DNA of 64,000 nucleotides from assembly GCF_003171515.1 (NCBI RefSeq), contig NC_089390.1, positions 6,324,001-6,388,000 on the forward strand, written 5' to 3'. This stretch comes from Pyrenophora tritici-repentis (Eukaryota; Ascomycota; Dothideomycetes; Pleosporales; Pleosporaceae). The notes beneath the pieces are model-generated. The model made no database searches and was not told the origin of the DNA. It worked only from the letters and a program-made list of their open reading frames with translations. The position numbers and the translations under genes are program-made. The stretch's first letter is position 1. Every line of letters begins with the position of its first letter. Below, in pieces: positions 1-64,000 of this stretch.

Positions 1-2093
1 CATAACGCTTTATTTGCGGGTGCTAGACTAAATCCCGATTTGTGTCGATGCCATGCAAGACCGAGGAGAAGGTGCAGCCGGCAGAATGAATTCACAAGGT
101 CTGTAGCTACATGATTGGGCTGACATGCGCATTTGGGACCGTGAAGGATGGCAAACATGTGCTCTACGCTGCAGTATGGGCAACGGACGTCACAGAGGTC
201 CTGCAGGGCATGACTGCGTACCATGGGCGCCCTCATGCCAGGGTCCCGTACCAGCCTTTTTTCTCCGAGGATCTCGTACGTCCACACAAGTACGCGATGC
301 GCATACGGCTCTTCTCAGCCCGCGAGAAGCTTATGGTTTGCGGTGTCAGGCCGAATTTGACCATGCTTCAAAAAGCAGTCGATAGTGGTGTGTTGCCCAC
401 GTGCCTGCCGATGCCGACTCCGTGCTGAAATCTAACTACGGGTGTGGACTGAGGCGTCCGGGAGTCGTTTAGTTAGTTACTTGCATCGTCTGTGAGCCTC
501 GTTTCTGAGGTGGCATCATCGTGCATTTGCGGAACCACCGGCAAGCAGAGCAAGTTTTGTCGGTTGTGTCCGCTCCGCAGCCAGGAGAAACGGAAAACAA
601 GACCTGGTGTGGGTCGTACCGAAGCCCAGAAGGTGGACACTAAACGGCTCGGTCGATCCACGCTAGTGACGCAAGGTTTGTCTAGTATGCTTCAGGTTGA
701 TCGCCCCTTCAACTACTACTGTTCTGTCAGCGGCTGTCCTCTGTCACCAAGCTTAGCAAAAGTATTTCCCATGTGTCAGTTCTGTAACAATGTTACTTGT
801 TCGTATTTTGTTTCATTCTTGGTAATCATCAGTCTTCCTTCTGATGTCGACATGCATTCACGATCTACCAAAGACTGTAGCTAGATCATACTTTTGCAGG
901 ACACAGCGTGCGCCGGATGAAATTGGGAAGATGCGCTTGTGTCGTGTTGTTTTCACGAGTCGTGTAACGCATCGCTTAGACTGGATCGGATGCGCGTTCC
1001 TGAATTTCTGGGGCAAATACCATACTGTATGCAGCCACTCCTATTACCAATACAGGTGGGAATTAAGAATAGCTCCGCCAGTAGACACACTTCGACCTTC
1101 CCGGTCACTATATCCGGGCGAGTGTACGGTGCCGATAGGGCCGAGTTCCGCTTGGATGGTAGCAGGGTTCCTGTCCGAAACAGAGGAGTTCGCCAATATC
1201 AACTAACAATAGCAAGGTTTGTTGGTGACAGGGAGCCTAGGTTGCAGTCTTCCGACTGTCTTCTGATAGATACGAGTATATACCGATAGCCAAGTAACTT
1301 GAGGAGCAATGACTTGGACATTCCGAACCCCCCACATTCCGCTTTGTCGATTGAAAGGGGTTGCAAGATACGCTAGTAGGTGGAAACAGTGAGTCAAGAT
1401 TCGATCTAAATAACTTGTAGACTTTTGCAACATGCGCATCATATGTGGAGATAGTAACTGTAGCGCTCATGGCGACTGACGCTGTATGACCTCACTGTTG
1501 ACTGTACATGATTAGTGAGGGGTCGTTTGAGATTTGCGCAAAAGTACACACTATCATACATAGTATGTTAGATGTATTAGTGCTGGTAACCCGGGGTGCT
1601 TAAGTGCCGAAATAAATAAGTACATCCACGTGTGAATAACACTAGGATCAAAAGCCCTATGATCAAAGTGGAGCCCGGAGTGACAGATTAAGTCTTCTAA
1701 CAACGAGTATCAACCCACTGTTACATTGCCACAGTAAATGTGCCATCAAACTTTCGTGGGAAAAGTACGAATTACCTTCGGCCGACACATGCGCACACAA
1801 GAAGCTAAGAGCGACTATGAAGGCTGCAAGTTATATTGCCACAGCAAGTAAACTTCAACGGACAAAGGCGCATACATATTAATCAAACAAACACAAAGTA
1901 CCAACACCAGTAACAAGTGTCCACGTGCGAAAAAGGGCCGACGCGAGGGAAAAAAAGTATTTCATAAAAACTACTTATACCCGCCAAGCCACCCCCGTAC
2001 CGTCCCCAGCACCACCCTCCACCATCGGGACAAGAAAAAAAATATCGCTACCATCCCCACCAGCCACATACACTATTCCTTAGTCGTCTCAGT
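1..2093. other. Left-end region without a recognisable gene
   Basis: Read on both strands. The longest open frames (for example 111-428 and 492-884, plus strand) have no recognisable domain, no convincing splice partners and mixed composition. The stretch from about 1500 to 2090 is A-rich and downstream of the minus-strand DUF4360 gene. I see no gene I can support here. Confidence 0.5.
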
Positions 2094-2886
2094 TTACTCG
2101 AAATTGAGCGCAGAGTCCAAGTGCCCAATGCCAATCGTGCCTGAGCCTGAGCCTGAAGTAGGTGTGCAAGCCCTCCAGGCAACATGCAACTGCTGAGTAA
2201 ACGCCACAGTCGCATCATCATTGCTCATTTCGCCCGCCTGGGTGCTCTTCTTGTTAGTCAGCGAGATCCTGTTGTTGATGTTAAGGATGCCATTCTGGCC
2301 GCAGGGCGACCAGATAGTCGCCGTCGTCTCCACGCTATCTGTCTTGGTGTAGACTTGGCCGTTGACGAGGGCGCCGCCGCCGACGGCAGACATGCGCGTA
2401 GTTTGCGTGGTGCCTGCATCTTGCGAGAAGTAGTAAGTGGTGATGAAAGAGCCGGTTACGCCTTCGTCGAGGCGTGCCCAGCCGTGGTAGGTGGCGTCAA
2501 CGACGGCATATTGGAAGCCGCCGGGATACTTGAGGTTGAGGTGGAGTTGGCAGTTCTTGGAGCGGTCGGCGGGCGTGGTGCCGGGGCCGATGTAGGTTTG
2601 GAATTGGTCGAAGCCGTAGGTTACGACCTGGTGGATATAAGTGAGTTGAGTGGATTTGGATTGAGAGTGAGTGTGTTGCTTGAGATGAAATAACAAAATT
2701 TAGACTTACAGTCTTGTCGGTAGATGTACTTGTAGACACTGAGCCTTGAGGGCAGCCGTTACCAGAGTAGCTCGTGTCTACAATAGTGATTTGATCCGGA
2801 GAAGGAGCACTGGCCGAAACGCTTGCAGGCACAGGGTTCGCCGCAGCAAGGACCGGAAGGAGGAAGGTAATGAGTTTGGAGTGCAT
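2094..2886 (-). CDS. Secreted DUF4360-family protein
   Basis: Two exons, 2886-2710 and 2627-2094, joined across an 82-bp GTAAGT...CAG intron, give 236 residues. The N-terminus has a typical secretion signal (MHSKLITFLLPVLAAANPVPA). The mature part carries the DUF4360 pattern: YSGNGCPQGS near residue 42, an FDQFQTYIGPG stretch, KNCQLHL, then YHGWARLDEG, and a C-terminal segment ending with a Trp-Arg-Ala-Cys before a Gly/Ser-rich tail. DUF4360 proteins are small secreted fungal or bacterial proteins of unknown function with conserved cysteines; disulfides are likely. The exon junction falls between DKT and VVTYGF, which restores the family's continuous core, so the splice is well supported. The start is the first ATG and directly opens the signal peptide. 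The gene stands alone in a gene-poor region. Family assignment is from recall of the motif order; function is unknown. Confidence 0.88.
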
Positions 2887-4895
2887 ATTTGCTGCTTAGA
2901 CAAAGATTTTTCTTGTGGTGCCGAAGTGAGGGTTGAAAGTCAAGGCTGCTGATCTGGGATGATTAGCAGCATGAGGGAAATCACATCATCTTTATACCCA
3001 TACTTTCAAGTCCCAACAATTCTATGCAATCTGCCTGTTGTATATTCCCGTGCCTTTCCGCACCCTGCTACTCAGTCTCGCTCCTACATCGGCATCCTCG
3101 AGGTAGTAGTCTGGAGGCAACATAGTCACTAAAGCAGTAAGGTCGTCTTCCAATTTTAGCTCTACGAAAATGCCCTGTGTATTAAGACCACGATATTTAA
3201 ATATTGAACTGGGTTACGTGGTAGTTGATTAGATGAAGCGACCTGATCCGAGCCGCAGACGTGGCCTGGAAGTTACCCAGAATACGAGCTCATGACAAAG
3301 AGCAACTGCATCTGTAGGATATGAGCGCCATGCGCGCATGGTGATCAACATTCAAGCATCATATGTAAAATGGTACCCGCTCTTCACTTTTCCGTAGTGG
3401 CGTTAATGCGACGTCCGGCCAAGGCGAGACAGAAGCATTATAGTGAGAATACGAAAAGTTTCTGTACGATGTATATTGGTATCAAGTCATTATGCCCCGC
3501 AAAGAGGCTCTGGACCTGCATGAGAGCGCTGTTCCGCCGTTTGCCATGCTCAAAATAGCTCTCAGCAAGGCCGATGCAATAAAGCGGTACTAGGAAGCAG
3601 ATGTGAGTGCGGATCAGGTGATTAAATAGGCGGTAACCAAATTGTACTGCAAACCAACACGTGTGTTAGAAAGCGACCTATCAAAACATGGAGAATCAGG
3701 ATCTTGTTGCTTACAGAACATGGTCGAGACTAGTGTGTTGTAATTTACTCCGCAATATGGGAATTCGGTGCATGGGTCGCTTAATTGGGTAATATACGTT
3801 TGACGAACCCGCGTTCGCCATGTTCGGATCAGTCTACAGGGTTTAGCCGGGATCATCAGCCAGACGGTGATCTAAGCCTCCATGCTTGAGGAGCAAAGTA
3901 TATAGAGTGTAAAACCGAGAATGCTCCACTCGTCGTGTGTATCATCAATTTCTCTGCAATTTCAGGGTACATTAATCCATCCATAGTTCGTTTCGCTTCA
4001 CCCTAGGGTTCGGGTTTTAGTAGGGGTCTTGCTCCCGGATAATGTAATATACGAAGTCATGGTGCTTCATGTTGCCGTCATACATACAACCGGTCAGCTG
4101 TCTTTATTGTTTTCCACTCGCAGATTGCTTCTGCTCTCTTGGCAGGAAGAAGAGGCGTTACGAGTATCTGAATCGTGGCCTGAGCTATATGGATGTGGCC
4201 GCGAAAGAGCCACCCGAATACAACCGTACGGTGTATACTGTCTGTAGTTTCTATCGTAAGCAAGGTATACAGATAACCGCTCATTTCGTCTTTGTACTGC
4301 CATCTTAGAGACGATGTCCTTTTCTGGCCAGCGCCAATGTCGTTTTTCTTCTATAATACATACTTACCAGGAGACCCTCACATTGCTCTCCGAAATATAT
4401 CGCGTTGAATGTAATCATCGTAGAGACGAATTGCAACCCTAAGCTTTCACATTGGAAGAAGACGGTGACGGCATGAGACTGAGAACGGTAGGCGAAGGAT
4501 ATTTTCCTAGAACGGAAAGAGTCTAGATAGACCTGAGGGGGATCAGCAAAAAAAGCCTCGGATCCAGTGATGCTGAACCAGTGCAATGCAGGCATTCTTG
4601 TATAACTGAAAACGGTGCGAGTACCAATGCCTCTATAGTTTCCCACTCGCGCTAGACATAAATAGCTAACAATAGTAGATCCAGAGTGGTACAACATGTG
4701 TCCCTCGCATCACGCCTGCAGATCCATGCAGCCCATGTGCAACCAAACTCCAACTTCAGTCCAACACTGTCCACTAATACTACAACGTGGTACACCCACA
4801 TGCAACCAAAACAACTGCATATTTGCCATGACTTCCGACAAAATAAAACATCCATTGTACAGAGTACCACCCACGCTGAGACGTGGAACATGGAA
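2887..4895. other. Intergenic region
   Basis: About 2 kb between the DUF4360 gene and the 3' end of the velvet-domain gene. Short open frames on both strands (for example 4305-4697 minus) lack any recognisable motif or splice structure. The motif CCCTAGGGTTCGGGTTTTAG near 4000 is not a telomeric array. Nothing else is visible. Confidence 0.5.
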
Positions 4896-5892
4896 TTACC
4901 GCGACCTGCGGCGATCCTGGAGAGAACGTAGGACCTCTAGCCATCCTCCGTCGTCAATATCGCCGTCCCCTGTGACTCAAGAAAAGAGAGTATCAGGAAG
5001 CTGAAGAATATCAATAAGTTGCCACCATGTACTTACCATTGTATACAGCCATATTCGAACCTGACCCGCCCCCATTGACAACAATCGGATTACTGTCGAC
5101 AACATGTACAGCCAGACCATTGCCCGCGGATGTAACTGGAGGATCTGAGGCCGAGTTACGGATTCGGATGAGGGTAATGCGTATTCGATAGGTACCAGCC
5201 TGGCGGATGACTAGGTCCGGAAAGCGCATGTAGCCCACGCCCTGTGGGTCGGCCATGTCCATTGAGGCGATGAATCCATCAGCTTCGTCGTCGTTGAAGG
5301 GATGAATTGAGTCGAAAACTCTACCTGTAAGCAGAGTGTTGAGAGCGTTGGGGTCTGCTGGTACTGCAGAGTTAGGACCAGGAACCAAGGCTGCGACTGC
5401 GACAAGGTTGGTTGAGTCTGCAACAGCGTCGTCGGTATCGGCGTTGATGGTTCGCAATCGCACGACGATAGATCCAGGCATAGTTTGGCCGACCCGAGCG
5501 GTCCGGGGCGGCTGCACCACGATGTCCATGACGTACCGTATATCCTCAGGCGATAGAGAGTGCTGGCCTGATCTTGACCGTCCTGAATTGCGGGAGTTTC
5601 CAGAATGATGCCGTGAGCGAACGGACCTACTTCCTAGCGCCCTCGGCCTTGCAACGTCAGCCATCGAGGGTATGGTGTCGGCTAGTTGGCAGCCTGTTTC
5701 TCCGTTATGTAACTCTGCGATCCGGGCGGACCTTCTGAGTGACACGTGCCTTTGGGTGTTTTGGGATGAAGTGCGGCGCGATATTGATCGAGCTCGCGAT
5801 GCTGAAGGTGTGTTTGTCGTGCTGTTCCTAGACGATGCGCTTCGATTGCGATGGTGATCTCTACCTCGTCCTTGGCGTGAGCCCCTTCGCAT
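4896..5892 (-). CDS. Velvet-domain protein with Arg/Ser-rich N-terminus
   Basis: Exon 1 is 5892-5037 and exon 2 is 4969-4896, across a 67-bp GTAAGT...ACAG intron, giving 309 residues. The first ~100 residues are rich in Arg, Ser and His (nuclear-localisation-like). From about residue 120 the sequence shows velvet hallmarks: IVVQPPRTARVGQ, a loop, LVAVAALVPGP, LTGRVFDSIHPFNDDEADGF, and the signature FPDL...AGTYRIRITLIRI. The second exon ends the protein with DGDIDDGGWLEVL, the acidic C-terminus beyond the domain. Velvet proteins (VeA, VelB, VosA, VelC) are fungal NF-kappaB-like regulators that couple development, light and secondary metabolism. This one is not clearly any of the four by eye and may be an additional, lineage-specific velvet paralogue. 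Without the exon 2 splice the frame ends shortly after MVATY. The start is the first ATG; an upstream noncoding exon cannot be excluded. Confidence 0.82.
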
Positions 5893-8800
5893 CTGAGGAA
5901 GGCTGAACCTGTTTCTCTTAGCAAAGTTTCATAAAAGAGTGTTAGTTGAGCCAGTTTCGGCCGGGCAGTTATGTGGAATGAGTGCAAAGACTTGAATTGG
6001 AGACGAGGAGAAGATAGATAAGGTGTGGATGAAGTCAAGGATGAAAAGTAAAGGAAGTTGCGTAGACGGCAGTATGTAGTGACGCCATGAGGTTATAATC
6101 AGGCGATGTTGGATAGCGAAGATATAGGAAATGAACCCAAGCCACGAGTCAGACTTGTCGTCAAAGGCTCCTCGTGTTGCGCATACCGCGGCCGCTCGAT
6201 CAGGATGAGGATGGTCTCTTTGGGGCGGTTGAGCCCAATACTCGGGCCCTTTAATCTCTCATGGGCTGTACGGTACTGAGCGCGAAGGCGGCAACGAGTA
6301 ATATTGTGAAGGATATAGGTAGAGGTGAGGTTTGAAGGTATCCCTCGGACCCTTGGCCGGGCCCCACACGCCCGCGAGTTCGGTGGAGATGCGGGCGTCA
6401 GGGCGTATGATTGGTGGCCTTGGGGTAACGAAGGAGCCCTCGTCCATGCGCGGAACATGCGGAACATGCGGAACATGCGGTACACAAGAGCAATGGAGAC
6501 AAAGTTCCATGACAAACGGCAGAAAGAGGATAGACAGCGCGGAACGTGTGGGAATGATGCAGCACATGGTGTTGCAGGTTGATATGAGCAAAGTGATGCG
6601 TCACAGGAACCCGGTGGGCCATGTGGCGACAGGGATGCTGATTAAGGATGGAATGGAACGAGCAACCAAGCGAAATGAACTGCTCACCTTCTGCCTCAGT
6701 CACACACCCGCTTGCCTTGCTTGCAACGTGTGCCGAAAATGCTTGGATATCCTTTTGCTCTTGCTTCTCTGAGTCGGCTTCACGCTATGCCGGTGTACCG
6801 CTTTTTGGGATGTAGTGGTGCAAAGTTGGACGGCGGCAATGCCCGCGATACGTGTGTCTCGTAACAACCGCAGTGATGCCGTGTTGCAGCAAACAATTAT
6901 CGGCAGCGAGGGCCCCCCCTTCAAGACGCTCTGGAAGGCGTTCGGTTTGTCACAAAGGTTTCGTGACGTGACTTTCCTATGCTGCTTTTGTATATTAGCC
7001 ATGCTTTCCCCACAGTGAAGCGACGTATGCCCTCCCCAACCCACCACCCATCACTGTGATTGCATTGACCGAGTACCGCCAATGGACCCTCATCCTGCGT
7101 GGACCATACGTTCTGGACGCGGCCAAGTTGATGCGACGTACCTTTTCTGGCTGCCGTGTCGATATCAGGCGCTATCAATACAATGCACACGGGTCGAAGC
7201 AAGCCTGATGTGCGGTCCCGGAACGCCGTCGACGTTGGATGTGGATGATGAGAGGATATGGTCACTGTCTCAGACGGCAGAGGAGTCGCAAACCAATGCT
7301 GTGTGGTTGTGAGCGGCTGTCTGCTTCATGCAGTCAACTGGCCAAACACTGGAGACGGTGAGGAAGCCGTCTTATACAAAGTCCCTACATTGCAGGCTTC
7401 CAAAGCGCTCTTGCCTCTTGGAGTGGGATGCAGCTGCCTCCCAGGGCCTGCCGCCCTCCGCTATTGGCTTGAGCGCTGTCTTGCCCATTCTGAACGCGCT
7501 TCCACCTACTTTCATCATTTCCAGCAGCCCGGTGATTCAGACCGGCCTTGTGCTGGTCGATGCGTGCACCGACTTAGTGCAGCCGCCATGGACATGTCGC
7601 CCGTCGAGCATGGCGGTCTTGGGCTTCACCCTTTCCAGCCAGTAGCGTCTGATGCTCTATGCGCCTAGTATCGTCCCGATTGCCGATCCGAGGCACGACC
7701 ACATACCCAACATCATGGTATCGCAGCGTGGGCGGCGAGACGGCCAATTACCGAGCCGTGGCCCTGGATTGACTTGTACCACATTTGCCGCTGCCTCTGA
7801 CGGCGTCCCCCTCGACGCAGAAAAAGAAAACGAAAGCACATCTTACATCAGGAACACACAAAGACAGCTGAGCCAACGCCTCTACAACGCCCTGTCAAAG
7901 CCACCTCGGATCACAGGAACTCCCATCTGTGTTGAGGCCATCTGTTTCCCCAGTGCCCCAGCTCGCACTCACCGAACTTCTCCGCAAACCAATCTCTGGC
8001 AAAGTTGCGGTAAGTTATGTGCGAGCCGATCCTAGCTCGACCGACGGCTGCGTGCACAGTGTATACGGCATTCCAACGGAAATGACATCAGTCAGCTGCC
8101 AGCAAGCCTTGGACACTTGTTCGGCTGACTCGCTCCATGGATATTGCGAGCCACTCTGTACGCCAGATTCTGCAGCCTCCCCGGTCCAAGTTTCCGAACG
8201 TTGTTACGCGCACTGGTTCTGCATGTTTTCACCACAAGACCTGACATGAGCCGTTGAAGTTCCGAGTTCCTGGCACAAGGTCTGACGCGACCATTCCGGG
8301 AACATTTTGATCTTCGGACTGCCTCTTCGGGTATAGTTCCGATCTCGCTCGCCTCCATAACTCCCAGTGCTCCATCTTACCAATATGTCCATGAAACCGG
8401 GCCTTACTCAATTCTTCTATCAAGTATTTGGCGGCAAAAAAAAAGGGCCCACAGGCCATTCAGCGCACCGGCTTAGGCTCGAGGTTACCCAGCCCCTCAG
8501 TGAAAGCCACCCAAGTCGTGCACGCCTCTTGGTTGCTAAATCTGGTAGGACCCACATCTGTGGCTTTTCGAAGTGGCATGTCGACATGGATATTCCCAGC
8601 TCATCGCTGCAATGGTTCCTGTTGAAGAAATGACCTGTCATATCAACTTGCCCAAGAGGGTGGACGCTTTTGCGGAAGCGGCATGCGGCGGCCGAAACCA
8701 CACAATGGGGCTGCATCTCCATCACGGGAACCGGCGATCTATGATTGCCGGTATACTCGTGGTGCGGAAAATTACTGAACATCTCCCATGTCCCACTTTT

Positions 8801-10808
8801 GTTCTCCTTCTTCCAGATACCTGCGTCTACTTTACTTCCGTCTCATCCTTTTCCAGGTTCTAGATTACATCAGCCGCCTCTTGTCTGGCCTTTCACAAAT
8901 GTCCCATGGCTTCATTGCCACTTTCGAATACATTACGGCATCAGATTCATTCTTCGGCAGTGAAGCTGTTAAGCGTTTCCAGCAAGCGTTTCGTACAAAG
9001 TGGGCTTTTGAGCAAGGCAGCTGTCAAACGAGTCAGTTACAACGCGACTTCTGCCGAGGCCGAACCGGTCGATCACTCATTACCGTCAAGAACACGGTTC
9101 CCACGTTGTCTGCATCTGGATAATTGTCTCATATGCAGCAAGGATACTAGACTTGACCCGCGTCAGATCTGCCTAAACACTCTTGCATATGTTGAACCAC
9201 GGTACTGGGAGCGAGGTGACGCTACAATGAACACAACTTCGGGCTCTCCATGTGCACATGTCTCGAATCGTAGTGGGTGCGGAAATGAATGGGTTACACG
9301 GCGTTGCACACACCGCCGCTGTTCTAGTACCATTTGGACCCTGCCATTCGCCTAGGTAGGTCATTCAAACAGGGAACCAATCTCAGGTACCAGGGTGGTC
9401 TGACCGGCCGATATCCAACTGCGTATGTGTCCGATCTCGCCACTAACTTTCGCCATGCGCAAGCTCCCAAAACGAAAGAGGCCGCATCTCGGACAGTATC
9501 CAGACCCGGCACTCGCAACACCCGGTAACCTTCTCAGCCAAAGCAGCTAGTTCTTGTTAAAATCTACAACACTATTTATTACTTCACTTTTCGCTTCGCT
9601 TTTGAGGTTTGTAACTTTAAGACGCCTTGAATCATCATAGTCGTGGCGTACTGTCTAGACAAGTTGTTCAAACGGTCGTGAGAATCTGATCCATAATTCG
9701 TGAGGCTCTCAAATGAAGAACACGCATCGCATCTTTGAAGAAGCTGTTTGGTTGTGATAGCGTGTCTCGAAACATAATGAAGGGAATCGCGCAACATACG
9801 TGAATATGAGTGATACTATAGCGATCTTGAGTAGATTATGTGGAAAGCCTGATATTTGCGGACGACTCGACCTAGTCTTTTTGATCAGAGAGGCGTCTCC
9901 ATCCACGAATCTGAGTCTAGTGGTCACCGCTCTGCTTGCGCATACACTCTTGGGCTCTTTTTGAACACAACCCCCAAATCGGACGACGCTACATGTTCGC
10001 ATTCGCATGCGAGCTGAGGAGTACTTACACGCATATACCCGTCTGACTATAGTACTTGTGATTTGTAATTGTCCGCCAACATGTTTCGGTTAGCGCAAGG
10101 ACTAACGTGCATGGCAGCACGAGGGCGTGAGTATTGAGAGGCTTCCTATGGCTTGTGGGTATCACGTTCGCCGAGAGACGGCGGTACACAGCAACGCGCT
10201 CTGACACACGGCGAGTCTATCGAAAGGAGCTCAGTAGAAGGGTCGTCATACACAACACAGGGATCTGACCGCGCGTGTTGAGTGCTACACGGAAGAAGCT
10301 TGTACTTGGAATCCTTTTGGGCTACATGCGTATGGACGATCTGCCGAGCTGCTGGGGGCACGTATAGATGGCCACTTGTTATCCCTCTCACCTCGTGCGT
10401 ACTCCTGTTCTCCATAGTGCCGGATGCATCTCGGAGGCTATCAAGCAATAACTTCAGCAGGACATGCGAGAAGCGTCAATCTTGGGGATCGAAAGCAAAA
10501 TAACCATCTATATAATTCGAAGCTCTATCTACCAAGATGAGGTCCAGCTGTAGTATACTGTTGGGTTATTCTAATTCTGGACTGTACTGAACGTAATGCT
10601 GGTGGATCTTTCCCCGTGGGTTGATGACAAACCCGGCGTTTGCGTCGCGTGACTAGAGCAGTTGCATCCCTCTAGGATCTCCGGGAGCTCTAGCTTAGCA
10701 GAACGTCACTTCTCACACAATATCGACTGAAATCAGAAATGTATTCACCGTAATCACGCCAGGGTTCTTCTTTTGTAGCCACGCAGCTTGCACTCTTTCA
10801 ATCGTTAT
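5893..10808. other. Gene-poor region of about 4.9 kb
   Basis: No recognisable gene on either strand. Base composition is mixed and not AT-rich, so there is no obvious repeat-induced point mutation signature. Open frames around 6332-6772, 7258-8249 and 8420-9355 overlap each other on both strands, contain many Cys, Trp and His residues, and have no domain, so I read them as chance frames. A short tandem repeat lies at 6451. The last ~300 bases are the presumed promoter of the GT90 gene. Confidence 0.45.
6451..6479. repeat. 9-bp tandem repeat (CGGAACATG)3
   Basis: Three perfect copies of CGGAACATG in tandem followed by CGG. It creates a Cys-Gly-Thr or Asn-Met-Arg repeat in chance open frames. 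No function is apparent. Confidence 0.9.
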
Positions 10809-12701
10809 ATGAATCCACATACCAGCATGTTCCGAAGATGCGCTCAATACATGGGTCATCGCAATGCTGCCTACATTGTGTTCGGCTTGGGTGTATTACT
10901 TCTTTGTAATGGCATGGTGACGCTCTGGCAGATCCGCACTCCCTTGCAGCCCTCACATCGCACCGCGCTAAGCGTTCCTGAGTCAGGGCGCAGCCACCCC
11001 ATTCACAGACTGATAGCGGAAGCAGAGAGTAGCTTTAATGAGCTGATGTCAGGGTATACGCATGATCTGGTGTCGGCGACAAAAGCGTATCGACAAAAGC
11101 GTGGTCGCCACCCGCCGCCGGGTTTCGATCTCTGGTTCCAATATGCCCAGGAAAATGGCGCGCTCGTCATTGAAGAGCTGTTTGATCAGATCCACGTTGA
11201 TCTGGCCCCATTCTGGGGAGCGCCTGCAAGCAGTATGCGGGATTTTGCAAGGCAATTTGAACATCGGATTTCTATAAGAAACGGGTCGGCCTACATGACT
11301 CAGAAACACGACCAGGGGACTGCAACAGGACGCATGGATGCATGGCTAGAGATGATCGAGAGCATCGCGCACCTACTTCCGGATTTGGACATGGCTATGA
11401 ATATCATGGACGAGAGTCGCGTGGTCGTACCCTGGGAAGATGCTAGCAGATACCTCCAAAGCGAACGCCAAACAAAGAAGCTCCTTGCCTATGACAAGGT
11501 CTCTTCACGATATAGCAGCATGAACGCCTCAAATCAAGTGTCTAGGCTGTCTCATGTGGAATGGTTAGGGCCAGAAGAAGAACCTTATTGGGACATGGCG
11601 CGGATCGCATGCGCACCCGACTCACCAGCCCGCTATCAAGCAGCTTCCACGAACTTCACCGGGCCTCCACCAATACAATCAGCTTACCCAGCTCACTTAT
11701 ATCGGGGCTATATTCAAAACTGGACTCATGCCAGAGACCCTTGTCAGCAAAAACATCTGCAAGAGTCACATGGCACATTCATTGAACCGATATCGATATC
11801 GACAACGCGCTCTTTGGTTCCCATTTTCGGTGAATCAAAATTGCAGCTCAACTCAGATATTCTTATACCAGCAGCTGCCTACCTATCCGAGAATTTTAGT
11901 GGGGGAGACTACTCTGACTCACAAACGCATGGCGGCGAGTGGTCAGCCAAGGTATCGGGTACTGTGTGGCGAGGTGTTGCCAGCGGAGGTCGTAACAAGG
12001 AAGAAAACTGGACTCGCTTCCATCGACACCGCTTCGTTACCATGTTGAATGGAACTTATGTGGATAAAGTCGAAACAGATTCCGATGCCGTGGCAAAAGG
12101 TCGAACATTCAATCTGCAATCATACGCGACCTATCAACTCAGTGCAACAAAACACATGAATCTAGGCCGCTGGCTCAATCAAATTGCCAATGTTGGTTTC
12201 ACAGACATGCTCTGCTGGCCACGGACCGACAAGCCTAACTGCGATTACACGAATCCCTATCTCAAAATTGTCGACAAGGTCCCCATGTCAGAACAGTACA
12301 AGTACAAGCTTCTTCCAGACATTGACGGCAACTCTTTCTCGGGACGCTACCTTGCATATCTCCGTTCGACGTCAGTACCAATCAAAGCGACCATCTACTC
12401 TGAGTGGCACGACGACCGTATCATACCATGGCTGCACTTTGTACCGATGGATAACTCATACGTTGATGTTTACGGCATACTAGACTACTTCTTAGGCACT
12501 GGAGACAGCCACATGGTGGTATCCAACGGCGCCCACGATGAAGCAGCTAAGAAGATAGCGCTTCGGGGCCAGGAATGGGCGAACAAGGTACTACGCAAAG
12601 AGGATATGCATGTATACACGTTTCGCCTACTTTTGGAGTATGCAAGGCTTTGCGATGACAACAGAGAACGACTGGGCTTCGTGGAGGACTTGAGAGCATA
12701 G
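10809..12701 (+). CDS. GT90 (CAP10-like) glycosyltransferase
   Basis: A single intronless frame of 630 residues from the ATG at 10809 (the frame extends seven codons further 5' only through a TTG). It has a type II membrane topology: a short basic cytosolic tail, one hydrophobic anchor (AAYIVFGLGVLLLCNGM, about residues 22-41), a stem, then a luminal catalytic region. Family markers are RGRHPPPGFDLWFQYAQ near residue 100, the WRGVASGGRNKEENWTRFHRHRF block, and near the C-terminus YKLLPDIDGNSFSGRYLAYL followed by SVPIKATIYSEWHDDRIIPW and VDVYGILDYFLG. These are conserved in CAP10/DUF821 proteins, including Cryptococcus Cap10 and the xylosyltransferase Cxt1. The protein probably works in the Golgi, transferring a sugar (perhaps xylose) to a glycan; donor and acceptor cannot be read from the sequence. 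The length is normal for the family. Confidence 0.93.
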   Translation: MNPHTSMFRRCAQYMGHRNAAYIVFGLGVLLLCNGMVTLWQIRTPLQPSHRTALSVPESGRSHPIHRLIAEAESSFNELMSGYTHDLVSATKAYRQKRGRHPPPGFDLWFQYAQENGALVIEELFDQIHVDLAPFWGAPASSMRDFARQFEHRISIRNGSAYMTQKHDQGTATGRMDAWLEMIESIAHLLPDLDMAMNIMDESRVVVPWEDASRYLQSERQTKKLLAYDKVSSRYSSMNASNQVSRLSHVEWLGPEEEPYWDMARIACAPDSPARYQAASTNFTGPPPIQSAYPAHLYRGYIQNWTHARDPCQQKHLQESHGTFIEPISISTTRSLVPIFGESKLQLNSDILIPAAAYLSENFSGGDYSDSQTHGGEWSAKVSGTVWRGVASGGRNKEENWTRFHRHRFVTMLNGTYVDKVETDSDAVAKGRTFNLQSYATYQLSATKHMNLGRWLNQIANVGFTDMLCWPRTDKPNCDYTNPYLKIVDKVPMSEQYKYKLLPDIDGNSFSGRYLAYLRSTSVPIKATIYSEWHDDRIIPWLHFVPMDNSYVDVYGILDYFLGTGDSHMVVSNGAHDEAAKKIALRGQEWANKVLRKEDMHVYTFRLLLEYARLCDDNRERLGFVEDLRA

Positions 12702-13123
12702 CTCAAATGGCGACAAGAATTTGTAGTAGGTGCAAGCCCGACTAGTCTTCACACATGTACAATGATGCATCTGACTCGGCCTGTACACGGTCCTACCTGC
12801 GAGCATATGTCGTACTGCATAACTGGCGGCGACGTGCAGCCAAGTCAGCACGAGCATCTGCTTGCCCTGTACGATATAATATGCATGTATCAAAATCTAG
12901 AAGGACAAGACTCGAGCTAGGCGGGGTGTGCCGATACGAGCCTCATGCTTGATGCCGTGACACCTTGGTCGTGATGGATTGCATGAGGTATACGGTTCAT
13001 CCTCGGAGTGAAAGACGGAGAGCAACGGTCCCTTTGACTGCCCCTCCAAATTTTTAGTACTAGCGCGGTTTGAAAGCATCACTCCCGAACCATTTGACGC
13101 ATCGCAGCTACCCCACATTTGGT
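12702..13123. other. Intergenic region upstream of arginyl-tRNA synthetase
   Basis: About 420 bp between two same-strand genes. It must contain the 3' end signals of the GT90 gene and the promoter of the synthetase gene. No distinct element is recognised. Confidence 0.5.
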
Positions 13124-15576
13124 ATGCAGCAAGGCCTGGTAAATATTTGTCGCGCCAGACTTATCAATTCTACTAACGCTTGTTTGTCGAGACCGCTGGC
13201 GACTCATACTTTTCCTTTGACTCAGAGACTCCCTTGTAGTGGCGTCACACAGTCATACGCTACCTCTAAGTACACCCCACAAGTGTCTACCCTTCATAAA
13301 CCCCCCTGCAAATTGCGCCCACACTTACAGCAGCGGTCATATAAATCTATTCACCCTGTGATACACGAGTGTAGTAGTGCGAAGGTCACATCAAGCCTCC
13401 AGTCGCTCCGGCATTTCTCCCAGATTAACTCATCGCCCTTCCGAAGCCTCGACGCGTCGGCGCGCTCAGCAACCAGCATGGAGGACCTCACAAACACTCT
13501 GGCTACGCTCGGCCTTGACAAGGTCCCGCAAGAACCTAACACATACCCCACGCTGAACCCGTTCGATATCTACAGATCGCACATCACGGAGCTGTTGTCG
13601 CAAGTATCAGGCGTGGACAAGCACATAATATACCCTACACTGGCATGGACGGCAAAGCCAGAACATGGTGACCTGCAGCTGGCGGTCCCAGCGCTTCGAC
13701 AGAAGAAGAAGGACATGAAGGCATATGCACAAGAGCTGGCAGACGCATTCCCGGAGTCGCCGCTGGTAAACAAGCCAATTGTCACAAACACCTCGATTGG
13801 TTTCTTCTTCAAGCCTGAAACTCTCACCTCTCTTGTTGTACCCATGGTTATCAAGTCCAAGGACGACTACGGCTTCAACAAGAACTTTGGGCTCAAGAAC
13901 CCTGTCGACCCCTCCTCCGGCGCAAAGACGATGATCGTCGAATTCAGTTCCCCAAACATCGCAAAGCCCTTCCATGCCGGCCACTTGCGAAGTACAATCA
14001 TCGGTGGTTTCCTTGCAAATATATATGAGCGTGCAGGATGGGATGTCGTTCGCATGAACTACCTCGGAGACTGGGGAAAGCAATATGGCGTGCTTGCTAT
14101 TGGCTTCGACCTATACGGCAACGAGGAAGAGCTCGTAAAGAACCCTATCGGGCATCTATACGACATCTACGTCAAGGTCAGCAATGTACAGCATCAGGAG
14201 GCCGAAGAGATGAAGGCGCTTAAGGAAGAGGCTGCGAAGCTAAAGGAGGAGGGCAAGGATGCGTCCGAGCAGGAGAACAAAATCAAGAAGATTGAGGCCG
14301 AGGGCATCGATGAGCAGGCCAGGAAATACTTCAAGGGTATGGTCGATGGCGAGCCCAAGGCACTCGGTATCTGGAAGCGCTTCAGGGTGAGTAGATCAAA
14401 CATACACGTAGAAGTTGTAGACTGACTTGCGTAGGACCTTTCGATCGAAAAGTACAAGCAGACGTACGCTCGATTGAATATTCACTATGATGACTACAGC
14501 GGAGAATCACAAGTCAAAGACGAGAGCATGGAGCTTGCCGCAAAGATTATGTGGGAGAAGGGTGTCTGTCAAGACTCTGAAGGTGCCGTCATTGTCGATC
14601 TGACACCGCACTCCAAGAAGTTGGGTAAAGCAGTTATCAAGAAGAAGGACGGAACTTCATTGTACCTGACCCGAGATATCGGCGCTGCAATTGAGCGTGT
14701 CGAAAAGTACCACTTCGAGTATGAATCACGTCCACGCATTCGTAGAAACACAAGCTAATCTACCTCCAGTAAAATGATCTACGTCGTCGCCTCACAACAA
14801 GATCTGCATCTCGCCCAACTCTTCAAGATCGAAGAGCTCATGGGCCGAAAGGACATTTCCGAAAAGTGCCAACACATCAACTTCGGCATGGTTCTCGGTT
14901 CGTCCACCCAGCTACCCTTCTCTCTATCTGAACTGTTGCTAACTCCTTGACCACAGGCATGTCAACCCGAAAAGGCACCGCCAAATTCCTCGACGACATC
15001 CTCCGCGACGTAGGCGACAAAATGCACGAAGTGATGCGAACAAACGAGACAAAATACGCCCAAGTCAGGGATCCGGAAAAGACTGCCGACACACTGGGTA
15101 TCTCAGCCGTCATGGTGCAAGATATGAAGGGCAAGCGCATCAACAACTATACCTTCGACATGGACCGTATGACATCATTTGAAGGCGACACAGGTCCATA
15201 CCTACAATACGCCCACGCCCGTCTCTGCTCCATCTACCGCAAAGCCGTCGACGCAGATCGCTCGCTTGAGGAAATCGATCTCGCTTCCGCTGCTGATCTC
15301 AGTCTGCTAAAGGAAGACAAGGCTGTCGAGTTGGTCCGCCAGTTGGCGTCGTGGCCAGATACCTTTGTCAATACGCTCAAGACGCAGGAACCGACAACTG
15401 TGCTTACGTACCTGTTTAAGATGGCGCACGCGCTTAGCAGCAGCTATGATCACTTGCAGGTTGTGGGCAGTGAGAAGAACGTCTTGGTTGCTAGGTTGGC
15501 GCTGTATGTGGCTGCCAGACAGGTGTTGTATAATGGTATGAAGGTGCTTGGGTTGAGCCCGGTGGAGAGAATGTAA
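13124..15576 (+). CDS. Arginyl-tRNA synthetase, probably dual-targeted
   Basis: Four exons (13124-14386, 14435-14718, 14770-14897, 14957-15576) give 764 residues. All junctions restore family sequence: [39 protein letters not shown]. The enzyme charges tRNA-Arg. Class I signatures are visible: the HIGH-type motif HAGHLRS at about residue 284, [11 protein letters not shown], and MSTRKG at about 560 in the KMSKS position. The C-terminal anticodon-binding all-alpha domain ends in LGLSPVERM, typical of ArgRS. The first ~118 residues are rich in Arg, Ser, Thr and Gln with few acids, resembling a mitochondrial presequence. An in-frame ATG at 13478 begins [13 protein letters not shown], the usual cytosolic N-terminus. 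Two start sites from one gene would supply both compartments, as known for several fungal synthetases. Between HIGH and MSTRKG there is a Lys/Glu-rich insertion (about residues 345-400). Confidence 0.95.
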
Positions 15577-16400
15577 GGGGCCCGGCGCGATAACATGGGG
15601 TTTTCTGCATGACTGGTACGGGAAAAATGTGTAGTGATGGCGTATACCCACATGATACACGATGAATAAACATATAGCAAACAGTCGAGATGAGACGAAA
15701 GCTTCGTCCATTTTCTTATACTACGTATATATGTATATAGTCTGAGCTACCAAAACCGTGTTGTGTGATGCTAGTCAGATGATTTTTGCCCTGGTATAGC
15801 AGCATATTTGGCTCATTGTAGTCTCCAAACAGAGTTTTTGCGCAACTATTTGAATACTACAACGACTCAAGTATTCAGATCAGGGGGTGATCCTAATATC
15901 GTCTCGTCTCTCCACACTGACTGTACCGTGTGTCGTGTACTTTGATGTACAATTTTGGCAGGTGTTTGAGCAGAGGATTTGTTTTTCTTTTAGAGTGGGG
16001 TTGTCTTGTTGATATTTGGGGTTGGTGGTATTTCGTTCGAGGGGGTTCGGATGAGTCATGATCGTATCGTTTGGTTGAAAACAACCGAATGTACAGGGGC
16101 TCCGGGACAATGCTGAAAAAAATGCTAGAACGCTGGGAAAACATAGGAAAAACTCATCGTAACTGGATCATCGAAATGCGACCGGCCGTGGCGCTAGGTT
16201 GTAGGACGAGAGAAGAGATAGTGTCGTAACTACAAGCATTACATCTGCTTGCTTCTCTTAACCTCGATTATTCTCTTGAACCCGCGCCTCGAGATACGAC
16301 CAACAGCTGCAACAAGCCCAACCATGAAAGCGACGCGAAAGGACAATACTAGAAGAGATAATGCAAGAACGCAGACGGCCCACCCCATCTCGTCCACTTG
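15577..16400. other. Convergent intergenic region
   Basis: Lies between the 3' ends of the arginyl-tRNA synthetase gene (plus) and the next gene (minus). It should hold both transcript ends. Small overlapping frames at 15880-16144 (minus) have no recognisable content. Confidence 0.5.
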
Positions 16401-18343
16401 TTAGGCGCCATTGGTCACGGGCGGCCCTCCCACTCGGGGATCGCCCGGAGGCAATCCCGGCACCTTCTGCGGAGGTGGATGGGAGGGGTGCACATGGTGC
16501 TGGCAGCCGTGGGGACAAGTAGTGATGGATTGGTCGTCGTAATCGTCATCGTAATACTCGTCTTGAGGGTCTAATGAACCTTCGTCGTCGCGGCGGTCGT
16601 AGCCACCAGGAGGGGGGTTCTGGTTGTGCTGAGCGTTGTTGGCATTGTTCTGCGCCTTTTTGCTCGCCTTCTTGCCCTTGCGTCCCTTCATCCTGGCCTT
16701 CTCCAGCAGACGTCGCTTCTCGGCCAGACGCTTGCGTTCCTTCCTGTCCTTGATCTCATACTGTCGAATCAGAGCCATCGGGGGATGACCGAAGATGTCT
16801 TCGTATTCGCAGAACTCGCAGATCCATGGCTGGCTTGGTGGGTTGTGAAAATTGGCGTACTCTTGCTGGATACGACGTTTGCGGGCGGCGTACTCGTACA
16901 ATTTGGTCGCACTACGACGTGGCTTCCGCGGCGGGGGAACCTGTTGTGGTGGTGGGGGGCCCGTTGGCCGACGTGCAGTGCCATTGGGAAGGGGCGGGGG
17001 AGGGTATGCTCCTGCACCATTCATGATTGGGCTGGTCTGGGTGCCCTGAGTAGACACCATTGGAGCATCTGGGCGGACGGGAGGGCGGGCGCGAGCAGGC
17101 TGGGCGTGTGGCGCAGGAGCAGCTGCAGTGCTGGGGTAGGCGCCTGGGGGATGGGGATACTGGCCATTTTCCTGGCCCGGCCAGACCATCTTGTTGGCCG
17201 AATCAGAGCCGCAGGTAAAGGTAAATTGTGTCTTGTTCGCGCTCTGCTTTGCGGCTTCCTGTTGCAGCAGGCTCACGTTCTCGTTACCGTGGGGTGGCGG
17301 GGTGGCTTGGGCGTTGGCAATGGCAGTCGAGATGATGCCGCTTTGCTCCGGGGGTCCTAGAAAACAAATAGTCAGCGCACGGACTCATTTTTAGCAAAAA
17401 GACGTATGATTTCCCGAGGTGCCACCGTACGTTTGCTGTTTGCCTGGGCGTTGGCGAGATTGGTCGAATTGGCCAATACTCGCCTCTCTGGCCGTCCCGA
17501 GCCAGGGCGGCCGAAACGCCCTCTGCCTGCGCCCGAGATGCCTGTTCCGGAAGGGGTTGTGCTGTTGTGCTGCGGTGTCGAGGGCGCTGAGCCGCAATAC
17601 CGCCCAGCGCCGTCCGCCTCGTCCATGGCGCTTGTCTCGTGAGCGTGTGCGACACCCACGCTTGCCAGGTCCGCTGAGAGACTGGCGTGGTGTGAGCCGT
17701 TGCTGCCCATGTTCGGGATCTTGCGCTTCTTCTTGTTGTTTGTGTTCTCGAATGACTCATAGCCATCTACCGAAGACGAAGGCGAACCTGGCTTGCGATA
17801 GGCACCCGTCACGCCCGCCGCCGGCTTGCCAGACGCGTGTCTGCTGTACTGGTAGCTCGGCGACGAAGGCATCGGCCCATTCCGTTCGTCCTCTTCCTCC
17901 TCGCTCTCCACCTCGGAATGTGTGTGTCCGCAGTGGCAAGCATGGTGGTCGTTGGCCCCCGTGCGATGGGGGCGAACGCGCTCCTCGGCCGTGTAGGGGT
18001 AGTTGAAGAGCGGGACGGCTGGGGGAGGGTTGTGCGGATACACTATCGTCTCAGCCTGCTCGGGAGAGAGCCGCGCGCGCAGAGAACGGGTGGGCAGAGG
18101 ACGAATGGGCCGGTCGGGGTACATGGAGGACGACGTGTCGGGTGAAGAGCGCAGCGGCGAAGAGCGGTTCCACTCGTAGCCTGCAAAGGGAAGAAGCGAT
18201 GTCAGATATATGGAGAGTGCAGGGAGCAAGCTCATGCGAAACATGTCGGAACTGGTCCTGTGGTGCCAAAAAGGAAATGGGTGAAGAGCACCGTGGACAA
18301 GCCACGACGACTTCCCTTACTTACCCGCAGTCGCCGCTGCCAT
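16401..18343 (-). CDS. Unrecognised Lys-rich protein with paired cysteines
   Basis: Three exons: 18343-18325 (MAAATA plus one base), 18180-17431 and 17356-16401, giving 574 residues. The first intron uses GTAAGT and TTTGCAG, the second GTACGG and TTTTCTAG with a GCTGAC branch-like site. I do not recognise the family. Visible features: a proline/arginine-rich start (RPIRPLPTRSLRARLSPEQ, about residue 30), an acidic run, a His/Cys patch (CHCGHTH), a middle Pro-rich region, then the best conserved-looking block, WICEFCEYEDIFGHPPM (C-x2-C), followed by a strongly basic helix (KDRKERKRLAEKRRLLEKARMKGRKGKK), an Asp/Tyr run, and a second Cys/His cluster CPHGCQHHVH. The composition suggests an intracellular, possibly nuclear, metal-binding protein, but that is inference. 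Very short first exons are common in fungi; the start ATG fits well because splicing gives a clean frame. Confidence 0.7.
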
Positions 18344-19756
18344 AGTGGCAGTTCTTCCTCCAACCTCCTATCTCCAAGACAGTGCGAGGGGTAGTGACTC
18401 CCCTAACACTCCAACTGTAGCCAAGCTGGTCTTCTGCCGTGCCTGTCGTAGCCGCGTTAGTACTTGCGCGTGCACAGAGTTTACCGCAAACGTCGGGCTG
18501 CTGGCCAGGACAAATTTCCGCGCTGATCTCGCGTCCAAATGTGGTGTTGCGGTATCGGAAACCCTACGCACCTTTTTCGAGCGGGTTTGTGTGAGGGACG
18601 GGGTACTGGTGGCCAGTTAGCGGAAGACCCCTCTATTGCTCCTCGGAATCGACACTAACAAGATATAGCTAGCAACGGGTCCAAGATTAATGTTCCAACA
18701 AGACGGAGACTGTGGAAGAATAAACCTGGCGAGTGGTCGCAAGCAGTGTATACGCTGATGATGGATGCGTCAATGCCGAAGATGTCGTGGGATTGGGGTT
18801 CACCCGCGCTAAGACCACACACGTACTTTGGGCACAGTGATGTGGCCTTGAAGCTCGCCAAAGAAGTGACTTGGCCTAGTTTCTATAACCAAGCAGACCA
18901 AGTTGTAAACACGATATCTTGAAAAACAACAAGGCAGAGAGAAACAACGATGCACATGAGTGAGTAGATGCACACTTGTCACCGAGGTCGTCGTCGATAT
19001 GCGCGGTGCAATGGCCGCCCGGGCAGCACGTGCTGAGTGGCGCTAGATCCGACAGGGGATTGGTAATGGCTTTGGCCATGTCAGCAAATGGCAACGCAGC
19101 CTGCTATTCTCCCGCCTTGTTCTTTGGCATTCTTCGTCTCAAGCTTCTTGGAACTCTCCACCTTCTCAGACTTCATTCGCTTCAAGAGGCCGAGTCTTTC
19201 GGTGTGTCGTGTCGACATCGGAGCCCCCGGAGAGATCCGTCTGCACTGGCACTGGCCATGCTTCAACACGATAAGCAGAGGCCATGTGTGACTACTTCTC
19301 CGTGGCATCAGGATCTTGCCGATATTTGCAAGTCTCGCCATGGAACCTACGGACCTCTCTTCCGAAGCAAGTTGCGGTATATTCCGTATCTTTTGACCTT
19401 GGAGAAGTATATTGGAGATATAGCCTCAGCGCGGAAGCCGGTACCACCATACCGATGTCCCATATTGGTCAGGAACGGGAGCGATGCGTGGCAGTAAAGT
19501 ACGTGTAACAAAGACTTGACAGACGTGTTAAGATTCAGTGAAGCCTGCAAGTATTAGACTAGAAGCTCGCGCACAGAAAAAGCATTGCAGCCCGTCCAGG
19601 CACCAAGAACGCCGCAGCATGGGCTTGGTGATGGGATCTGCCATGCTCCGGCATCCCAGCTCGTACCTGCATTTGTGAGAGCTCCTGACCCCGCATACAC
19701 TTGCACAACATCGATGCACTTCTTTAAGCTTCATGACATGACACTCTGTAATGTCC
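18344..19756. other. Intergenic region upstream of tim17
   Basis: About 1.4 kb. Apart from the weak minus-strand candidate at 18809-19079, frames here (for example 18976-19497 plus) show no domain. The divergent promoters of the minus-strand gene ending at 16401 and of tim17 must lie in this stretch. Confidence 0.45.
18809..19079 (-). CDS. Weak candidate small gene, unknown
   Basis: A possible two-exon frame: 19079-18976 and 18917-18809, 70 residues. The putative 58-bp intron has a GTGTGC donor and a strong pyrimidine tract ending TTTTTCAAG. Exon 1 contains CCPGGHC followed by an acidic stretch. I recognise no family. The main support is the good acceptor and uninterrupted frame, so a chance structure is quite possible. 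Confidence 0.25.
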
Positions 19757-20423
19757 ATGGACCACACCCGGGACCCTTGCCCATGGGTCGCGCTTAGGGA
19801 CTTTGGAGGCGCTTTCTGCATGGGGGTACGTCGTCGCTTCTAATCGATTGCTGACCGCTGCTACGTCATTCATGCAGCTAACGACGTGTAGGCAATTGGA
19901 GGAGCTCTCTGGCATACCGTCAAGGCTTTCCGGTACGCCAGCCTCGGTACTCCTGAAACTGAAAGCACTCTCATAACTTTTACAGGAACTCTCCGCATGG
20001 CCAACGACGCATAAGTGCCATCGTCGCCCTCAAAACGCGAGCGCCTGTCCTCGGCGGCAACTTTGGAGTCTGGGGTGGGCTCTTCAGCACCTTTGACTGT
20101 ACTGTAAAAGGCATCAGGTGTGGAGACTCTTCGTACAAGTCTTTTCGGGGTTGAACGCTATATAGTTATCCAATGTTTGCTGATACCCTGCTAGAAAAAA
20201 GGACGATCCTTGGAATCCCATTCTCGGAGGTTTCTTGACTGGTGGAGCTCTTGCCGTACGAGGCGGTGCAAGAGCTATCCGCAATAATGCTATCGGGTGC
20301 GCCGTTCTTCTTGCCGTGATCGAAGGCGTAGGCATCGCTTTTGCTCGCATTGTAGCTGAGAATACACGACTCGGGCCACCACCACCACCTTCTCCAACTA
20401 CTAATTGCTCGGCCGCATCATGA
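19757..20423 (+). CDS. tim17: Tim17, mitochondrial inner-membrane translocase subunit
   Basis: Four exons (19757-19825, 19892-19932, 19986-20117, 20195-20423) encode 156 residues. The start [10 protein letters not shown] and [16 protein letters not shown], then [45 protein letters not shown] and [15 protein letters not shown], are Tim17 hallmarks. Tim17 is a four-helix subunit of the TIM23 complex that imports presequence proteins across the inner membrane. The two cysteines that form its disulfide are visible (the Cys of DPCPW and of STFDC). All introns are 53-77 bp with GT-AG ends. Some normally constant positions differ (for example LRDFGGAF where LNDFGGAF is usual, and a Pro-rich tail PPPPPSPTT), so this could be a diverged second copy rather than the main gene. 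Individual exons are too short to stand out as open frames, but the joined product is unmistakable. Confidence 0.94.
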
Positions 20424-21659
20424 AATGAGGTCTATGTCCGACTAATACACAGGGCATTTGAACTGTTTCTGGATTCTTTGGCGTTTATGTACCATTATTT
20501 CGGCCGGGAAGAGAACGGGCGGTAGCTTGCGGGATCGTTTGAGTCAGCAGTGCGTTGAGAGGGCGTTTTATGTCCTGCAGGGGTGACGGACATTTCTGGG
20601 GTTCCGAGCCCTAAGTACTTTCTTCCTGCACTACCAAGGGCAGTCCCCCGTTCCACTATCAGCGATAAATCCTTCGTTTCTCGTAACTGACGTTCTGCAG
20701 ATTACTAAATTCTTGTCTCCGCTTCTTGCTTGTAGTGACCAGATCAAGGTAACGATAGAATGTCTTCACTTGTTAGAGCATGAAGAGATTCCCCTATGCT
20801 TGCTTGGTTTCTCAACAACGCCCATTACATCCCTTTCGATTAGCTCCCCGGGTATTCGCTGCGCCGCGTTGGCGGTGCGCTTTGTAGTCCTTACCGCATC
20901 TAGTCGATCAGCATGCGCCAGCTATTGGGACTGGCCCTACCGTCCACACCCGCATCCATGGATCATGACGATACGCTAAGCTGGAAAAGAAAGTGTGAGA
21001 AGAGGACGTCTGTGCACTCTAAAACGCTCCATGCAAATGCTCGTTTCTTTTGAAAACTGGAGTCTTTTAGCTGTTAGTGCGGATCTAATTCACCAAAAGA
21101 GATAGTATTTCTCGTGAATTGGATCATTCAGAGGCCCGTTCTCTTTGGGGAATTCATATCTGCAACACGCCTTACGAAATGAGTTATCATTCGAGACTCT
21201 GGACCCTTACTACGGTGGCTCAGATACTAGTGTGCCCCAACCCTTGAGGGGGAATGGGTTCAAGGTCAGTGGAGCCGTACACCTTTGATCACGGATGCAA
21301 ATCTCGTTCCTAGATTGCCCATGCAAGAGCTCGTACATTAACTTTCTTTGTTTACATTCGGGTTTTGACCCGCGCAAGCCCCTCTGTCTCACTCAGGCCG
21401 CGACACCTTCGCATGGACCCTTGGTTAACAGTAACTAATCTCCAAAACCCCACTCAAAGTCTCTTGGTTTTTTTCTCATTATTGCGTCAGCATCGCAGGT
21501 GTTTGGCCAAGGGTCGATTCGCTACCGTCATTCACCTGTGGTCGCACTACCGAATCGCATAGCATCGACATTAGGCATACAATAATCGCCTCCTTACTTT
21601 CACACAAAACATCTTAATAACCCTCGGATACATTCGGATACTGCATACCATTGCCGACC
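20424..21659. other. Intergenic region
   Basis: About 1.2 kb between tim17 and the RTA1-like gene, both on the plus strand. Short frames such as 20713-20979 have no recognisable motif. It presumably holds the promoter of the RTA1-like gene. Confidence 0.5.
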
Positions 21660-22724
21660 ATGATTTACGGTTTCATCGATGCTCCATGCTACCTTCCATC
21701 GTGGGACTGCCCGATAGAGTATTCGTACTGGCGCTACCGACCTTCATTCAGCACCAATGTCACCTTTACTGCGCTCTTTGGCCTATCTATGCTTCTCTTC
21801 CTGGTACAGGGCATTATAGGAAGGAGATGGATGGGATTCAGCATCGCAATGATTTCGGGTTGCGCTCTCGAGGTTGTCGGCTATATTGGACGCATACTAG
21901 CAAGTCAAGATATGTTTGACGAGGTGTGTGCAAGACAGGACTAAAGTTACGACGATTAGCATGGACAAGCTGACCTCAGCTAGAACGCATTTCTCATTCA
22001 GATCATATGTCTGACCATCGGTCCGGCCTTCCTCGCTGCCGGTATCTATCTGTGCCTTGCGCGCATCGTCACTACCGTTGGCCCTGAACACTCGCGCATC
22101 AAGCCCCTTTCATATCCGCGGATCTTCATTCCCTGCGACGTGATCTCTCTCATACTGCAAGCTTCGGGTGGGGGTATGGCTAGTGTCGCAACACACAACG
22201 GGGAAAATCCGATAACGGGCAATCGCATAATGATCGCCGGTCTAAGCTTCCAAGTTGTAACACTGCTCCTCTTCATCATAATTGCTGTCGATTTCGCCTG
22301 GCGCACTTACAGCGGTCGTACCCACCTTGGACAGATTCCCCCGAATCAGCAGCAGGCGAGGCTTCGCCGCTCCTGGCCGTTTAACGCCTTCCTTATTGCC
22401 CTAACAATCTCCACTCTTTGCATTTTCACAAGATGCGTGTTCCGTGTCGCCGAATTAAGCGAGGGCTGGGAGGGTTATCTTGCCACTTCACAGAAGTACT
22501 TCATTGGACTTGAGGGTGCAGTCATTGTCGCGTCGGTACTCCTCCTGAACTTGTGCCATCCGGATATGTGCTTCAAGGATGCTATTGATGCGAGGGTTGT
22601 GCAACCGAGCCAGAGGACGTGGTATGGCAAAACGAGGAATGCTGGCATGGTACTTCATGGTGGAGATGAGAGTCACACTGAATTGGTTGGGTTCAACAAC
22701 AGAGACGGAAAGTATAGAGCGTGA
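21660..22724 (+). CDS. RTA1-like membrane protein
   Basis: Two exons, 21660-21923 and 21984-22724 (60-bp intron, GTGTGT...GCTAG), give 334 residues. It has seven hydrophobic segments and the RTA1 signatures: the N-terminal YRPSFSTNVTFTALFGL, the EVVGYIGRILAS block, NAFLIQIICLTIGPAFLAAG spanning the splice, then YLCLARIV, DVISLILQASGGG, and FIFTRCVFRVAE-like sequence (IFTRCVFRVAEL) before the last helices. RTA1-family proteins (yeast Rta1, Rtm1, Rsb1) are plasma-membrane or ER proteins; Rsb1 acts in sphingoid-base export and others give resistance to toxic lipids or drugs. The substrate here is unknown. The frame extends three codons 5' only through TTG, so the ATG at 21660 is the start. The C-terminal tail is hydrophilic and probably cytosolic. 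Confidence 0.93.
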
Positions 22725-23536
22725 TGATACCCGGAATTTGGTGCTGGAGGTGAAAGTCGAGAAGAGTCAGTGAGCAACACGGCTAGTGTAGCTCCTGCTC
22801 AAGACATCAGCTGATATGCATATTACATTATACCCGCTATATACTTTGTTCTGTATACTGTCCTTTTTCTTCTAGACATTTTCAATGTATCTCATTTTGA
22901 TCGGACAATGATCACTAAACTTGGTGCAATCTTGTGGGTGCAGATACGAAATCCAAGCGGACTAGCTTGAATGTTCACACTCCTGACGAAGTGTCAAACA
23001 TTGCCCTTGTACTAGAAATTGTTTAAAGTCTATCTATACTACAACATTATAAAAAGATCATTTGAGTACTGCAATTCCTATGCCGTCTACATCATTCGTG
23101 CCAGGTCGTATTCTGAGCGGCAACTACACACGTGAAGGACTTCGGTGCTACGTTTGCCAACGGCTCGATAGTCATGGGGGCTCCTATCGAATTCAAGTAC
23201 TTAAATGTCTCTCGCTTTGATGTTCAGGGTTATCCGGTGTTCGTGTGACTCCCAGGTGACGCTAGCCACGTGCTGTTTGGGGTGCCTTTACCTCCGCCTA
23301 CAGGCCGCTCTCCCGAACAGAGTTGCCTAATCAACTCAAGGCCTTTATTACGCTCCATCGGGTATGTAAGCTTTCCATTCCACTTACTTCCTCCAACCCT
23401 CTACTCTTCCACTCCACCTACTTCTTCCAACCCTTTACCACCTCACTCGATCTATTCAAGTAAGCACACTTTGTCGCGCCAACACTCTCGGTAGCCAACA
23501 ACACACTGTTATACCTTGCCTATATCGCACCTCAAC
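22725..23536. other. Intergenic region
   Basis: About 0.8 kb containing the 3' end of the RTA1-like gene and the promoter/5' UTR of the BTB gene. Around 23390-23440 there is a pyrimidine-rich imperfect repeat (CCACTTACTTCCTCCAACC and CCACCTACTTCTTCCAACC), plausible as promoter or UTR sequence. No gene seen. Confidence 0.5.
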
Positions 23537-24935
23537 ATGAACCAAGCAGAAGATGTAGAGGTCATCATTGGCCATAACCGTCGCTACAAGTTCCACTCTG
23601 GGACTTTGGCGCGCAACTCTACTCTTTTTGCAGACATGTTGACCGAGCCCAACGCCGCCAAGCTCAGCAATCGTGCGAGAAACGCTGGCGTCAAGATACG
23701 CTGGATGATCGAACTCAAGGCTCTACCTTCCCAGCAGTGTCCTGCTGGCTGTCTCGAGCTTGTGGTAAGCAGCTGCGCATTCGCCTTCTTATGCCAACAT
23801 GAGAAGCAAAGCACTGACGCGTGAATAGGAACTGACCCAACATGGCGAACGAGCCGACAACAGGAACGGTCTCATTGTCAACGAAAACGGACGTGTCCCA
23901 CAGGCGCACAAGATCTTCACCTACTATGAATCAATCTTCTACGCCTTCTACAACAAGGAGCTCTCTATCGACGACTCCGACATGTCTGCCGCCCTCTCCG
24001 ACTGCTACCAACTGCTCCAGATCGGTGACTACCTGGGCTGCACAGGACTGATCCGCAACCCGATCGAAGTCGCACTTCTCAAGCACGGACAGGAACTTTT
24101 CCGGGCCATCCAAAGCGCCCCCTACGCATGGGTGGAGATGGGGTACCGCATCCGCAGCGAGCTGATCTTCCGGGAATGCATGATCCATCTCGTCGGTAAC
24201 TGGAAGACCTACGAAAAAGATGACACCACGCACCCGTACCTGACTGTTGTTCCTGGTCTACGCCCGCTCATCGAGAAGTACCACTCTGTGTTGATTGACA
24301 AGTGCAGGACACTGGAGCTAGGCATCATGTCACACTACCCCGGCCACATCCGTCTTCCTGTGGACGAGCTGCCTATCAAGCGCGAGGCCTACGCCAAAGA
24401 CATCCTCGTCTGGATGGCACTGACCTTCTTCCGGCACTGGGTGGGTCAGCGTCTCCTTATGGGAGGCGGTATCACCGGCGACGACTTGGGATACGGACTC
24501 TACAAGCAGATCGGCGCAGCCGGTGACGCCTACATGGACAAGTCAGTCACCAACCAATTCCACACGCGCTTTCCAATGACCAAAAAGGCAATGAACGTGC
24601 TGGAAAACCATCTGCTCGAGATCAAGGAATGCATGAAGGATTTGGTGGACCAGCATAAGATTCTCAAATCTAATTGCCAGTTGGATATTCATCGGTTCCC
24701 AGTCACGTATCTTACGTGCATCGAGTTCCCAAAGGCCGACTGTCCGTGGGTGAAAGAGATGGAGGGTCCCACGGTGAAGCCGCAGAAGCGTGTGTACAAG
24801 CCTGGTGGCAACGATGTCGCGAGGTCGAACCTCAACACAGCTAGGGTGAGTCAGGAGAGGATGGCCGAGGGCATGTATGACAGCGACGGTGATGACGTTG
24901 ATGTCGGCACCCACAAGCGTAGGAGGTCTGACTAG
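23537..24935 (+). CDS. BTB/POZ-domain protein
   Basis: Exons 23537-23764 and 23829-24935, joined over a 64-bp intron (GTAAGC...GAATAG), give 444 residues. The N-terminus has the BTB start: DVEVIIGHNRRYKFHSGTLARNSTLFADML, where a bound protein's ligand-free edge strand and the first helix are normally found; FTYYESIFYAFYNKEL and SALSDCYQLLQIGDYLG-like sequence (AALSDCYQLLQIGDYLGC) complete the fold. BTB domains mediate dimerisation and often recruit substrates to Cullin-3 ubiquitin ligases. The remaining ~300 residues are conserved-looking but carry no second domain that I recognise. The C-terminus has an acidic stretch and a basic KRRRSD end that could be a nuclear signal. The insert between strand and helix (RNAGVKIRWMIELKAL) is typical of the filamentous-fungal BTB family. 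Confidence 0.82.
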
Positions 24936-25264
24936 GTGTCACTGGGCATCTCAGTAGTTGTCCGGCGGTACTCGGATATACTGACTTGGGCTGGGGCAAA
25001 AGGTGTTGAGGCACTTCTGGGTATCTGATAGTCTGATGAATACTGCCCCGGAAATAGTTTGAAGGCATCCAGGGTCATGTTTGGTAGATAAAATTCCATC
25101 TCTTCGATATAGTCTGACGGATACGATGATGTGTGGTGTATTGACAGAAAGAAAATGTGCTCTATACATGATGCTTTGACTTGGCACCTATTGCTACCTT
25201 TACTCCGCTTCTCCTTGTATCGTAAAAGTATCATCTGTTCTCCTGAATCCGCCTCCAGCTTCCC
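24936..25264. other. Convergent intergenic region
   Basis: About 330 bp between the 3' ends of the BTB gene (plus) and the complex I subunit gene (minus). No element recognised. Confidence 0.5.
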
Positions 25265-25660
25265 CTACTCGTCGTCAAATCCTGTTGGTCTCGGCCTTGG
25301 TCCCTTGGGTACTATACAAAGTCAGTAAAAGCTCTTCCGCTATACCCCTCTAGCCATGCATCGCATACGTCCACCCTCCATCCCCCCTTTTTCTCGCATC
25401 TGAATCCAAATCGCGCTCCCAAATTCCTGCTCTCATCCATACCAATTGCGCCTACTATCCAACGTACCTGGGTATGTCATAGGAATCTTGGCAATCTGCT
25501 CCTCGCCCATATATCTCCGAATCGGCGGAACCGTAACCATCATGACCGGACCCGCGCAGCCGATGATGATGGAGTAGAAGTATGCCGGCTTGTGGATAGA
25601 GGCCCATTTGAGGTAGCGTACTGGCTGTTTGAAGAAGAGCGGGGAGGGAGGAACAGACAT
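25265..25660 (-). CDS. NADH:ubiquinone oxidoreductase 9.5 kDa subunit
   Basis: Two exons, 25660-25468 and 25311-25265, give 79 residues; the intron of 156 bp has GTACGT and TGTATAG ends with an upstream TACTGAC branch-like site. The product begins MSVPPSPLFFKQPVRYLKWAS, has one transmembrane helix (YSIIIGCAGPVMMVTV) followed by PPIRRYMG, and ends IPMTYPVPKGPRPRPTGFDDE. This is the fungal 9.5 kDa subunit of respiratory complex I (NUO9.5, related to mammalian NDUFA3), a small accessory subunit of the membrane arm in the mitochondrial inner membrane. Without the splice the frame ends in unrelated sequence, whereas the second exon gives the family's usual PKGPR...GFDD tail. It is divergently transcribed from OST48, with about 320 bp between the two ATGs. 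Confidence 0.9.
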
Positions 25661-25981
25661 GATGGCGGTGTTGCTGCGAGTTTGTGAGCGGGTGGGTGTC
25701 AGTAGCGGTGTCGAATTTGCGCGTACGTTTGTTATCCTCTTCGGCGGGATACTGGGTACGGTGTTGTTGGGGCTCAATGCCTCGGTCTAGCGTCGCAATC
25801 GCAAGTTCACGGCCGGAGGAGGGTATGGGGTGAGGTAGCTGGTCGGCAGCTTACCTACTCCACTCCAATCGGCGTGCAGCGATTTTCCGGGCCCGATGGT
25901 CTTGGCAAATGCATACGTATGGTGTCCTCCCCGTAAGAACACCCGATAGCTTAACCGGTCCAACTTTGAATCCTTGACAAG
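25661..25981. promoter_or_regulatory. Shared promoter region of nuo9.5 and OST48
   Basis: The two start codons face away from each other with only 321 bp between them, so both promoters must lie here. Two housekeeping genes sharing one nucleosome-depleted region is plausible. I can mark no individual binding site with confidence. Confidence 0.6.
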
Positions 25982-27614
25982 ATGAGGTGGTTACTTTCTA
26001 TTACTGTCGCCTTTGTTTGGTCGGTGGTGGTGCAGGCCAAGAGCTTCACGGGCAACCGGTTGCTGGTTGTGCTGGAGGAGCAGGCTGAGAGGGAGAAGTA
26101 TAGTGTGTTTCTCGAGGACTTGACGTGTAAGTTGATACATTTCTTTCGGATTCTGAGGGGAAGCATGTTTCGGTTGCAATTGGAGGCATTGGTTCAAGAA
26201 TGAGTTGCTGGGAGAGATGCGAAGTCATGAACTTGCAACTTGGTCTTACATACGAGATGACGCTTGATCGATCCAACCTTCGCATTGAACAACACTAACA
26301 ACTACCTGCAGCCCGGGGATTTACAACAACAATCGAATCGCCAAAAGAGAGCAAACTATCCCTTCTGAAGCACGGCGAGCGAGCATACGACCATGTCCTC
26401 CTCCTACCCGCAAAGTCCAAAGGCCTCGGCCCTGCCCTCACCGCGAACAACCTGCTCGAATTCATGAAGCACGAGGGAAACATCATGGTTGCCCTTTCCA
26501 GCGAACACGCCACTCCTACTGCCGTCACTGCAATGCTCCTCGAGCTCGACATCAGCATCCCATCCGACAAGGGCGCATTGGTAGTCGACCACTTCAACTA
26601 CGATTCGGCATCAGCAGAGGAAGAGCATAATGTGCTCTTGCTTCCATTCCCTAAGGCACTCAGACCCGACGTCAAGAACTACTTCGCTGGTGATGGATAC
26701 ATTGCGGTACCAAGCGCCGTCGGTCAGGCTCTCGGAAACGAGTCGCCCCTCGTTGCGCCCATTCTCCGCGCTCCCCGCACCGCATACAGCTACAACCCCA
26801 AGGACGAGGCTGATGGCGTAGAAGACCCATTTGCGGTCGGTGAGCAACTGAACCTCGTCTCCTCAATGCAGGCGAACAACGCAGCGCGCTTGACGGTTGT
26901 TGGTTCAGCTGAGATGTTGCAGAACAAGTGGTTCGCTGAGAAGGCCAAGTTGGGCGACAAGGCCATTACTACTGGCAACCGCGAATTTGCGCACAAGCTG
27001 TCTGCTTGGACCTTCAAGGAGGCGGGTGTGCTCAAGATTGGCAAATTCCTCCACTACCAAGACGACGGTGAGAGCAAGAAGCTGAACACTAGCACTGCTA
27101 TCCCGGAGAACAACCCCACCATCTATCGCATCAAGACAGATGTTGTAAGTTGACACCCATCAGCCCATGCAGCGTAACTACTGACAATATTTAGCACTTC
27201 CAAGTCGAAATCTCCGAATACGAAAACGACCGCCTCGTCCCCTTCGAGCCCGTCGAGAAGGACAACATCCAGCTCGAGTTCAGCATGCTCTCGCCGTTCC
27301 AACGCCTCAACCTCTCTCCTGTTGCGCAAACCGCAAACGCGACTATCTATGGCGTCGCGTTCAGGACACCCGACCAGCACGGAATCTTCAACTTCCGCGT
27401 CAACTACCGCCGCCCCTTTGTCACCAACATTGATGAGAAGAGACAGGTCACTGTCAGGCACTTTGCGCACGATGAATACCCAAGGAGTTTCGAGATTAGC
27501 GGTGCGTGGGTCTGGATCGGCGGTATTTGGGTCACAGTGCTGGGTTGGTTGGCGTTTGTAGCGCTCTGGTTGTACAGCGCGCCTAGTGTCAAGTCTGTCA
27601 AGAAGACACAGTAA
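25982..27614 (+). CDS. Oligosaccharyltransferase 48-kDa subunit (OST48/WBP1)
   Basis: Three exons (25982-26126, 26312-27144, 27195-27614) give 465 residues. The introns are 185 and 50 bp; the junctions read FLEDLT/SRGFTTT and IKTDV/HFQVEISE. The product is the OST48/Wbp1 subunit of the oligosaccharyltransferase complex, which transfers the lipid-linked glycan to Asn residues of proteins entering the ER. Visible features: a cleavable signal peptide (MRWLLSITVAFVWSVVVQA), the GNRLLVVLEEQAE opening, DHVLLLPAKSKGLGPALTANNLLEF, the HFNYDSASAEEEHN segment, SSMQANNAARLTVVGSAEML, a C-terminal membrane helix (VWIGGIWVTVLGWLAFVALW), and a cytosolic end KKTQ, a dilysine KKXX ER-retrieval signal. Length matches the family. 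Its start lies close to that of the divergent complex I subunit gene. Confidence 0.95.
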
Positions 27615-27851
27615 AGGAATGATGGTTAATTGTACGATTCGCAGGATGATAGCTTCGATGTTGGCCTGCAGCATGCAAGCCGGAATACCCCCATGGGCGA
27701 TGCGTGGTATGTATACTATGGAGTTAGGACATGGGAAGAACCCAAAAGCTTTTATCAAAATGATATCTTTGATAGTTTCGCCATAATAACTTCACTTTCC
27801 GGGCTTGCTCATCCGCATCAGTAACAAAGCAAAGCCATTCCCTTCGCCTCC

Positions 27852-29021
27852 TCACAACTTGCTTTGCGCATCTAGCACCTGCGGGTGTCCTACTTTCCCA
27901 GGCTTCAACTTACTCCAATCTACCTCATACCCTTCTTCAACATCAGGCCACGGCCCCAACGGCGTGATACTCAGCGGGTTGATCTCGCCATGACTCTTTG
28001 TGTACTATCACCACCGTTAGCAGGCTTTCCATCGACTCTCAACCCCATATACACTCACATTCTCCTTGATATGCTTAAAATCCGTCGATTCTTTGAAACC
28101 AGGCACACACCAATACAGCCCCTTTAGCCAGTTGTTCAGCACCGGGTAATCATGCCGTATGCTCCCCAGATTCGTCTTGAAATGCTGCGCATACACTGTA
28201 TCGAAGCGGACAATGGTCGGATAAGCCAGGAGGTCTAGTTCCGTAATTTCGCTGCCGAGGATATATGGGCCACCGTTCTCATGTATGAGCGCCTCGAGTT
28301 TGTTGAGTGCCGCGAAGAGCGGAACAACATGTTTCTCATACACTTCCTGATTCGGTGCGAAACCAGTCTTGTACACGCCGCTGCAGATGTGGTCTGTAAG
28401 CCAGGGATACACCTCATCGATCTTCTCTTTTAGACTCTGTGGATAGAAAGATAGACTGGTTGTTTCCTTACCACCCCCCTCTTCTTGTCTCTGCAAGGAA
28501 TCAAACGCCTGTGGTAGCCACCGCAACATCTCCGCACTCTCGTTGTTTACTATTCTACTGGCTTTCTTGTCCCAGAGGAGCGGTACGCTATATTTCCCCT
28601 TGTAGGCGGGGTCGTCGCGGAAGTAGATTTGGTGCATGAATTGGCTGTTGAATAGGTGGTCGGGTGTTGCGGCAGGGTAGGCGCCGTCGTCGAAGCGCCA
28701 GCCGGGCTCGCCTTTGGGATAGGGTCGGACGATGGATATGGGTAGGTAGGGGGATTGGTTTTTGAGAAGACGGACGAGGTTTACGCGGTGGGCGAAGGGA
28801 CAAAAGAGGCCTTTGTGGTAGGGAGAGTTAGTTTGGGTTACTAGAGGGGATGGATGGGTGAGAATGGTAGAGAGTTATGGTGCTGGGTAAGACAGAGGCG
28901 GATTGGAAAAAGTACCTATGTAGAGGTGGTATCTGTCTTTTTCTGGTGGAAACTCTCCGCCTTCTTGAATGATGCCGTGCCAGCCATCATCTGTTCCGTA
29001 CTTGTGAACTTCTTGCGGCAT
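27852..29021 (-). CDS. ECM4-like omega-class glutathione transferase
   Basis: Three exons (29021-28916, 28810-28059, 28004-27852) give 336 residues. Introns are 105 and 54 bp. The joins produce DRYHLYIG/LFCPFAHRVNLVRLL and FKHIKEN/YTKSHGEINPLSITPLGP, both family hallmarks. These enzymes (yeast Ecm4/Gto, bacterial YqjG) reduce glutathionyl-hydroquinones and other mixed thioethers, using the cysteine of the CPFAHR motif (about residue 38-43) in place of the Tyr or Ser of classical GSTs. The GST N-terminal thioredoxin-like half ends near VPLLWDKK...NNESAEMLRW; the C-terminal helical half contains ITELDLLAYPTIVRFD. The ATG at 29021 gives the usual MPQEVHKYG...GGEFP start. The frame stays open further 5' and includes an Arg/Ser-rich segment that could act as a mitochondrial leader if a more upstream start were used. 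Confidence 0.93.
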
Positions 29022-29350
29022 GTTGAACTTGTAGTGGGATGAAAGAGACCACCGAGAAAGAGAAAAGGCGCGCTGTACAAACCGAGACACAAGACGAGGG
29101 GTAGAGAAAGAGTGATTAAACCCAGTCTTGTAACGATTGGTATGTATTAACATTACACGGACATTCGGACTGTGGAGCTCAGCTGAGGGCCGAGGTGGGG
29201 TGTTGCTGCTGCGGAGCTTCTCTAGCTGCCATTGGTAAGTCTGTGCAATCACTGCGGAATCACATCTAAAGTCACTTGGTGCTTTGCTTGGATACTGGAA
29301 ACTCTGCCTATTTGACATTACTCATTACTTTCTTCATGGGATTATCGAGT
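29022..29350. other. Intergenic region
   Basis: About 330 bp between two minus-strand genes. It holds the promoter of the ECM4-like gene and the transcript end of the zinc transporter gene. The ECM4-like frame remains open through most of it (to 29318), which is discussed with that gene. Confidence 0.5.
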
Positions 29351-30568
29351 TCAAGCACAACACTTGAACTCTTCGCAAAGCTCCCCACATGGTACCCCGC
29401 ACTTCTCCGTACTCGTAGCTGAAGTAGTAGACGTGTTCTCTTCGACATCCCCCGAAGGTACCGGAAGCTCAGGCTGAAGTGTCACAGAATGGATACCATA
29501 GGCATGCAGGCATTCAGTGCAAATCTTAGCGTTCTTCATGAAGCTTGCAATGTCCGGGTCGTTGACCACAATGTGCGCAGACGCAACTGCCTTCTTCTGG
29601 TCCAGACGCCACACATGCAGATCGTGCACGCTCATAATACCTGGGATGGCTTCCAGATCGTGCTTGATATCGTCAATCTTGACACCTATTGGGGCGGACT
29701 GCAGCAAGATTTTGCCGCTGTTCTTCGTGAGCGGGATGGCAGAGAGCAGGATCATAATGGCAATCCACATGCTGACTGCCGGATCGGCGTAGAAGCGGTT
29801 TGGTGACTTGACGAACCAGATAATTACAGCGGAGATGATGACACCGATGTTGTTGATGGCGTCGCCAATGACATGAATAAGAACACCGAGAATCCCAAGA
29901 TCCATGCCATGTTTCCTGGGCTTTGTGCCTATATGCAGGTGGTTCGCATGTGTAGATGAGGATGATAGGGTCTCCTCATCGCCACTGTCGCTGGATCCGT
30001 GATCGTGATCATGCTCATGCAAAAACAAGGCACTGATGACATTGAGGGCCAGCCCGACGCATCCAACGATTAGCACTAATTTCGGATTCTGGACGTGTTC
30101 GATCGAGATGAAGCGTTCGATGGCCTGTAAAGCGATACTAACGCCCAAAGCGATTAGGAAGGAGCCGTTGAAGAAAGCACCGAGAAGCGAAGCGCGCTGC
30201 CATCCGAAAGAAAGATCTGCTGGTGAATTCTCGCGTTCCGTCAGTTGAACGGCTACCAAGGCGACGATAAAGCCAATTAGATCGTTGAGCTGAAACTAGC
30301 GTCAGTAAGGTGAACAAGGTGTACAGCATTGGTAGGAGATCCATGCTGTCCAACTACTGCCAGGGCAAATACACACATAGTGGAAGGCATCAGCGACAAG
30401 TGCCAAAGACTTTGTGTAGAAGCCAACGGAGATCTCAGCTGCGAAGAAGCAAAACGAAATGGCGATGACAGCTCGAAGACGCATCTTCCGGCTGACCTGA
30501 AAGCGACTATGGTTATGTTCGTGGGCATGATCATGGCCTTGGCCTGGCTCGTTGTGGATGTAGGCCAT
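29351..30568 (-). CDS. Cation diffusion facilitator, ZRC1/COT1-like zinc transporter
   Basis: Exons 30568-30377 and 30289-29351, split by an 87-bp intron (GTGTGT...TTTCAG), give 376 residues. It belongs to the CDF family, which exchanges Zn2+ (or Co2+) for protons, usually into the vacuole or secretory pathway. Six hydrophobic helices are visible. Helix 2 carries the metal site in SLALVADAFHY/LNDL (D-x2-x-H/D pattern) and helix 5 in HVIGDAINNIGV (H-x3-D). His-rich segments occur at the N-terminus (GHDHAHEHNH) and in the loop after helix 4 (HEHDHDHGSSDSGDEE). The C-terminal cytosolic domain has GIMSVHDLHVWRLD and ends in a Cys cluster (CGVPCGELCEEFKCCA), which could bind metal and is worth noting. 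The splice is certain because it completes the metal-site helix. Confidence 0.94.
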
Positions 30569-31283
30569 GATTTTGGGAGAATGAATTATTGCAGAATTGC
30601 AGAAAGAATGGGTTAGAGGTTTATTGCTGTAACTTAGAAAAGCGAATATGAAAGAAGAAAAGCTTTCGAAGTAAATGCTGACACCACGAATACAAGCTTG
30701 TTGTACAGTACCGAGTGATGAAGAAATATGTTGACAGAGAAACGCGCAAAGCGATGATCCTTGAATATGAGCAACAAACACTACCATCAAGATATACTGC
30801 GGCATTCCATAGGAATGGTTCATCTCGATGACAGACCAGATTGCCAGACTACCCTTGCCAGACTGGCTAGTGAGACGCTACCTGGTCCCGTCTGCCTCAA
30901 ACCTGCAACAGTACCTAGGTGGATAGTCATCGCGGATAGTCACTACCATCACATACACAGATTACCGGAAGTAACGTGATACAAGATTGAAGTGACACTG
31001 TCGGAGCAGGTGCGAGATGGCCTTCCAGTGATGGAGTTGGGGTGTAACAGTAGTCGCGCTTCGAAGATAATCTTCACATGATAGCGCGGAGGTCTAACCG
31101 ACTATGGACTAGTATCGGAGTAACGGTCACCTGACCGCCTTTACGGGCGGCCTGGACCAGACCCCCTCCGAAATAATCTTGCGGCGTTTACACAAGTTTC
31201 CTTTGCAATCTAATCGCTCTCGATTCCAGTACACGTATCCGATCACTAAAACTCTCAGCGACCGACTATCACCAACTTACAAG
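30569..31283. other. Divergent promoter region
   Basis: About 715 bp between the zinc transporter (minus) and the small zinc-finger gene (plus). It contains a 12-bp direct repeat-like stretch around 30840-30875 (TGCCAGACT twice) but no recognised site. Confidence 0.5.
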
Positions 31284-31665
31284 ATGGGTAACGGAGCCAA
31301 GTATGCCACGGCCTTGCTACACCGTCACAGAGGAGTATACACTAACTTAAAAAAACAGAGCACAACAGAAACGGGATCGTAAGGGAGACGCAGGTCCTAA
31401 GGAGGCAAAGAGTCAGCTGAAAGCCGTATGTCAATATTCTTATCTGGGCGATCTGGCAACTTCGCGTTCCAGGAGCCCTTCTCAGTCTTGGGCCAAATTA
31501 CTGATGTGAATCTAGAACGCGGCCGCACAAACGATCAAGTGCAAGACCTGCTTCCAGACCTTCCAGGGCACCACCAGCCGCAAGATGCTCACCGACCACG
31601 CCACCAACAAGCACAGCAAAGACTTTAGTGTCTGCTTCAACGCCGACGAAGGTGTTGTCAAATAA
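31284..31665 (+). CDS. Small C2H2 zinc-finger protein of the 4F5/SERF-like type
   Basis: Three short exons (31284-31300, 31359-31425, 31516-31665) give 77 residues. The product starts MGNGAKAQQKRDRKGDAG, then KEAKSQLKANAAAQTIKCKTCFQTF, with a C-x2-C-x15-H-x4-H zinc finger ending in NKHSKDFSVCF. This matches a small eukaryotic family with a 4F5-type basic N-terminus and a single C2H2 finger (plant At2g23090-like). Function is not well established; such proteins are small, abundant and probably bind RNA or nucleic acid. Introns are 58 and 90 bp with GTATGC...CAG and GTATGT...CTAG ends. Both joins are needed to make the family sequence, and no other combination works. Confidence 0.9.
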
Positions 31666-32994
31666 GCAATCGATCTTTTGCGCAGACGACGGAGAGACCA
31701 AATCTCTGAGCGAACAACAATTTCAACGGCGAAGTTTGGTTTTTTACACGAGCACGAGATACCATAATCGGAAGGCGCGAGGGGAGCGGGGAGTTCACGA
31801 TGGGGACGACTGTCTACGACGATGTGGATATGGTGTAATATTTAGGCGCATGGAGTAGCAATCGAAGAATCCAAGTCTACTTTGACTGCTTCCGTTTTAT
31901 TGGTGATCCATGTCGTACTCATTGGGTGTTTGTTTTCGCGTCACCGCATGGTCCTCCACGGCCTGACATGTATCACAGTCGAGTACCAACCCCACGGCCA
32001 AGACAACTTTTTCGTGCTCGCTGGTTACACTTTCAATTTAATTCCAAAGTATCCGGGTAACTACTGGTTGTGTCTATATCTTGGCGATCATGTAGGGCTG
32101 GCTCGAGTACTTGCACATGACGCAGACACGGCTATCCCACCATAAAATCGTATTCTGTACTTGGTCAACACCAACATCACAAATGGTAATTAGGTTCGTG
32201 TGACTACGGTGTAGAGTTCGGTGAGACCCCTGTGCTACCTGCGTTTCTCCGACCCGCCAAACTTCGGCAATTCCGTAATCCACCTGAACCCCGCTTCCCC
32301 CACTATGTCTATCCACCACGCAACAGGGTTTTCACACGGCGCCATTTCCTTTCGTATTGGTATTCCTGACTTTCCAGACTACTGCTAGCCTGCTCTCCGT
32401 GGATTATGTACCTTTATATACGTAATTACTTCGTGTTCTTTTATCAAAGCCCATTACAATCGTCTCCTTAGCTCAATTGGGAGAGCGCCAGACTGAAGTC
32501 TTCGGTCATTAAATCTGGAGGTATCGTGTTCGATCCACGAAGGGGACAACGTGCCTGAGCTTGCTCAGGATTCTTCGAACTATTCTTTTTGCTGTTTTGG
32601 AAGACATTCATAAGCTATTTTTGCTAGGCCATTATCGTCCATCTTTATTTAATGGTGCAGTCTCGATCGTTACACGACCGCTAGTTACTTTTTTTCAACG
32701 CAGAGGAAACACCATGAAAGGCGTTCACAGACTAGTCTACTGCATCTGTGCATGAATAAGAAATCTGTACATTGAAAGGTAGTGCAGCCTTGATGACTAC
32801 ATTGGGTATTGACTACTCTTGATTTCCAAGAACTTTTTGGTTGTGAGTACCTGCATGTCGTGACATAGCATATAAAGGCTCCAGCTATCTCCCGAACACA
32901 CTCCTCATGTCGCTGACAGGGATTTGTTCAGGCTTTATAGCGAAAGGCAAGAGCCAGAGGTTGCCGCAGCGCATAGCTTGAGCCTTCATCATGT
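31666..32994. other. Intergenic region containing a tRNA gene
   Basis: About 1.3 kb between the small zinc-finger gene and the 3' end of the RING-like gene. It contains tRNA-Phe at 32462. A plus-strand frame at 31882-32145 has no recognisable family. Nothing else is seen. Confidence 0.5.
32462..32548 (+). tRNA. tRNA-Phe (GAA) with a 14-nt intron
   Basis: The 7-bp acceptor stem pairs GTCTCCT (32462-32468) with AGGGGAC (32541-32547), one G-T pair, and the discriminator is A. The D arm TAGCTCAATTGGGAGAGC and the T arm CGTG-TTCGATC-CACG are standard. The anticodon stem CCAGA/TCTGG encloses the loop CTGAAGA, with anticodon GAA at 32495-32497. The stem is interrupted by an intron at 32499-32512, just after position 37, the canonical place for nuclear tRNA introns. 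Mature length before CCA addition is 73 nt. The internal A and B boxes serve as the polymerase III promoter. A short T-run is not obvious immediately downstream. Confidence 0.95.
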
Positions 32995-33845
32995 TCAAAT
33001 CGCCAATCGGTTGTTGCCTGTCCATCCCACCCATACTCCACCCACCTCCTTGGCGATGTCCTCAGCAGTCTTGCCGTTCGCATCCCTCAAGCTCCTGATA
33101 TCGACCTTGTCCTCTGTCAGTCCCCTCATGATACCCATAGCCTCAGCCTCTTGGAAGACCTGTGGAGGGAACTCAAGCAGAGGATAGTTGCTTGCTAGCA
33201 GCAGCAACAACCAAGCGACTTCCCTGCTCTGCGCATGTACCGCGGCATGTAGCCCGGACTGCATGTCGCCAATTGGGTCCTGGTATCTCAGCAGCCTATC
33301 GATACCGACTTCCTTCTCCGGGTGGTCGGTTGTGCCCATCTCCACATCTCCTTCTTCGTCTTCCTCCATATCGTCATCGAGCAGCATATCAATCACGGCT
33401 TTGTAGTCGCCTTCACGGCAGAACTCGAGGAATGCGCGCGCTTTTCGATCTTCGGGGTATGCTTTGAGGTACGATTCTTCGGTGAGGAGAGGTAGGATGT
33501 CGAGGTTCTCTTGGATTCCGCCCTCGTTGTTCAGCCTGCACAGAACCTTTTGTACGCCATCGCCCATGGTAGAAATTTCCTTGGAGCAATTGGGACACGA
33601 CGTTATCTCGTACGCTGAGAGGAGACAATCCCTGGTGTGTGCAATTAGCTACAGATTCAGTTGTTATAGCGAGTAGCATACCAGTGAAAGTGACAACCGC
33701 AGATGAGTTGAACATCGTCTGGGTAGGTTTCTGCTGCTGCTGCAGGGCCTTTGCCAGATGATGACGCTCCTCCCTCATACTCATCGTCTTCGTCCCGCTC
33801 TACTTCTACCTCAAGGGGCTTGTTGCAAACAACACAGCCGGACAT
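32995..33845 (-). CDS. RING-like zinc-binding protein with ankyrin-like region
   Basis: Two exons, 33845-33682 and 33631-32995, over a 50-bp GTATGC...CCAG intron, give 266 residues. The N-terminus has a C-x2-C pair (SGCVVCNKPLEVE), an acidic/low-complexity loop, then LICGCHFHWDCLL and TSCPNCSKEIS; the splice falls inside the HW/DC part and completes the pattern. This resembles a RING-type zinc-binding fold (two Cys pairs, a CxCHFH centre and a CPNC end) and suggests an E3-like or protein-binding role, which is inference. The C-terminal half has an ankyrin-like stretch: RAFLEFCREGDYKAVIDMLL, then QDPIGDMQSGLHAAVHAQSREVAWLLLLLASNYPLLEFP. It ends with NGKTAEDIAKEVGG, again ankyrin-like. I am sure of the gene and the domains, less so of the role. 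Confidence 0.82.
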
Positions 33846-34063
33846 GTTGGCGACTTTGGTATATAGATTGAGCGAGGAAATGTGCGCGCGAAAGTTTTGG
33901 CGGGGCTATGGCGGGGGTTTGGACTTTTTTGTCGCTAAATGGGAGGAGCGAACGTTGCACGCGTCACGCGTCGGACTTTACACGTACGTCATCATAAGAG
34001 TGGCAACAACTTCCTCAGTTCCAAATTGACTTGATTTGATTCGTTTGGGGTTTAAAAATATTG

Positions 34064-34909
34064 TTATCCCAGCTGCTGATAACCAGAAGTCCTCCATATT
34101 GGACCGGGCGAGCACACGAAGGACTCCACCCGTTTGTGTATCTTCCACCTTTCGTCTACCTGTCTCTTGACCACACCGGTTGCATCTTTCGACTCCTGTT
34201 GTACCCTTTTCCAACGCAAACTACTGTGGCTATCTTTCCCGGTGTGCTTATGGGCCATGACCACTTCTTCATGTGTTGTTGGAACGATTCCACCACAGAT
34301 GTTCCGAGTTCCTTCCGAATCAGACTCCAATGTGTTTCTTTCCATACCCCGATCAATTTCTACGCCTTTCGCGTCTTTCTTCCTGGTCGACCTCTTCTCT
34401 GTTTGCGCAAAGTAACCTGCGTATAATTGACTCCAATCCACCAGTAGAACCCCATCTTCAACATTCCAATACCGAATTCCCTTCATAGATACCCCAAATG
34501 GCCATCCGTTCCCAACGGTGATTGTGGCATTGCAGTGTGAACGTCCAGTTAAGAGGAGGCGTGCCCGACCGTATTTGGAGTTAAGGCGGCAGTGGTTGCG
34601 GGATCGTTCATCGCGCCAGGTACTTGAGACGGGAGCTTCTTGATCGATCGAGAACACGGCGATAGATGGGTCCTCAGCAAGGAATCGATTGAACTGAAGT
34701 GTGAATCTGTGATCTCGGTAGCCCAGGTCAGATCTGATTACTGTATGAGGCAGGTATCGCATGGGATGTTGGTGGGAATTTATCGCGCTGGATTGCGAAG
34801 CATCAGCCTCGTCTGATATGGTTGGCTGATCCTCATGGTAGAAGCGACTAGGGGGCTTTTCGTCGGACCTTGGGAGACAAAAAAGCCTCAATAATGACTT
34901 TCCCAGCAT
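34064..34909 (-). CDS. Unrecognised protein, intact frame
   Basis: An uninterrupted frame of 281 residues from the ATG at 34909 (five codons further 5' are open only through TTG). No domain or family is recognised. The N-terminal ~20 residues are mildly hydrophobic and basic (MLGKSLLRLFCLPRSDEK), possibly a weak mitochondrial leader. The middle has a plausible globular stretch (VGNGWPFGVSMKGIRYWN, VDWSQLYAGYF), the C-terminal third is basic and hydrophilic. Length without stops supports a real gene, but composition is less regular than in neighbouring genes. It could be a lineage-specific protein, an exon of a longer gene or, less likely, a chance frame. Confidence 0.5.
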   Translation of the reverse strand: MLGKSLLRLFCLPRSDEKPPSRFYHEDQPTISDEADASQSSAINSHQHPMRYLPHTVIRSDLGYRDHRFTLQFNRFLAEDPSIAVFSIDQEAPVSSTWRDERSRNHCRLNSKYGRARLLLTGRSHCNATITVGNGWPFGVSMKGIRYWNVEDGVLLVDWSQLYAGYFAQTEKRSTRKKDAKGVEIDRGMERNTLESDSEGTRNICGGIVPTTHEEVVMAHKHTGKDSHSSLRWKRVQQESKDATGVVKRQVDERWKIHKRVESFVCSPGPIWRTSGYQQLG

Positions 34910-35793
34910 ATTCGTGCTAATCAAACGCGAGAGTGAATGAAAGAAAAGATATATTTCAGATACGCGGGGTAGTTGTCAACAATAATAGAGCCCAGGTAAG
35001 TCAACAGATGCAAGGCTCTGCATGTTTCTCGGTTCTACTACAGGTCCCACATCCACCAACATTACAATGCTTCGTTGATTTGGCCGCCACCCGATACGTG
35101 CGTCCTCTCCCCCTCACACCAACACGACAGTACGTGGCAGTATCGCCTTGATCGGTGCAACTTCCGGGCTCTAAGGCAGGGACTGGCCTGGCCGTGCGCG
35201 GACATCCGTATAAAGCATTAAGCTTGTTGCTTTTGGAGCTTCTAGGTCCCATCAAAACTAGCGCTGCCCCAACTTCTCCAAAAGAAGCAAATACTGTGGT
35301 CCGGGAGACCCACCGAGTGTTTTCCATTCGCGGCTTCCGGGAAAAAGTATGTCTGACTACCTGTGGACTGATGCTGAACTACTAAGTACAAGGTTATCGG
35401 TTGTAGGTTTCTCATAGACCACACGCGGAAAAGAAGGACGGAAGGAAATGCCGCTGCAATGCCGTTCGAAACCTCAGTGTGGTCGCCTAGTCACCACTTA
35501 TGGCGTCATAGGCGTCCTGTAAATGCCATCTCGAATGTGTCGTCAACCAAGAATTTCCCTAAAAGCTGATTGAAACAGCGCAAAACGTAACATTGAGAGA
35601 CATGCGTAAAAACATTGAAATCATAACTATCAGACCACCTTACAAGCAAGTTATATACAGGCAATTATCCATTATCAGTGGCCTAGCAAGCGGTTGCTAT
35701 CTGTGACAGTACGAGACAGATCGCACTTCCTGGATATCTGGACCTTCGGCAGCAATCTGTGTCGCGATACCTGCGCGACCGATATCAGCGCTC
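34910..35793. other. Intergenic region
   Basis: About 0.9 kb between two unrecognised minus-strand genes. Small frames only. Nothing recognised. Confidence 0.5.
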
Positions 35794-36753
35794 CTACTCT
35801 AAGAGAGTCAGGAACCTTATATACTCACCAGACCACTCTTCGTATGCTAGCCTATCCTCTTCCGCCATCTCTTCGATACTTTCTATGCTTCTCACTTGTG
35901 ACGCTTGCCTCTTATCCGATACCATTCTCCCCTTCACCTTTCCTCGTGTTGTCTTGTCTGACTCCAAACGTCGTATACTGTCCTTATTCCTGACCATAAC
36001 GCGGTGCGATCCAGTCTTCCATATCGCTTTGGTGTCGCCGATGCGATGATGAAGCGGTTTTTCCCAATCTTGGTCCCATCCAGTAATGGTACTGGATGAA
36101 GTGAACGCGGTTTGGGGTTTGATCGGTCGTCGGTGGCAGATTCGGGCGCCAGTAGCAGGCTTGGGTGGAGGCTTCGGAGGCCCATGACATTTTCGTGCCT
36201 CGCGTGGACTGGTCTGGAATGGTCGGAGGCTTAAATCAGTTGCCGAGTCGTGCTTATGTGTGGGGTGTTGAGGCATTGTTCGATTGATTGCCTTTTGGAT
36301 CTGGAAAGACTCCTTCCATGGCAGTACGCCGTGTGGCTGCTTTTGCAGTATTCCTGTCTGCTGATGTGTTGATTCGACAGTATTGTTATACGAGGCACGT
36401 CCTAGCAGCAATGAGCTCTTACTCGGATCGACAACCCGAATAGTTCGATTACCGGGAACATCTGGTGGTGCGCTCCTTCCGAGTCTCCCTATAGAAGGTA
36501 AAGCCCGCATTGTACTTATGTCCTGCACTGTCGAGCCCTCGCTTTTTGATTTCCTGGGAGGCTGTTCTCGTCGACCGAAAAGAACGCTGCGGGGGGAATT
36601 CTGGCTTTTGGCTCGGTATGAAGGCTGAGGGCTAGTCTTCTCGATCTCTAGGCAGTTGGATTTGTATATGAGGTAAGGTTCCCAGTGTCGAAGGCAGCCG
36701 CCGAGTTTCTTTGTCCACCGCCGGAGACGGGATTCGCGCTTGGAGATTGCCAT
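35794..36753 (-). CDS. Unrecognised basic, Ser/Pro-rich protein
   Basis: An intact frame of 319 residues beginning at the ATG at 36753. It is very rich in Lys, Arg, Ser, Pro and Thr, with no hydrophobic segment, and looks intrinsically disordered. Visible pieces: RRWTKKLGGCLRHWEPYLIY at the N-terminus (an amphipathic basic helix with two Trp), repeated Pro runs (PPKPPPKPATG) in the middle, and a C-terminal acidic helix (SIESIEEMAEEDRLAYEEWSGEYIRFLTLLE) that looks like a real folded or binding segment. I recognise no family. It lies in the same orientation as the unrecognised gene at 34064-34909. The conserved-looking termini argue that it is a real protein. Confidence 0.55.
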   Translation of the reverse strand: MAISKRESRLRRWTKKLGGCLRHWEPYLIYKSNCLEIEKTSPQPSYRAKSQNSPRSVLFGRREQPPRKSKSEGSTVQDISTMRALPSIGRLGRSAPPDVPGNRTIRVVDPSKSSLLLGRASYNNTVESTHQQTGILQKQPHGVLPWKESFQIQKAINRTMPQHPTHKHDSATDLSLRPFQTSPREARKCHGPPKPPPKPATGARICHRRPIKPQTAFTSSSTITGWDQDWEKPLHHRIGDTKAIWKTGSHRVMVRNKDSIRRLESDKTTRGKVKGRMVSDKRQASQVRSIESIEEMAEEDRLAYEEWSGEYIRFLTLLE

Positions 36754-37365
36754 GTCCGCGATAATGTAGCGTTACAGATTGATTGTTTCGGGGTTTGTTT
36801 TGATGAAGGCTTTGAGGATATGAGACAAATGAAGATAACAGAGACTGGTGTTGGAAATGCTCGTTTAATCAAATAAAAACTGACAAAGACGCAGGTATAT
36901 TTGCGTGGAAACGTCGTACCGTTTCGCACTTCAAGAGGAGCCGATAGTGATTGTGATGATTATATGGAATATTGGGTAACTCGGAAGTGCATTGCAGATA
37001 ACCGTTGTTTGGCTGCTTGAAATGGGGACGGTACCATGTTCTTGTCCATCTAGCCGTAGGCTGGACCCTCTGGAACAACCAAAACATCCAGCCCTGCATG
37101 GCAACCAGAAAAGTGCGTTGTGGTCAGAGAGCTTGTTTTGATGACTCCCGTGATTAGACAGCATTGTGCAATTTCCCATGGGGCAGCATTCAACTAATGC
37201 GTTTCTGGCCCGTGTTCCACAGCGAAAGTTGGACTCGCACGGTTCTTAGAGTTGACATAACCATCTTCCAAAGTGAGTCCTAGCAGAAATTGGGCTTGCT
37301 TTTTTGTTCGACGTCCGGAACTTCTTCCACAATCAGGGGCAAGGGGGTAAGGGTGCACAACCGCA
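36754..37365. other. Intergenic region
   Basis: About 0.6 kb; holds the promoter of the basic-protein gene and the 3' end of the F-box-like gene. No element recognised. Confidence 0.5.
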
Positions 37366-38094
37366 TCAACGTGTCTTTCCATCTCTTTGTCCAGTCATCG
37401 GCCCCTTCCACAAAAAAGCTCGTACCAGGCTGATGGCCATGCTGCATAACGCCTTCCCCATTCTCCATGCTTCAAAAATGGGACAAAAGACAACCAGCAC
37501 GGCAACAATGGCAAGCAGAAGAGCAGCCACAGTCACAGTGATGCCTAGGACGTGCGTAAAGAACGAGACATTTGCAGCAACACGCCATCTTCTCTTTTCC
37601 TTCTCCAGCCTCGTGAAATACACAGCCATAGATTTATATTGACGCAGCTGTAGGTCGCGAGATAGAAGCTGCACGCCCTTCTGTAGCTCCTGGGCACCCA
37701 TTTCAACCTCGCCCTCCTGCCCGATGCGGAAACGGATCTTCTGCTCGCAGTGCAGAACCATACCAGACATATGCCCCAGAACCAGCTTGGCAATGACGCT
37801 TTTATCGCCCATGCAGCTCATGTGCACTTTCGCTTTGTCACTGAAAAGTGGAATGACGTCTTTGAGTACCGTGTCTAGCGACAAGGGCCCAAGACTGCAC
37901 CAAAAGCAGCACCATGAGAAGTGTATGTGGTCTTGAGCAAACGTCTTTCGTACCAAGATTTCGTTGGCGCATGTGGCAAACAAGCGGGATATGGGCCGTA
38001 CGCTGAACCATAAGTCGCATGGCTCGAGATGATCGCATATCTGTAACATCAGTTCGTTAGGAAGACGACTGAACGGCGATAATGATCGAGGCAT
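37366..38094 (-). CDS. F-box-like protein with a C-terminal membrane segment
   Basis: A single exon from the ATG at 38094 encodes 242 residues; the frame continues 5' only through a TTG. Near the N-terminus LSPFSRLPNELMLQICDHLEPCDLWFSVRPISRLF resembles an F-box (the LPxEL...I...L pattern), which would bind Skp1 in SCF ubiquitin ligases. The middle contains CCFWCSLGPLSLDTVLKDVIPLF without a recognised repeat. After residue ~185 a strongly hydrophobic stretch (FFTHVLGITVTVAALLLAIVAVLVVFCPIF) predicts one membrane helix, unusual for an F-box protein. Membrane-anchored F-box-like proteins occur in Dothideomycetes but the target is unknown. Confidence 0.7.
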   Translation of the reverse strand: MPRSLSPFSRLPNELMLQICDHLEPCDLWFSVRPISRLFATCANEILVRKTFAQDHIHFSWCCFWCSLGPLSLDTVLKDVIPLFSDKAKVHMSCMGDKSVIAKLVLGHMSGMVLHCEQKIRFRIGQEGEVEMGAQELQKGVQLLSRDLQLRQYKSMAVYFTRLEKEKRRWRVAANVSFFTHVLGITVTVAALLLAIVAVLVVFCPIFEAWRMGKALCSMAISLVRAFLWKGPMTGQRDGKTR

Positions 38095-39836
38095 CGTAGC
38101 TTGCACCAAGTCAGCTTGCACAGTGTTCTCGACTGGGGGCGTACGCGTTAAGCCTATCGTCTTGGATTTCAAGGGACAGTGTCAGATTCGAGAGCTTTTC
38201 GTATATTTCAAGAGACGAGGGGGTATTGGGGACAGCGACTCAAAAGGTTGGACAACGAGGTTCGGGCACAGTGTCAAGGCGTTTTGTGCTCACTCACACT
38301 GATCAACACTCACGAGCGAGTAGATTTGCAAGAGCGGTCACGTTTACAGCTGAACATTGTTCGGCCAGCCAAAGTATTTCGGAGCTGAAAGCCATTCATT
38401 CAGCCAATCTTTTAGCTGCATCGTGGCGGTCATAGTGCACATGTGAGAACAGCTGCGTACGGTGGGGTGGTGACCAGGGTCTAACAAACCGCGCGGCTGA
38501 TAAGTAATAGGCGACCTCGGGAAGAGCCAGAAGCTGTGAGACGCAGCCGGAAGAACGGAGCGTATGCATAACAATGGTTTACGGCAAGTCGCTGGTGCGT
38601 GAAATGATTACGTTAGTGGGAACTAACCTTACGTATGCGTTGGGCAGGGTAGAGGCAGATGGATCCATGGGCGCTTGCCAAGAGTCTAGCTACTCAGGTA
38701 CGTAGGGTCTCGTACGAGTTCCTTCGCTCCCTGACACTCGGCATCCTCCTGTAAGAAGTTTGTTCCTTGAAGCGCACGCGATACCTGTCTCTTTCTTTTC
38801 CGAGCTGCTCGTTCTAGACTGCCGAACCAAACATGCAGTGGCGCGCTCCGCTGACACTTGTCTGGATCTGGCTTTCCAAGGACAGTTTCTGTACCCCTCG
38901 CCACGCTTTGCATGCACATCACACATACGCAGCAACGGTTCTAGCATCAAATGCCAATGATGATGTTGCGTGTACGTACTGTTCGTATTACCGTATGCGC
39001 GTAGGGTTATATTGTCTCCACATTCCTTTGTCGGCCCCGGCTCCAGAAACTTACTCACAAGAAACCTCTATGCATACAAGACAGCGCATGATGTCCAAGA
39101 AGACCTTGCTGGCATTCAGCCTCACGAGCTTATATAATTCTCATATCGCTGATACTAGCTATCACAAGGCGGAATGTTCCGGAAGCCTGAAAGCCTGGCC
39201 TTGTCTGACCGCTGTTTCAGCCTCATGATCCTGGTGCTTCAGGTCCGTCTCATGGCCAAGTCCCACGTGGAGAGATTGACATTCCCCGGCAATTCCCAGT
39301 TTTTAGGGACGTCAAAACTGTCAATGCCTGATAACAAGCCGGGATGACAGAATTCCGGGGATAATCCTCGGTCTTGCTAGCCAATTATCAGGCTTCACTT
39401 GCTCGAACGCCTGAATAATATGCCACGAGATGAGCGAGGGGGTATCAAAGAGAGGCTGATCTGCTGTTTTACATCTCTATACATACGTACTTGCGAACAG
39501 GAAACTGCGCGGAAGAGGTGTGGCGCTTACATGCCCGCTCCCTTGAATCATTACTGCCTACCTGCTCAGGCACACCCAGCCACCCAGTTGTTTCCACCCC
39601 ACTTGTCCTGCACAAGTAATCAGAGCAAGACATGCGGGCTCCGAGGTGCCGTACTCAAGTACATCGTGACGTCGACCTAGGATGCTCTACCGCTCTTGAG
39701 CCTCTGTTGCTCTTCACTCGTTGAAACTTCCATTACTTCTATTCTAGCGCTCTGGAAGCTGCTGCCAGCAGGACTGTGCTTGTACTAAACGCTCCCTACG
39801 TTCAAATTTGTATTTTTGTATGCTTCGTGATTCATT
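38095..39836. other. Divergent intergenic region of 1.7 kb
   Basis: Between the F-box-like gene (minus) and the four-TM gene (plus). Frames on both strands are short and featureless (largest 38833-39228 plus). No RNA gene or repeat recognised. Confidence 0.5.
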
Positions 39837-40901
39837 ATGGGATGTGGAAGATGGACACTGTTATTTATAAGGGGTTTCGCCCTTCTTGTGGCTTTGGCAA
39901 CTGTTGGGCTGGGCGCATGGTGTAAGTACTCCGAATGTTTGACCTTTGAGACCGAAGTTACTGACAACGTGATATAGCAATTGTCATTACTCGTGACATT
40001 AGGGCTCGCAGTACCGCAGTCATTGAGACGGTTCATCCGGAATCAGAGAGGATGGGGCGCATGTGGGAAAAGTTCTTCGTTCTATCAGTAAAGGGCATCA
40101 TAAGGTTATGGATATCGATTGCAACGGTATGTTTTTGAGTTATCTGTCCAGCTTATAGCGCTAACAGTACAGGCTGCCTTTGCTTCGCTGGGAGGTATCA
40201 TCATTGTCTTGGCAACCATGTCCAATCGCCAGCGCATACCCTCGGCCGTGCTCATCCCCCTCGAGTTCCTGTGTATGTGTGCTATGGGTGCTGCGCTCGG
40301 AGTTTCCCTGAGCTTTACCATGGACCTTGACGCTTTCACCAAGACGCGTCTTGAGGCAGGAGGCCAGCCCGACCTGTTGAGGTGGGCAGTGCTTGTGGAT
40401 CTCAGCCGTGGTCACGCTATTGGAGCCGGAGCCGGATGGTTTCTGCTCCTAGTGACATCCATCACGGCAGTGATTGCCGCATGCTGCCGTCTCCAAGAAA
40501 GGGAGAGCTGCTCTTTTGAACCAACGGCATCAGCACTTGGTATGGGCTACGGGTACGCGGCCGTGCTACCACCTCAGTCGCGCAGTCGCGTACCAACCAT
40601 GTACGTACCAAATGATCTGACAGAGAAAACCGAGAAAATGCCAAAGAGGCAGCAAAGGCGAGACTCGGTGGGTAGGAACCTGGAGATGGCACAGTTGTCA
40701 ACAAGCAAGTCAAGTCTCAATCAAGTCTCTATCGATAAGGGATCAGACCATCCTATGGGACGTGTCCTCGTGCACGGTTATCCCTATGGTCTGTTTGCCA
40801 CTATCGATAACAATCAAGTCGGCTTGACTTGCTTGTTGACAACTGTGGGAGATGGGACGCTCGGACACAGTCGTCAGTCAGGAAGGCAGAATTTCCTTTG
40901 A
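39837..40901 (+). CDS. Four-TM membrane protein, C-terminal tail disrupted by a MITE
   Basis: Three exons (39837-39921, 39978-40126, 40173-40901) give 320 residues as the DNA now stands. Introns are 56 and 46 bp. Four hydrophobic segments are visible: near residues 7-27, around the exon 2/3 junction (LWISIATAAFASLGGIIIVLATM), VLIPLEFLCMCAMGAALGVSL and AGWFLLLVTSITAVIAACC. This is a MARVEL-like topology, common among small fungal membrane proteins of unknown function. From 40690 the frame runs into the 158-bp foldback element, and the encoded tail becomes element sequence until a stop at 40901. Beyond the element a frame at 40852-41040 continues the natural tail (MGRSDTVVSQEGRISFEDD...). The inserted length (158 plus an 8-bp duplication) is 166 bp, so the frame shifts. 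Either the tail is lost, or the element is spliced: a GTGGGT donor at 40668 and an AG at 40851 would reconnect the frame. Confidence 0.65.
40690..40847 (+). mobile_element. 158-bp hAT-like foldback MITE, copy 1
   Basis: Begins CACAGTTGTCAACAAGCAAG and ends with its near-perfect inverse. It is flanked by a perfect 8-bp duplication, GGAGATGG, at 40682-40689 and 40848-40855. An 8-bp target duplication with CA(C/G)AG ends is the hAT-superfamily signature. The inner parts of the two arms have mismatches, so this copy looks older than copy 2. It has no coding capacity. Confidence 0.88.
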
Positions 40902-41308
40902 GGATGATAAGGAAATGTCAGTGCCCTTGACTCTAGAGCGGCCAGAGAAAGCGCAACAGTGGCGACCTTCTAGGCCATGGAGCGAACTCAGCGAAGTACC
41001 TTCTCTCGATGCGAAGAGGGAGATAGGACACGCTGTTTAGAACTTATTACCGTTCAATTATTATTACACTATTACAACGCAGTCACTCGCTTTACAACAC
41101 TGTATACTACGTAGAAAATAAACGACACAAGCAAACCAACTTTGGTGCGCAGATGTTCGTGATTTCCCAAAATCGCGTTCGCTATCTGATCAGGTGACTG
41201 CGTTCCTAGCGCGTTTCTCTAGCGTGATACGGCCGCCCTGCGTCATCGTTGCAATTGACACTTTTCGCCCAATATCGACCTACCCTCTTCCCGTCCATCT
41301 TTCCAACC

Positions 41309-41984
41309 ATGGCAGGCTTCAAACGCGGTGGTGCCCGAGGCGGTGGCTTCAAAAAAGGCTTCGCAAAGAAACGCTCCTCTCCAGACGAAGATGATAGCGC
41401 GCCGCGCGCGAGCAAGAAAGCAAAGGGCGACGAGGAGGACGATTCTACTCTTGTGATACCCAAACTCGAGACTGATGATAACGGAGATGTATATGTCGCT
41501 GTAAGCCGCCCTCACAATGGCCGAGCTTAGAGCGAAGACAAGAAGGGGCTTACAAAGAAGTGACAGCTCAACACAAGCGGCAAGCGACGCCTCACGGTCA
41601 GCGATTTCAACAAAAACACTCTTGTTAGTATACGGGAGTACTACAGTACTGATTCCGGGGAGATGAGGCCAGGGAAAAAGGTATGTGGTTTGCACTCGCC
41701 ACAGTACACCCCGTTCGCACACACACATATATACACCGAACTTGACTGATGAAACGTTATAGGGTATATCTCTCACGATCGACCAATACAACACTCTTCT
41801 CGCTGCCGCGCCACTCATCGAAGCCACCTTAAAGAAAAAGGACATTGAAATGGTGAGACCGGATTATGACGTTGAGCCAAGTGCGAGGAGCGACGAGGCA
41901 GGAGACAAGGAGGAAGATGAGGAAGCGAAAGCAGACGAAGAGTCTGTAAAAGCAGAATATGATGACGCAGAAGACGGCAAATAG
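41309..41984 (+). CDS. SUB1: Transcriptional coactivator Sub1/PC4
   Basis: Three exons (41309-41500, 41567-41680, 41763-41984) give 175 residues. Introns are 66 and 82 bp. The N-terminus is Gly/Arg/Lys-rich (MAGFKRGGARGGGFKKGF), followed by an acidic linker. The PC4 single-stranded-DNA-binding domain spans about residues 60-125: VYVALNTSGKRRLTVSDF, NKNTLVSIREYYSTDSGEMRPGKK and GISLTIDQYNTLLAAAPLIEATLKK. This is Sub1/PC4, a nuclear coactivator of RNA polymerase II that binds ssDNA and functions in initiation and genome stability. The tail is strongly acidic. All joins restore the family sequence. Confidence 0.94.
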
Positions 41985-43009
41985 CTCGGTCTCAGTAACA
42001 GTGTTTTTGGTTTCATTCTCGGGGTATATAAGATGGGTATGAGTGCGGTGGCAGTGGGCTAGGCGTGTTTTCTGTCGCAGTGCATTGTCTTGTATTAGTG
42101 GATGAATGGATAAAGTTCAACAGCGGATGAATTATGGGAAGCAAGATACTGTTCGACGGCGCACCTTGCAAAATGCTGCAAACTGTAACCTAAAAATGGT
42201 GAGCTGCTTATTGGCTAAGCTCAACATGCCGCATCGGGTAGAAAGATAAATACCATCGAACGCGGCTCGCAAGCGTGCTGACCTAAAAGCCAATGCTAAC
42301 TGGATAGGGGCCAATATACCGCATCCGGCAGGTTTGAGAAAACCGTGGAAAACGGTATTTCTGGAAACTGGACCCTAACGGGCAAGCTTATTGGCCCGGG
42401 GTCCGAGAGGGTAACGGTGGGTTAACGGTCGTAATCTCCTCCGCCTCCGCCCCTCATATTCTTCATCTGCTAGAAGGCTTGCAAATCGGGATTTTATACG
42501 ATTCAGGAAAAGACGCAAGAACTAGAGAACATTTAGACGATAGGAAATGACCGAAGGGTGTTCAAACGACGCATCCTCTTGATTGCTAACAATTACTGGT
42601 AACAATCGCATCTAGATCCGCACGTTTGTCGCAAAAGACACAAGCCTCGTACTTCTCATTCATACTACATGCTCTTTTCGCATAAGATACACTTTCCAGT
42701 TATGATCACAGGAGTGCAGTTTCTTCATCATCATCATCATCATCATCATCATTCACATTGGCGCAAAATAATGTCATGTCATGGCTTCCGATTAAGATCT
42801 TCCAACACGACACAGCTACCTGCTCAAACGACAACTGTCCTCGAAAATGCGTATAATATAAGCCTTCCTCCTAATTCAACAACATTGAAAGAGTGTAAAG
42901 TTGTTCTATATCTTCCCACCCATCTCGTATCTGACCCCGTGGCCACAGGCTGCAGCAAAGTCCCCATCCGTATACATTGATCCAGCATCAGAAGCAACAG
43001 TGAAAGTCG
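41985..43009. other. Convergent intergenic region
   Basis: About 1 kb between Sub1 (plus) and the secreted/membrane gene (minus). It contains a (CAT)9 microsatellite. A plus-strand frame reading His through the repeat is a chance frame. Confidence 0.5.
42727..42753. repeat. (CAT)9 microsatellite
   Basis: Nine perfect CAT repeats. Intergenic. Confidence 0.95.
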
Positions 43010-44556
43010 TCAGTATACGCATGAGCTCGAGAAATGAAATGGATCATTGTCGCAGGCTCGTCTTTCATCCGCGTTGTATTCATCGGTGCTCGATTTGAAC
43101 GGCGACATACCAACCGTGATGAGCGAGTTGCCATGGTCGTCCATGAGATCGACAGAAACATAGTTGCCGGAAAGAAGCTCGTTGGGGTCGATAAGACAAG
43201 TGAAGTCGTCATAAAAGAAGTCGTACAAGTATGCGCCCGACTTCTGAATATCCGACCATTGTTTGTTGGATCCTGTCCTTTGGCATGCCTGAATATCGAG
43301 CCCGCCGTCGACTACAACACCTTCGTAGCCGGGCTCGCGCTTGACGATTTTGGCGTCTGATGCGAAAGAAAGTGTGTGCCTAACCTCGCCGTTGTCGTCG
43401 CCATGGATGGTGTAAATGAAGTCATTGCCGTCAGGACCGGTGAATTGGTAAGCCGGCATCTCCGTGTGAGCGTTCTCGCCACGCTTATGAAGCCCAACAT
43501 GTTTGCCTGTAACCCCATAACTATGTAAAACAGACTCCATATACTCCTCATGCGAGAGCAATATTGTCTTGTCTCCTCCATCCAGACCTCGCGCCACCCC
43601 TGGGCGCATACCCAATTCAACCTGTCTTCCACGGAATGTGGCCATGCGGTGTCTGTAGCCCTGGTAGATGCTGAACGTGGATGCAATAAAGGACATCGCA
43701 GTGACGGTTATGGATGCTGCGCAGGTGGCCTGGCTCCAAGGACCAGCTCCTCCTACACCTTGACCAGAGATGTCAACAAGCAAGTCAAGCTGGCTTGATT
43801 CTTATCGATTGCAGATCACAGACAATATAGAGGCTCGTGCACAGTGGCACGTCCCAGAGAATGGTCTGTGATCTGCAATCGATAAGAATCAAGCCAGCTT
43901 GACTTGCTTGTTGACATCTCTGACCTTGACACCCCTTTACGAGGGAAAAATAGGATAGACCATGGGTGACTGTCCAATAACTAGCGGCAATGTAGGGGTG
44001 GTTGTAGGGGATAGCGGCTATCTGAACATCCGAGGTATTGGCCAACGAGATGTCGTACTTTTTAGGAGGTCCCAAGTACTCGTCGTCGGCTCTTGCCTCG
44101 AGGCTGACTTCCGATCCCATCATCTCATCAATCTCTCGTTGAATTTGCTGGGGGCTGCGTTTGGCGGCTACGACTCCGCGGAAGGTGACCCGATAACTGT
44201 TGAAATTGTTGTCGTCGTTTGCAATGCAGGTGAGCTGACTTTGCAGTTCGTACAGCTCGGTACAAGCATTGTCCTTGTAGAGTTCGACCTGCAAAATGTC
44301 GTCTTCGGGATTGTTGAATGCCGTCGTCACGGACCGGGCCATGTCTCGAGTATAGTCGAGCGTCATACACTCTGTAGCCGAATAGTGTCTTTCAGTCGTA
44401 AGACGTTCTCCGTGGCAACCATTGCTTATGTACCTAACACCGGTGTGAAGTCAGTCTGTGTTTCATAGGCAATTTGGGGTTAAACATTACTGACCATGAT
44501 AATTTGACTGCCTGGGCTGTGTTGGCAGCTAACAGAAAGGGTAGAAAGAGTTGCAT
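43010..44556 (-). CDS. Secreted or membrane protein of unknown function interrupted by a MITE/intron
   Basis: Reconstructed from exon 1 (44556-44495), exon 2 (44433-43925) and exon 3 (43758-43010): 439 residues. Exon 1 encodes a signal peptide (MQLFLPFLLAANTAQA). The 61-bp first intron has a GTCAGT donor and GTTAG acceptor. The second interruption is the 158-bp element plus one 8-bp duplication. If exons 2 and 3 are joined at the GT and AG supplied by the duplicated target sequence, the frame is restored exactly (KGCQG/VGGAGPWSQ). Read without splicing, the frame stops inside the element at 43785. Exon 3 starts with a hydrophobic segment (ATCAASITVTAMSFIASTF), so the mature protein may be membrane-anchored, then continues with a hydrophilic region (TGPDGNDFIYTIHGDDNGEV, DFFYDDFTCLIDPNELL, VDLMDDHGNSL) and paired cysteines. 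I recognise no family. Confidence 0.65.
43765..43922 (-). mobile_element. 158-bp hAT-like foldback MITE, copy 2
   Basis: Begins CAGAGATGTCAACAAGCAAG on both strands. The two terminal inverted repeats (43765-43823 and 43864-43922) are identical over 59 bp, with a 40-bp centre. It is flanked by a perfect 8-bp duplication, ACCTTGAC, at 43757-43764 and 43923-43930. It is the same length as copy 1 and has a similar centre (GGGACGTG...GTGCACG), with the same orientation relative to its host gene. Because the arms are identical, this copy looks younger. Confidence 0.93.
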
Positions 44557-46234
44557 CTTGGAAGACGCCTGAAGAGCTGTAGTTTTTCTTGTTTGTTGGT
44601 AAGGCTCTAAGGTTGTTGTGATGGCGATGTATTGAGGGCACAGTGCTAACTTTATACCTCTCAAAGGCGTCTGTCTGATATCCCCCTCTTGTCTCCCATG
44701 TACCACAGCTATGCCTCTCTGTAGCCATCAGATACCAACACAGCCGTGGAGGCCTGATTCACATGCAGTCTGTTGCAGTAATTGGTGTTTCTCGATCAGT
44801 GAGGAAGCCTTTCCTTGCTCCTTCACGACCACAACCCCACTTTAGCCATCCGCGTATCCGTCTCTGTTGCGATTACTGTAGATTCTGTTCAGTAAAGGAC
44901 GCCTCCTTACTCCTTCCAACTGCAAACTCACTGCGGCGACTCGCGTATCCCTCGCTATGACGTCTAAGGCAACGAGCGCGATGCAACCTTCACCACCCGC
45001 ATAGCCGTGTCCCCACGAGGTTGAGGATAGAACATACATACCAGCCCCTACTTAGGTAGTCGCCCCTGTGAGGCACAATCGCGATCGTGTGATGCACCAG
45101 CTACCTACGTAGAGAGTGCCCAGTAGGAAGAGGTAGACGGCCTTAGTGTCTCAGTAGACTGATTGTTATGGCGACTATACGATGGATTCATTCATATCTC
45201 CCCACAAAATTACATGCTCTAGATGAGGTACCTTACGCCCTGGCCCCCAAAGTCGCGATCCAGTTGATGCCAAGGCTTGCACTCAACATATACGCCCCGC
45301 CCTAGTTTCTTCACCCCACCGTCCATCGGCCCAAGCTCTGACAATCAATCTGCGCAGAAAACTAGCATAGTGTGCATGTCTTACTACCCGCGTGCCTGTT
45401 GCTCCAGTATCGTTCTTCACTTGCAGTCTTGGCTTCCAAGGTTGGTATCGGCTAGGTCGTTCAAGCTTTAGAGCCTACAATCTTATCCCTCGGTCTCTAG
45501 CCTTGCTTTTTGTTTAGCCAAGCTTCTGGAAAAAAGTGCGATGTCGTGAGCAAATAGGGATAAAGTAGTAGAGTGTTGATGAATGCTGTGGGCAGAACGA
45601 CCCACATGGCGTCCAACATCGCGCTCTACTTATCCGGCGCGTAGTATGATAGGGGCACAGGTTGGGTGTATTAAGTTTGACATGGTGCAGTCATGGGGGC
45701 CTAATGTTGATGGTTCGGATGAATGATCACCCATTCGTTGATCTCAATAACTGGCTGAGTTTACTTGGAGGCATAGAGAATCGTCGCCTTCAGCTATAGG
45801 GCCGCTGCCTTGTGCGATTGTCATTGTTAGGTGACTATACGTAGGAGGTATGTAGTTCATGTCGAGCATACCCAGGCAACGCTAAAATCAGCATCTCCAT
45901 CACCGAGAGGCGGCACATACTGCATAGCTTGGCATCTCTTATTTTAAGTGTAAATCCTTCGTATGCGAGTGATAGAGTCTCGGGAATGCAGTATGCCGCT
46001 CTACCCGTTGACCCGTTATGACATGTACCATTGCCGTACTTGCCGTGTATCCACATTTTCCCCGGCTACAGATGACGTAGTTAGTTGGCCTAATGCGCAT
46101 GTCTCGGTGTCCTAGCGTTTCTGCCTTGTGCAAATCAAGATCCCTACTACGAAGCTTAGGGTCTTCTTGGTGCTTAAAACAACTACCATGGTGACAAGCT
46201 GGACAGCATACAAACATTTGCTGCGCATCCGAAG
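44557..46234. other. Intergenic region of 1.7 kb
   Basis: Between the secreted-protein gene (minus) and the duplicated four-TM gene (plus). Only short frames with no motif. No repeat or RNA gene recognised. Confidence 0.5.
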
Positions 46235-46822
46235 ATGAACGGCACATCAACAAACAATGTGTTACCGCAGGTCCTCAATCGCATCCCGTGGCGCTTCATT
46301 TACATACCTGGCCTATATTTAATTCTTTGTGGCGGCCTCACCCTCTCTCACGCATTCGATTATGTATGGATGGATCCCTTTCCAGGCTGGGCCGTCGCCT
46401 GCTCGGACGTTTTCGCCTTTCTGTTGGGTTCCTTCCTAGTCGAAATTGGCCTTGTCATATGCATAGCCTGGTACTTCCACAAGGACGAGCATTCTGGGCG
46501 TTCAAAGGGAGCGCATCCGATCTCGACGGATGTCTTCAGAATCACCAGCGAGGAGAGGGCCCTTCGAAGCATTGTTCGACGCTATCCATGGCGCCATGCT
46601 CGCGTGTTTGGCCTATGTCTAGTTATTTTCACCCTGCTCATCATCGCTCATGCAATGAGTCTGCATCGGATGAACCCCGATTCAGTAGACTGGACCACTG
46701 TTCTCCCCATCCGATTCGGCATCATGCTAGGAATCATCCTACAATTGGGTGGCTTCCTTATTTGCACCGGGTGGTATTTGTTCAAGGATGTGAGAGTAGA
46801 TGGTGCAGAAGGGATGCAATAG
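46235..46822 (+). CDS. Internally duplicated four-TM protein, unknown function
   Basis: A single exon of 195 residues. The protein consists of two related halves, about residues 16-84 and 116-185. Each begins with a basic (I/Y)PWR motif (RIPWRFIYIPG and RYPWRHARVFG), has a hydrophobic segment ending SHAF or AHAM, a polar loop, a second hydrophobic segment, and closes with CIAWYFHKD or CTGWYLFKD. So it is a tandem duplication of a two-helix hairpin, four helices in all. I recognise no family. The repeat is clear enough to support a real gene; it lacks a cleavable signal peptide. The linker (residues 85-115) is basic. Confidence 0.65.
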   Translation: MNGTSTNNVLPQVLNRIPWRFIYIPGLYLILCGGLTLSHAFDYVWMDPFPGWAVACSDVFAFLLGSFLVEIGLVICIAWYFHKDEHSGRSKGAHPISTDVFRITSEERALRSIVRRYPWRHARVFGLCLVIFTLLIIAHAMSLHRMNPDSVDWTTVLPIRFGIMLGIILQLGGFLICTGWYLFKDVRVDGAEGMQ

Positions 46823-47773
46823 CTCGAGCGAGAGATAATCTGTATGCTACTACGGCTTTAGTAAGGCATAGCAAAAAGAGGCTATGAAGGAGATCATGAG
46901 TACAAGGTGATATCCTAGCATCTTGACTCATTCCTGTTTTGATATTAGAAAAAGCACTGCGGTGGAAGAGCCTGCTATTAATAAATGGTACTTCTTGCAT
47001 ATATCTTTAATAGTGAAACACCTTACTTGATTCCATCATAAGTCTCATTTCTCAATTGCTAAAGTGATCTGACAAGTGCTTGTAATCAGAGGGCCGACTT
47101 ACTGAAACAGAACTGTCGACGACTATACAGAGAGACTCGACCATTAAATATATTGTATTATAACTCGATATTTCGATTTCCAGGGCAGCCCTCAGTGGTG
47201 TAAGCATTTTAGAGGAAATTTGTTTATTATTTTGTTTGTCAAGAAGATTGCAAGCGACAGAATGCGCGTAGATACCAATACCACAACTGCGAAGAGACAG
47301 AAAAAGTGTTGATAGGTAGAAGGTATCCTTCTATCCGCATTATTATGTCTGAGTACTAATCACTGGTTGTTCGTTGGCTCAATGTAGATCAAACAAGCTT
47401 CTATAGGTATGGGAGCGACGTACAGTGTAACAACATCATCTTAATTCGAAGAACCCAGGGTCCGAGTAGACTTGCGACACCGAAGTTGATGGGTCACTAT
47501 AGATGTTTGAAGGATTGTTAGGTGCGGTAGTTTTGGGCGGGTGGCTCTTTGGGTGGAAGAAACGAAGATAGTAAATCACGGACAGTTGGTCATAAGTGAA
47601 AGATTTGGCGCGATCCAGGGTACGCGTGACAGGCCAGCTGGATCACAGGTGATGTTTTGATCTCTTCGCTTGTGAGTGAATTAGCTCATTTGGGTTGGTC
47701 GCTGAACCGCAACGTATTTCTTGCGTACCTACTATGAATCACCTCGACCATAGCGCAACACAACAGCCCAACT
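46823..47773. other. AT-rich intergenic region
   Basis: About 0.95 kb, noticeably more AT-rich than the surroundings between 47000 and 47300. No gene or structured repeat recognised. The presumed promoter of the F-box gene is at its right end. Confidence 0.5.
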
Positions 47774-49543
47774 ATGGCGCCCTCTAGGTCTAGAAACCGT
47801 AGGAGCGATATACCGGAGTCCTCCTTGCTGGAAATCGTCAAATCAAGTTCTCCCGTCAATGAAATGGAAGGCATCAAATACCATCCCGCTATCTCTCAAG
47901 CGCCAGAAATGCTGCAACTTCCAAATGAGTTGCTTGAAACTATAGCCTCACACCTAGTACCTTCGACAGTAGTGCACACACTCGAAGGTACATCCGTAGG
48001 TCGCTACAGCTCCCTAGTCCGTCAAGGCACGCGAAATGGTCGCTACATGTTGCAGAGCTGGCCTCATATTAAGTATCTTCGGGAGTTTTCTGCATTGTTA
48101 AACCTTGCTCTCGTTTGCCGACGCTTCAGTTCGATCGTCGAACGCGTGCTATACCGCGACATATCTCTTCCGACTCCATCACTACACAAGGTTATCGGTT
48201 TCTTCCAATATCCTACATCTTCCACGGCGCGGCTGACTCGTACTCTCATTCACCGGCCGGATCTCGCAGCTCGCATAAAGTCCCTGAGAATGTGGATCCC
48301 GGATAGAAGGTTGGTCTGGACAGCAAATGAGCCCAACCTGCACCCGGAGAATCCTTATTATGATGTGTTCAAGATAGCATCTGACCAAGTCTACCGATCT
48401 AATTTGCCTTTGCTTGGTCGGACATTCTGGGGTAGAGAGCTAGAGCGCTATCAAGAAGTCGATCTAAGCGCCTTTCTTCTCTGTCTGATACCGCGACTTG
48501 AATCACTGGAGCTTATGTCTCCATATGCGGAGTTTGAGGACCTGGACCCGCGTGGCCGACATCGATCACCGAATGAAAAACCCAACTATGCTGCATTTGA
48601 TATGGCTCTCAGCATCACCGACTCGATCAAGTCAATCTACGTCACTTCCCGCATACCGCTTACTATGCTGCCATCGGCGTCGTTAACTGAGCTGACTTTA
48701 GACATAATGTTCTTTGCAGCCAGGGATGATTGGTTGGCAACCAGTTCGGTTCTACCAAACGTGCGCACCCTGATCGTTGAGTTGAACGTTCCACTACTAC
48801 GGGATATGCACTTCGGTACTGCGACACGAACATTGGCTGGTCCGCGGTCGTTCTTGAAATTCATGGTACCGAACATCGCGACAATTGCCATAGAACCCTG
48901 CAAAGGTACAGATCCGGAATGTGCTCCTCGTTTTGATCGATGGGGCGCAATGATTCCAGAGCCTAGAATGGATCGTGATCCCCAGGATGTCAATGAGACA
49001 TTTGGAATGAGACTAATCGATCAATACTTCCTGAATGAGGTGCGCAGTGCACTTTAGCCGGTGAAAGACAAGTTACAGAAGCTTTCCTTGCCAGCCAACT
49101 GGTATGCCTCTGCTGGCATGGGCGTCAGACCTATGTGGAATCTCAAACCTTTCAGTCGACTGCGGTCTCTTCTTCTTCCAAAGATTGCGATTATCGCCAA
49201 TCCATACGCAGAAGACTATGACGAGAACGAGGACAAGAGACAAGCTGTCACCTTTCTACCCCGGTCACTGCAGGAACTCTGTATCACACAAGTGGATGTA
49301 GAAGTATGTGATTGGCTACAAGCGGGCTTTTCGCAAGCAGCTCAAGACGAATATGCTCTGCCGAGTCTGGAAAAGGTCACGTTGATATTTCGAGATGATC
49401 TTCAACCGGCACTTCCTATCGGCTTCGTGCATGACGCCAATGAAGTTGGTGTCCAGGTAACTGCGGTCTGGAGGGGTGAGATGCAAGTGTTGGAGGCGGA
49501 CGCACCTGAAGAATGGTCATGTAACGTTGCGTATCTTCCATGA
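47774..49543 (+). pseudogene. F-box protein gene split by an in-frame TAG
   Basis: A frame of 427 codons from the ATG at 47774 ends in a TAG at 49055-49057, but the same frame continues without interruption for another 162 codons to 49543. The two parts together make a coherent protein of about 589 residues: an F-box near residue 45 (LQLPNELLETIASHLVPS ... ALLNLALVCRRFSSIVERVLYRDI), then a long LRR-like or unstructured F-box C-terminal region with LIPRLESLELMSPYAEF, and, after the TAG, FSRLRSLLLPKIAI and FLPRSLQELCITQVD, which are typical leucine-rich repeat-like elements of fungal F-box proteins. The only GT-AG pair around the TAG is 18 nt apart, too short for an intron. So this is a nonsense mutation, a sequencing error, or less likely a readthrough. 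No other disruption is visible. Confidence 0.72.
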
Positions 49544-49774
49544 CGGTCACGAGGATGGCATGAATGAGCTGGTTGGGTTGTGTATTCCCTCGAGTGTCAA
49601 CAATGCGGCGAATTGAACTCAGGCTGCGACAACATCTATCACAACATGCAATCCATGGCATTGGCGAATACTTCCATACGGACTGTGATACATGATAGGT
49701 TAAAAAGCGTAGGCTCGTGTATTTTGGTTGCTCTACTTCAAATCGATATCCGTGTTTGCTCTCTGTTAGAGTTC

Positions 49775-50486
49775 TTATTTTGCAGGTCTCACCATAAGCT
49801 GTACTCACATTAGCTAGCATGTCGAGCGTTATTTTGATTGAATGACTCACAATGAAACTCATTTTTTCTCTGCCTCCCCACTTGGTCAAGTCCAAATCTA
49901 CTTTTTTGACTGGTTCAAAGCCGTGACGCGCATACATCGGTGCTCCCATGGGACTGGCTTCTAGAAAAGATTTCACGTGTGCTTCGTCCGCTTTCTCGCA
50001 ACCCCAACGCACGAGCATGCTACCTGCTCCCCGCCTCATATGTCTCTCGAGTGTGACCAGCGTATCAAGAACGTAGTATGGCTGTCTCCCAAGTATCTCC
50101 CGCTTGTTTGCGTTGAACAATGCGAATAAAGCCTTGAACATTTCAGGATCGCTCTCGGCATATGGCTCAGGGACGGTTAACCCAGCATCAACTTCCTCCC
50201 AAGTCCGTTCTTTGGCGCCCTCTTCTGTGGGCTTGACATAACGCCAACGGGCACCAGCAATCATCTCGCCAGTTGAGGTATCGATGCACTTGAGGTAGAG
50301 GATTCCTCTGTTGACGATACCCTCACGGATGTCTTCAGTCACAGCATCGAGCGTCTTTTGAGAAGGCTCGCCGCGAGCGTAAAGAATCTTGTTGACTGTC
50401 GGGCGAAAGACTTCGTGCCGTAAACACATATATTGCTCCGCTTCCTCAGGCTTGAGGAGCGAGATCTGGAGATTCGGGTCAGGCAT
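49775..50486 (-). CDS. GNAT-family N-acetyltransferase
   Basis: Exons 50486-49851 and 49798-49775 (52-bp intron, GTGAGT...GTACAG) give 219 residues. The GNAT acetyl-CoA-binding motif A is visible as VLDTLVTLERHMRRGAGSMLVRWGCEKAD (the RxxGxG/A signature); motif B-like sequence is FLEASPMGAPMYARHGFEPVKKVDLDL. The splice adds LMVRPAK, a common C-terminus of this fungal subfamily. Without the splice the frame runs on into nonsense sequence for over 100 codons. GNAT enzymes transfer acetyl from acetyl-CoA to an amine; the substrate here is unknown, cytosolic small molecules or peptides being typical. The frame is open farther 5' only through a TTG at 50558, so the ATG at 50486 (MPDPNLQISLLKPEEAEQY) is the start. 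Confidence 0.88.
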
Positions 50487-51111
50487 CTTCCTGGTAATAC
50501 GACGAAAGAAGTGCTTAATACTGCGTGCAGGAGTAGATGCGGAAAAGGAAGCAAGCAAACGCGTTTGCTGATTGTCAGTACACCATCAATGCTGTGTGAC
50601 TGACTATGCTGCAAATTTATCCAAAAGACGCTGGGTGCACTTATGTATCCACAATCGTTTGGGGAACAGTCATAGCCAGCCTTGCCGCATCGGAATCGGA
50701 ATCGGAATCGGAGTTGAGGTCAATGGCAGCGTGGAGAAGATACCCTTGTAGAGAGGGTGTGATCTCCAGCATAGGATCACGTGCCCTTCTCACATACGCT
50801 CCCCAGTAAAAGGGCGCTCCTCGTAGGGCACCAATTTGTCGCGGCTAGAGCGCGACATAGCAGTACATTTAAGTACAAGCTGGGGGCCCTGCAGCAAACG
50901 AGGTGGCTTTGCTGCAGGACTAATTACACTCTGGACGAATCTTGACTGGACACCGGGCGGGAGGAAACTATGCTATTTCTAAACAACAAAATGGAGACAA
51001 ATTGGGACAGATTTTACCGGCCCGGGCTGAAGCAGGGGATAGTTGCTAGGAGGTGATAGAGGAGGTGATGATGGCGGCCTCGCTAGGCCCGTTGCCGCGG
51101 CCGGGTACCTA
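50487..51111. other. Intergenic region left of the transposon
   Basis: About 0.6 kb containing a short CGGAAT tandem repeat and the promoter of the acetyltransferase gene. The right edge is the TA target site of the transposon. No gene seen. Confidence 0.5.
50691..50712. repeat. (CGGAAT)3 tandem repeat
   Basis: Three copies of CGGAAT followed by CGGA. Intergenic. Confidence 0.9.
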
Positions 51112-53218
51112 ACGTGTCCGTGCGCGTGATGCGCGGATTCGCGTGATGCGCGGGGAACACCATATCCACTACTTCAAAAATGAAGCTATTAAGCCACGTA
51201 TATAAGCTGTTATTATACGAATTTATAGAGGGGGAGTAATTAGATGCTTGCGATCAACTTGTACTATCTATATTTTGATGGGAGGTTGACGTTGCGGCCA
51301 CGTGATGTGAGCTTTGATGGAGGAGCTGGAGGCTCTTCTTGAACTTGAGCACCAGCGCGAGCAGCCTCAACGCGTTTTTGACGCTTGTTGTTCGATGAGG
51401 TAGCTGCTGAAGCTCTCCTCTTTCCCTTTTGGGGTAGTTGTATAGCTTTAGCAGCGTCTCTCTCCTCCTTCTGGCGCGCGCGTTCAGCTGCTTTCTCAGC
51501 TCGCTCAAGCTCCCTCATCTCCTTGAGTCTCTGCCTCTCCACACGCCTCTCCTCGAGCTCATCTTGACGCTGCAGTCGAGCCTCCTCGCGCTGCTTCTTG
51601 GACCGTGCTTTTTGGAGTTTCTCCTCCGTCTCATCTCGCTCCCGTACTGCTTCTCTAGCTCGAGCCTCACGCAGCTTGCGAGGAGACCAGAAGACAGAGC
51701 CACCGTGATACTCCTGGCGCTGTTGAAGGTCAAGAGCTTTGCCCTTCTTCCTGTGCTTCTTTTTATGTTGAAGAGCCTCCTTTAAGCCCTCGTTCTCATG
51801 CTTTAAAAGCTCATACTGCACAGAGAGATGGTGAACGCTTGAGCGCAGCTTTCTTGCCTCATACTGATGGCTATCATTAACAGCAGCTCGTACTAGCCGA
51901 TCGAGCTTTCTCCAGTCATGATCAGAGAGCCCTGACGATGAGCTTCTCTCAGCTTCTGGCGTGCTAGCAAATCTACGAAGGATAACGTTGGCATCCATCG
52001 GCCAGATCCCAGTGGCTTCGAAGGCCTTCAATATGAGGCTCTCTGTGAAGGAGGATATCCAGGCGCTCCAGAAGAGCGGGAAGAAGTCCCCTTTCTTGAT
52101 TGGAATAAGGCCTTGAGCCTTATGGAGATGGTTAGTGAGCTCGTTAGAGTAGGCTTGAGAGAGTGGCTTGAACAGCACTACATCTAGCGGCTGGAGCGTA
52201 TGGGTCGAATGGGGAGGAAGGATCATGAGGAGGATCCTATGGCGATCGCAGTACTTAATAAACTCCATCGTGAGGTGAGATCCATGGCCATCAAGGATGA
52301 GCAATCTCCATCTACCTGATCGTTGCTTTGTAGAGCGATCAAACACCTGCTCCAGCCAAGCTAGGCCTACGTTATCATTTGACCAGCCTGTTGGAGATGA
52401 TGAGACAAAGACCTCATGTTCTCCTGCCTTGATATCTTCTACCCAACTCGATCGTATAGCTCCATTTTTAGCTGCGTAGATAAGGGCTGGAGGCAGCGAG
52501 CTCCCATCAGCGCAGCAGCAGGCCAGGACTGTCAGAAACTCGCGTGATCCATCCTGGAGAGATGCTCGAACCTCCTTCTTCTCCCATTGACGCCTGCTGA
52601 ATATCCTCTTACTTCTGCCTATCAAGCCAATTAAGAAGCCCTTCTCATCCATATTGTATATATCTCGAGCCTCTAGGTGATATTCGGTGATCTTTCGATG
52701 CAGCAGCTCGAAGTAGAGTCTATACTTTGACTCAGAATCAGCCAGGTGGCGCGTACGATCCATGGCGCTGGTCCACTTTGAGATGAGATGGATCTCGTGT
52801 CGGTTGATGAAGCGAGTAACCCAGCTCTCGCTGAGCTGCTGATGGGCTACTTCTGATGAGAAATTCCTGATCATCTCTCGTGTAGGAGGAATGCCTCGCT
52901 TTGTGAGCTTTTCGATATATCTCACAAGCTCTAGCTCTTGTTGTGGGTTGAGTTTCTGCTGGTTGAAGTTCTTGTCTCTTTCTGAGCTTGTCTGGCCCTG
53001 GTGCCTTCGGGTCAACGTAGATCTCACAACACCATGCTTAGCAGCAATTTTAGTATACGAGAACTGTTCTCCTGGCTCTAGATTTTCAATATCTTCAATC
53101 GCAGCTTGAATTGGGTCCATATTGGTGGAGTTAACGTGTGTTGAAGGTGAAGGGGTTTGACGTGTTTTGGTGTTCCCCGCGCATCACGCGAATCCGCGCA
53201 TCACGCGCACGGACACGT
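51112..53218 (-). mobile_element. Complete Fot1/pogo-type (Tc1-mariner) DNA transposon
   Basis: A 2107-bp element with perfect 51-bp terminal inverted repeats (51112-51162 and 53168-53218) that begin ACGTGTCCGTGCGCGTGATG. The repeat contains two copies of GCGTGATGCGCGG. It is flanked by TA on both sides (51110-51111 and 53219-53220), the TA target duplication typical of Tc1/mariner elements. It carries one intact transposase. The identical ends and open frame indicate recent transposition and possible activity. No other copy is in this window. Confidence 0.97.
51264..53120 (-). CDS. Transposase of the Fot1/pogo family (DDE_1)
   Basis: Intact frame of 618 residues. The N-terminal half holds DNA-binding helix-turn-helix elements: a psq/CENP-B-like start (EQFSYTKIAAKHGVVRSTLTRR) and a Tc5-type second HTH (SESWVTRFINRHEI near residue 100). 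The catalytic DDE_1 domain has its three acids visible as D158 (YNMDEKGF), D277 (LLILDGHGSH) and D313 (TLQPLDVVLF), giving DD35D spacing, as expected of pogo/Fot1 transposases. The C-terminal ~200 residues are coiled-coil-like and extremely rich in Arg, Glu and Lys, ending in a basic segment (KRRASAATSSNNKRQKR) likely to be a nuclear signal. The frame has no premature stop, so it appears able to code for a working protein. Confidence 0.95.
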   Translation of the reverse strand: MDPIQAAIEDIENLEPGEQFSYTKIAAKHGVVRSTLTRRHQGQTSSERDKNFNQQKLNPQQELELVRYIEKLTKRGIPPTREMIRNFSSEVAHQQLSESWVTRFINRHEIHLISKWTSAMDRTRHLADSESKYRLYFELLHRKITEYHLEARDIYNMDEKGFLIGLIGRSKRIFSRRQWEKKEVRASLQDGSREFLTVLACCCADGSSLPPALIYAAKNGAIRSSWVEDIKAGEHEVFVSSSPTGWSNDNVGLAWLEQVFDRSTKQRSGRWRLLILDGHGSHLTMEFIKYCDRHRILLMILPPHSTHTLQPLDVVLFKPLSQAYSNELTNHLHKAQGLIPIKKGDFFPLFWSAWISSFTESLILKAFEATGIWPMDANVILRRFASTPEAERSSSSGLSDHDWRKLDRLVRAAVNDSHQYEARKLRSSVHHLSVQYELLKHENEGLKEALQHKKKHRKKGKALDLQQRQEYHGGSVFWSPRKLREARAREAVRERDETEEKLQKARSKKQREEARLQRQDELEERRVERQRLKEMRELERAEKAAERARQKEERDAAKAIQLPQKGKRRASAATSSNNKRQKRVEAARAGAQVQEEPPAPPSKLTSRGRNVNLPSKYR

Positions 53219-53295
53219 TAATCCCTGCAACAATTTTCTTGACATTAGTTTTGCGACGACCCGCCTGCACCTCTTCAGATTCACGACTTACCACA

Positions 53296-55315
53296 ATGGC
53301 GCCCGTCACAACAGTTCCACATAAGTCTGGTGGCCATCAGCGATACACGGTCAAAACGAACGGCGCGGAAAAGCATCAGGCGGATCTCGAGGCCGGAAAC
53401 AGCGATGCAGAGGCAGGCGCACTGCAGCAGGTCGAGGAAGCACAGGATGATTTCGAAGGTTTCGGTACAGATGATGAGGAGCACGTGAATGGCGAGGCTC
53501 AGCAAGAGAGCGATTCAGACAGCATGGACATTCAGCTGGAACAGAAGCCAAAAGAAAAGCCTGTTTTGCCCAAAGACGCCGAAGAAGAAGAGCTTGAGCG
53601 CATGATTTTTGGCGACTCGGACGGGTTTAGAGAAGGCTTAGAGAAGTTCTCGCTCGATCCTACGTCCGGCGCATATGGCGATGTATCAGAAGACTCCGGA
53701 GCTGAAGAACTCGATAATGTGGCGGATCAAGACATATTCTTCTTCGATTCAGGTCCAGTTGCTGCGCCCGCAGGCTCTGTGGCTGCCGTCAAGGCGACTG
53801 AATCAGATGATGAAGACAGCAAACCCGCTTGGGAAGACAGCGATGACGAGAGGCTCGTGGTCAGCTTGGCTTCGGTGCCTCAATTGAAAAAACTACGCGA
53901 AACGACAGATGACGACATGGTTAACGGCAAGGAATACGCGCGAAGACTGCGAAAGCAGTACGAGAGGCTATACCCGACGCCGGACTGGGCGGTACATGCG
54001 ACAGGCATGACAAACAAGAAGCGACGACGAACAATGAATGAGGATGAAAGCGATGATGAGTCCGCGAGCGATATGGATGTAGATGAGGACTTGTCTACTC
54101 AACCGCTTGCCAGACTTCTCAAGGATGCGGATATCCTGTCCCGTACCTCCAGAGGCACAGCGAAGCGGAGGAAGCTCCAGGCAGGCTCCATCAACATCCA
54201 GCGACTCAAGGACGTCGCGAAAGCTGGGCCAGTAAGTAATACGAGACATCAATCATTGCTTAGCTAACAAACTTTAGTCGGCTATTACCTCTCTATCCTT
54301 TCATCCAACCTACCCGCTACTCCTCTCCTCCGGCCCCAGCTCCACGCTGTATCTTCATCATGTCAACCCTAACCCGCCGAACCCAAACCCTCTTCTTACT
54401 TCACTGCATATCAAGCGCACTCCTCTCATCACAACCGCTTTCCATCCCTCTGCATCTGACTCGCGCATTTTCCTCGGCGCTCGACGCCGCTACTTCCATG
54501 TCTGGAATATCACAACGGGCAGAGTAGAGAAGGTTGCGCGTGTATATGGTCATCAACACGAACAACGGACAATGGAGTATTTCTCACTATCACCAAACGG
54601 TAGTTACATGGCCCTTCGTGGGTCTTCTAGAAAAGGTGGCGGAGTGATCAACATATTGGATGCCAAAACGCTGCAGTGGACGTCACAGGTCCGGATCGAG
54701 TCGAGAGGCGGTGTGGCAGACTTTGCGTGGTGGGGTGACGGGAAAGGTATGAGCATTGTGGGCAAGAACGGAGAAGTCACCGAGTGGAGTATCGAAGACG
54801 GTATCGTGGGAAGATGGACTGATGATGGCGCCGTTGGCACTACCGTCATCGCGCTTGGTGGCAGGAGTGGGCGTGAGAACTGGATAGGTGGCGATCGATG
54901 GGTGGCTATCGGGAGCTCAAGCGGTGTGGTCAACGTCTATGATCGCAGGGCATGGTGCGAAAACAATCCTTCCATCGATGGCTCCCAGGCAGACTCAAAC
55001 GGCGGCATTCCGAAAGCACCAAAACCACTAAGGGACCTACAAAATCTGACGACACCGATTTCACATCTTGCTTTCACAGCAGATGGCCAGGTCCTGGCGA
55101 TGGCGAGTCGGTGGAAGAATAACGCAATGAGGCTCGTTCATTTACCTTCGGCCACCGTCTTCAAGAATTGGCCAACTCAAAAAACGTCCCTTGGAAGAAT
55201 TACAGCGGTGGCGTGGGGGAGACCAAGCGAAGAGGAAGAAAGAGAGGGCAGTCTAGCGCAATTAGCTGTCGCCAACGAAGCCGGTCATATCAGGATGTGG
55301 GAGATACGGGCATAG
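53296..55315 (+). CDS. UTP18: UTP18, U3 snoRNP WD40 protein
   Basis: Exons 53296-54231 and 54278-55315 (46-bp intron, GTAAGT...CTTTAG) give 657 residues. The N-terminal half is acidic with Lys/Asp/Ser runs; a conserved block at LEEEELERMIFGD-like (AEEEELERMIFGDSDGF) and KEYARRLRKQYERLYPTPDWA precedes the propeller. After the splice the WD40 domain begins SAITSLSFHPTYPLLLSSG and continues with HIKRTPLITTAFHPS, YFSLSPNGSYMALRG, GVADFAWWGDGKGM, ISHLAFTADGQVLAMAS and ends GHIRMWEI. Utp18 is a nucleolar subunit of the small-subunit processome needed for 18S rRNA maturation. The start ATG lies 77 bp from the end of the upstream transposon; the frame stays open 5' into the transposon end but has no other ATG start that fits the family. 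Confidence 0.94.
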
Positions 55316-55818
55316 AACTGGAACTGACGGGAAGCGACTAAACAATATTATCTACACCAGGCTCAGGCTTTGATATACAGAGCTGCCCTCTACCCTTTTC
55401 TGTTCAACTTGTGAAGTTTTTCAATATTCGGTCTCTTACTGTGCTTCCAAAAGCTTGCCATTCTCAAGTGCAAGCCACGGGTCCGTACTTGCTGCGGCCA
55501 TGACTGCGACTTCCCGAGAGAGAATGCATGGACGACGAAGCATACCTTTCTTTCCCGTTTTGTGCAAACATGTCACGTTGCTCCCACCCTTCTGATCGAT
55601 TGTCTATGCTCACTTTGTTTACCACTTCAGCCATGGCAAGTGCACTCTTATCACTTGGAGAAATAAAAGTCCCATCTTTGCAGCTGTTCTTCTCTCATCA
55701 CAACAACAACAACAACACCACTTTTGGACACATCGCAAACTACGATCTTTGCACAACAGCCTACCACCCATATATTCGACGCTATATAATAGTATACCAA
55801 CATCTTCTCTTCATCGGG
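55316..55818. other. Region upstream of the Ser/Thr-rich protein gene
   Basis: About 0.5 kb following UTP18. The downstream gene's frame is open from an ATG at 55528, but this part (runs of His/Asn, no motif) looks like 5' UTR rather than coding sequence. No other feature recognised. Confidence 0.45.
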
Positions 55819-58800
55819 ATGGCCAACAGGATGCGAAACAGGGACAGGTCAAAACCCCACAACACTTCTACAAACAACGGTTCTGATGCTGACGACCCTT
55901 CTAGATCGACGTTAATCGAGGCCAAGTCTCGCAAGACGTTCGTACGGTCGGCCCCTCCAAAGACAAGCAATACGCCATCCACATCAGCTCCTTCTGCGTC
56001 TGGCATTTCGCTTGACTATTGGTTCCCTACATCTGGCAATTCGCTTGCTGCATGGCTCCCTACAACGGATTTTATCACGGTCAACTTTCCGATGCATCCA
56101 TGCCTCAGGGAAGACGGAAGGCCATCTACATTACAAATACCACCCACGAGAAACAAGTGGATTTCCTTCATTTCCAGTGCTTGGGAAGGCACTGCTACTT
56201 CGTTTTCCAGGGTCCTGAGCTCGTGGCCATGCCTTCCAATTGTTCAGCTAGCACGGAACTGCTGGAACTGCTGGCTGAGCTCGTGGCCATGCCGTACAAC
56301 TGTTCAGCTAGTACGGCACAGCTGGAACAACTCGCGTACTTCCATGGATCTTGTCGTCACAGTCATCTTCTTCATCGCAACTATCTTCGCAGGCTATATT
56401 GCACTCGAATTCGTGCTCAAGGCCTTGCCCGGTGTTGTCGCCCAGGCCTTTGATGGCAACTGCAGTGTCGTCTACGTTACTGTCCCTGGACCCATCATCA
56501 CCGTCTCACTTGTCGCTGCTTCTCCTACGAACCCAGCTCGAGGTACTTACTACTTCTCTGTCGTCAACAGTACAACACGTTGGCTAAACAGCATCGCCCC
56601 ACCCAGTCGTTTCAGTACTCTCATCACGCGAACACCAGAGATAACCCCTATTGTCTCTTCGTTATCGGCAACAGGATCATCATTTCCAGGCGAATCTTCT
56701 GTATCCTCGACGGAAATCTACACCTCACCTGACTTGTCTATACCGGGACTTTCGTCATCATTGACAGTGCCGCTAATCTCCGGCTCTACCATGGTTTCAC
56801 TCAGCATGAGCAGACCTGATACTACTGTCCCCCTTCCTTCGTTGAGTCCATCATCTGTAAGTTTGCTGTAGCCTGTCACGCCACCACTGTTGGTCTCGAG
56901 CTTACGTTGACTTTTCAATTAGCCGCAGAGACCCTACCCACCGTATCCTCCGTCCACCGGCGTAATCAGCAGTGTGTTTTCTGGCTCAGTGTCTACATTG
57001 TTGACGTCCACTGTATCAACCTCGGTCTTTTTGAGCTTTGATTCAAGTGCATCCGTGGTTCCCGAACTTCCGAGTGGCCCGATCAGTTCTGCTTCGATCT
57101 CCTCACCCACGATTTCTGATATCTCTTCCGAAGTTCTACCCAGTATCACGCGCAGTTTTGCTTCAGAATCGTCTTTGGATTTGCCGACCGCAATTACAAG
57201 TATCCCACCTTACGATTCGACAAGTTCGGTCAACGAAGCGCTTCCCACAGTATCTTCTGCCTTGTCTCCCGGACTACCCACCGAAACTGATGTGTTAGGC
57301 ACGTCAAGCGTCCCTTTAACGTTCACGTCAACTGTACCCGACGACTCATCTACGGCACTTACTAGTACCTCAATCACCGTGAATGATCCGTTATCCTCTC
57401 CTGTCGAGTTGACGTCCAATCCTATCCTACCCACCACCTCAATTCCGACAATCGACACTAGTTCAGACGAGATTGAAGAGCCAAGTACAACACCTCTATT
57501 GTCTTGGAGCTCTTTTTTCTCAAATCAGTCAACGACTGTTACTTCTCTCACGCCCACGCGAACCGATGAGTTTACAATCTCGTTGGAGAGGCCTTCTACA
57601 GAGCCTGGTAGTCTGAGCGTGTCGGGCATATCAACAGAGCAATCACCGGGTCTGACACCATCTGAGAGTCCTATCTCGCCAATCTCATCTTCAGATCTAG
57701 CCGGAATACCCATATCAAGTGCGATAGATACATCTACAGCAGACCTGGAAACGCCCACTCTGACATCCTTGTCTGATAGTCTGAGCATTCCGCCGCCAAC
57801 ATCAGACGTCTTGCCAACGACTTCCGAAGAGGCTTCTAGTTCGATGAGTGGCTTGCTGAGCAGTCCATCTACATCGCTCATGGAGCCTTCCACCTCAATA
57901 TCCATATCTCCTAGCTTGACGGCTACCCTGCCTCTGCTGACGCCTTTGCCGAGTTCAGGGTCGTCCTTTGCGGGAAATCTGTCGACTAGTTTGAGTTCTC
58001 CAAGCCGGAACTCAAGTATCTACAGTTCCTCAATTACGTCGTCAAGTTCTTTGATTACGCCTTCGAGCAGCGCCACCATTCCTAGTTCCTCGGCCACATT
58101 CGCCACTCTCATACCCAGCGCGAACGTTTCTTCTTCATCAGACATGGTAGCGACTAGTTCTTTGCCCAACTTTATGATTCTATCTTCAAGCACCCTGGAT
58201 TCGACATTGACATCACCCTTGTCTGTTTCACCGTCATTCCCATCAACAACCCCTTCGGGCTCAAACGGGACGTCCTTGGCTCTGGTTCGTGTCATGACAA
58301 AGGTAATCTCGTACGGAGATACTGCAATCAGCTTCGTTTTCCCGTCGCCCACCATCTTGACGACAGTATCGTATTGGACAGGTACCTACCCCACTGTGAC
58401 TGGGCCATTGCCATCCGATCTTGCGACTTTATCACTGACGACACGGACTGAACGACAAACGCCACTGTCAACTTTGACGTCAGTTCAACTTGTTTCCCCA
58501 AGATCGGGATTTCCAAAGAAGGCGGCGAGTCCAATTTCCAACGGAGGCATCCATACAGAGACAGAATTAGCGAAGCGCCAAATCATTCCCACGCTCTTAA
58601 GGCCGACACAGACACAGAATACAGGAATGGCGACATCAAGAGTGGCACTTCCAAGTGCACCTGGGCCTTCATCCTGCGGTGAGTCCGGCAATTTCACACT
58701 CACTTTTGACGACACAGTTGTCGGCGATGACGATCAAGTCCTACTTGTCGCCAATGGCATGCACAACCCCTATCATCACCTCTTCTACGCCAACGGATAC

Positions 58801-59295
58801 ACATACATACCCGATATGTGGGAGCCATATGCTTCTATTTCGCAGCCCAACATCGCCATGTTCTTGCCTTTGACCGGAACTCTCCTTCCCAACACTCCAT
58901 TTGCAGGCACGCTGCTGCCAGGCGAGCTCGGTGCTGGACCACGGGCTCCAGTGAACGCGTACTGGTTCAACGCGTACTCTGCATATTTCGGATGTGCTTT
59001 GAATGGTCTCACACCTTGCACGCTACGGATTTCAGGCTATCGCTATGACTCGACACTTCAGAGGGAGGTCCTTGTTGCAGAACAGAATGCAACACTTCCA
59101 GCATGTTGGGGCTACATCAACTGTCGGCTGACGCAGATCATCTTCAGCGACCAGTTCCAGGCACTCTCGGGCATCCAGTTCAAGGCGTACACATACAACC
59201 TGAATATACCGCAGGTGCACATGATGGACAATCTGCAGATGGAGTGGTACAACAACACATGCTCGGCGGGCATACTGCGCATTGGACATAGCTAG
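55819..59295 (+). CDS. Large Ser/Thr-rich membrane-anchored surface protein
   Basis: Two exons, 55819-56856 and 56923-59295, over a 66-bp intron, give 1136 residues. The N-terminal ~175 residues are hydrophilic, followed by one membrane helix (MDLVVTVIFFIATIFAGYIALEFV). Beyond it is a very long Ser/Thr/Pro/Val-rich stalk typical of O-glycosylated fungal wall or surface proteins. The last ~200 residues form a distinct globular domain: CGESGNFTLTFDDTVVGDDD, then NPYHHLFYANGYTYIP, LGAGPRAPVNAYWFN, FGCALNGLTPCTLRISGYRYD and a C-terminal CSAGILRIGHS. I recognise the GNFTLTFDD-type start and paired Cys from similar filamentous-fungal surface proteins of unknown function. The protein probably sits in the plasma membrane with the stalk outside. 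The ATG at 55819 is chosen over 55528 because the intervening sequence does not look coding. A 60-bp direct repeat lies in exon 1. Confidence 0.75.
56217..56336. repeat. 60-bp imperfect direct repeat inside the surface-protein gene
   Basis: Two adjacent 60-bp units beginning GAGCTCGTGGCCATGCC (56217-56276 and 56277-56336). They are about 80% identical. Being a multiple of three, the duplication keeps the reading frame and duplicates a Trp/Cys-rich segment (SSWPC...QLARNCW and SSWPC...QLVRHSW) just before the membrane helix. Confidence 0.85.
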
Positions 59296-60078
59296 AGTGT
59301 CGAGGAATGGACATGGAAGTTTGTGATTGGCAAGAGTGGGTGATATGGGATTTAGTATAGTATTTCATAGTAACAGCACAACATGTCTAGAATGGAAATA
59401 CTGGTTATCGAGAGTACCTGCAGATGACCATGATGGTAGTCCCCGGTGACTCGACTAATGAGCGGTGACGGCTAGGCCCGAGAATGACAACGAGGAGTGA
59501 GGAGTTGATTGGGCAACATAGTAGTGACGGCAGTGGTGGACCGGCTGGTGTTTCACCCGTCAAGGTGGCATGTGACCCGAGGAGGCCAAGAGGGCGGGGG
59601 AGATAGGAAGGCAGGACGCGTAGCGTGCGTGTATGGCGACTTGGGTGCTGCGAGCTTGATCCAGGGTCCGGTTTATGGCGTCACGCGGCCAAGACCATTC
59701 ATCACGCGGGAACCGCTGAGGCAGCAGCAGCACTGGAATATAGGCAGCCTCTTATTCGGCGCCATTTCTTGCATTTTGATTTCCCTCTTCTCGTTTCCCA
59801 GTCCCAGCTGCACGTCTTATTCGCCTTGCAACCACTCAGTTTTCGTTGAATTCCATGTCCTTGTCCTGTAGCCCGCCATAAGCGACCCGGACTTTCTCTG
59901 CCTGGCCGACTCTAGTCTTTACCGCACTCGGCCTAGCGTCTTCACCTGCAAGCTTGCCATACTCACGGGTGATAGCAGTCTCTTTCGGCTTCTCCAGTTT
60001 CAGAGAGAATTCTCTCACTGCGGCCGAGGGAAGGCCGCTGACTAAGGTCGAGAGGCCCGCGCCTACTTGTGCAGAGCC
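59296..60078. other. Intergenic region
   Basis: About 0.8 kb between two plus-strand genes, GC-rich in its middle. It presumably contains the promoter and 5' UTR of the CCCH gene. No gene seen. Confidence 0.5.
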
Positions 60079-62132
60079 ATGGCTGCCTTTGCGCCCTCGA
60101 AATTTCCCTCAGACGTCGTAGAGAAACCCCACCAAGAGCCCCCACCACCACATCTCCAACACGGACCTTTCTCCCACCAGCTAAACCCGCCAACCGCGCC
60201 TTTTCCCACAAATTCGCCCCAACTCTCACGCCGCACCTCACGCGATCTCCGTCATCAACTCTCCAGCGGCGCAATGGCAGGCGCAAACGGCCATGGGCCC
60301 ATGGCAGTGCCAGGTGGACGCGTCAACGAACATAGAGCAAACTTGCGCGACATGGGTTTCGCCGGCCCGCGCAGTCCGCCAAACAACAAGAGTAGGCCCA
60401 GGTGTGCAAATACTGCACCGCCGTATGCTGACTTGACCAGATACGTCTCATGTACCTTGCAAGTTCTACCGACAAGGCGCCTGCCAGGCTGGAAAGGCCT
60501 GTCCATTCCTCCACTCAGATGAACCGCTGACGGAGCGCGCGCCTTGCAAGTACTTCACAAAGGTGAGATGCACGCTAGCACCATGAGAAATCTCACTCAT
60601 CACATGCTCAGGGAAATTGCAAATTTGGCCAGAAATGCGCTCTGGCTCATATTCTTCCCAATGGTCACGTCGTAAACCGCGGGAATGCTGGTGGCCACTT
60701 CAGCCGAATGAACGTTCCCCATCACCAAGAAATTCCCATGAATAGCTCGCTACTCACCATGCAGGCACATATGGGCGGCATGCAGCCAGGCTATCCTTAC
60801 GCCATGCAGGACGAGTACGTGAACCAAAAGAACCAGTATGATATGATCCCAACCATCGACACCACCTTTTCATCCCATCCCGCTTCCAACTACGGCTCAC
60901 CGCCTAATGAAAACGGCCGCCTGCCTATATCGCCGACACACAAGGGTCTCAGTGTCATGGATGTCCAGCTTCCGGCTTCTTTTGACAGCCAAGGTATCTC
61001 CACCATGGCGCGCTATGGTCCCATGGCCTCGTCTGTGCCAGCCAAGTTCCTCGCAAACTCCCCGCCATCCTCATACCAAGCCGATTCTCCCGCACTGCGG
61101 AACCTCCACGACTCCGCATTTGGTGATGGTCTGCGGAGAGGAATTGGAGCCCTGGGCTCATCCCCCCCGGAATCTGTAGAGCAACCCAATGGAAGGAGGA
61201 TGCTGCACTCTGAACTTGCTGCGAACCGCTCCCGCGGTCTCATGTCATCGAGTGTAGGTGCACGACCAACATACAAGGACGAGGAATGGGACGAGACAGA
61301 CATGATTGGCAAATTCGAAGAGGATCTTCTGCCGAACTCGCTCAGCGATTTACTTACACCCCAGGAAAAGATGCGCCGCTTCTCGCGCGACCAAGGCGAA
61401 CATGAGAGCTCGCTTTCACACCGTGCTTCGCAATCCAGGCTTGGTGTCTCTCCGACGGCATCAGACCTCAAATATGGATCACCGTCCGGAGCTACCGCTT
61501 CGCCATCACGTTTCCAGTCCATGTGGGCTAAGCCACGAGGACCCACGTACGACTCCGGATTTGAATCTGGTTCTTTGCCCGGGCAGTCGGCTTTCGGGCA
61601 TGTTGGCTCACCACTTCGTAATTCGACCCTCCACCCTGGAGCCAGTCCCTCACTGCGCGCTATGAACCGTCCCCAAACTGGTGATACAAGTTCCTACCTC
61701 GCTTCCCCTCCCCGCCAAGCGTCAATGAGCATGATCAGTCAGCAATTGCAGCGTACCCGTCTATCCAATGAGCCGCCCAGCATTACCAGCAACCCCGTTC
61801 ATCCAGGCATCAACCGCGTCACCTCTGCCTCTAGTATCGGCAGTTCGAGCGGACGTCTTGGAATGGATCGTGCTGTTAGCAGCAGCAGCATTAATCGTGA
61901 GAGGATTGAAGAAGAGCAGGGCTTGTTCAGTATGGAAGAAGAAGAAGACCTCAACAAGAGCAGAGACGGCGCATCTACTACTTCAAGCACAAGCAACAAG
62001 CGCTTGAGTGGCTTGTCTTGGGGTAGTGGGGGCGGTAAGGGCAGCCCCAACCTCGCACCTGTTGGCAGCCATCGCGCCAATGGTACCTCAGGTCTCGGAA
62101 AAGAATCAGGACCTTGGAGCAACAACGCTTAA
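60079..62132 (+). CDS. Double CCCH zinc-finger protein
   Basis: Three exons (60079-60391, 60441-60562, 60612-62132) give 651 residues. Both introns are 49 bp. Exon 2 and the start of exon 3 encode two CCCH fingers in tandem: HVPCKFYRQGACQAGKACPFLH and APCKYFTKGNCKFGQKCALAH, each C-x7-C-x5-C-x3-H. Proteins of this type bind AU-rich or other single-stranded RNA and control mRNA stability or translation; yeast Lee1 is the closest kind I recall. The N-terminus is Pro-rich. The ~470-residue C-terminal part is disordered and Ser/Pro-rich, with segments such as EEWDETDMIGKFEEDLLPNSLSDLLTPQEKMRR that look like conserved binding motifs. Only splicing creates the fingers, so the exon structure is certain. 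Confidence 0.9.
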
Positions 62133-63031
62133 GTCTACACAACTAAGCCTATCTATTTGCGGCTCTCTGCGATACCAATGTCTCTTACCCGCGGTAAAGC
62201 CGTAAGTCGAAAACGTGGCTTTCTCACATGTTCAAAATCGGGTGGAAATCTTTAGCGTTTCTGGCGACTTGCATACGGGCCATTCACTCTTTTACGTGGA
62301 CCCATAATTTTCATAATTTTTCAAGCAACATTTGATGCTCGGCATATACAAAAAAGTCTTTAGGCTTCGGCTTCGGATATTCAAGCGGGCACGACTAGGC
62401 ACATCGTACGCGATGTGCTGCTCGCCCTTTTTCTTTTCCATCTATCCCTGCACCATTTTCAAAGGAGTTGTGCGTTCCTTCTTTTTTTTTAACAATCTAC
62501 GGACAACGGAGTTCAACTGCACACATACATCAAGTCAGCGACATGTTTTCGCGATAGGGCCTTCTCCAGATCTACGTGGATCGAAACATTTTCCTTATCA
62601 TGAGCATTTACGATGGATATGAAATGAAGATTAGTAGTTTAGTTTACTGTACATATATACTTGATACTTACAAAACATCTTGAGTGATTACAAGAGCCAA
62701 GCGTAGATGTGAGTATTAGTGGTGTTTGCTGTTTGTGGTGTGAATGATCAATGCGAACTTGAACCAATGTTTTGGGTGACATAAAATACTGGACAGTGTG
62801 GGTAAGCACCCAATAGATGAGTCTGACGACTACAGTGGCTTTTTGACACTGCTATGTCCAGTATTTTATAACACCTGGGTGTAGGGTCCGTACAGAAGAT
62901 TATAGATGTAGCGTATCTTTCCTTTATCAAGTGTCGCGCTTCTAGATTCTATCAAGACAACGAGATCTACTACTACTATCTACACCTCACACTTTCGGAC
63001 CCAAGGAACCTCTAAAACTGGCCTTGTAATC
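62133..63031. other. Convergent intergenic region with a small palindromic element
   Basis: About 0.9 kb between the CCCH gene (plus) and the acyl-CoA ligase-like gene (minus), with poly-pyrimidine and T-rich stretches. It contains an 83-bp inverted-repeat element at 62784. Confidence 0.5.
62784..62866. mobile_element. Candidate 83-bp Tc1/mariner-like MITE
   Basis: A short palindromic stretch whose ends are AAATACTGGACA and its inverse. It is flanked by TA on both sides (62782-62783 and 62867-62868). TA flanks fit a Tc1/mariner-type target duplication, but TA is short enough to arise by chance. Further internal pairing continues partly (CAGTGT/ACACTG). No coding capacity. Confidence 0.5.
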
Positions 63032-64000
63032 TTACAACTTCGCCTTTGCCGAAACACCCATTGGCACATCCGTCTTACTCCTCTCCTTCAACAACCTTCT
63101 CAAAATCTTGCCACTCGCACTCTTGGGCACCTCATCCACAAACACAACGCCGCCTCTCAGCCTCTTGTGATTCGCCACTTTCTTATTCATCCATTCGACT
63201 ATCGCCCGCGCTTCTTTCTCGCCCGCTCCTGCACGCTTGGATGCGACAATATACGCCCTAGGAATCTCTGTATGCTGCTGTTCATCATTGACGCCAATGA
63301 CGGCTACATCGTCGATCAAGTCGCTCTCCATGAGTTTGCCCTCGAGCTCTGCAGGCGGAACCTGGAAGCCCTTGTATTTGATGAGTTCCTTGACGCGATC
63401 GGTGATGTAAAAGTTGTGTTTTTCGTCTTGGAAGCCAATGTCGCCGGTTTTGAAGTAGCCGTCGGGGGTAATTGCGTCTTTTGTCGCCGCTTCGTTCTTC
63501 CAGTAGCCCTTGAAGATGTTGGGGCCGGACATCCAGAGCTCGCCGACTTGGCCGGGACCTAGCTCTGTGCCGTCTGCGGCAATGTATTTGGCGTGCATGT
63601 TGGGGAGGAGCTTGCCGACGCTGCCGACGGAGGAGTACCATTCGTCCCAGGGCTGGAGGGTGAGGTGGGTTAGTGAATTGTAGAGAAGGGGTAGATGTGG
63701 TGGTTGCGTACCTGGCCATGTGTCATGGGGCTTGTTTCGCTGAGACCGTATGCTTGGGTAATCTTGATGTTCAGTCTCTTGTGCACGGATTCGACGAGCT
63801 CTTTTGTGAGAGGAGCGGCACCGCTTGTCATCATCTTTATGGACGAGAGATCGTACTTTTCCACCATTGCGTCGCGGGACAAGCGCACGATGATGGGGGG
63901 CGCGACGTATACAAAGGTGATCTTCTGGTTCTGAATTGTTTCCAAAAACGTCTTCATGTCGAAGCCTGGCATAACAACGAGCTCAATACCCCGGTGTATC
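63032..64000 (-). CDS. 4-coumarate-CoA ligase-like acyl-CoA synthetase, 3' part
   Basis: Two exons are visible: one running in from the right edge to 63712, and the last from 63652 to 63032, over a 59-bp intron (GTACGC...CTCCAG). The reading continues GIELVVMPGFDMKTFLE at the window edge, so about the N-terminal half is missing. Adenylate-forming hallmarks follow in order: TSGAAPLTKEL, QAYGLSETSPMTHG, VGELWMSGPNIFKGYWKN, DGYFKTGDIGF, TDRVKELIKYKGFQVPPAELE, and PKSASGKILRRLL with the catalytic lysine. These enzymes activate a carboxylic acid with ATP and join it to CoA. The C-terminus ends AKL, a type 1 peroxisomal targeting signal, so fatty or aromatic acids are probably activated in peroxisomes. 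The exact substrate cannot be read. Confidence 0.93.

What the first reader, a model, noticed from the sequence alone, without database searches (positions are those of the whole stretch)
43757..43930. MITE insertion that carries its own perfect splice sites: a candidate introner-like element
On the minus strand the duplicated target is GTCAAGGT. Its last two bases (GT) start an interval running through the element to the AG in the second copy of the duplication: donor CAAG|GTCAGA, acceptor GTCAAG|GTG. Removing it deletes exactly 166 bp (element plus one duplication), restores the frame, and leaves the original target sequence. Unspliced, the host gene ends inside the element. In Dothideomycetes, introner-like elements that create introns are known; insertion with a short target duplication that provides splice sites is the proposed mechanism. 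A hAT-type foldback of this kind would be a new example.
Basis: partly seen in the sequence, partly recalled or inferred. Interest (0 to 1): 0.82.

Follow-up and report, generated by a model that had tools for sequence, protein, structure and literature searches.

The report
Mobile DNA inserted at intron-compatible site
A young, very common little mobile DNA element landed in a fungal gene at a spot where the copied target bases could let the cell splice it out like an intron; the sequence fits, but this looks like a chance hit by an ordinary element, and whether splicing happens is untested.

Summary
Observation confirmed. A 158-bp foldback element (59-bp perfect inverted repeats, 8-bp target duplication) interrupts a secreted-looking protein gene of Pyrenophora tritici-repentis. 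A 166-nt GT-AG interval (43924-43759, minus strand) would restore the frame exactly. A public 388-aa protein (P0001) equals the predicted product.

Interpretation partly supported. The element does not carry its own splice sites: GT comes from one target copy, AG from the other. It is not an introner family. Of 103 exact-end copies, 100 were read (89 distinct flanks): 85 of 89 elements are identical, 80 of 89 have perfect duplications, and only 2 of 80 targets contain AGGT, about chance. The other AGGT case lies in a repeated, transposase-like ORF.

Splicing is undecided. For: usable donor, branch-like and acceptor motifs; P0001. Against: a public 185-aa protein (P0007) reads unspliced into the element; other public proteins contain the element as exon; a 59-bp stem would bury donor and branch motifs; 11 GT-AG pairs here, not one, keep the frame.

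A highly conserved MITE family, very probably this one, was already reported; hAT insertions spliced as introns are long known in maize. New member of a known kind, moderate interest; existing M4 RNA-seq could settle it.

The parts
43757..43764 (-). target duplication copy 2 on the sense (minus) strand, GTCAAGGT; supplies the candidate acceptor AG (43760-43759)
43765..43922 (.). 158-bp foldback MITE, 59-bp perfect terminal inverted repeats, 40-bp centre
   Evidence: 85 of 89 distinct-flank copies identical over 158 bp
43923..43930 (-). target duplication copy 1, GTCAAGGT; supplies the candidate donor GT (43924-43923)
43759..43924 (-). candidate 166-nt intron (hypothetical; no transcript seen); TTGAC branch-like motifs with A 26 and 14 nt before the 3' end
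   Evidence: predicted product equals public protein P0001
43785..43787 (-). stop codon met inside the element if unspliced (185-aa product, identical to public protein P0007)
43925..44433 (-). host-gene exon upstream of the element (after a 61-nt intron 44494-44434 with donor GTCAGT, inferred by eye against P0004)
44495..44556 (-). inferred first exon with signal-peptide-like start MQLFLPFLLAANTAQA
   Evidence: read by eye against P0004
43010..43758 (-). host-gene exon downstream of the element, to the stop codon
40690..40847 (.). second 158-bp MITE of a related, rarer family, duplication GGAGATGG; not part of the candidate intron

Best explanation
An ordinary, very recently active hAT-type foldback MITE inserted in a coding exon and duplicated 8 bp. 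The target happened to contain AG|GT on the sense strand, so the duplication provides a donor (GT of copy 1, completed by the element's first bases CAGA) and an acceptor (AG of copy 2). The element's inverted repeat adds two TTGAC branch-like motifs near the 3' end. Most likely the spliceosome removes exactly 166 nt from part of the transcripts, while the element's long RNA hairpin competes and leaves the rest truncated at the stop inside the element. Shown: the insertion, duplication, near-identical copies, frames, no family-wide AGGT targeting, and both predicted products among public proteins. Inferred: that splicing happens, and that it is partial.
For: Anatomy and copies. The 100 copies read of 103 give 89 distinct flanks; 85 of 89 identical, 80 of 89 with perfect 8-bp duplication; AGGT in 2 of 80. 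Signals: donor AAG|GTCAGA (7 of 9 matches to the recalled consensus), TTGAC motifs with A 14 and 26 nt before the end, AAG acceptor with no other AG after the first of these TTGAC. The gene's inferred intron 1 also has a GTCAG donor (against P0004, by eye). P0001 (388 aa; its cluster has 8 member sequences on 7 contigs) equals the predicted product. This genome's own contig (9,912,450 bases) cannot be among the contigs of the cluster of P0007 (longest 9,664,470), so its own gene model, if it is in the database and the contig counts are complete, is not the truncated one.
Against: No transcript was examined. P0001 may come from isolates with an empty site. The M4 paper's pipeline also aligned reference proteins to the genome, which could place this intron without RNA support. 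P0007 is unspliced. RNA folding gives -133.8 kcal/mol against a shuffled mean of -60.9, with donor and branch motifs in the stem. Seven further public proteins contain element-encoded residues, i.e. read the element as exon in other places.
Confidence: 0.45

Rival explanations
1. Plain disruption: the element is never spliced; the gene makes a truncated product ending in the element or its mRNA decays. The intact downstream frame only reflects how recent the insertion is.
For: Near-identical copies point to a recent insertion, so an intact downstream frame is no evidence of use. Public protein P0007 equals the unspliced ORF. The stem would bury donor and branch motifs.
Confidence: 0.3
2. An efficiently spliced, newly born intron: nearly all transcripts lose exactly 166 nt and the insertion is close to neutral.
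For: Exact match of P0001 to the predicted product. P0001 is the only full-length cluster named from this species in three searches.
Against: Perfect 59-bp stem over the splice signals; an unspliced predicted protein exists on another contig. Searches list 90%-identity clusters, so variants may hide behind P0001.
Confidence: 0.2
3. The element is partly exonised: a 49-nt interval inside the element (element positions 81-129 on the sense strand) or another in-frame GT-AG pair is spliced, inserting extra residues in the protein.
For: 11 of 17 in-frame GT-AG pairs leave the frame open. P0013 and P0014, public proteins from other insertions, carry residues that by eye fit the same 49-nt internal interval.
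Against: No cluster representative of this gene shows such an insert, though members within a 90% cluster could. The donor GTGCAC is weak by recalled consensus. The models may be ab initio artefacts.
Confidence: 0.04
4. A true introner family: the element is specialised to create introns genome-wide.
For: Two AGGT targets among 27 copies in long open frames, both on the sense strand; for the earlier set of 25, 0.43 were expected and P was about 0.07.
Against: 2 of 80 perfect duplications have AGGT, about chance; 25 of 27 in-frame copies lack it. Eight of 20 in-frame hosts scanned (of 27) match mobile-element domains, one of them below cut-off. The second AGGT host is itself a repeated ORF.
Confidence: 0.01

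Closest known systems
P. tritici-repentis MITE family of Manning et al. 2013 (PMC3538342; passages and section 20 part 1 of 2 read)
   Same: One highly conserved MITE family with more than 200 members well distributed across the genome is reported there; very probably this family.
   Different: No sequence was compared here, so identity is inferred. The MITE passages seen do not mention splicing.
Maize Ds (hAT) insertions spliced as introns (Dennis 1988, Giroux 1994, Wessler 1991; seen only as titles in the reference list of PMC3260210, details recalled)
   Same: hAT-type element with 8-bp duplication sitting in an exon and removed as an intron.
   Different: Ds splicing was shown with RNA (recalled); here it is not. 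As recalled, Ds supplies donor sites itself, whereas here both sites are in the duplication.
Introners with both splice sites co-opted from the insertion site (Florenciella sp., Gozashti et al. 2022, PMC9860276; abstract and passages read)
   Same: Neither splice site in the element; both taken from target sequence.
   Different: Introner families have many intronic copies; here one host-gene candidate plus one in a repeated ORF, out of 80 distinct sites.
Fungal introner-like elements (Collemare et al. 2015, PMC4457414; abstract, introduction and passages read)
   Same: Near-identical copies in a Dothideomycete; an intron-sized insert in a gene.
   Different: ILEs are spliceosomal introns in hundreds of copies in unrelated genes, and fungal introners are described as lacking TSDs and TIRs (PMC9860276). 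This element has both, and most of its copies read here cannot restore an exon by AGGT.

Membership tests
MITE | short, no long coding frame, terminal inverted repeats, high copy number | tested here: met
   158 bp, 59-bp repeats; all three sense frames have a stop; 116 forward and 117 reverse ends with up to 3 mismatches, 103 exact-end pairs (paired by hand)
hAT superfamily | 8-bp target duplication | tested here: met
   80 of 89 distinct-flank copies have a perfect 8-bp duplication
hAT superfamily | CAGNG-type ends (motif recalled) | tested here: met
   CAGAG...CTCTG
hAT superfamily | autonomous partner with a hAT transposase and the same ends | tested here: inconclusive
   hAT dimerisation domains are plentiful (150 of 565 candidates scored), but all 206 exact 16-bp ends pair at about 158 bp, no CAGAGATGTCAAC is followed by a base other than A, and five 12-bp variants were not examined; partner not found
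Introner / introner-like element | many near-identical copies acting as introns in unrelated genes | tested here: not met
   judged by sequence only: AGGT on the sense strand in 2 of 27 in-frame copies, one in a repeated ORF
Introner / introner-like element | systematic supply or targeting of splice sites | tested here: not met
   the GT and AG used lie outside the element; AGGT in 2 of 80 duplications against 2.3-2.55 expected for 75
Introner / introner-like element | RNA-supported precise excision | not testable with these tools
   no transcript data on hand
Ds-type insertion intron | hAT insertion in an exon shown by RNA to be spliced out | not testable with these tools
   only public proteins, which conflict (P0001, P0007)

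The most novel reading that the evidence does not exclude
A DNA transposon with inverted repeats and a target duplication has just created a working spliceosomal intron (removed from half or more of transcripts) in an ascomycete, taking both splice sites from its duplicated target. Because the repeat is palindromic it carries branch-like motifs in either orientation, so any sense-strand AGGT target could become an intron. Alleles with and without it may still coexist in the species, so intron birth could be measured directly.
Probability: 0.3. Interest if true: 0.6.

Novelty: new member of a known kind. Interest (0 to 1): 0.35.

Why it matters
If spliced, it would be a natural, very young example of a cut-and-paste transposon making an intron in a fungus. 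PMC9860276 describes fungal introners as lacking TSDs and TIRs, so the mechanism would be unusual there even if known in algae and maize. It also gives a clean null model: with about 1.6-1.8% AGGT per strand in this window's 8-mers, ordinary MITE bursts should yield occasional spliceable insertions with no specialisation.

Tried and rejected
Introner-family reading: rejected on duplication statistics. Intact downstream frame as evidence of splicing: rejected because the copies are near-identical and so the insertion is probably recent. P0001 as proof of splicing: not accepted, since it may come from empty sites or protein-guided annotation. L060 as a second host-gene intron: not accepted; its ORF is repeated (the same protein sequence is also interrupted in L066, whose flanks occur in 6 copies) and looks like a hAT transposase by eye, though Pfam gave no match for the pieces of L060 and L066 scanned. 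L062, a rearranged relative of L060 with AGGT on one side, was dropped from the AGGT count because its two flanking 8-mers differ. Autonomous partner: not found. The unpaired end at C2:705199 proved to be a copy of the second family with a damaged right end (by eye), and end searches gave nothing useful. Literature: the listings of searches (no paper), 52, 56 and 57 and the passages read showed no report of splicing of this MITE; the library lacks most subscription papers. Host-gene family: Pfam gave nothing above cut-off for either piece.

Full report
What is there. The window lies in contig C1 of a 40.9-Mb, 41-contig genome. It is Pyrenophora tritici-repentis: a database protein of that species equals the host gene's coding pieces, and a protein named PtrM4 sits on a contig of 3,057,012 bases, the exact length of contig C6 here, so the assembly is very probably isolate M4. 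On the minus strand the host gene, inferred by eye against P0004, has a 62-nt first coding exon (44556-44495), a 61-nt intron (44494-44434, donor GTCAGT) and coding sequence from 44433, interrupted at 43924 by the element and continuing to the stop at 43010. Its product is a secreted-looking protein of unknown family; Pfam gave nothing above cut-off. The other five proteins found are 42-58% identical; those with names are from Decorospora, Alternaria and Phaeosphaeria.

The element. It is 158 bp with 59-bp perfect terminal inverted repeats around a 40-bp centre, flanked by an exact 8-bp duplication. The genome holds 116 forward and 117 reverse ends at up to 3 mismatches. With exact 16-bp ends there are 206 ends, which I paired by hand into 103 copies. 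I read 100 of these with flanks (101 reads, one copy read twice; C12, C13 and C27 not fetched). Merging identical 25-bp flanks leaves 89; 85 of 89 elements are identical to the window copy, two differ by one base and two are 157 bp; 80 of 89 have perfect duplications. The family therefore looks very young; note that copies were found by exact ends, which favours young ones (27 more ends are counted at up to 3 mismatches). The duplication preference in an earlier count of 75 is a weak palindrome, C-T-N-R-Y-N-A-G. Manning et al. 2013 already reported one highly conserved MITE family of more than 200 members in this species (PMC3538342); identity with this one is inferred.

Does the family make introns? 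Both AGGT-containing duplications among 80 (the window and L060) lie on the sense strand of long open frames. By chance 2.3 to 2.55 of 75 would contain AGGT on either strand, so there is no sign of targeting. Twenty-seven of 80 copies lie in frames open for at least 190 of about 200 codons; 25 of these lack a sense AGGT (boundary codon not checked). In the earlier set, with boundary codons checked, the share was 25 of 75 against 25% of 3000 random window positions. Two sense AGGT among 25 in-frame copies has a chance probability of about 0.07, suggestive at most. L060 lies in a repeated ORF present with the same insertion at L061 and rearranged at L062, and the same protein is interrupted elsewhere by another copy (L066). 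Of the 27 in-frame hosts I scanned 20 in Pfam, one flanking piece each: eight match transposon or retroelement domains (L116 below cut-off, L096, L045, L064, L070, L108, L054, L042), four match other domains (L041 TPR, L118 below cut-off, L107 helicase, L057 ankyrin), one a zinc knuckle below cut-off (L039) and seven nothing. The window gene was scanned; L006, L007, L080, L091, L100 and L109 were not scanned. This fits an ordinary MITE burst, not an introner family.

Could this copy be spliced? The exact interval is 166 nt, with donor AAG|GTCAGA, TTGAC motifs with A 26 and 14 nt before the end, and acceptor AAG. The public protein P0001 begins with the 139 residues upstream, ends with the 248 residues downstream and has the split-codon glycine between. 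P0007, 185 aa, equals the unspliced ORF; its cluster stands for 3 sequences on two contigs, the longest 9,664,470 bases, with its source hidden because the window encodes it. The present contig is 9,912,450 bases, so apparently another assembly carries this insertion with an unspliced predicted protein, and the present genome's own model, if any, is not in that cluster. P0001's longest contig is 10,080,560 bases, so it may or may not include this genome. The M4 paper's pipeline combined RNA-seq-assisted prediction with alignment of reference proteins (PMC5913888), so a spliced model would not by itself be transcript evidence. The predicted RNA folds at -133.8 kcal/mol against a shuffled mean of -60.9, z -16, with donor and branch motifs inside the stem; I expect this to lower splicing efficiency (inference).

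Other outcomes. Within duplication-element-duplication, 17 GT-AG pairs of at least 45 nt join the upstream to the downstream frame and 11 leave it open. The other seven hits are public proteins with element-encoded residues: P0008 and P0009 end at its stop; P0010, P0011 and P0012 leave it in the centre, at or near its GTCTGT; P0013 and P0014 continue through it in a way that by eye fits a 49-nt internal interval. None of these is transcript evidence.

Comparison with the known. Introners that take both splice sites from the insertion site are described for Florenciella, and ascomycete introners are called an outlier, fungal ones lacking TSDs and TIRs (PMC9860276). Stwintrons in Xylariales have inverted repeats but no TSD (PMC12403724). 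Ds elements of maize, also hAT, are cited as spliced from message and as making an intron de novo (titles in the reference list of PMC3260210). If spliced, the present case is a fungal counterpart of those: new member of a known kind.

Verdict. Geometry confirmed; family claim not supported; splicing of this copy open, with partial splicing my best guess (0.45).

Noticed in passing
window 40690-40847: Second 158-bp foldback element of a related family (ends CACAGTTGTCAACAAG, duplication GGAGATGG), with 11 end matches genome-wide at up to 1 mismatch.
   Followed up: partly
L053 (C1:5444282-5444455 and C1:5445769-5445942): Two MITE copies whose duplications have exchanged partners in inverted fashion, as expected if the roughly 1.3 kb between them was inverted by recombination between the copies.
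   Followed up: partly
L062 (C10:2150149-2150921): A copy flanked on both sides by the same transposase-like arm in inverted orientation (299 and 300 of 300 identical to the L060 arm), a palindromic rearrangement centred on the MITE.
   Followed up: partly
P0013, P0014 (P0014 corresponds to L096): Public proteins that read the MITE as coding sequence and fit the same 49-nt internal interval; probably a gene-prediction artefact, but cheap to check in RNA-seq.
   Followed up: partly
genome G000: Very many hAT transposase domains, often in near-identical long open frames (150 of 565 candidates scored), yet none was linked to this MITE's ends: the mobilising partner is unknown.
   Followed up: partly
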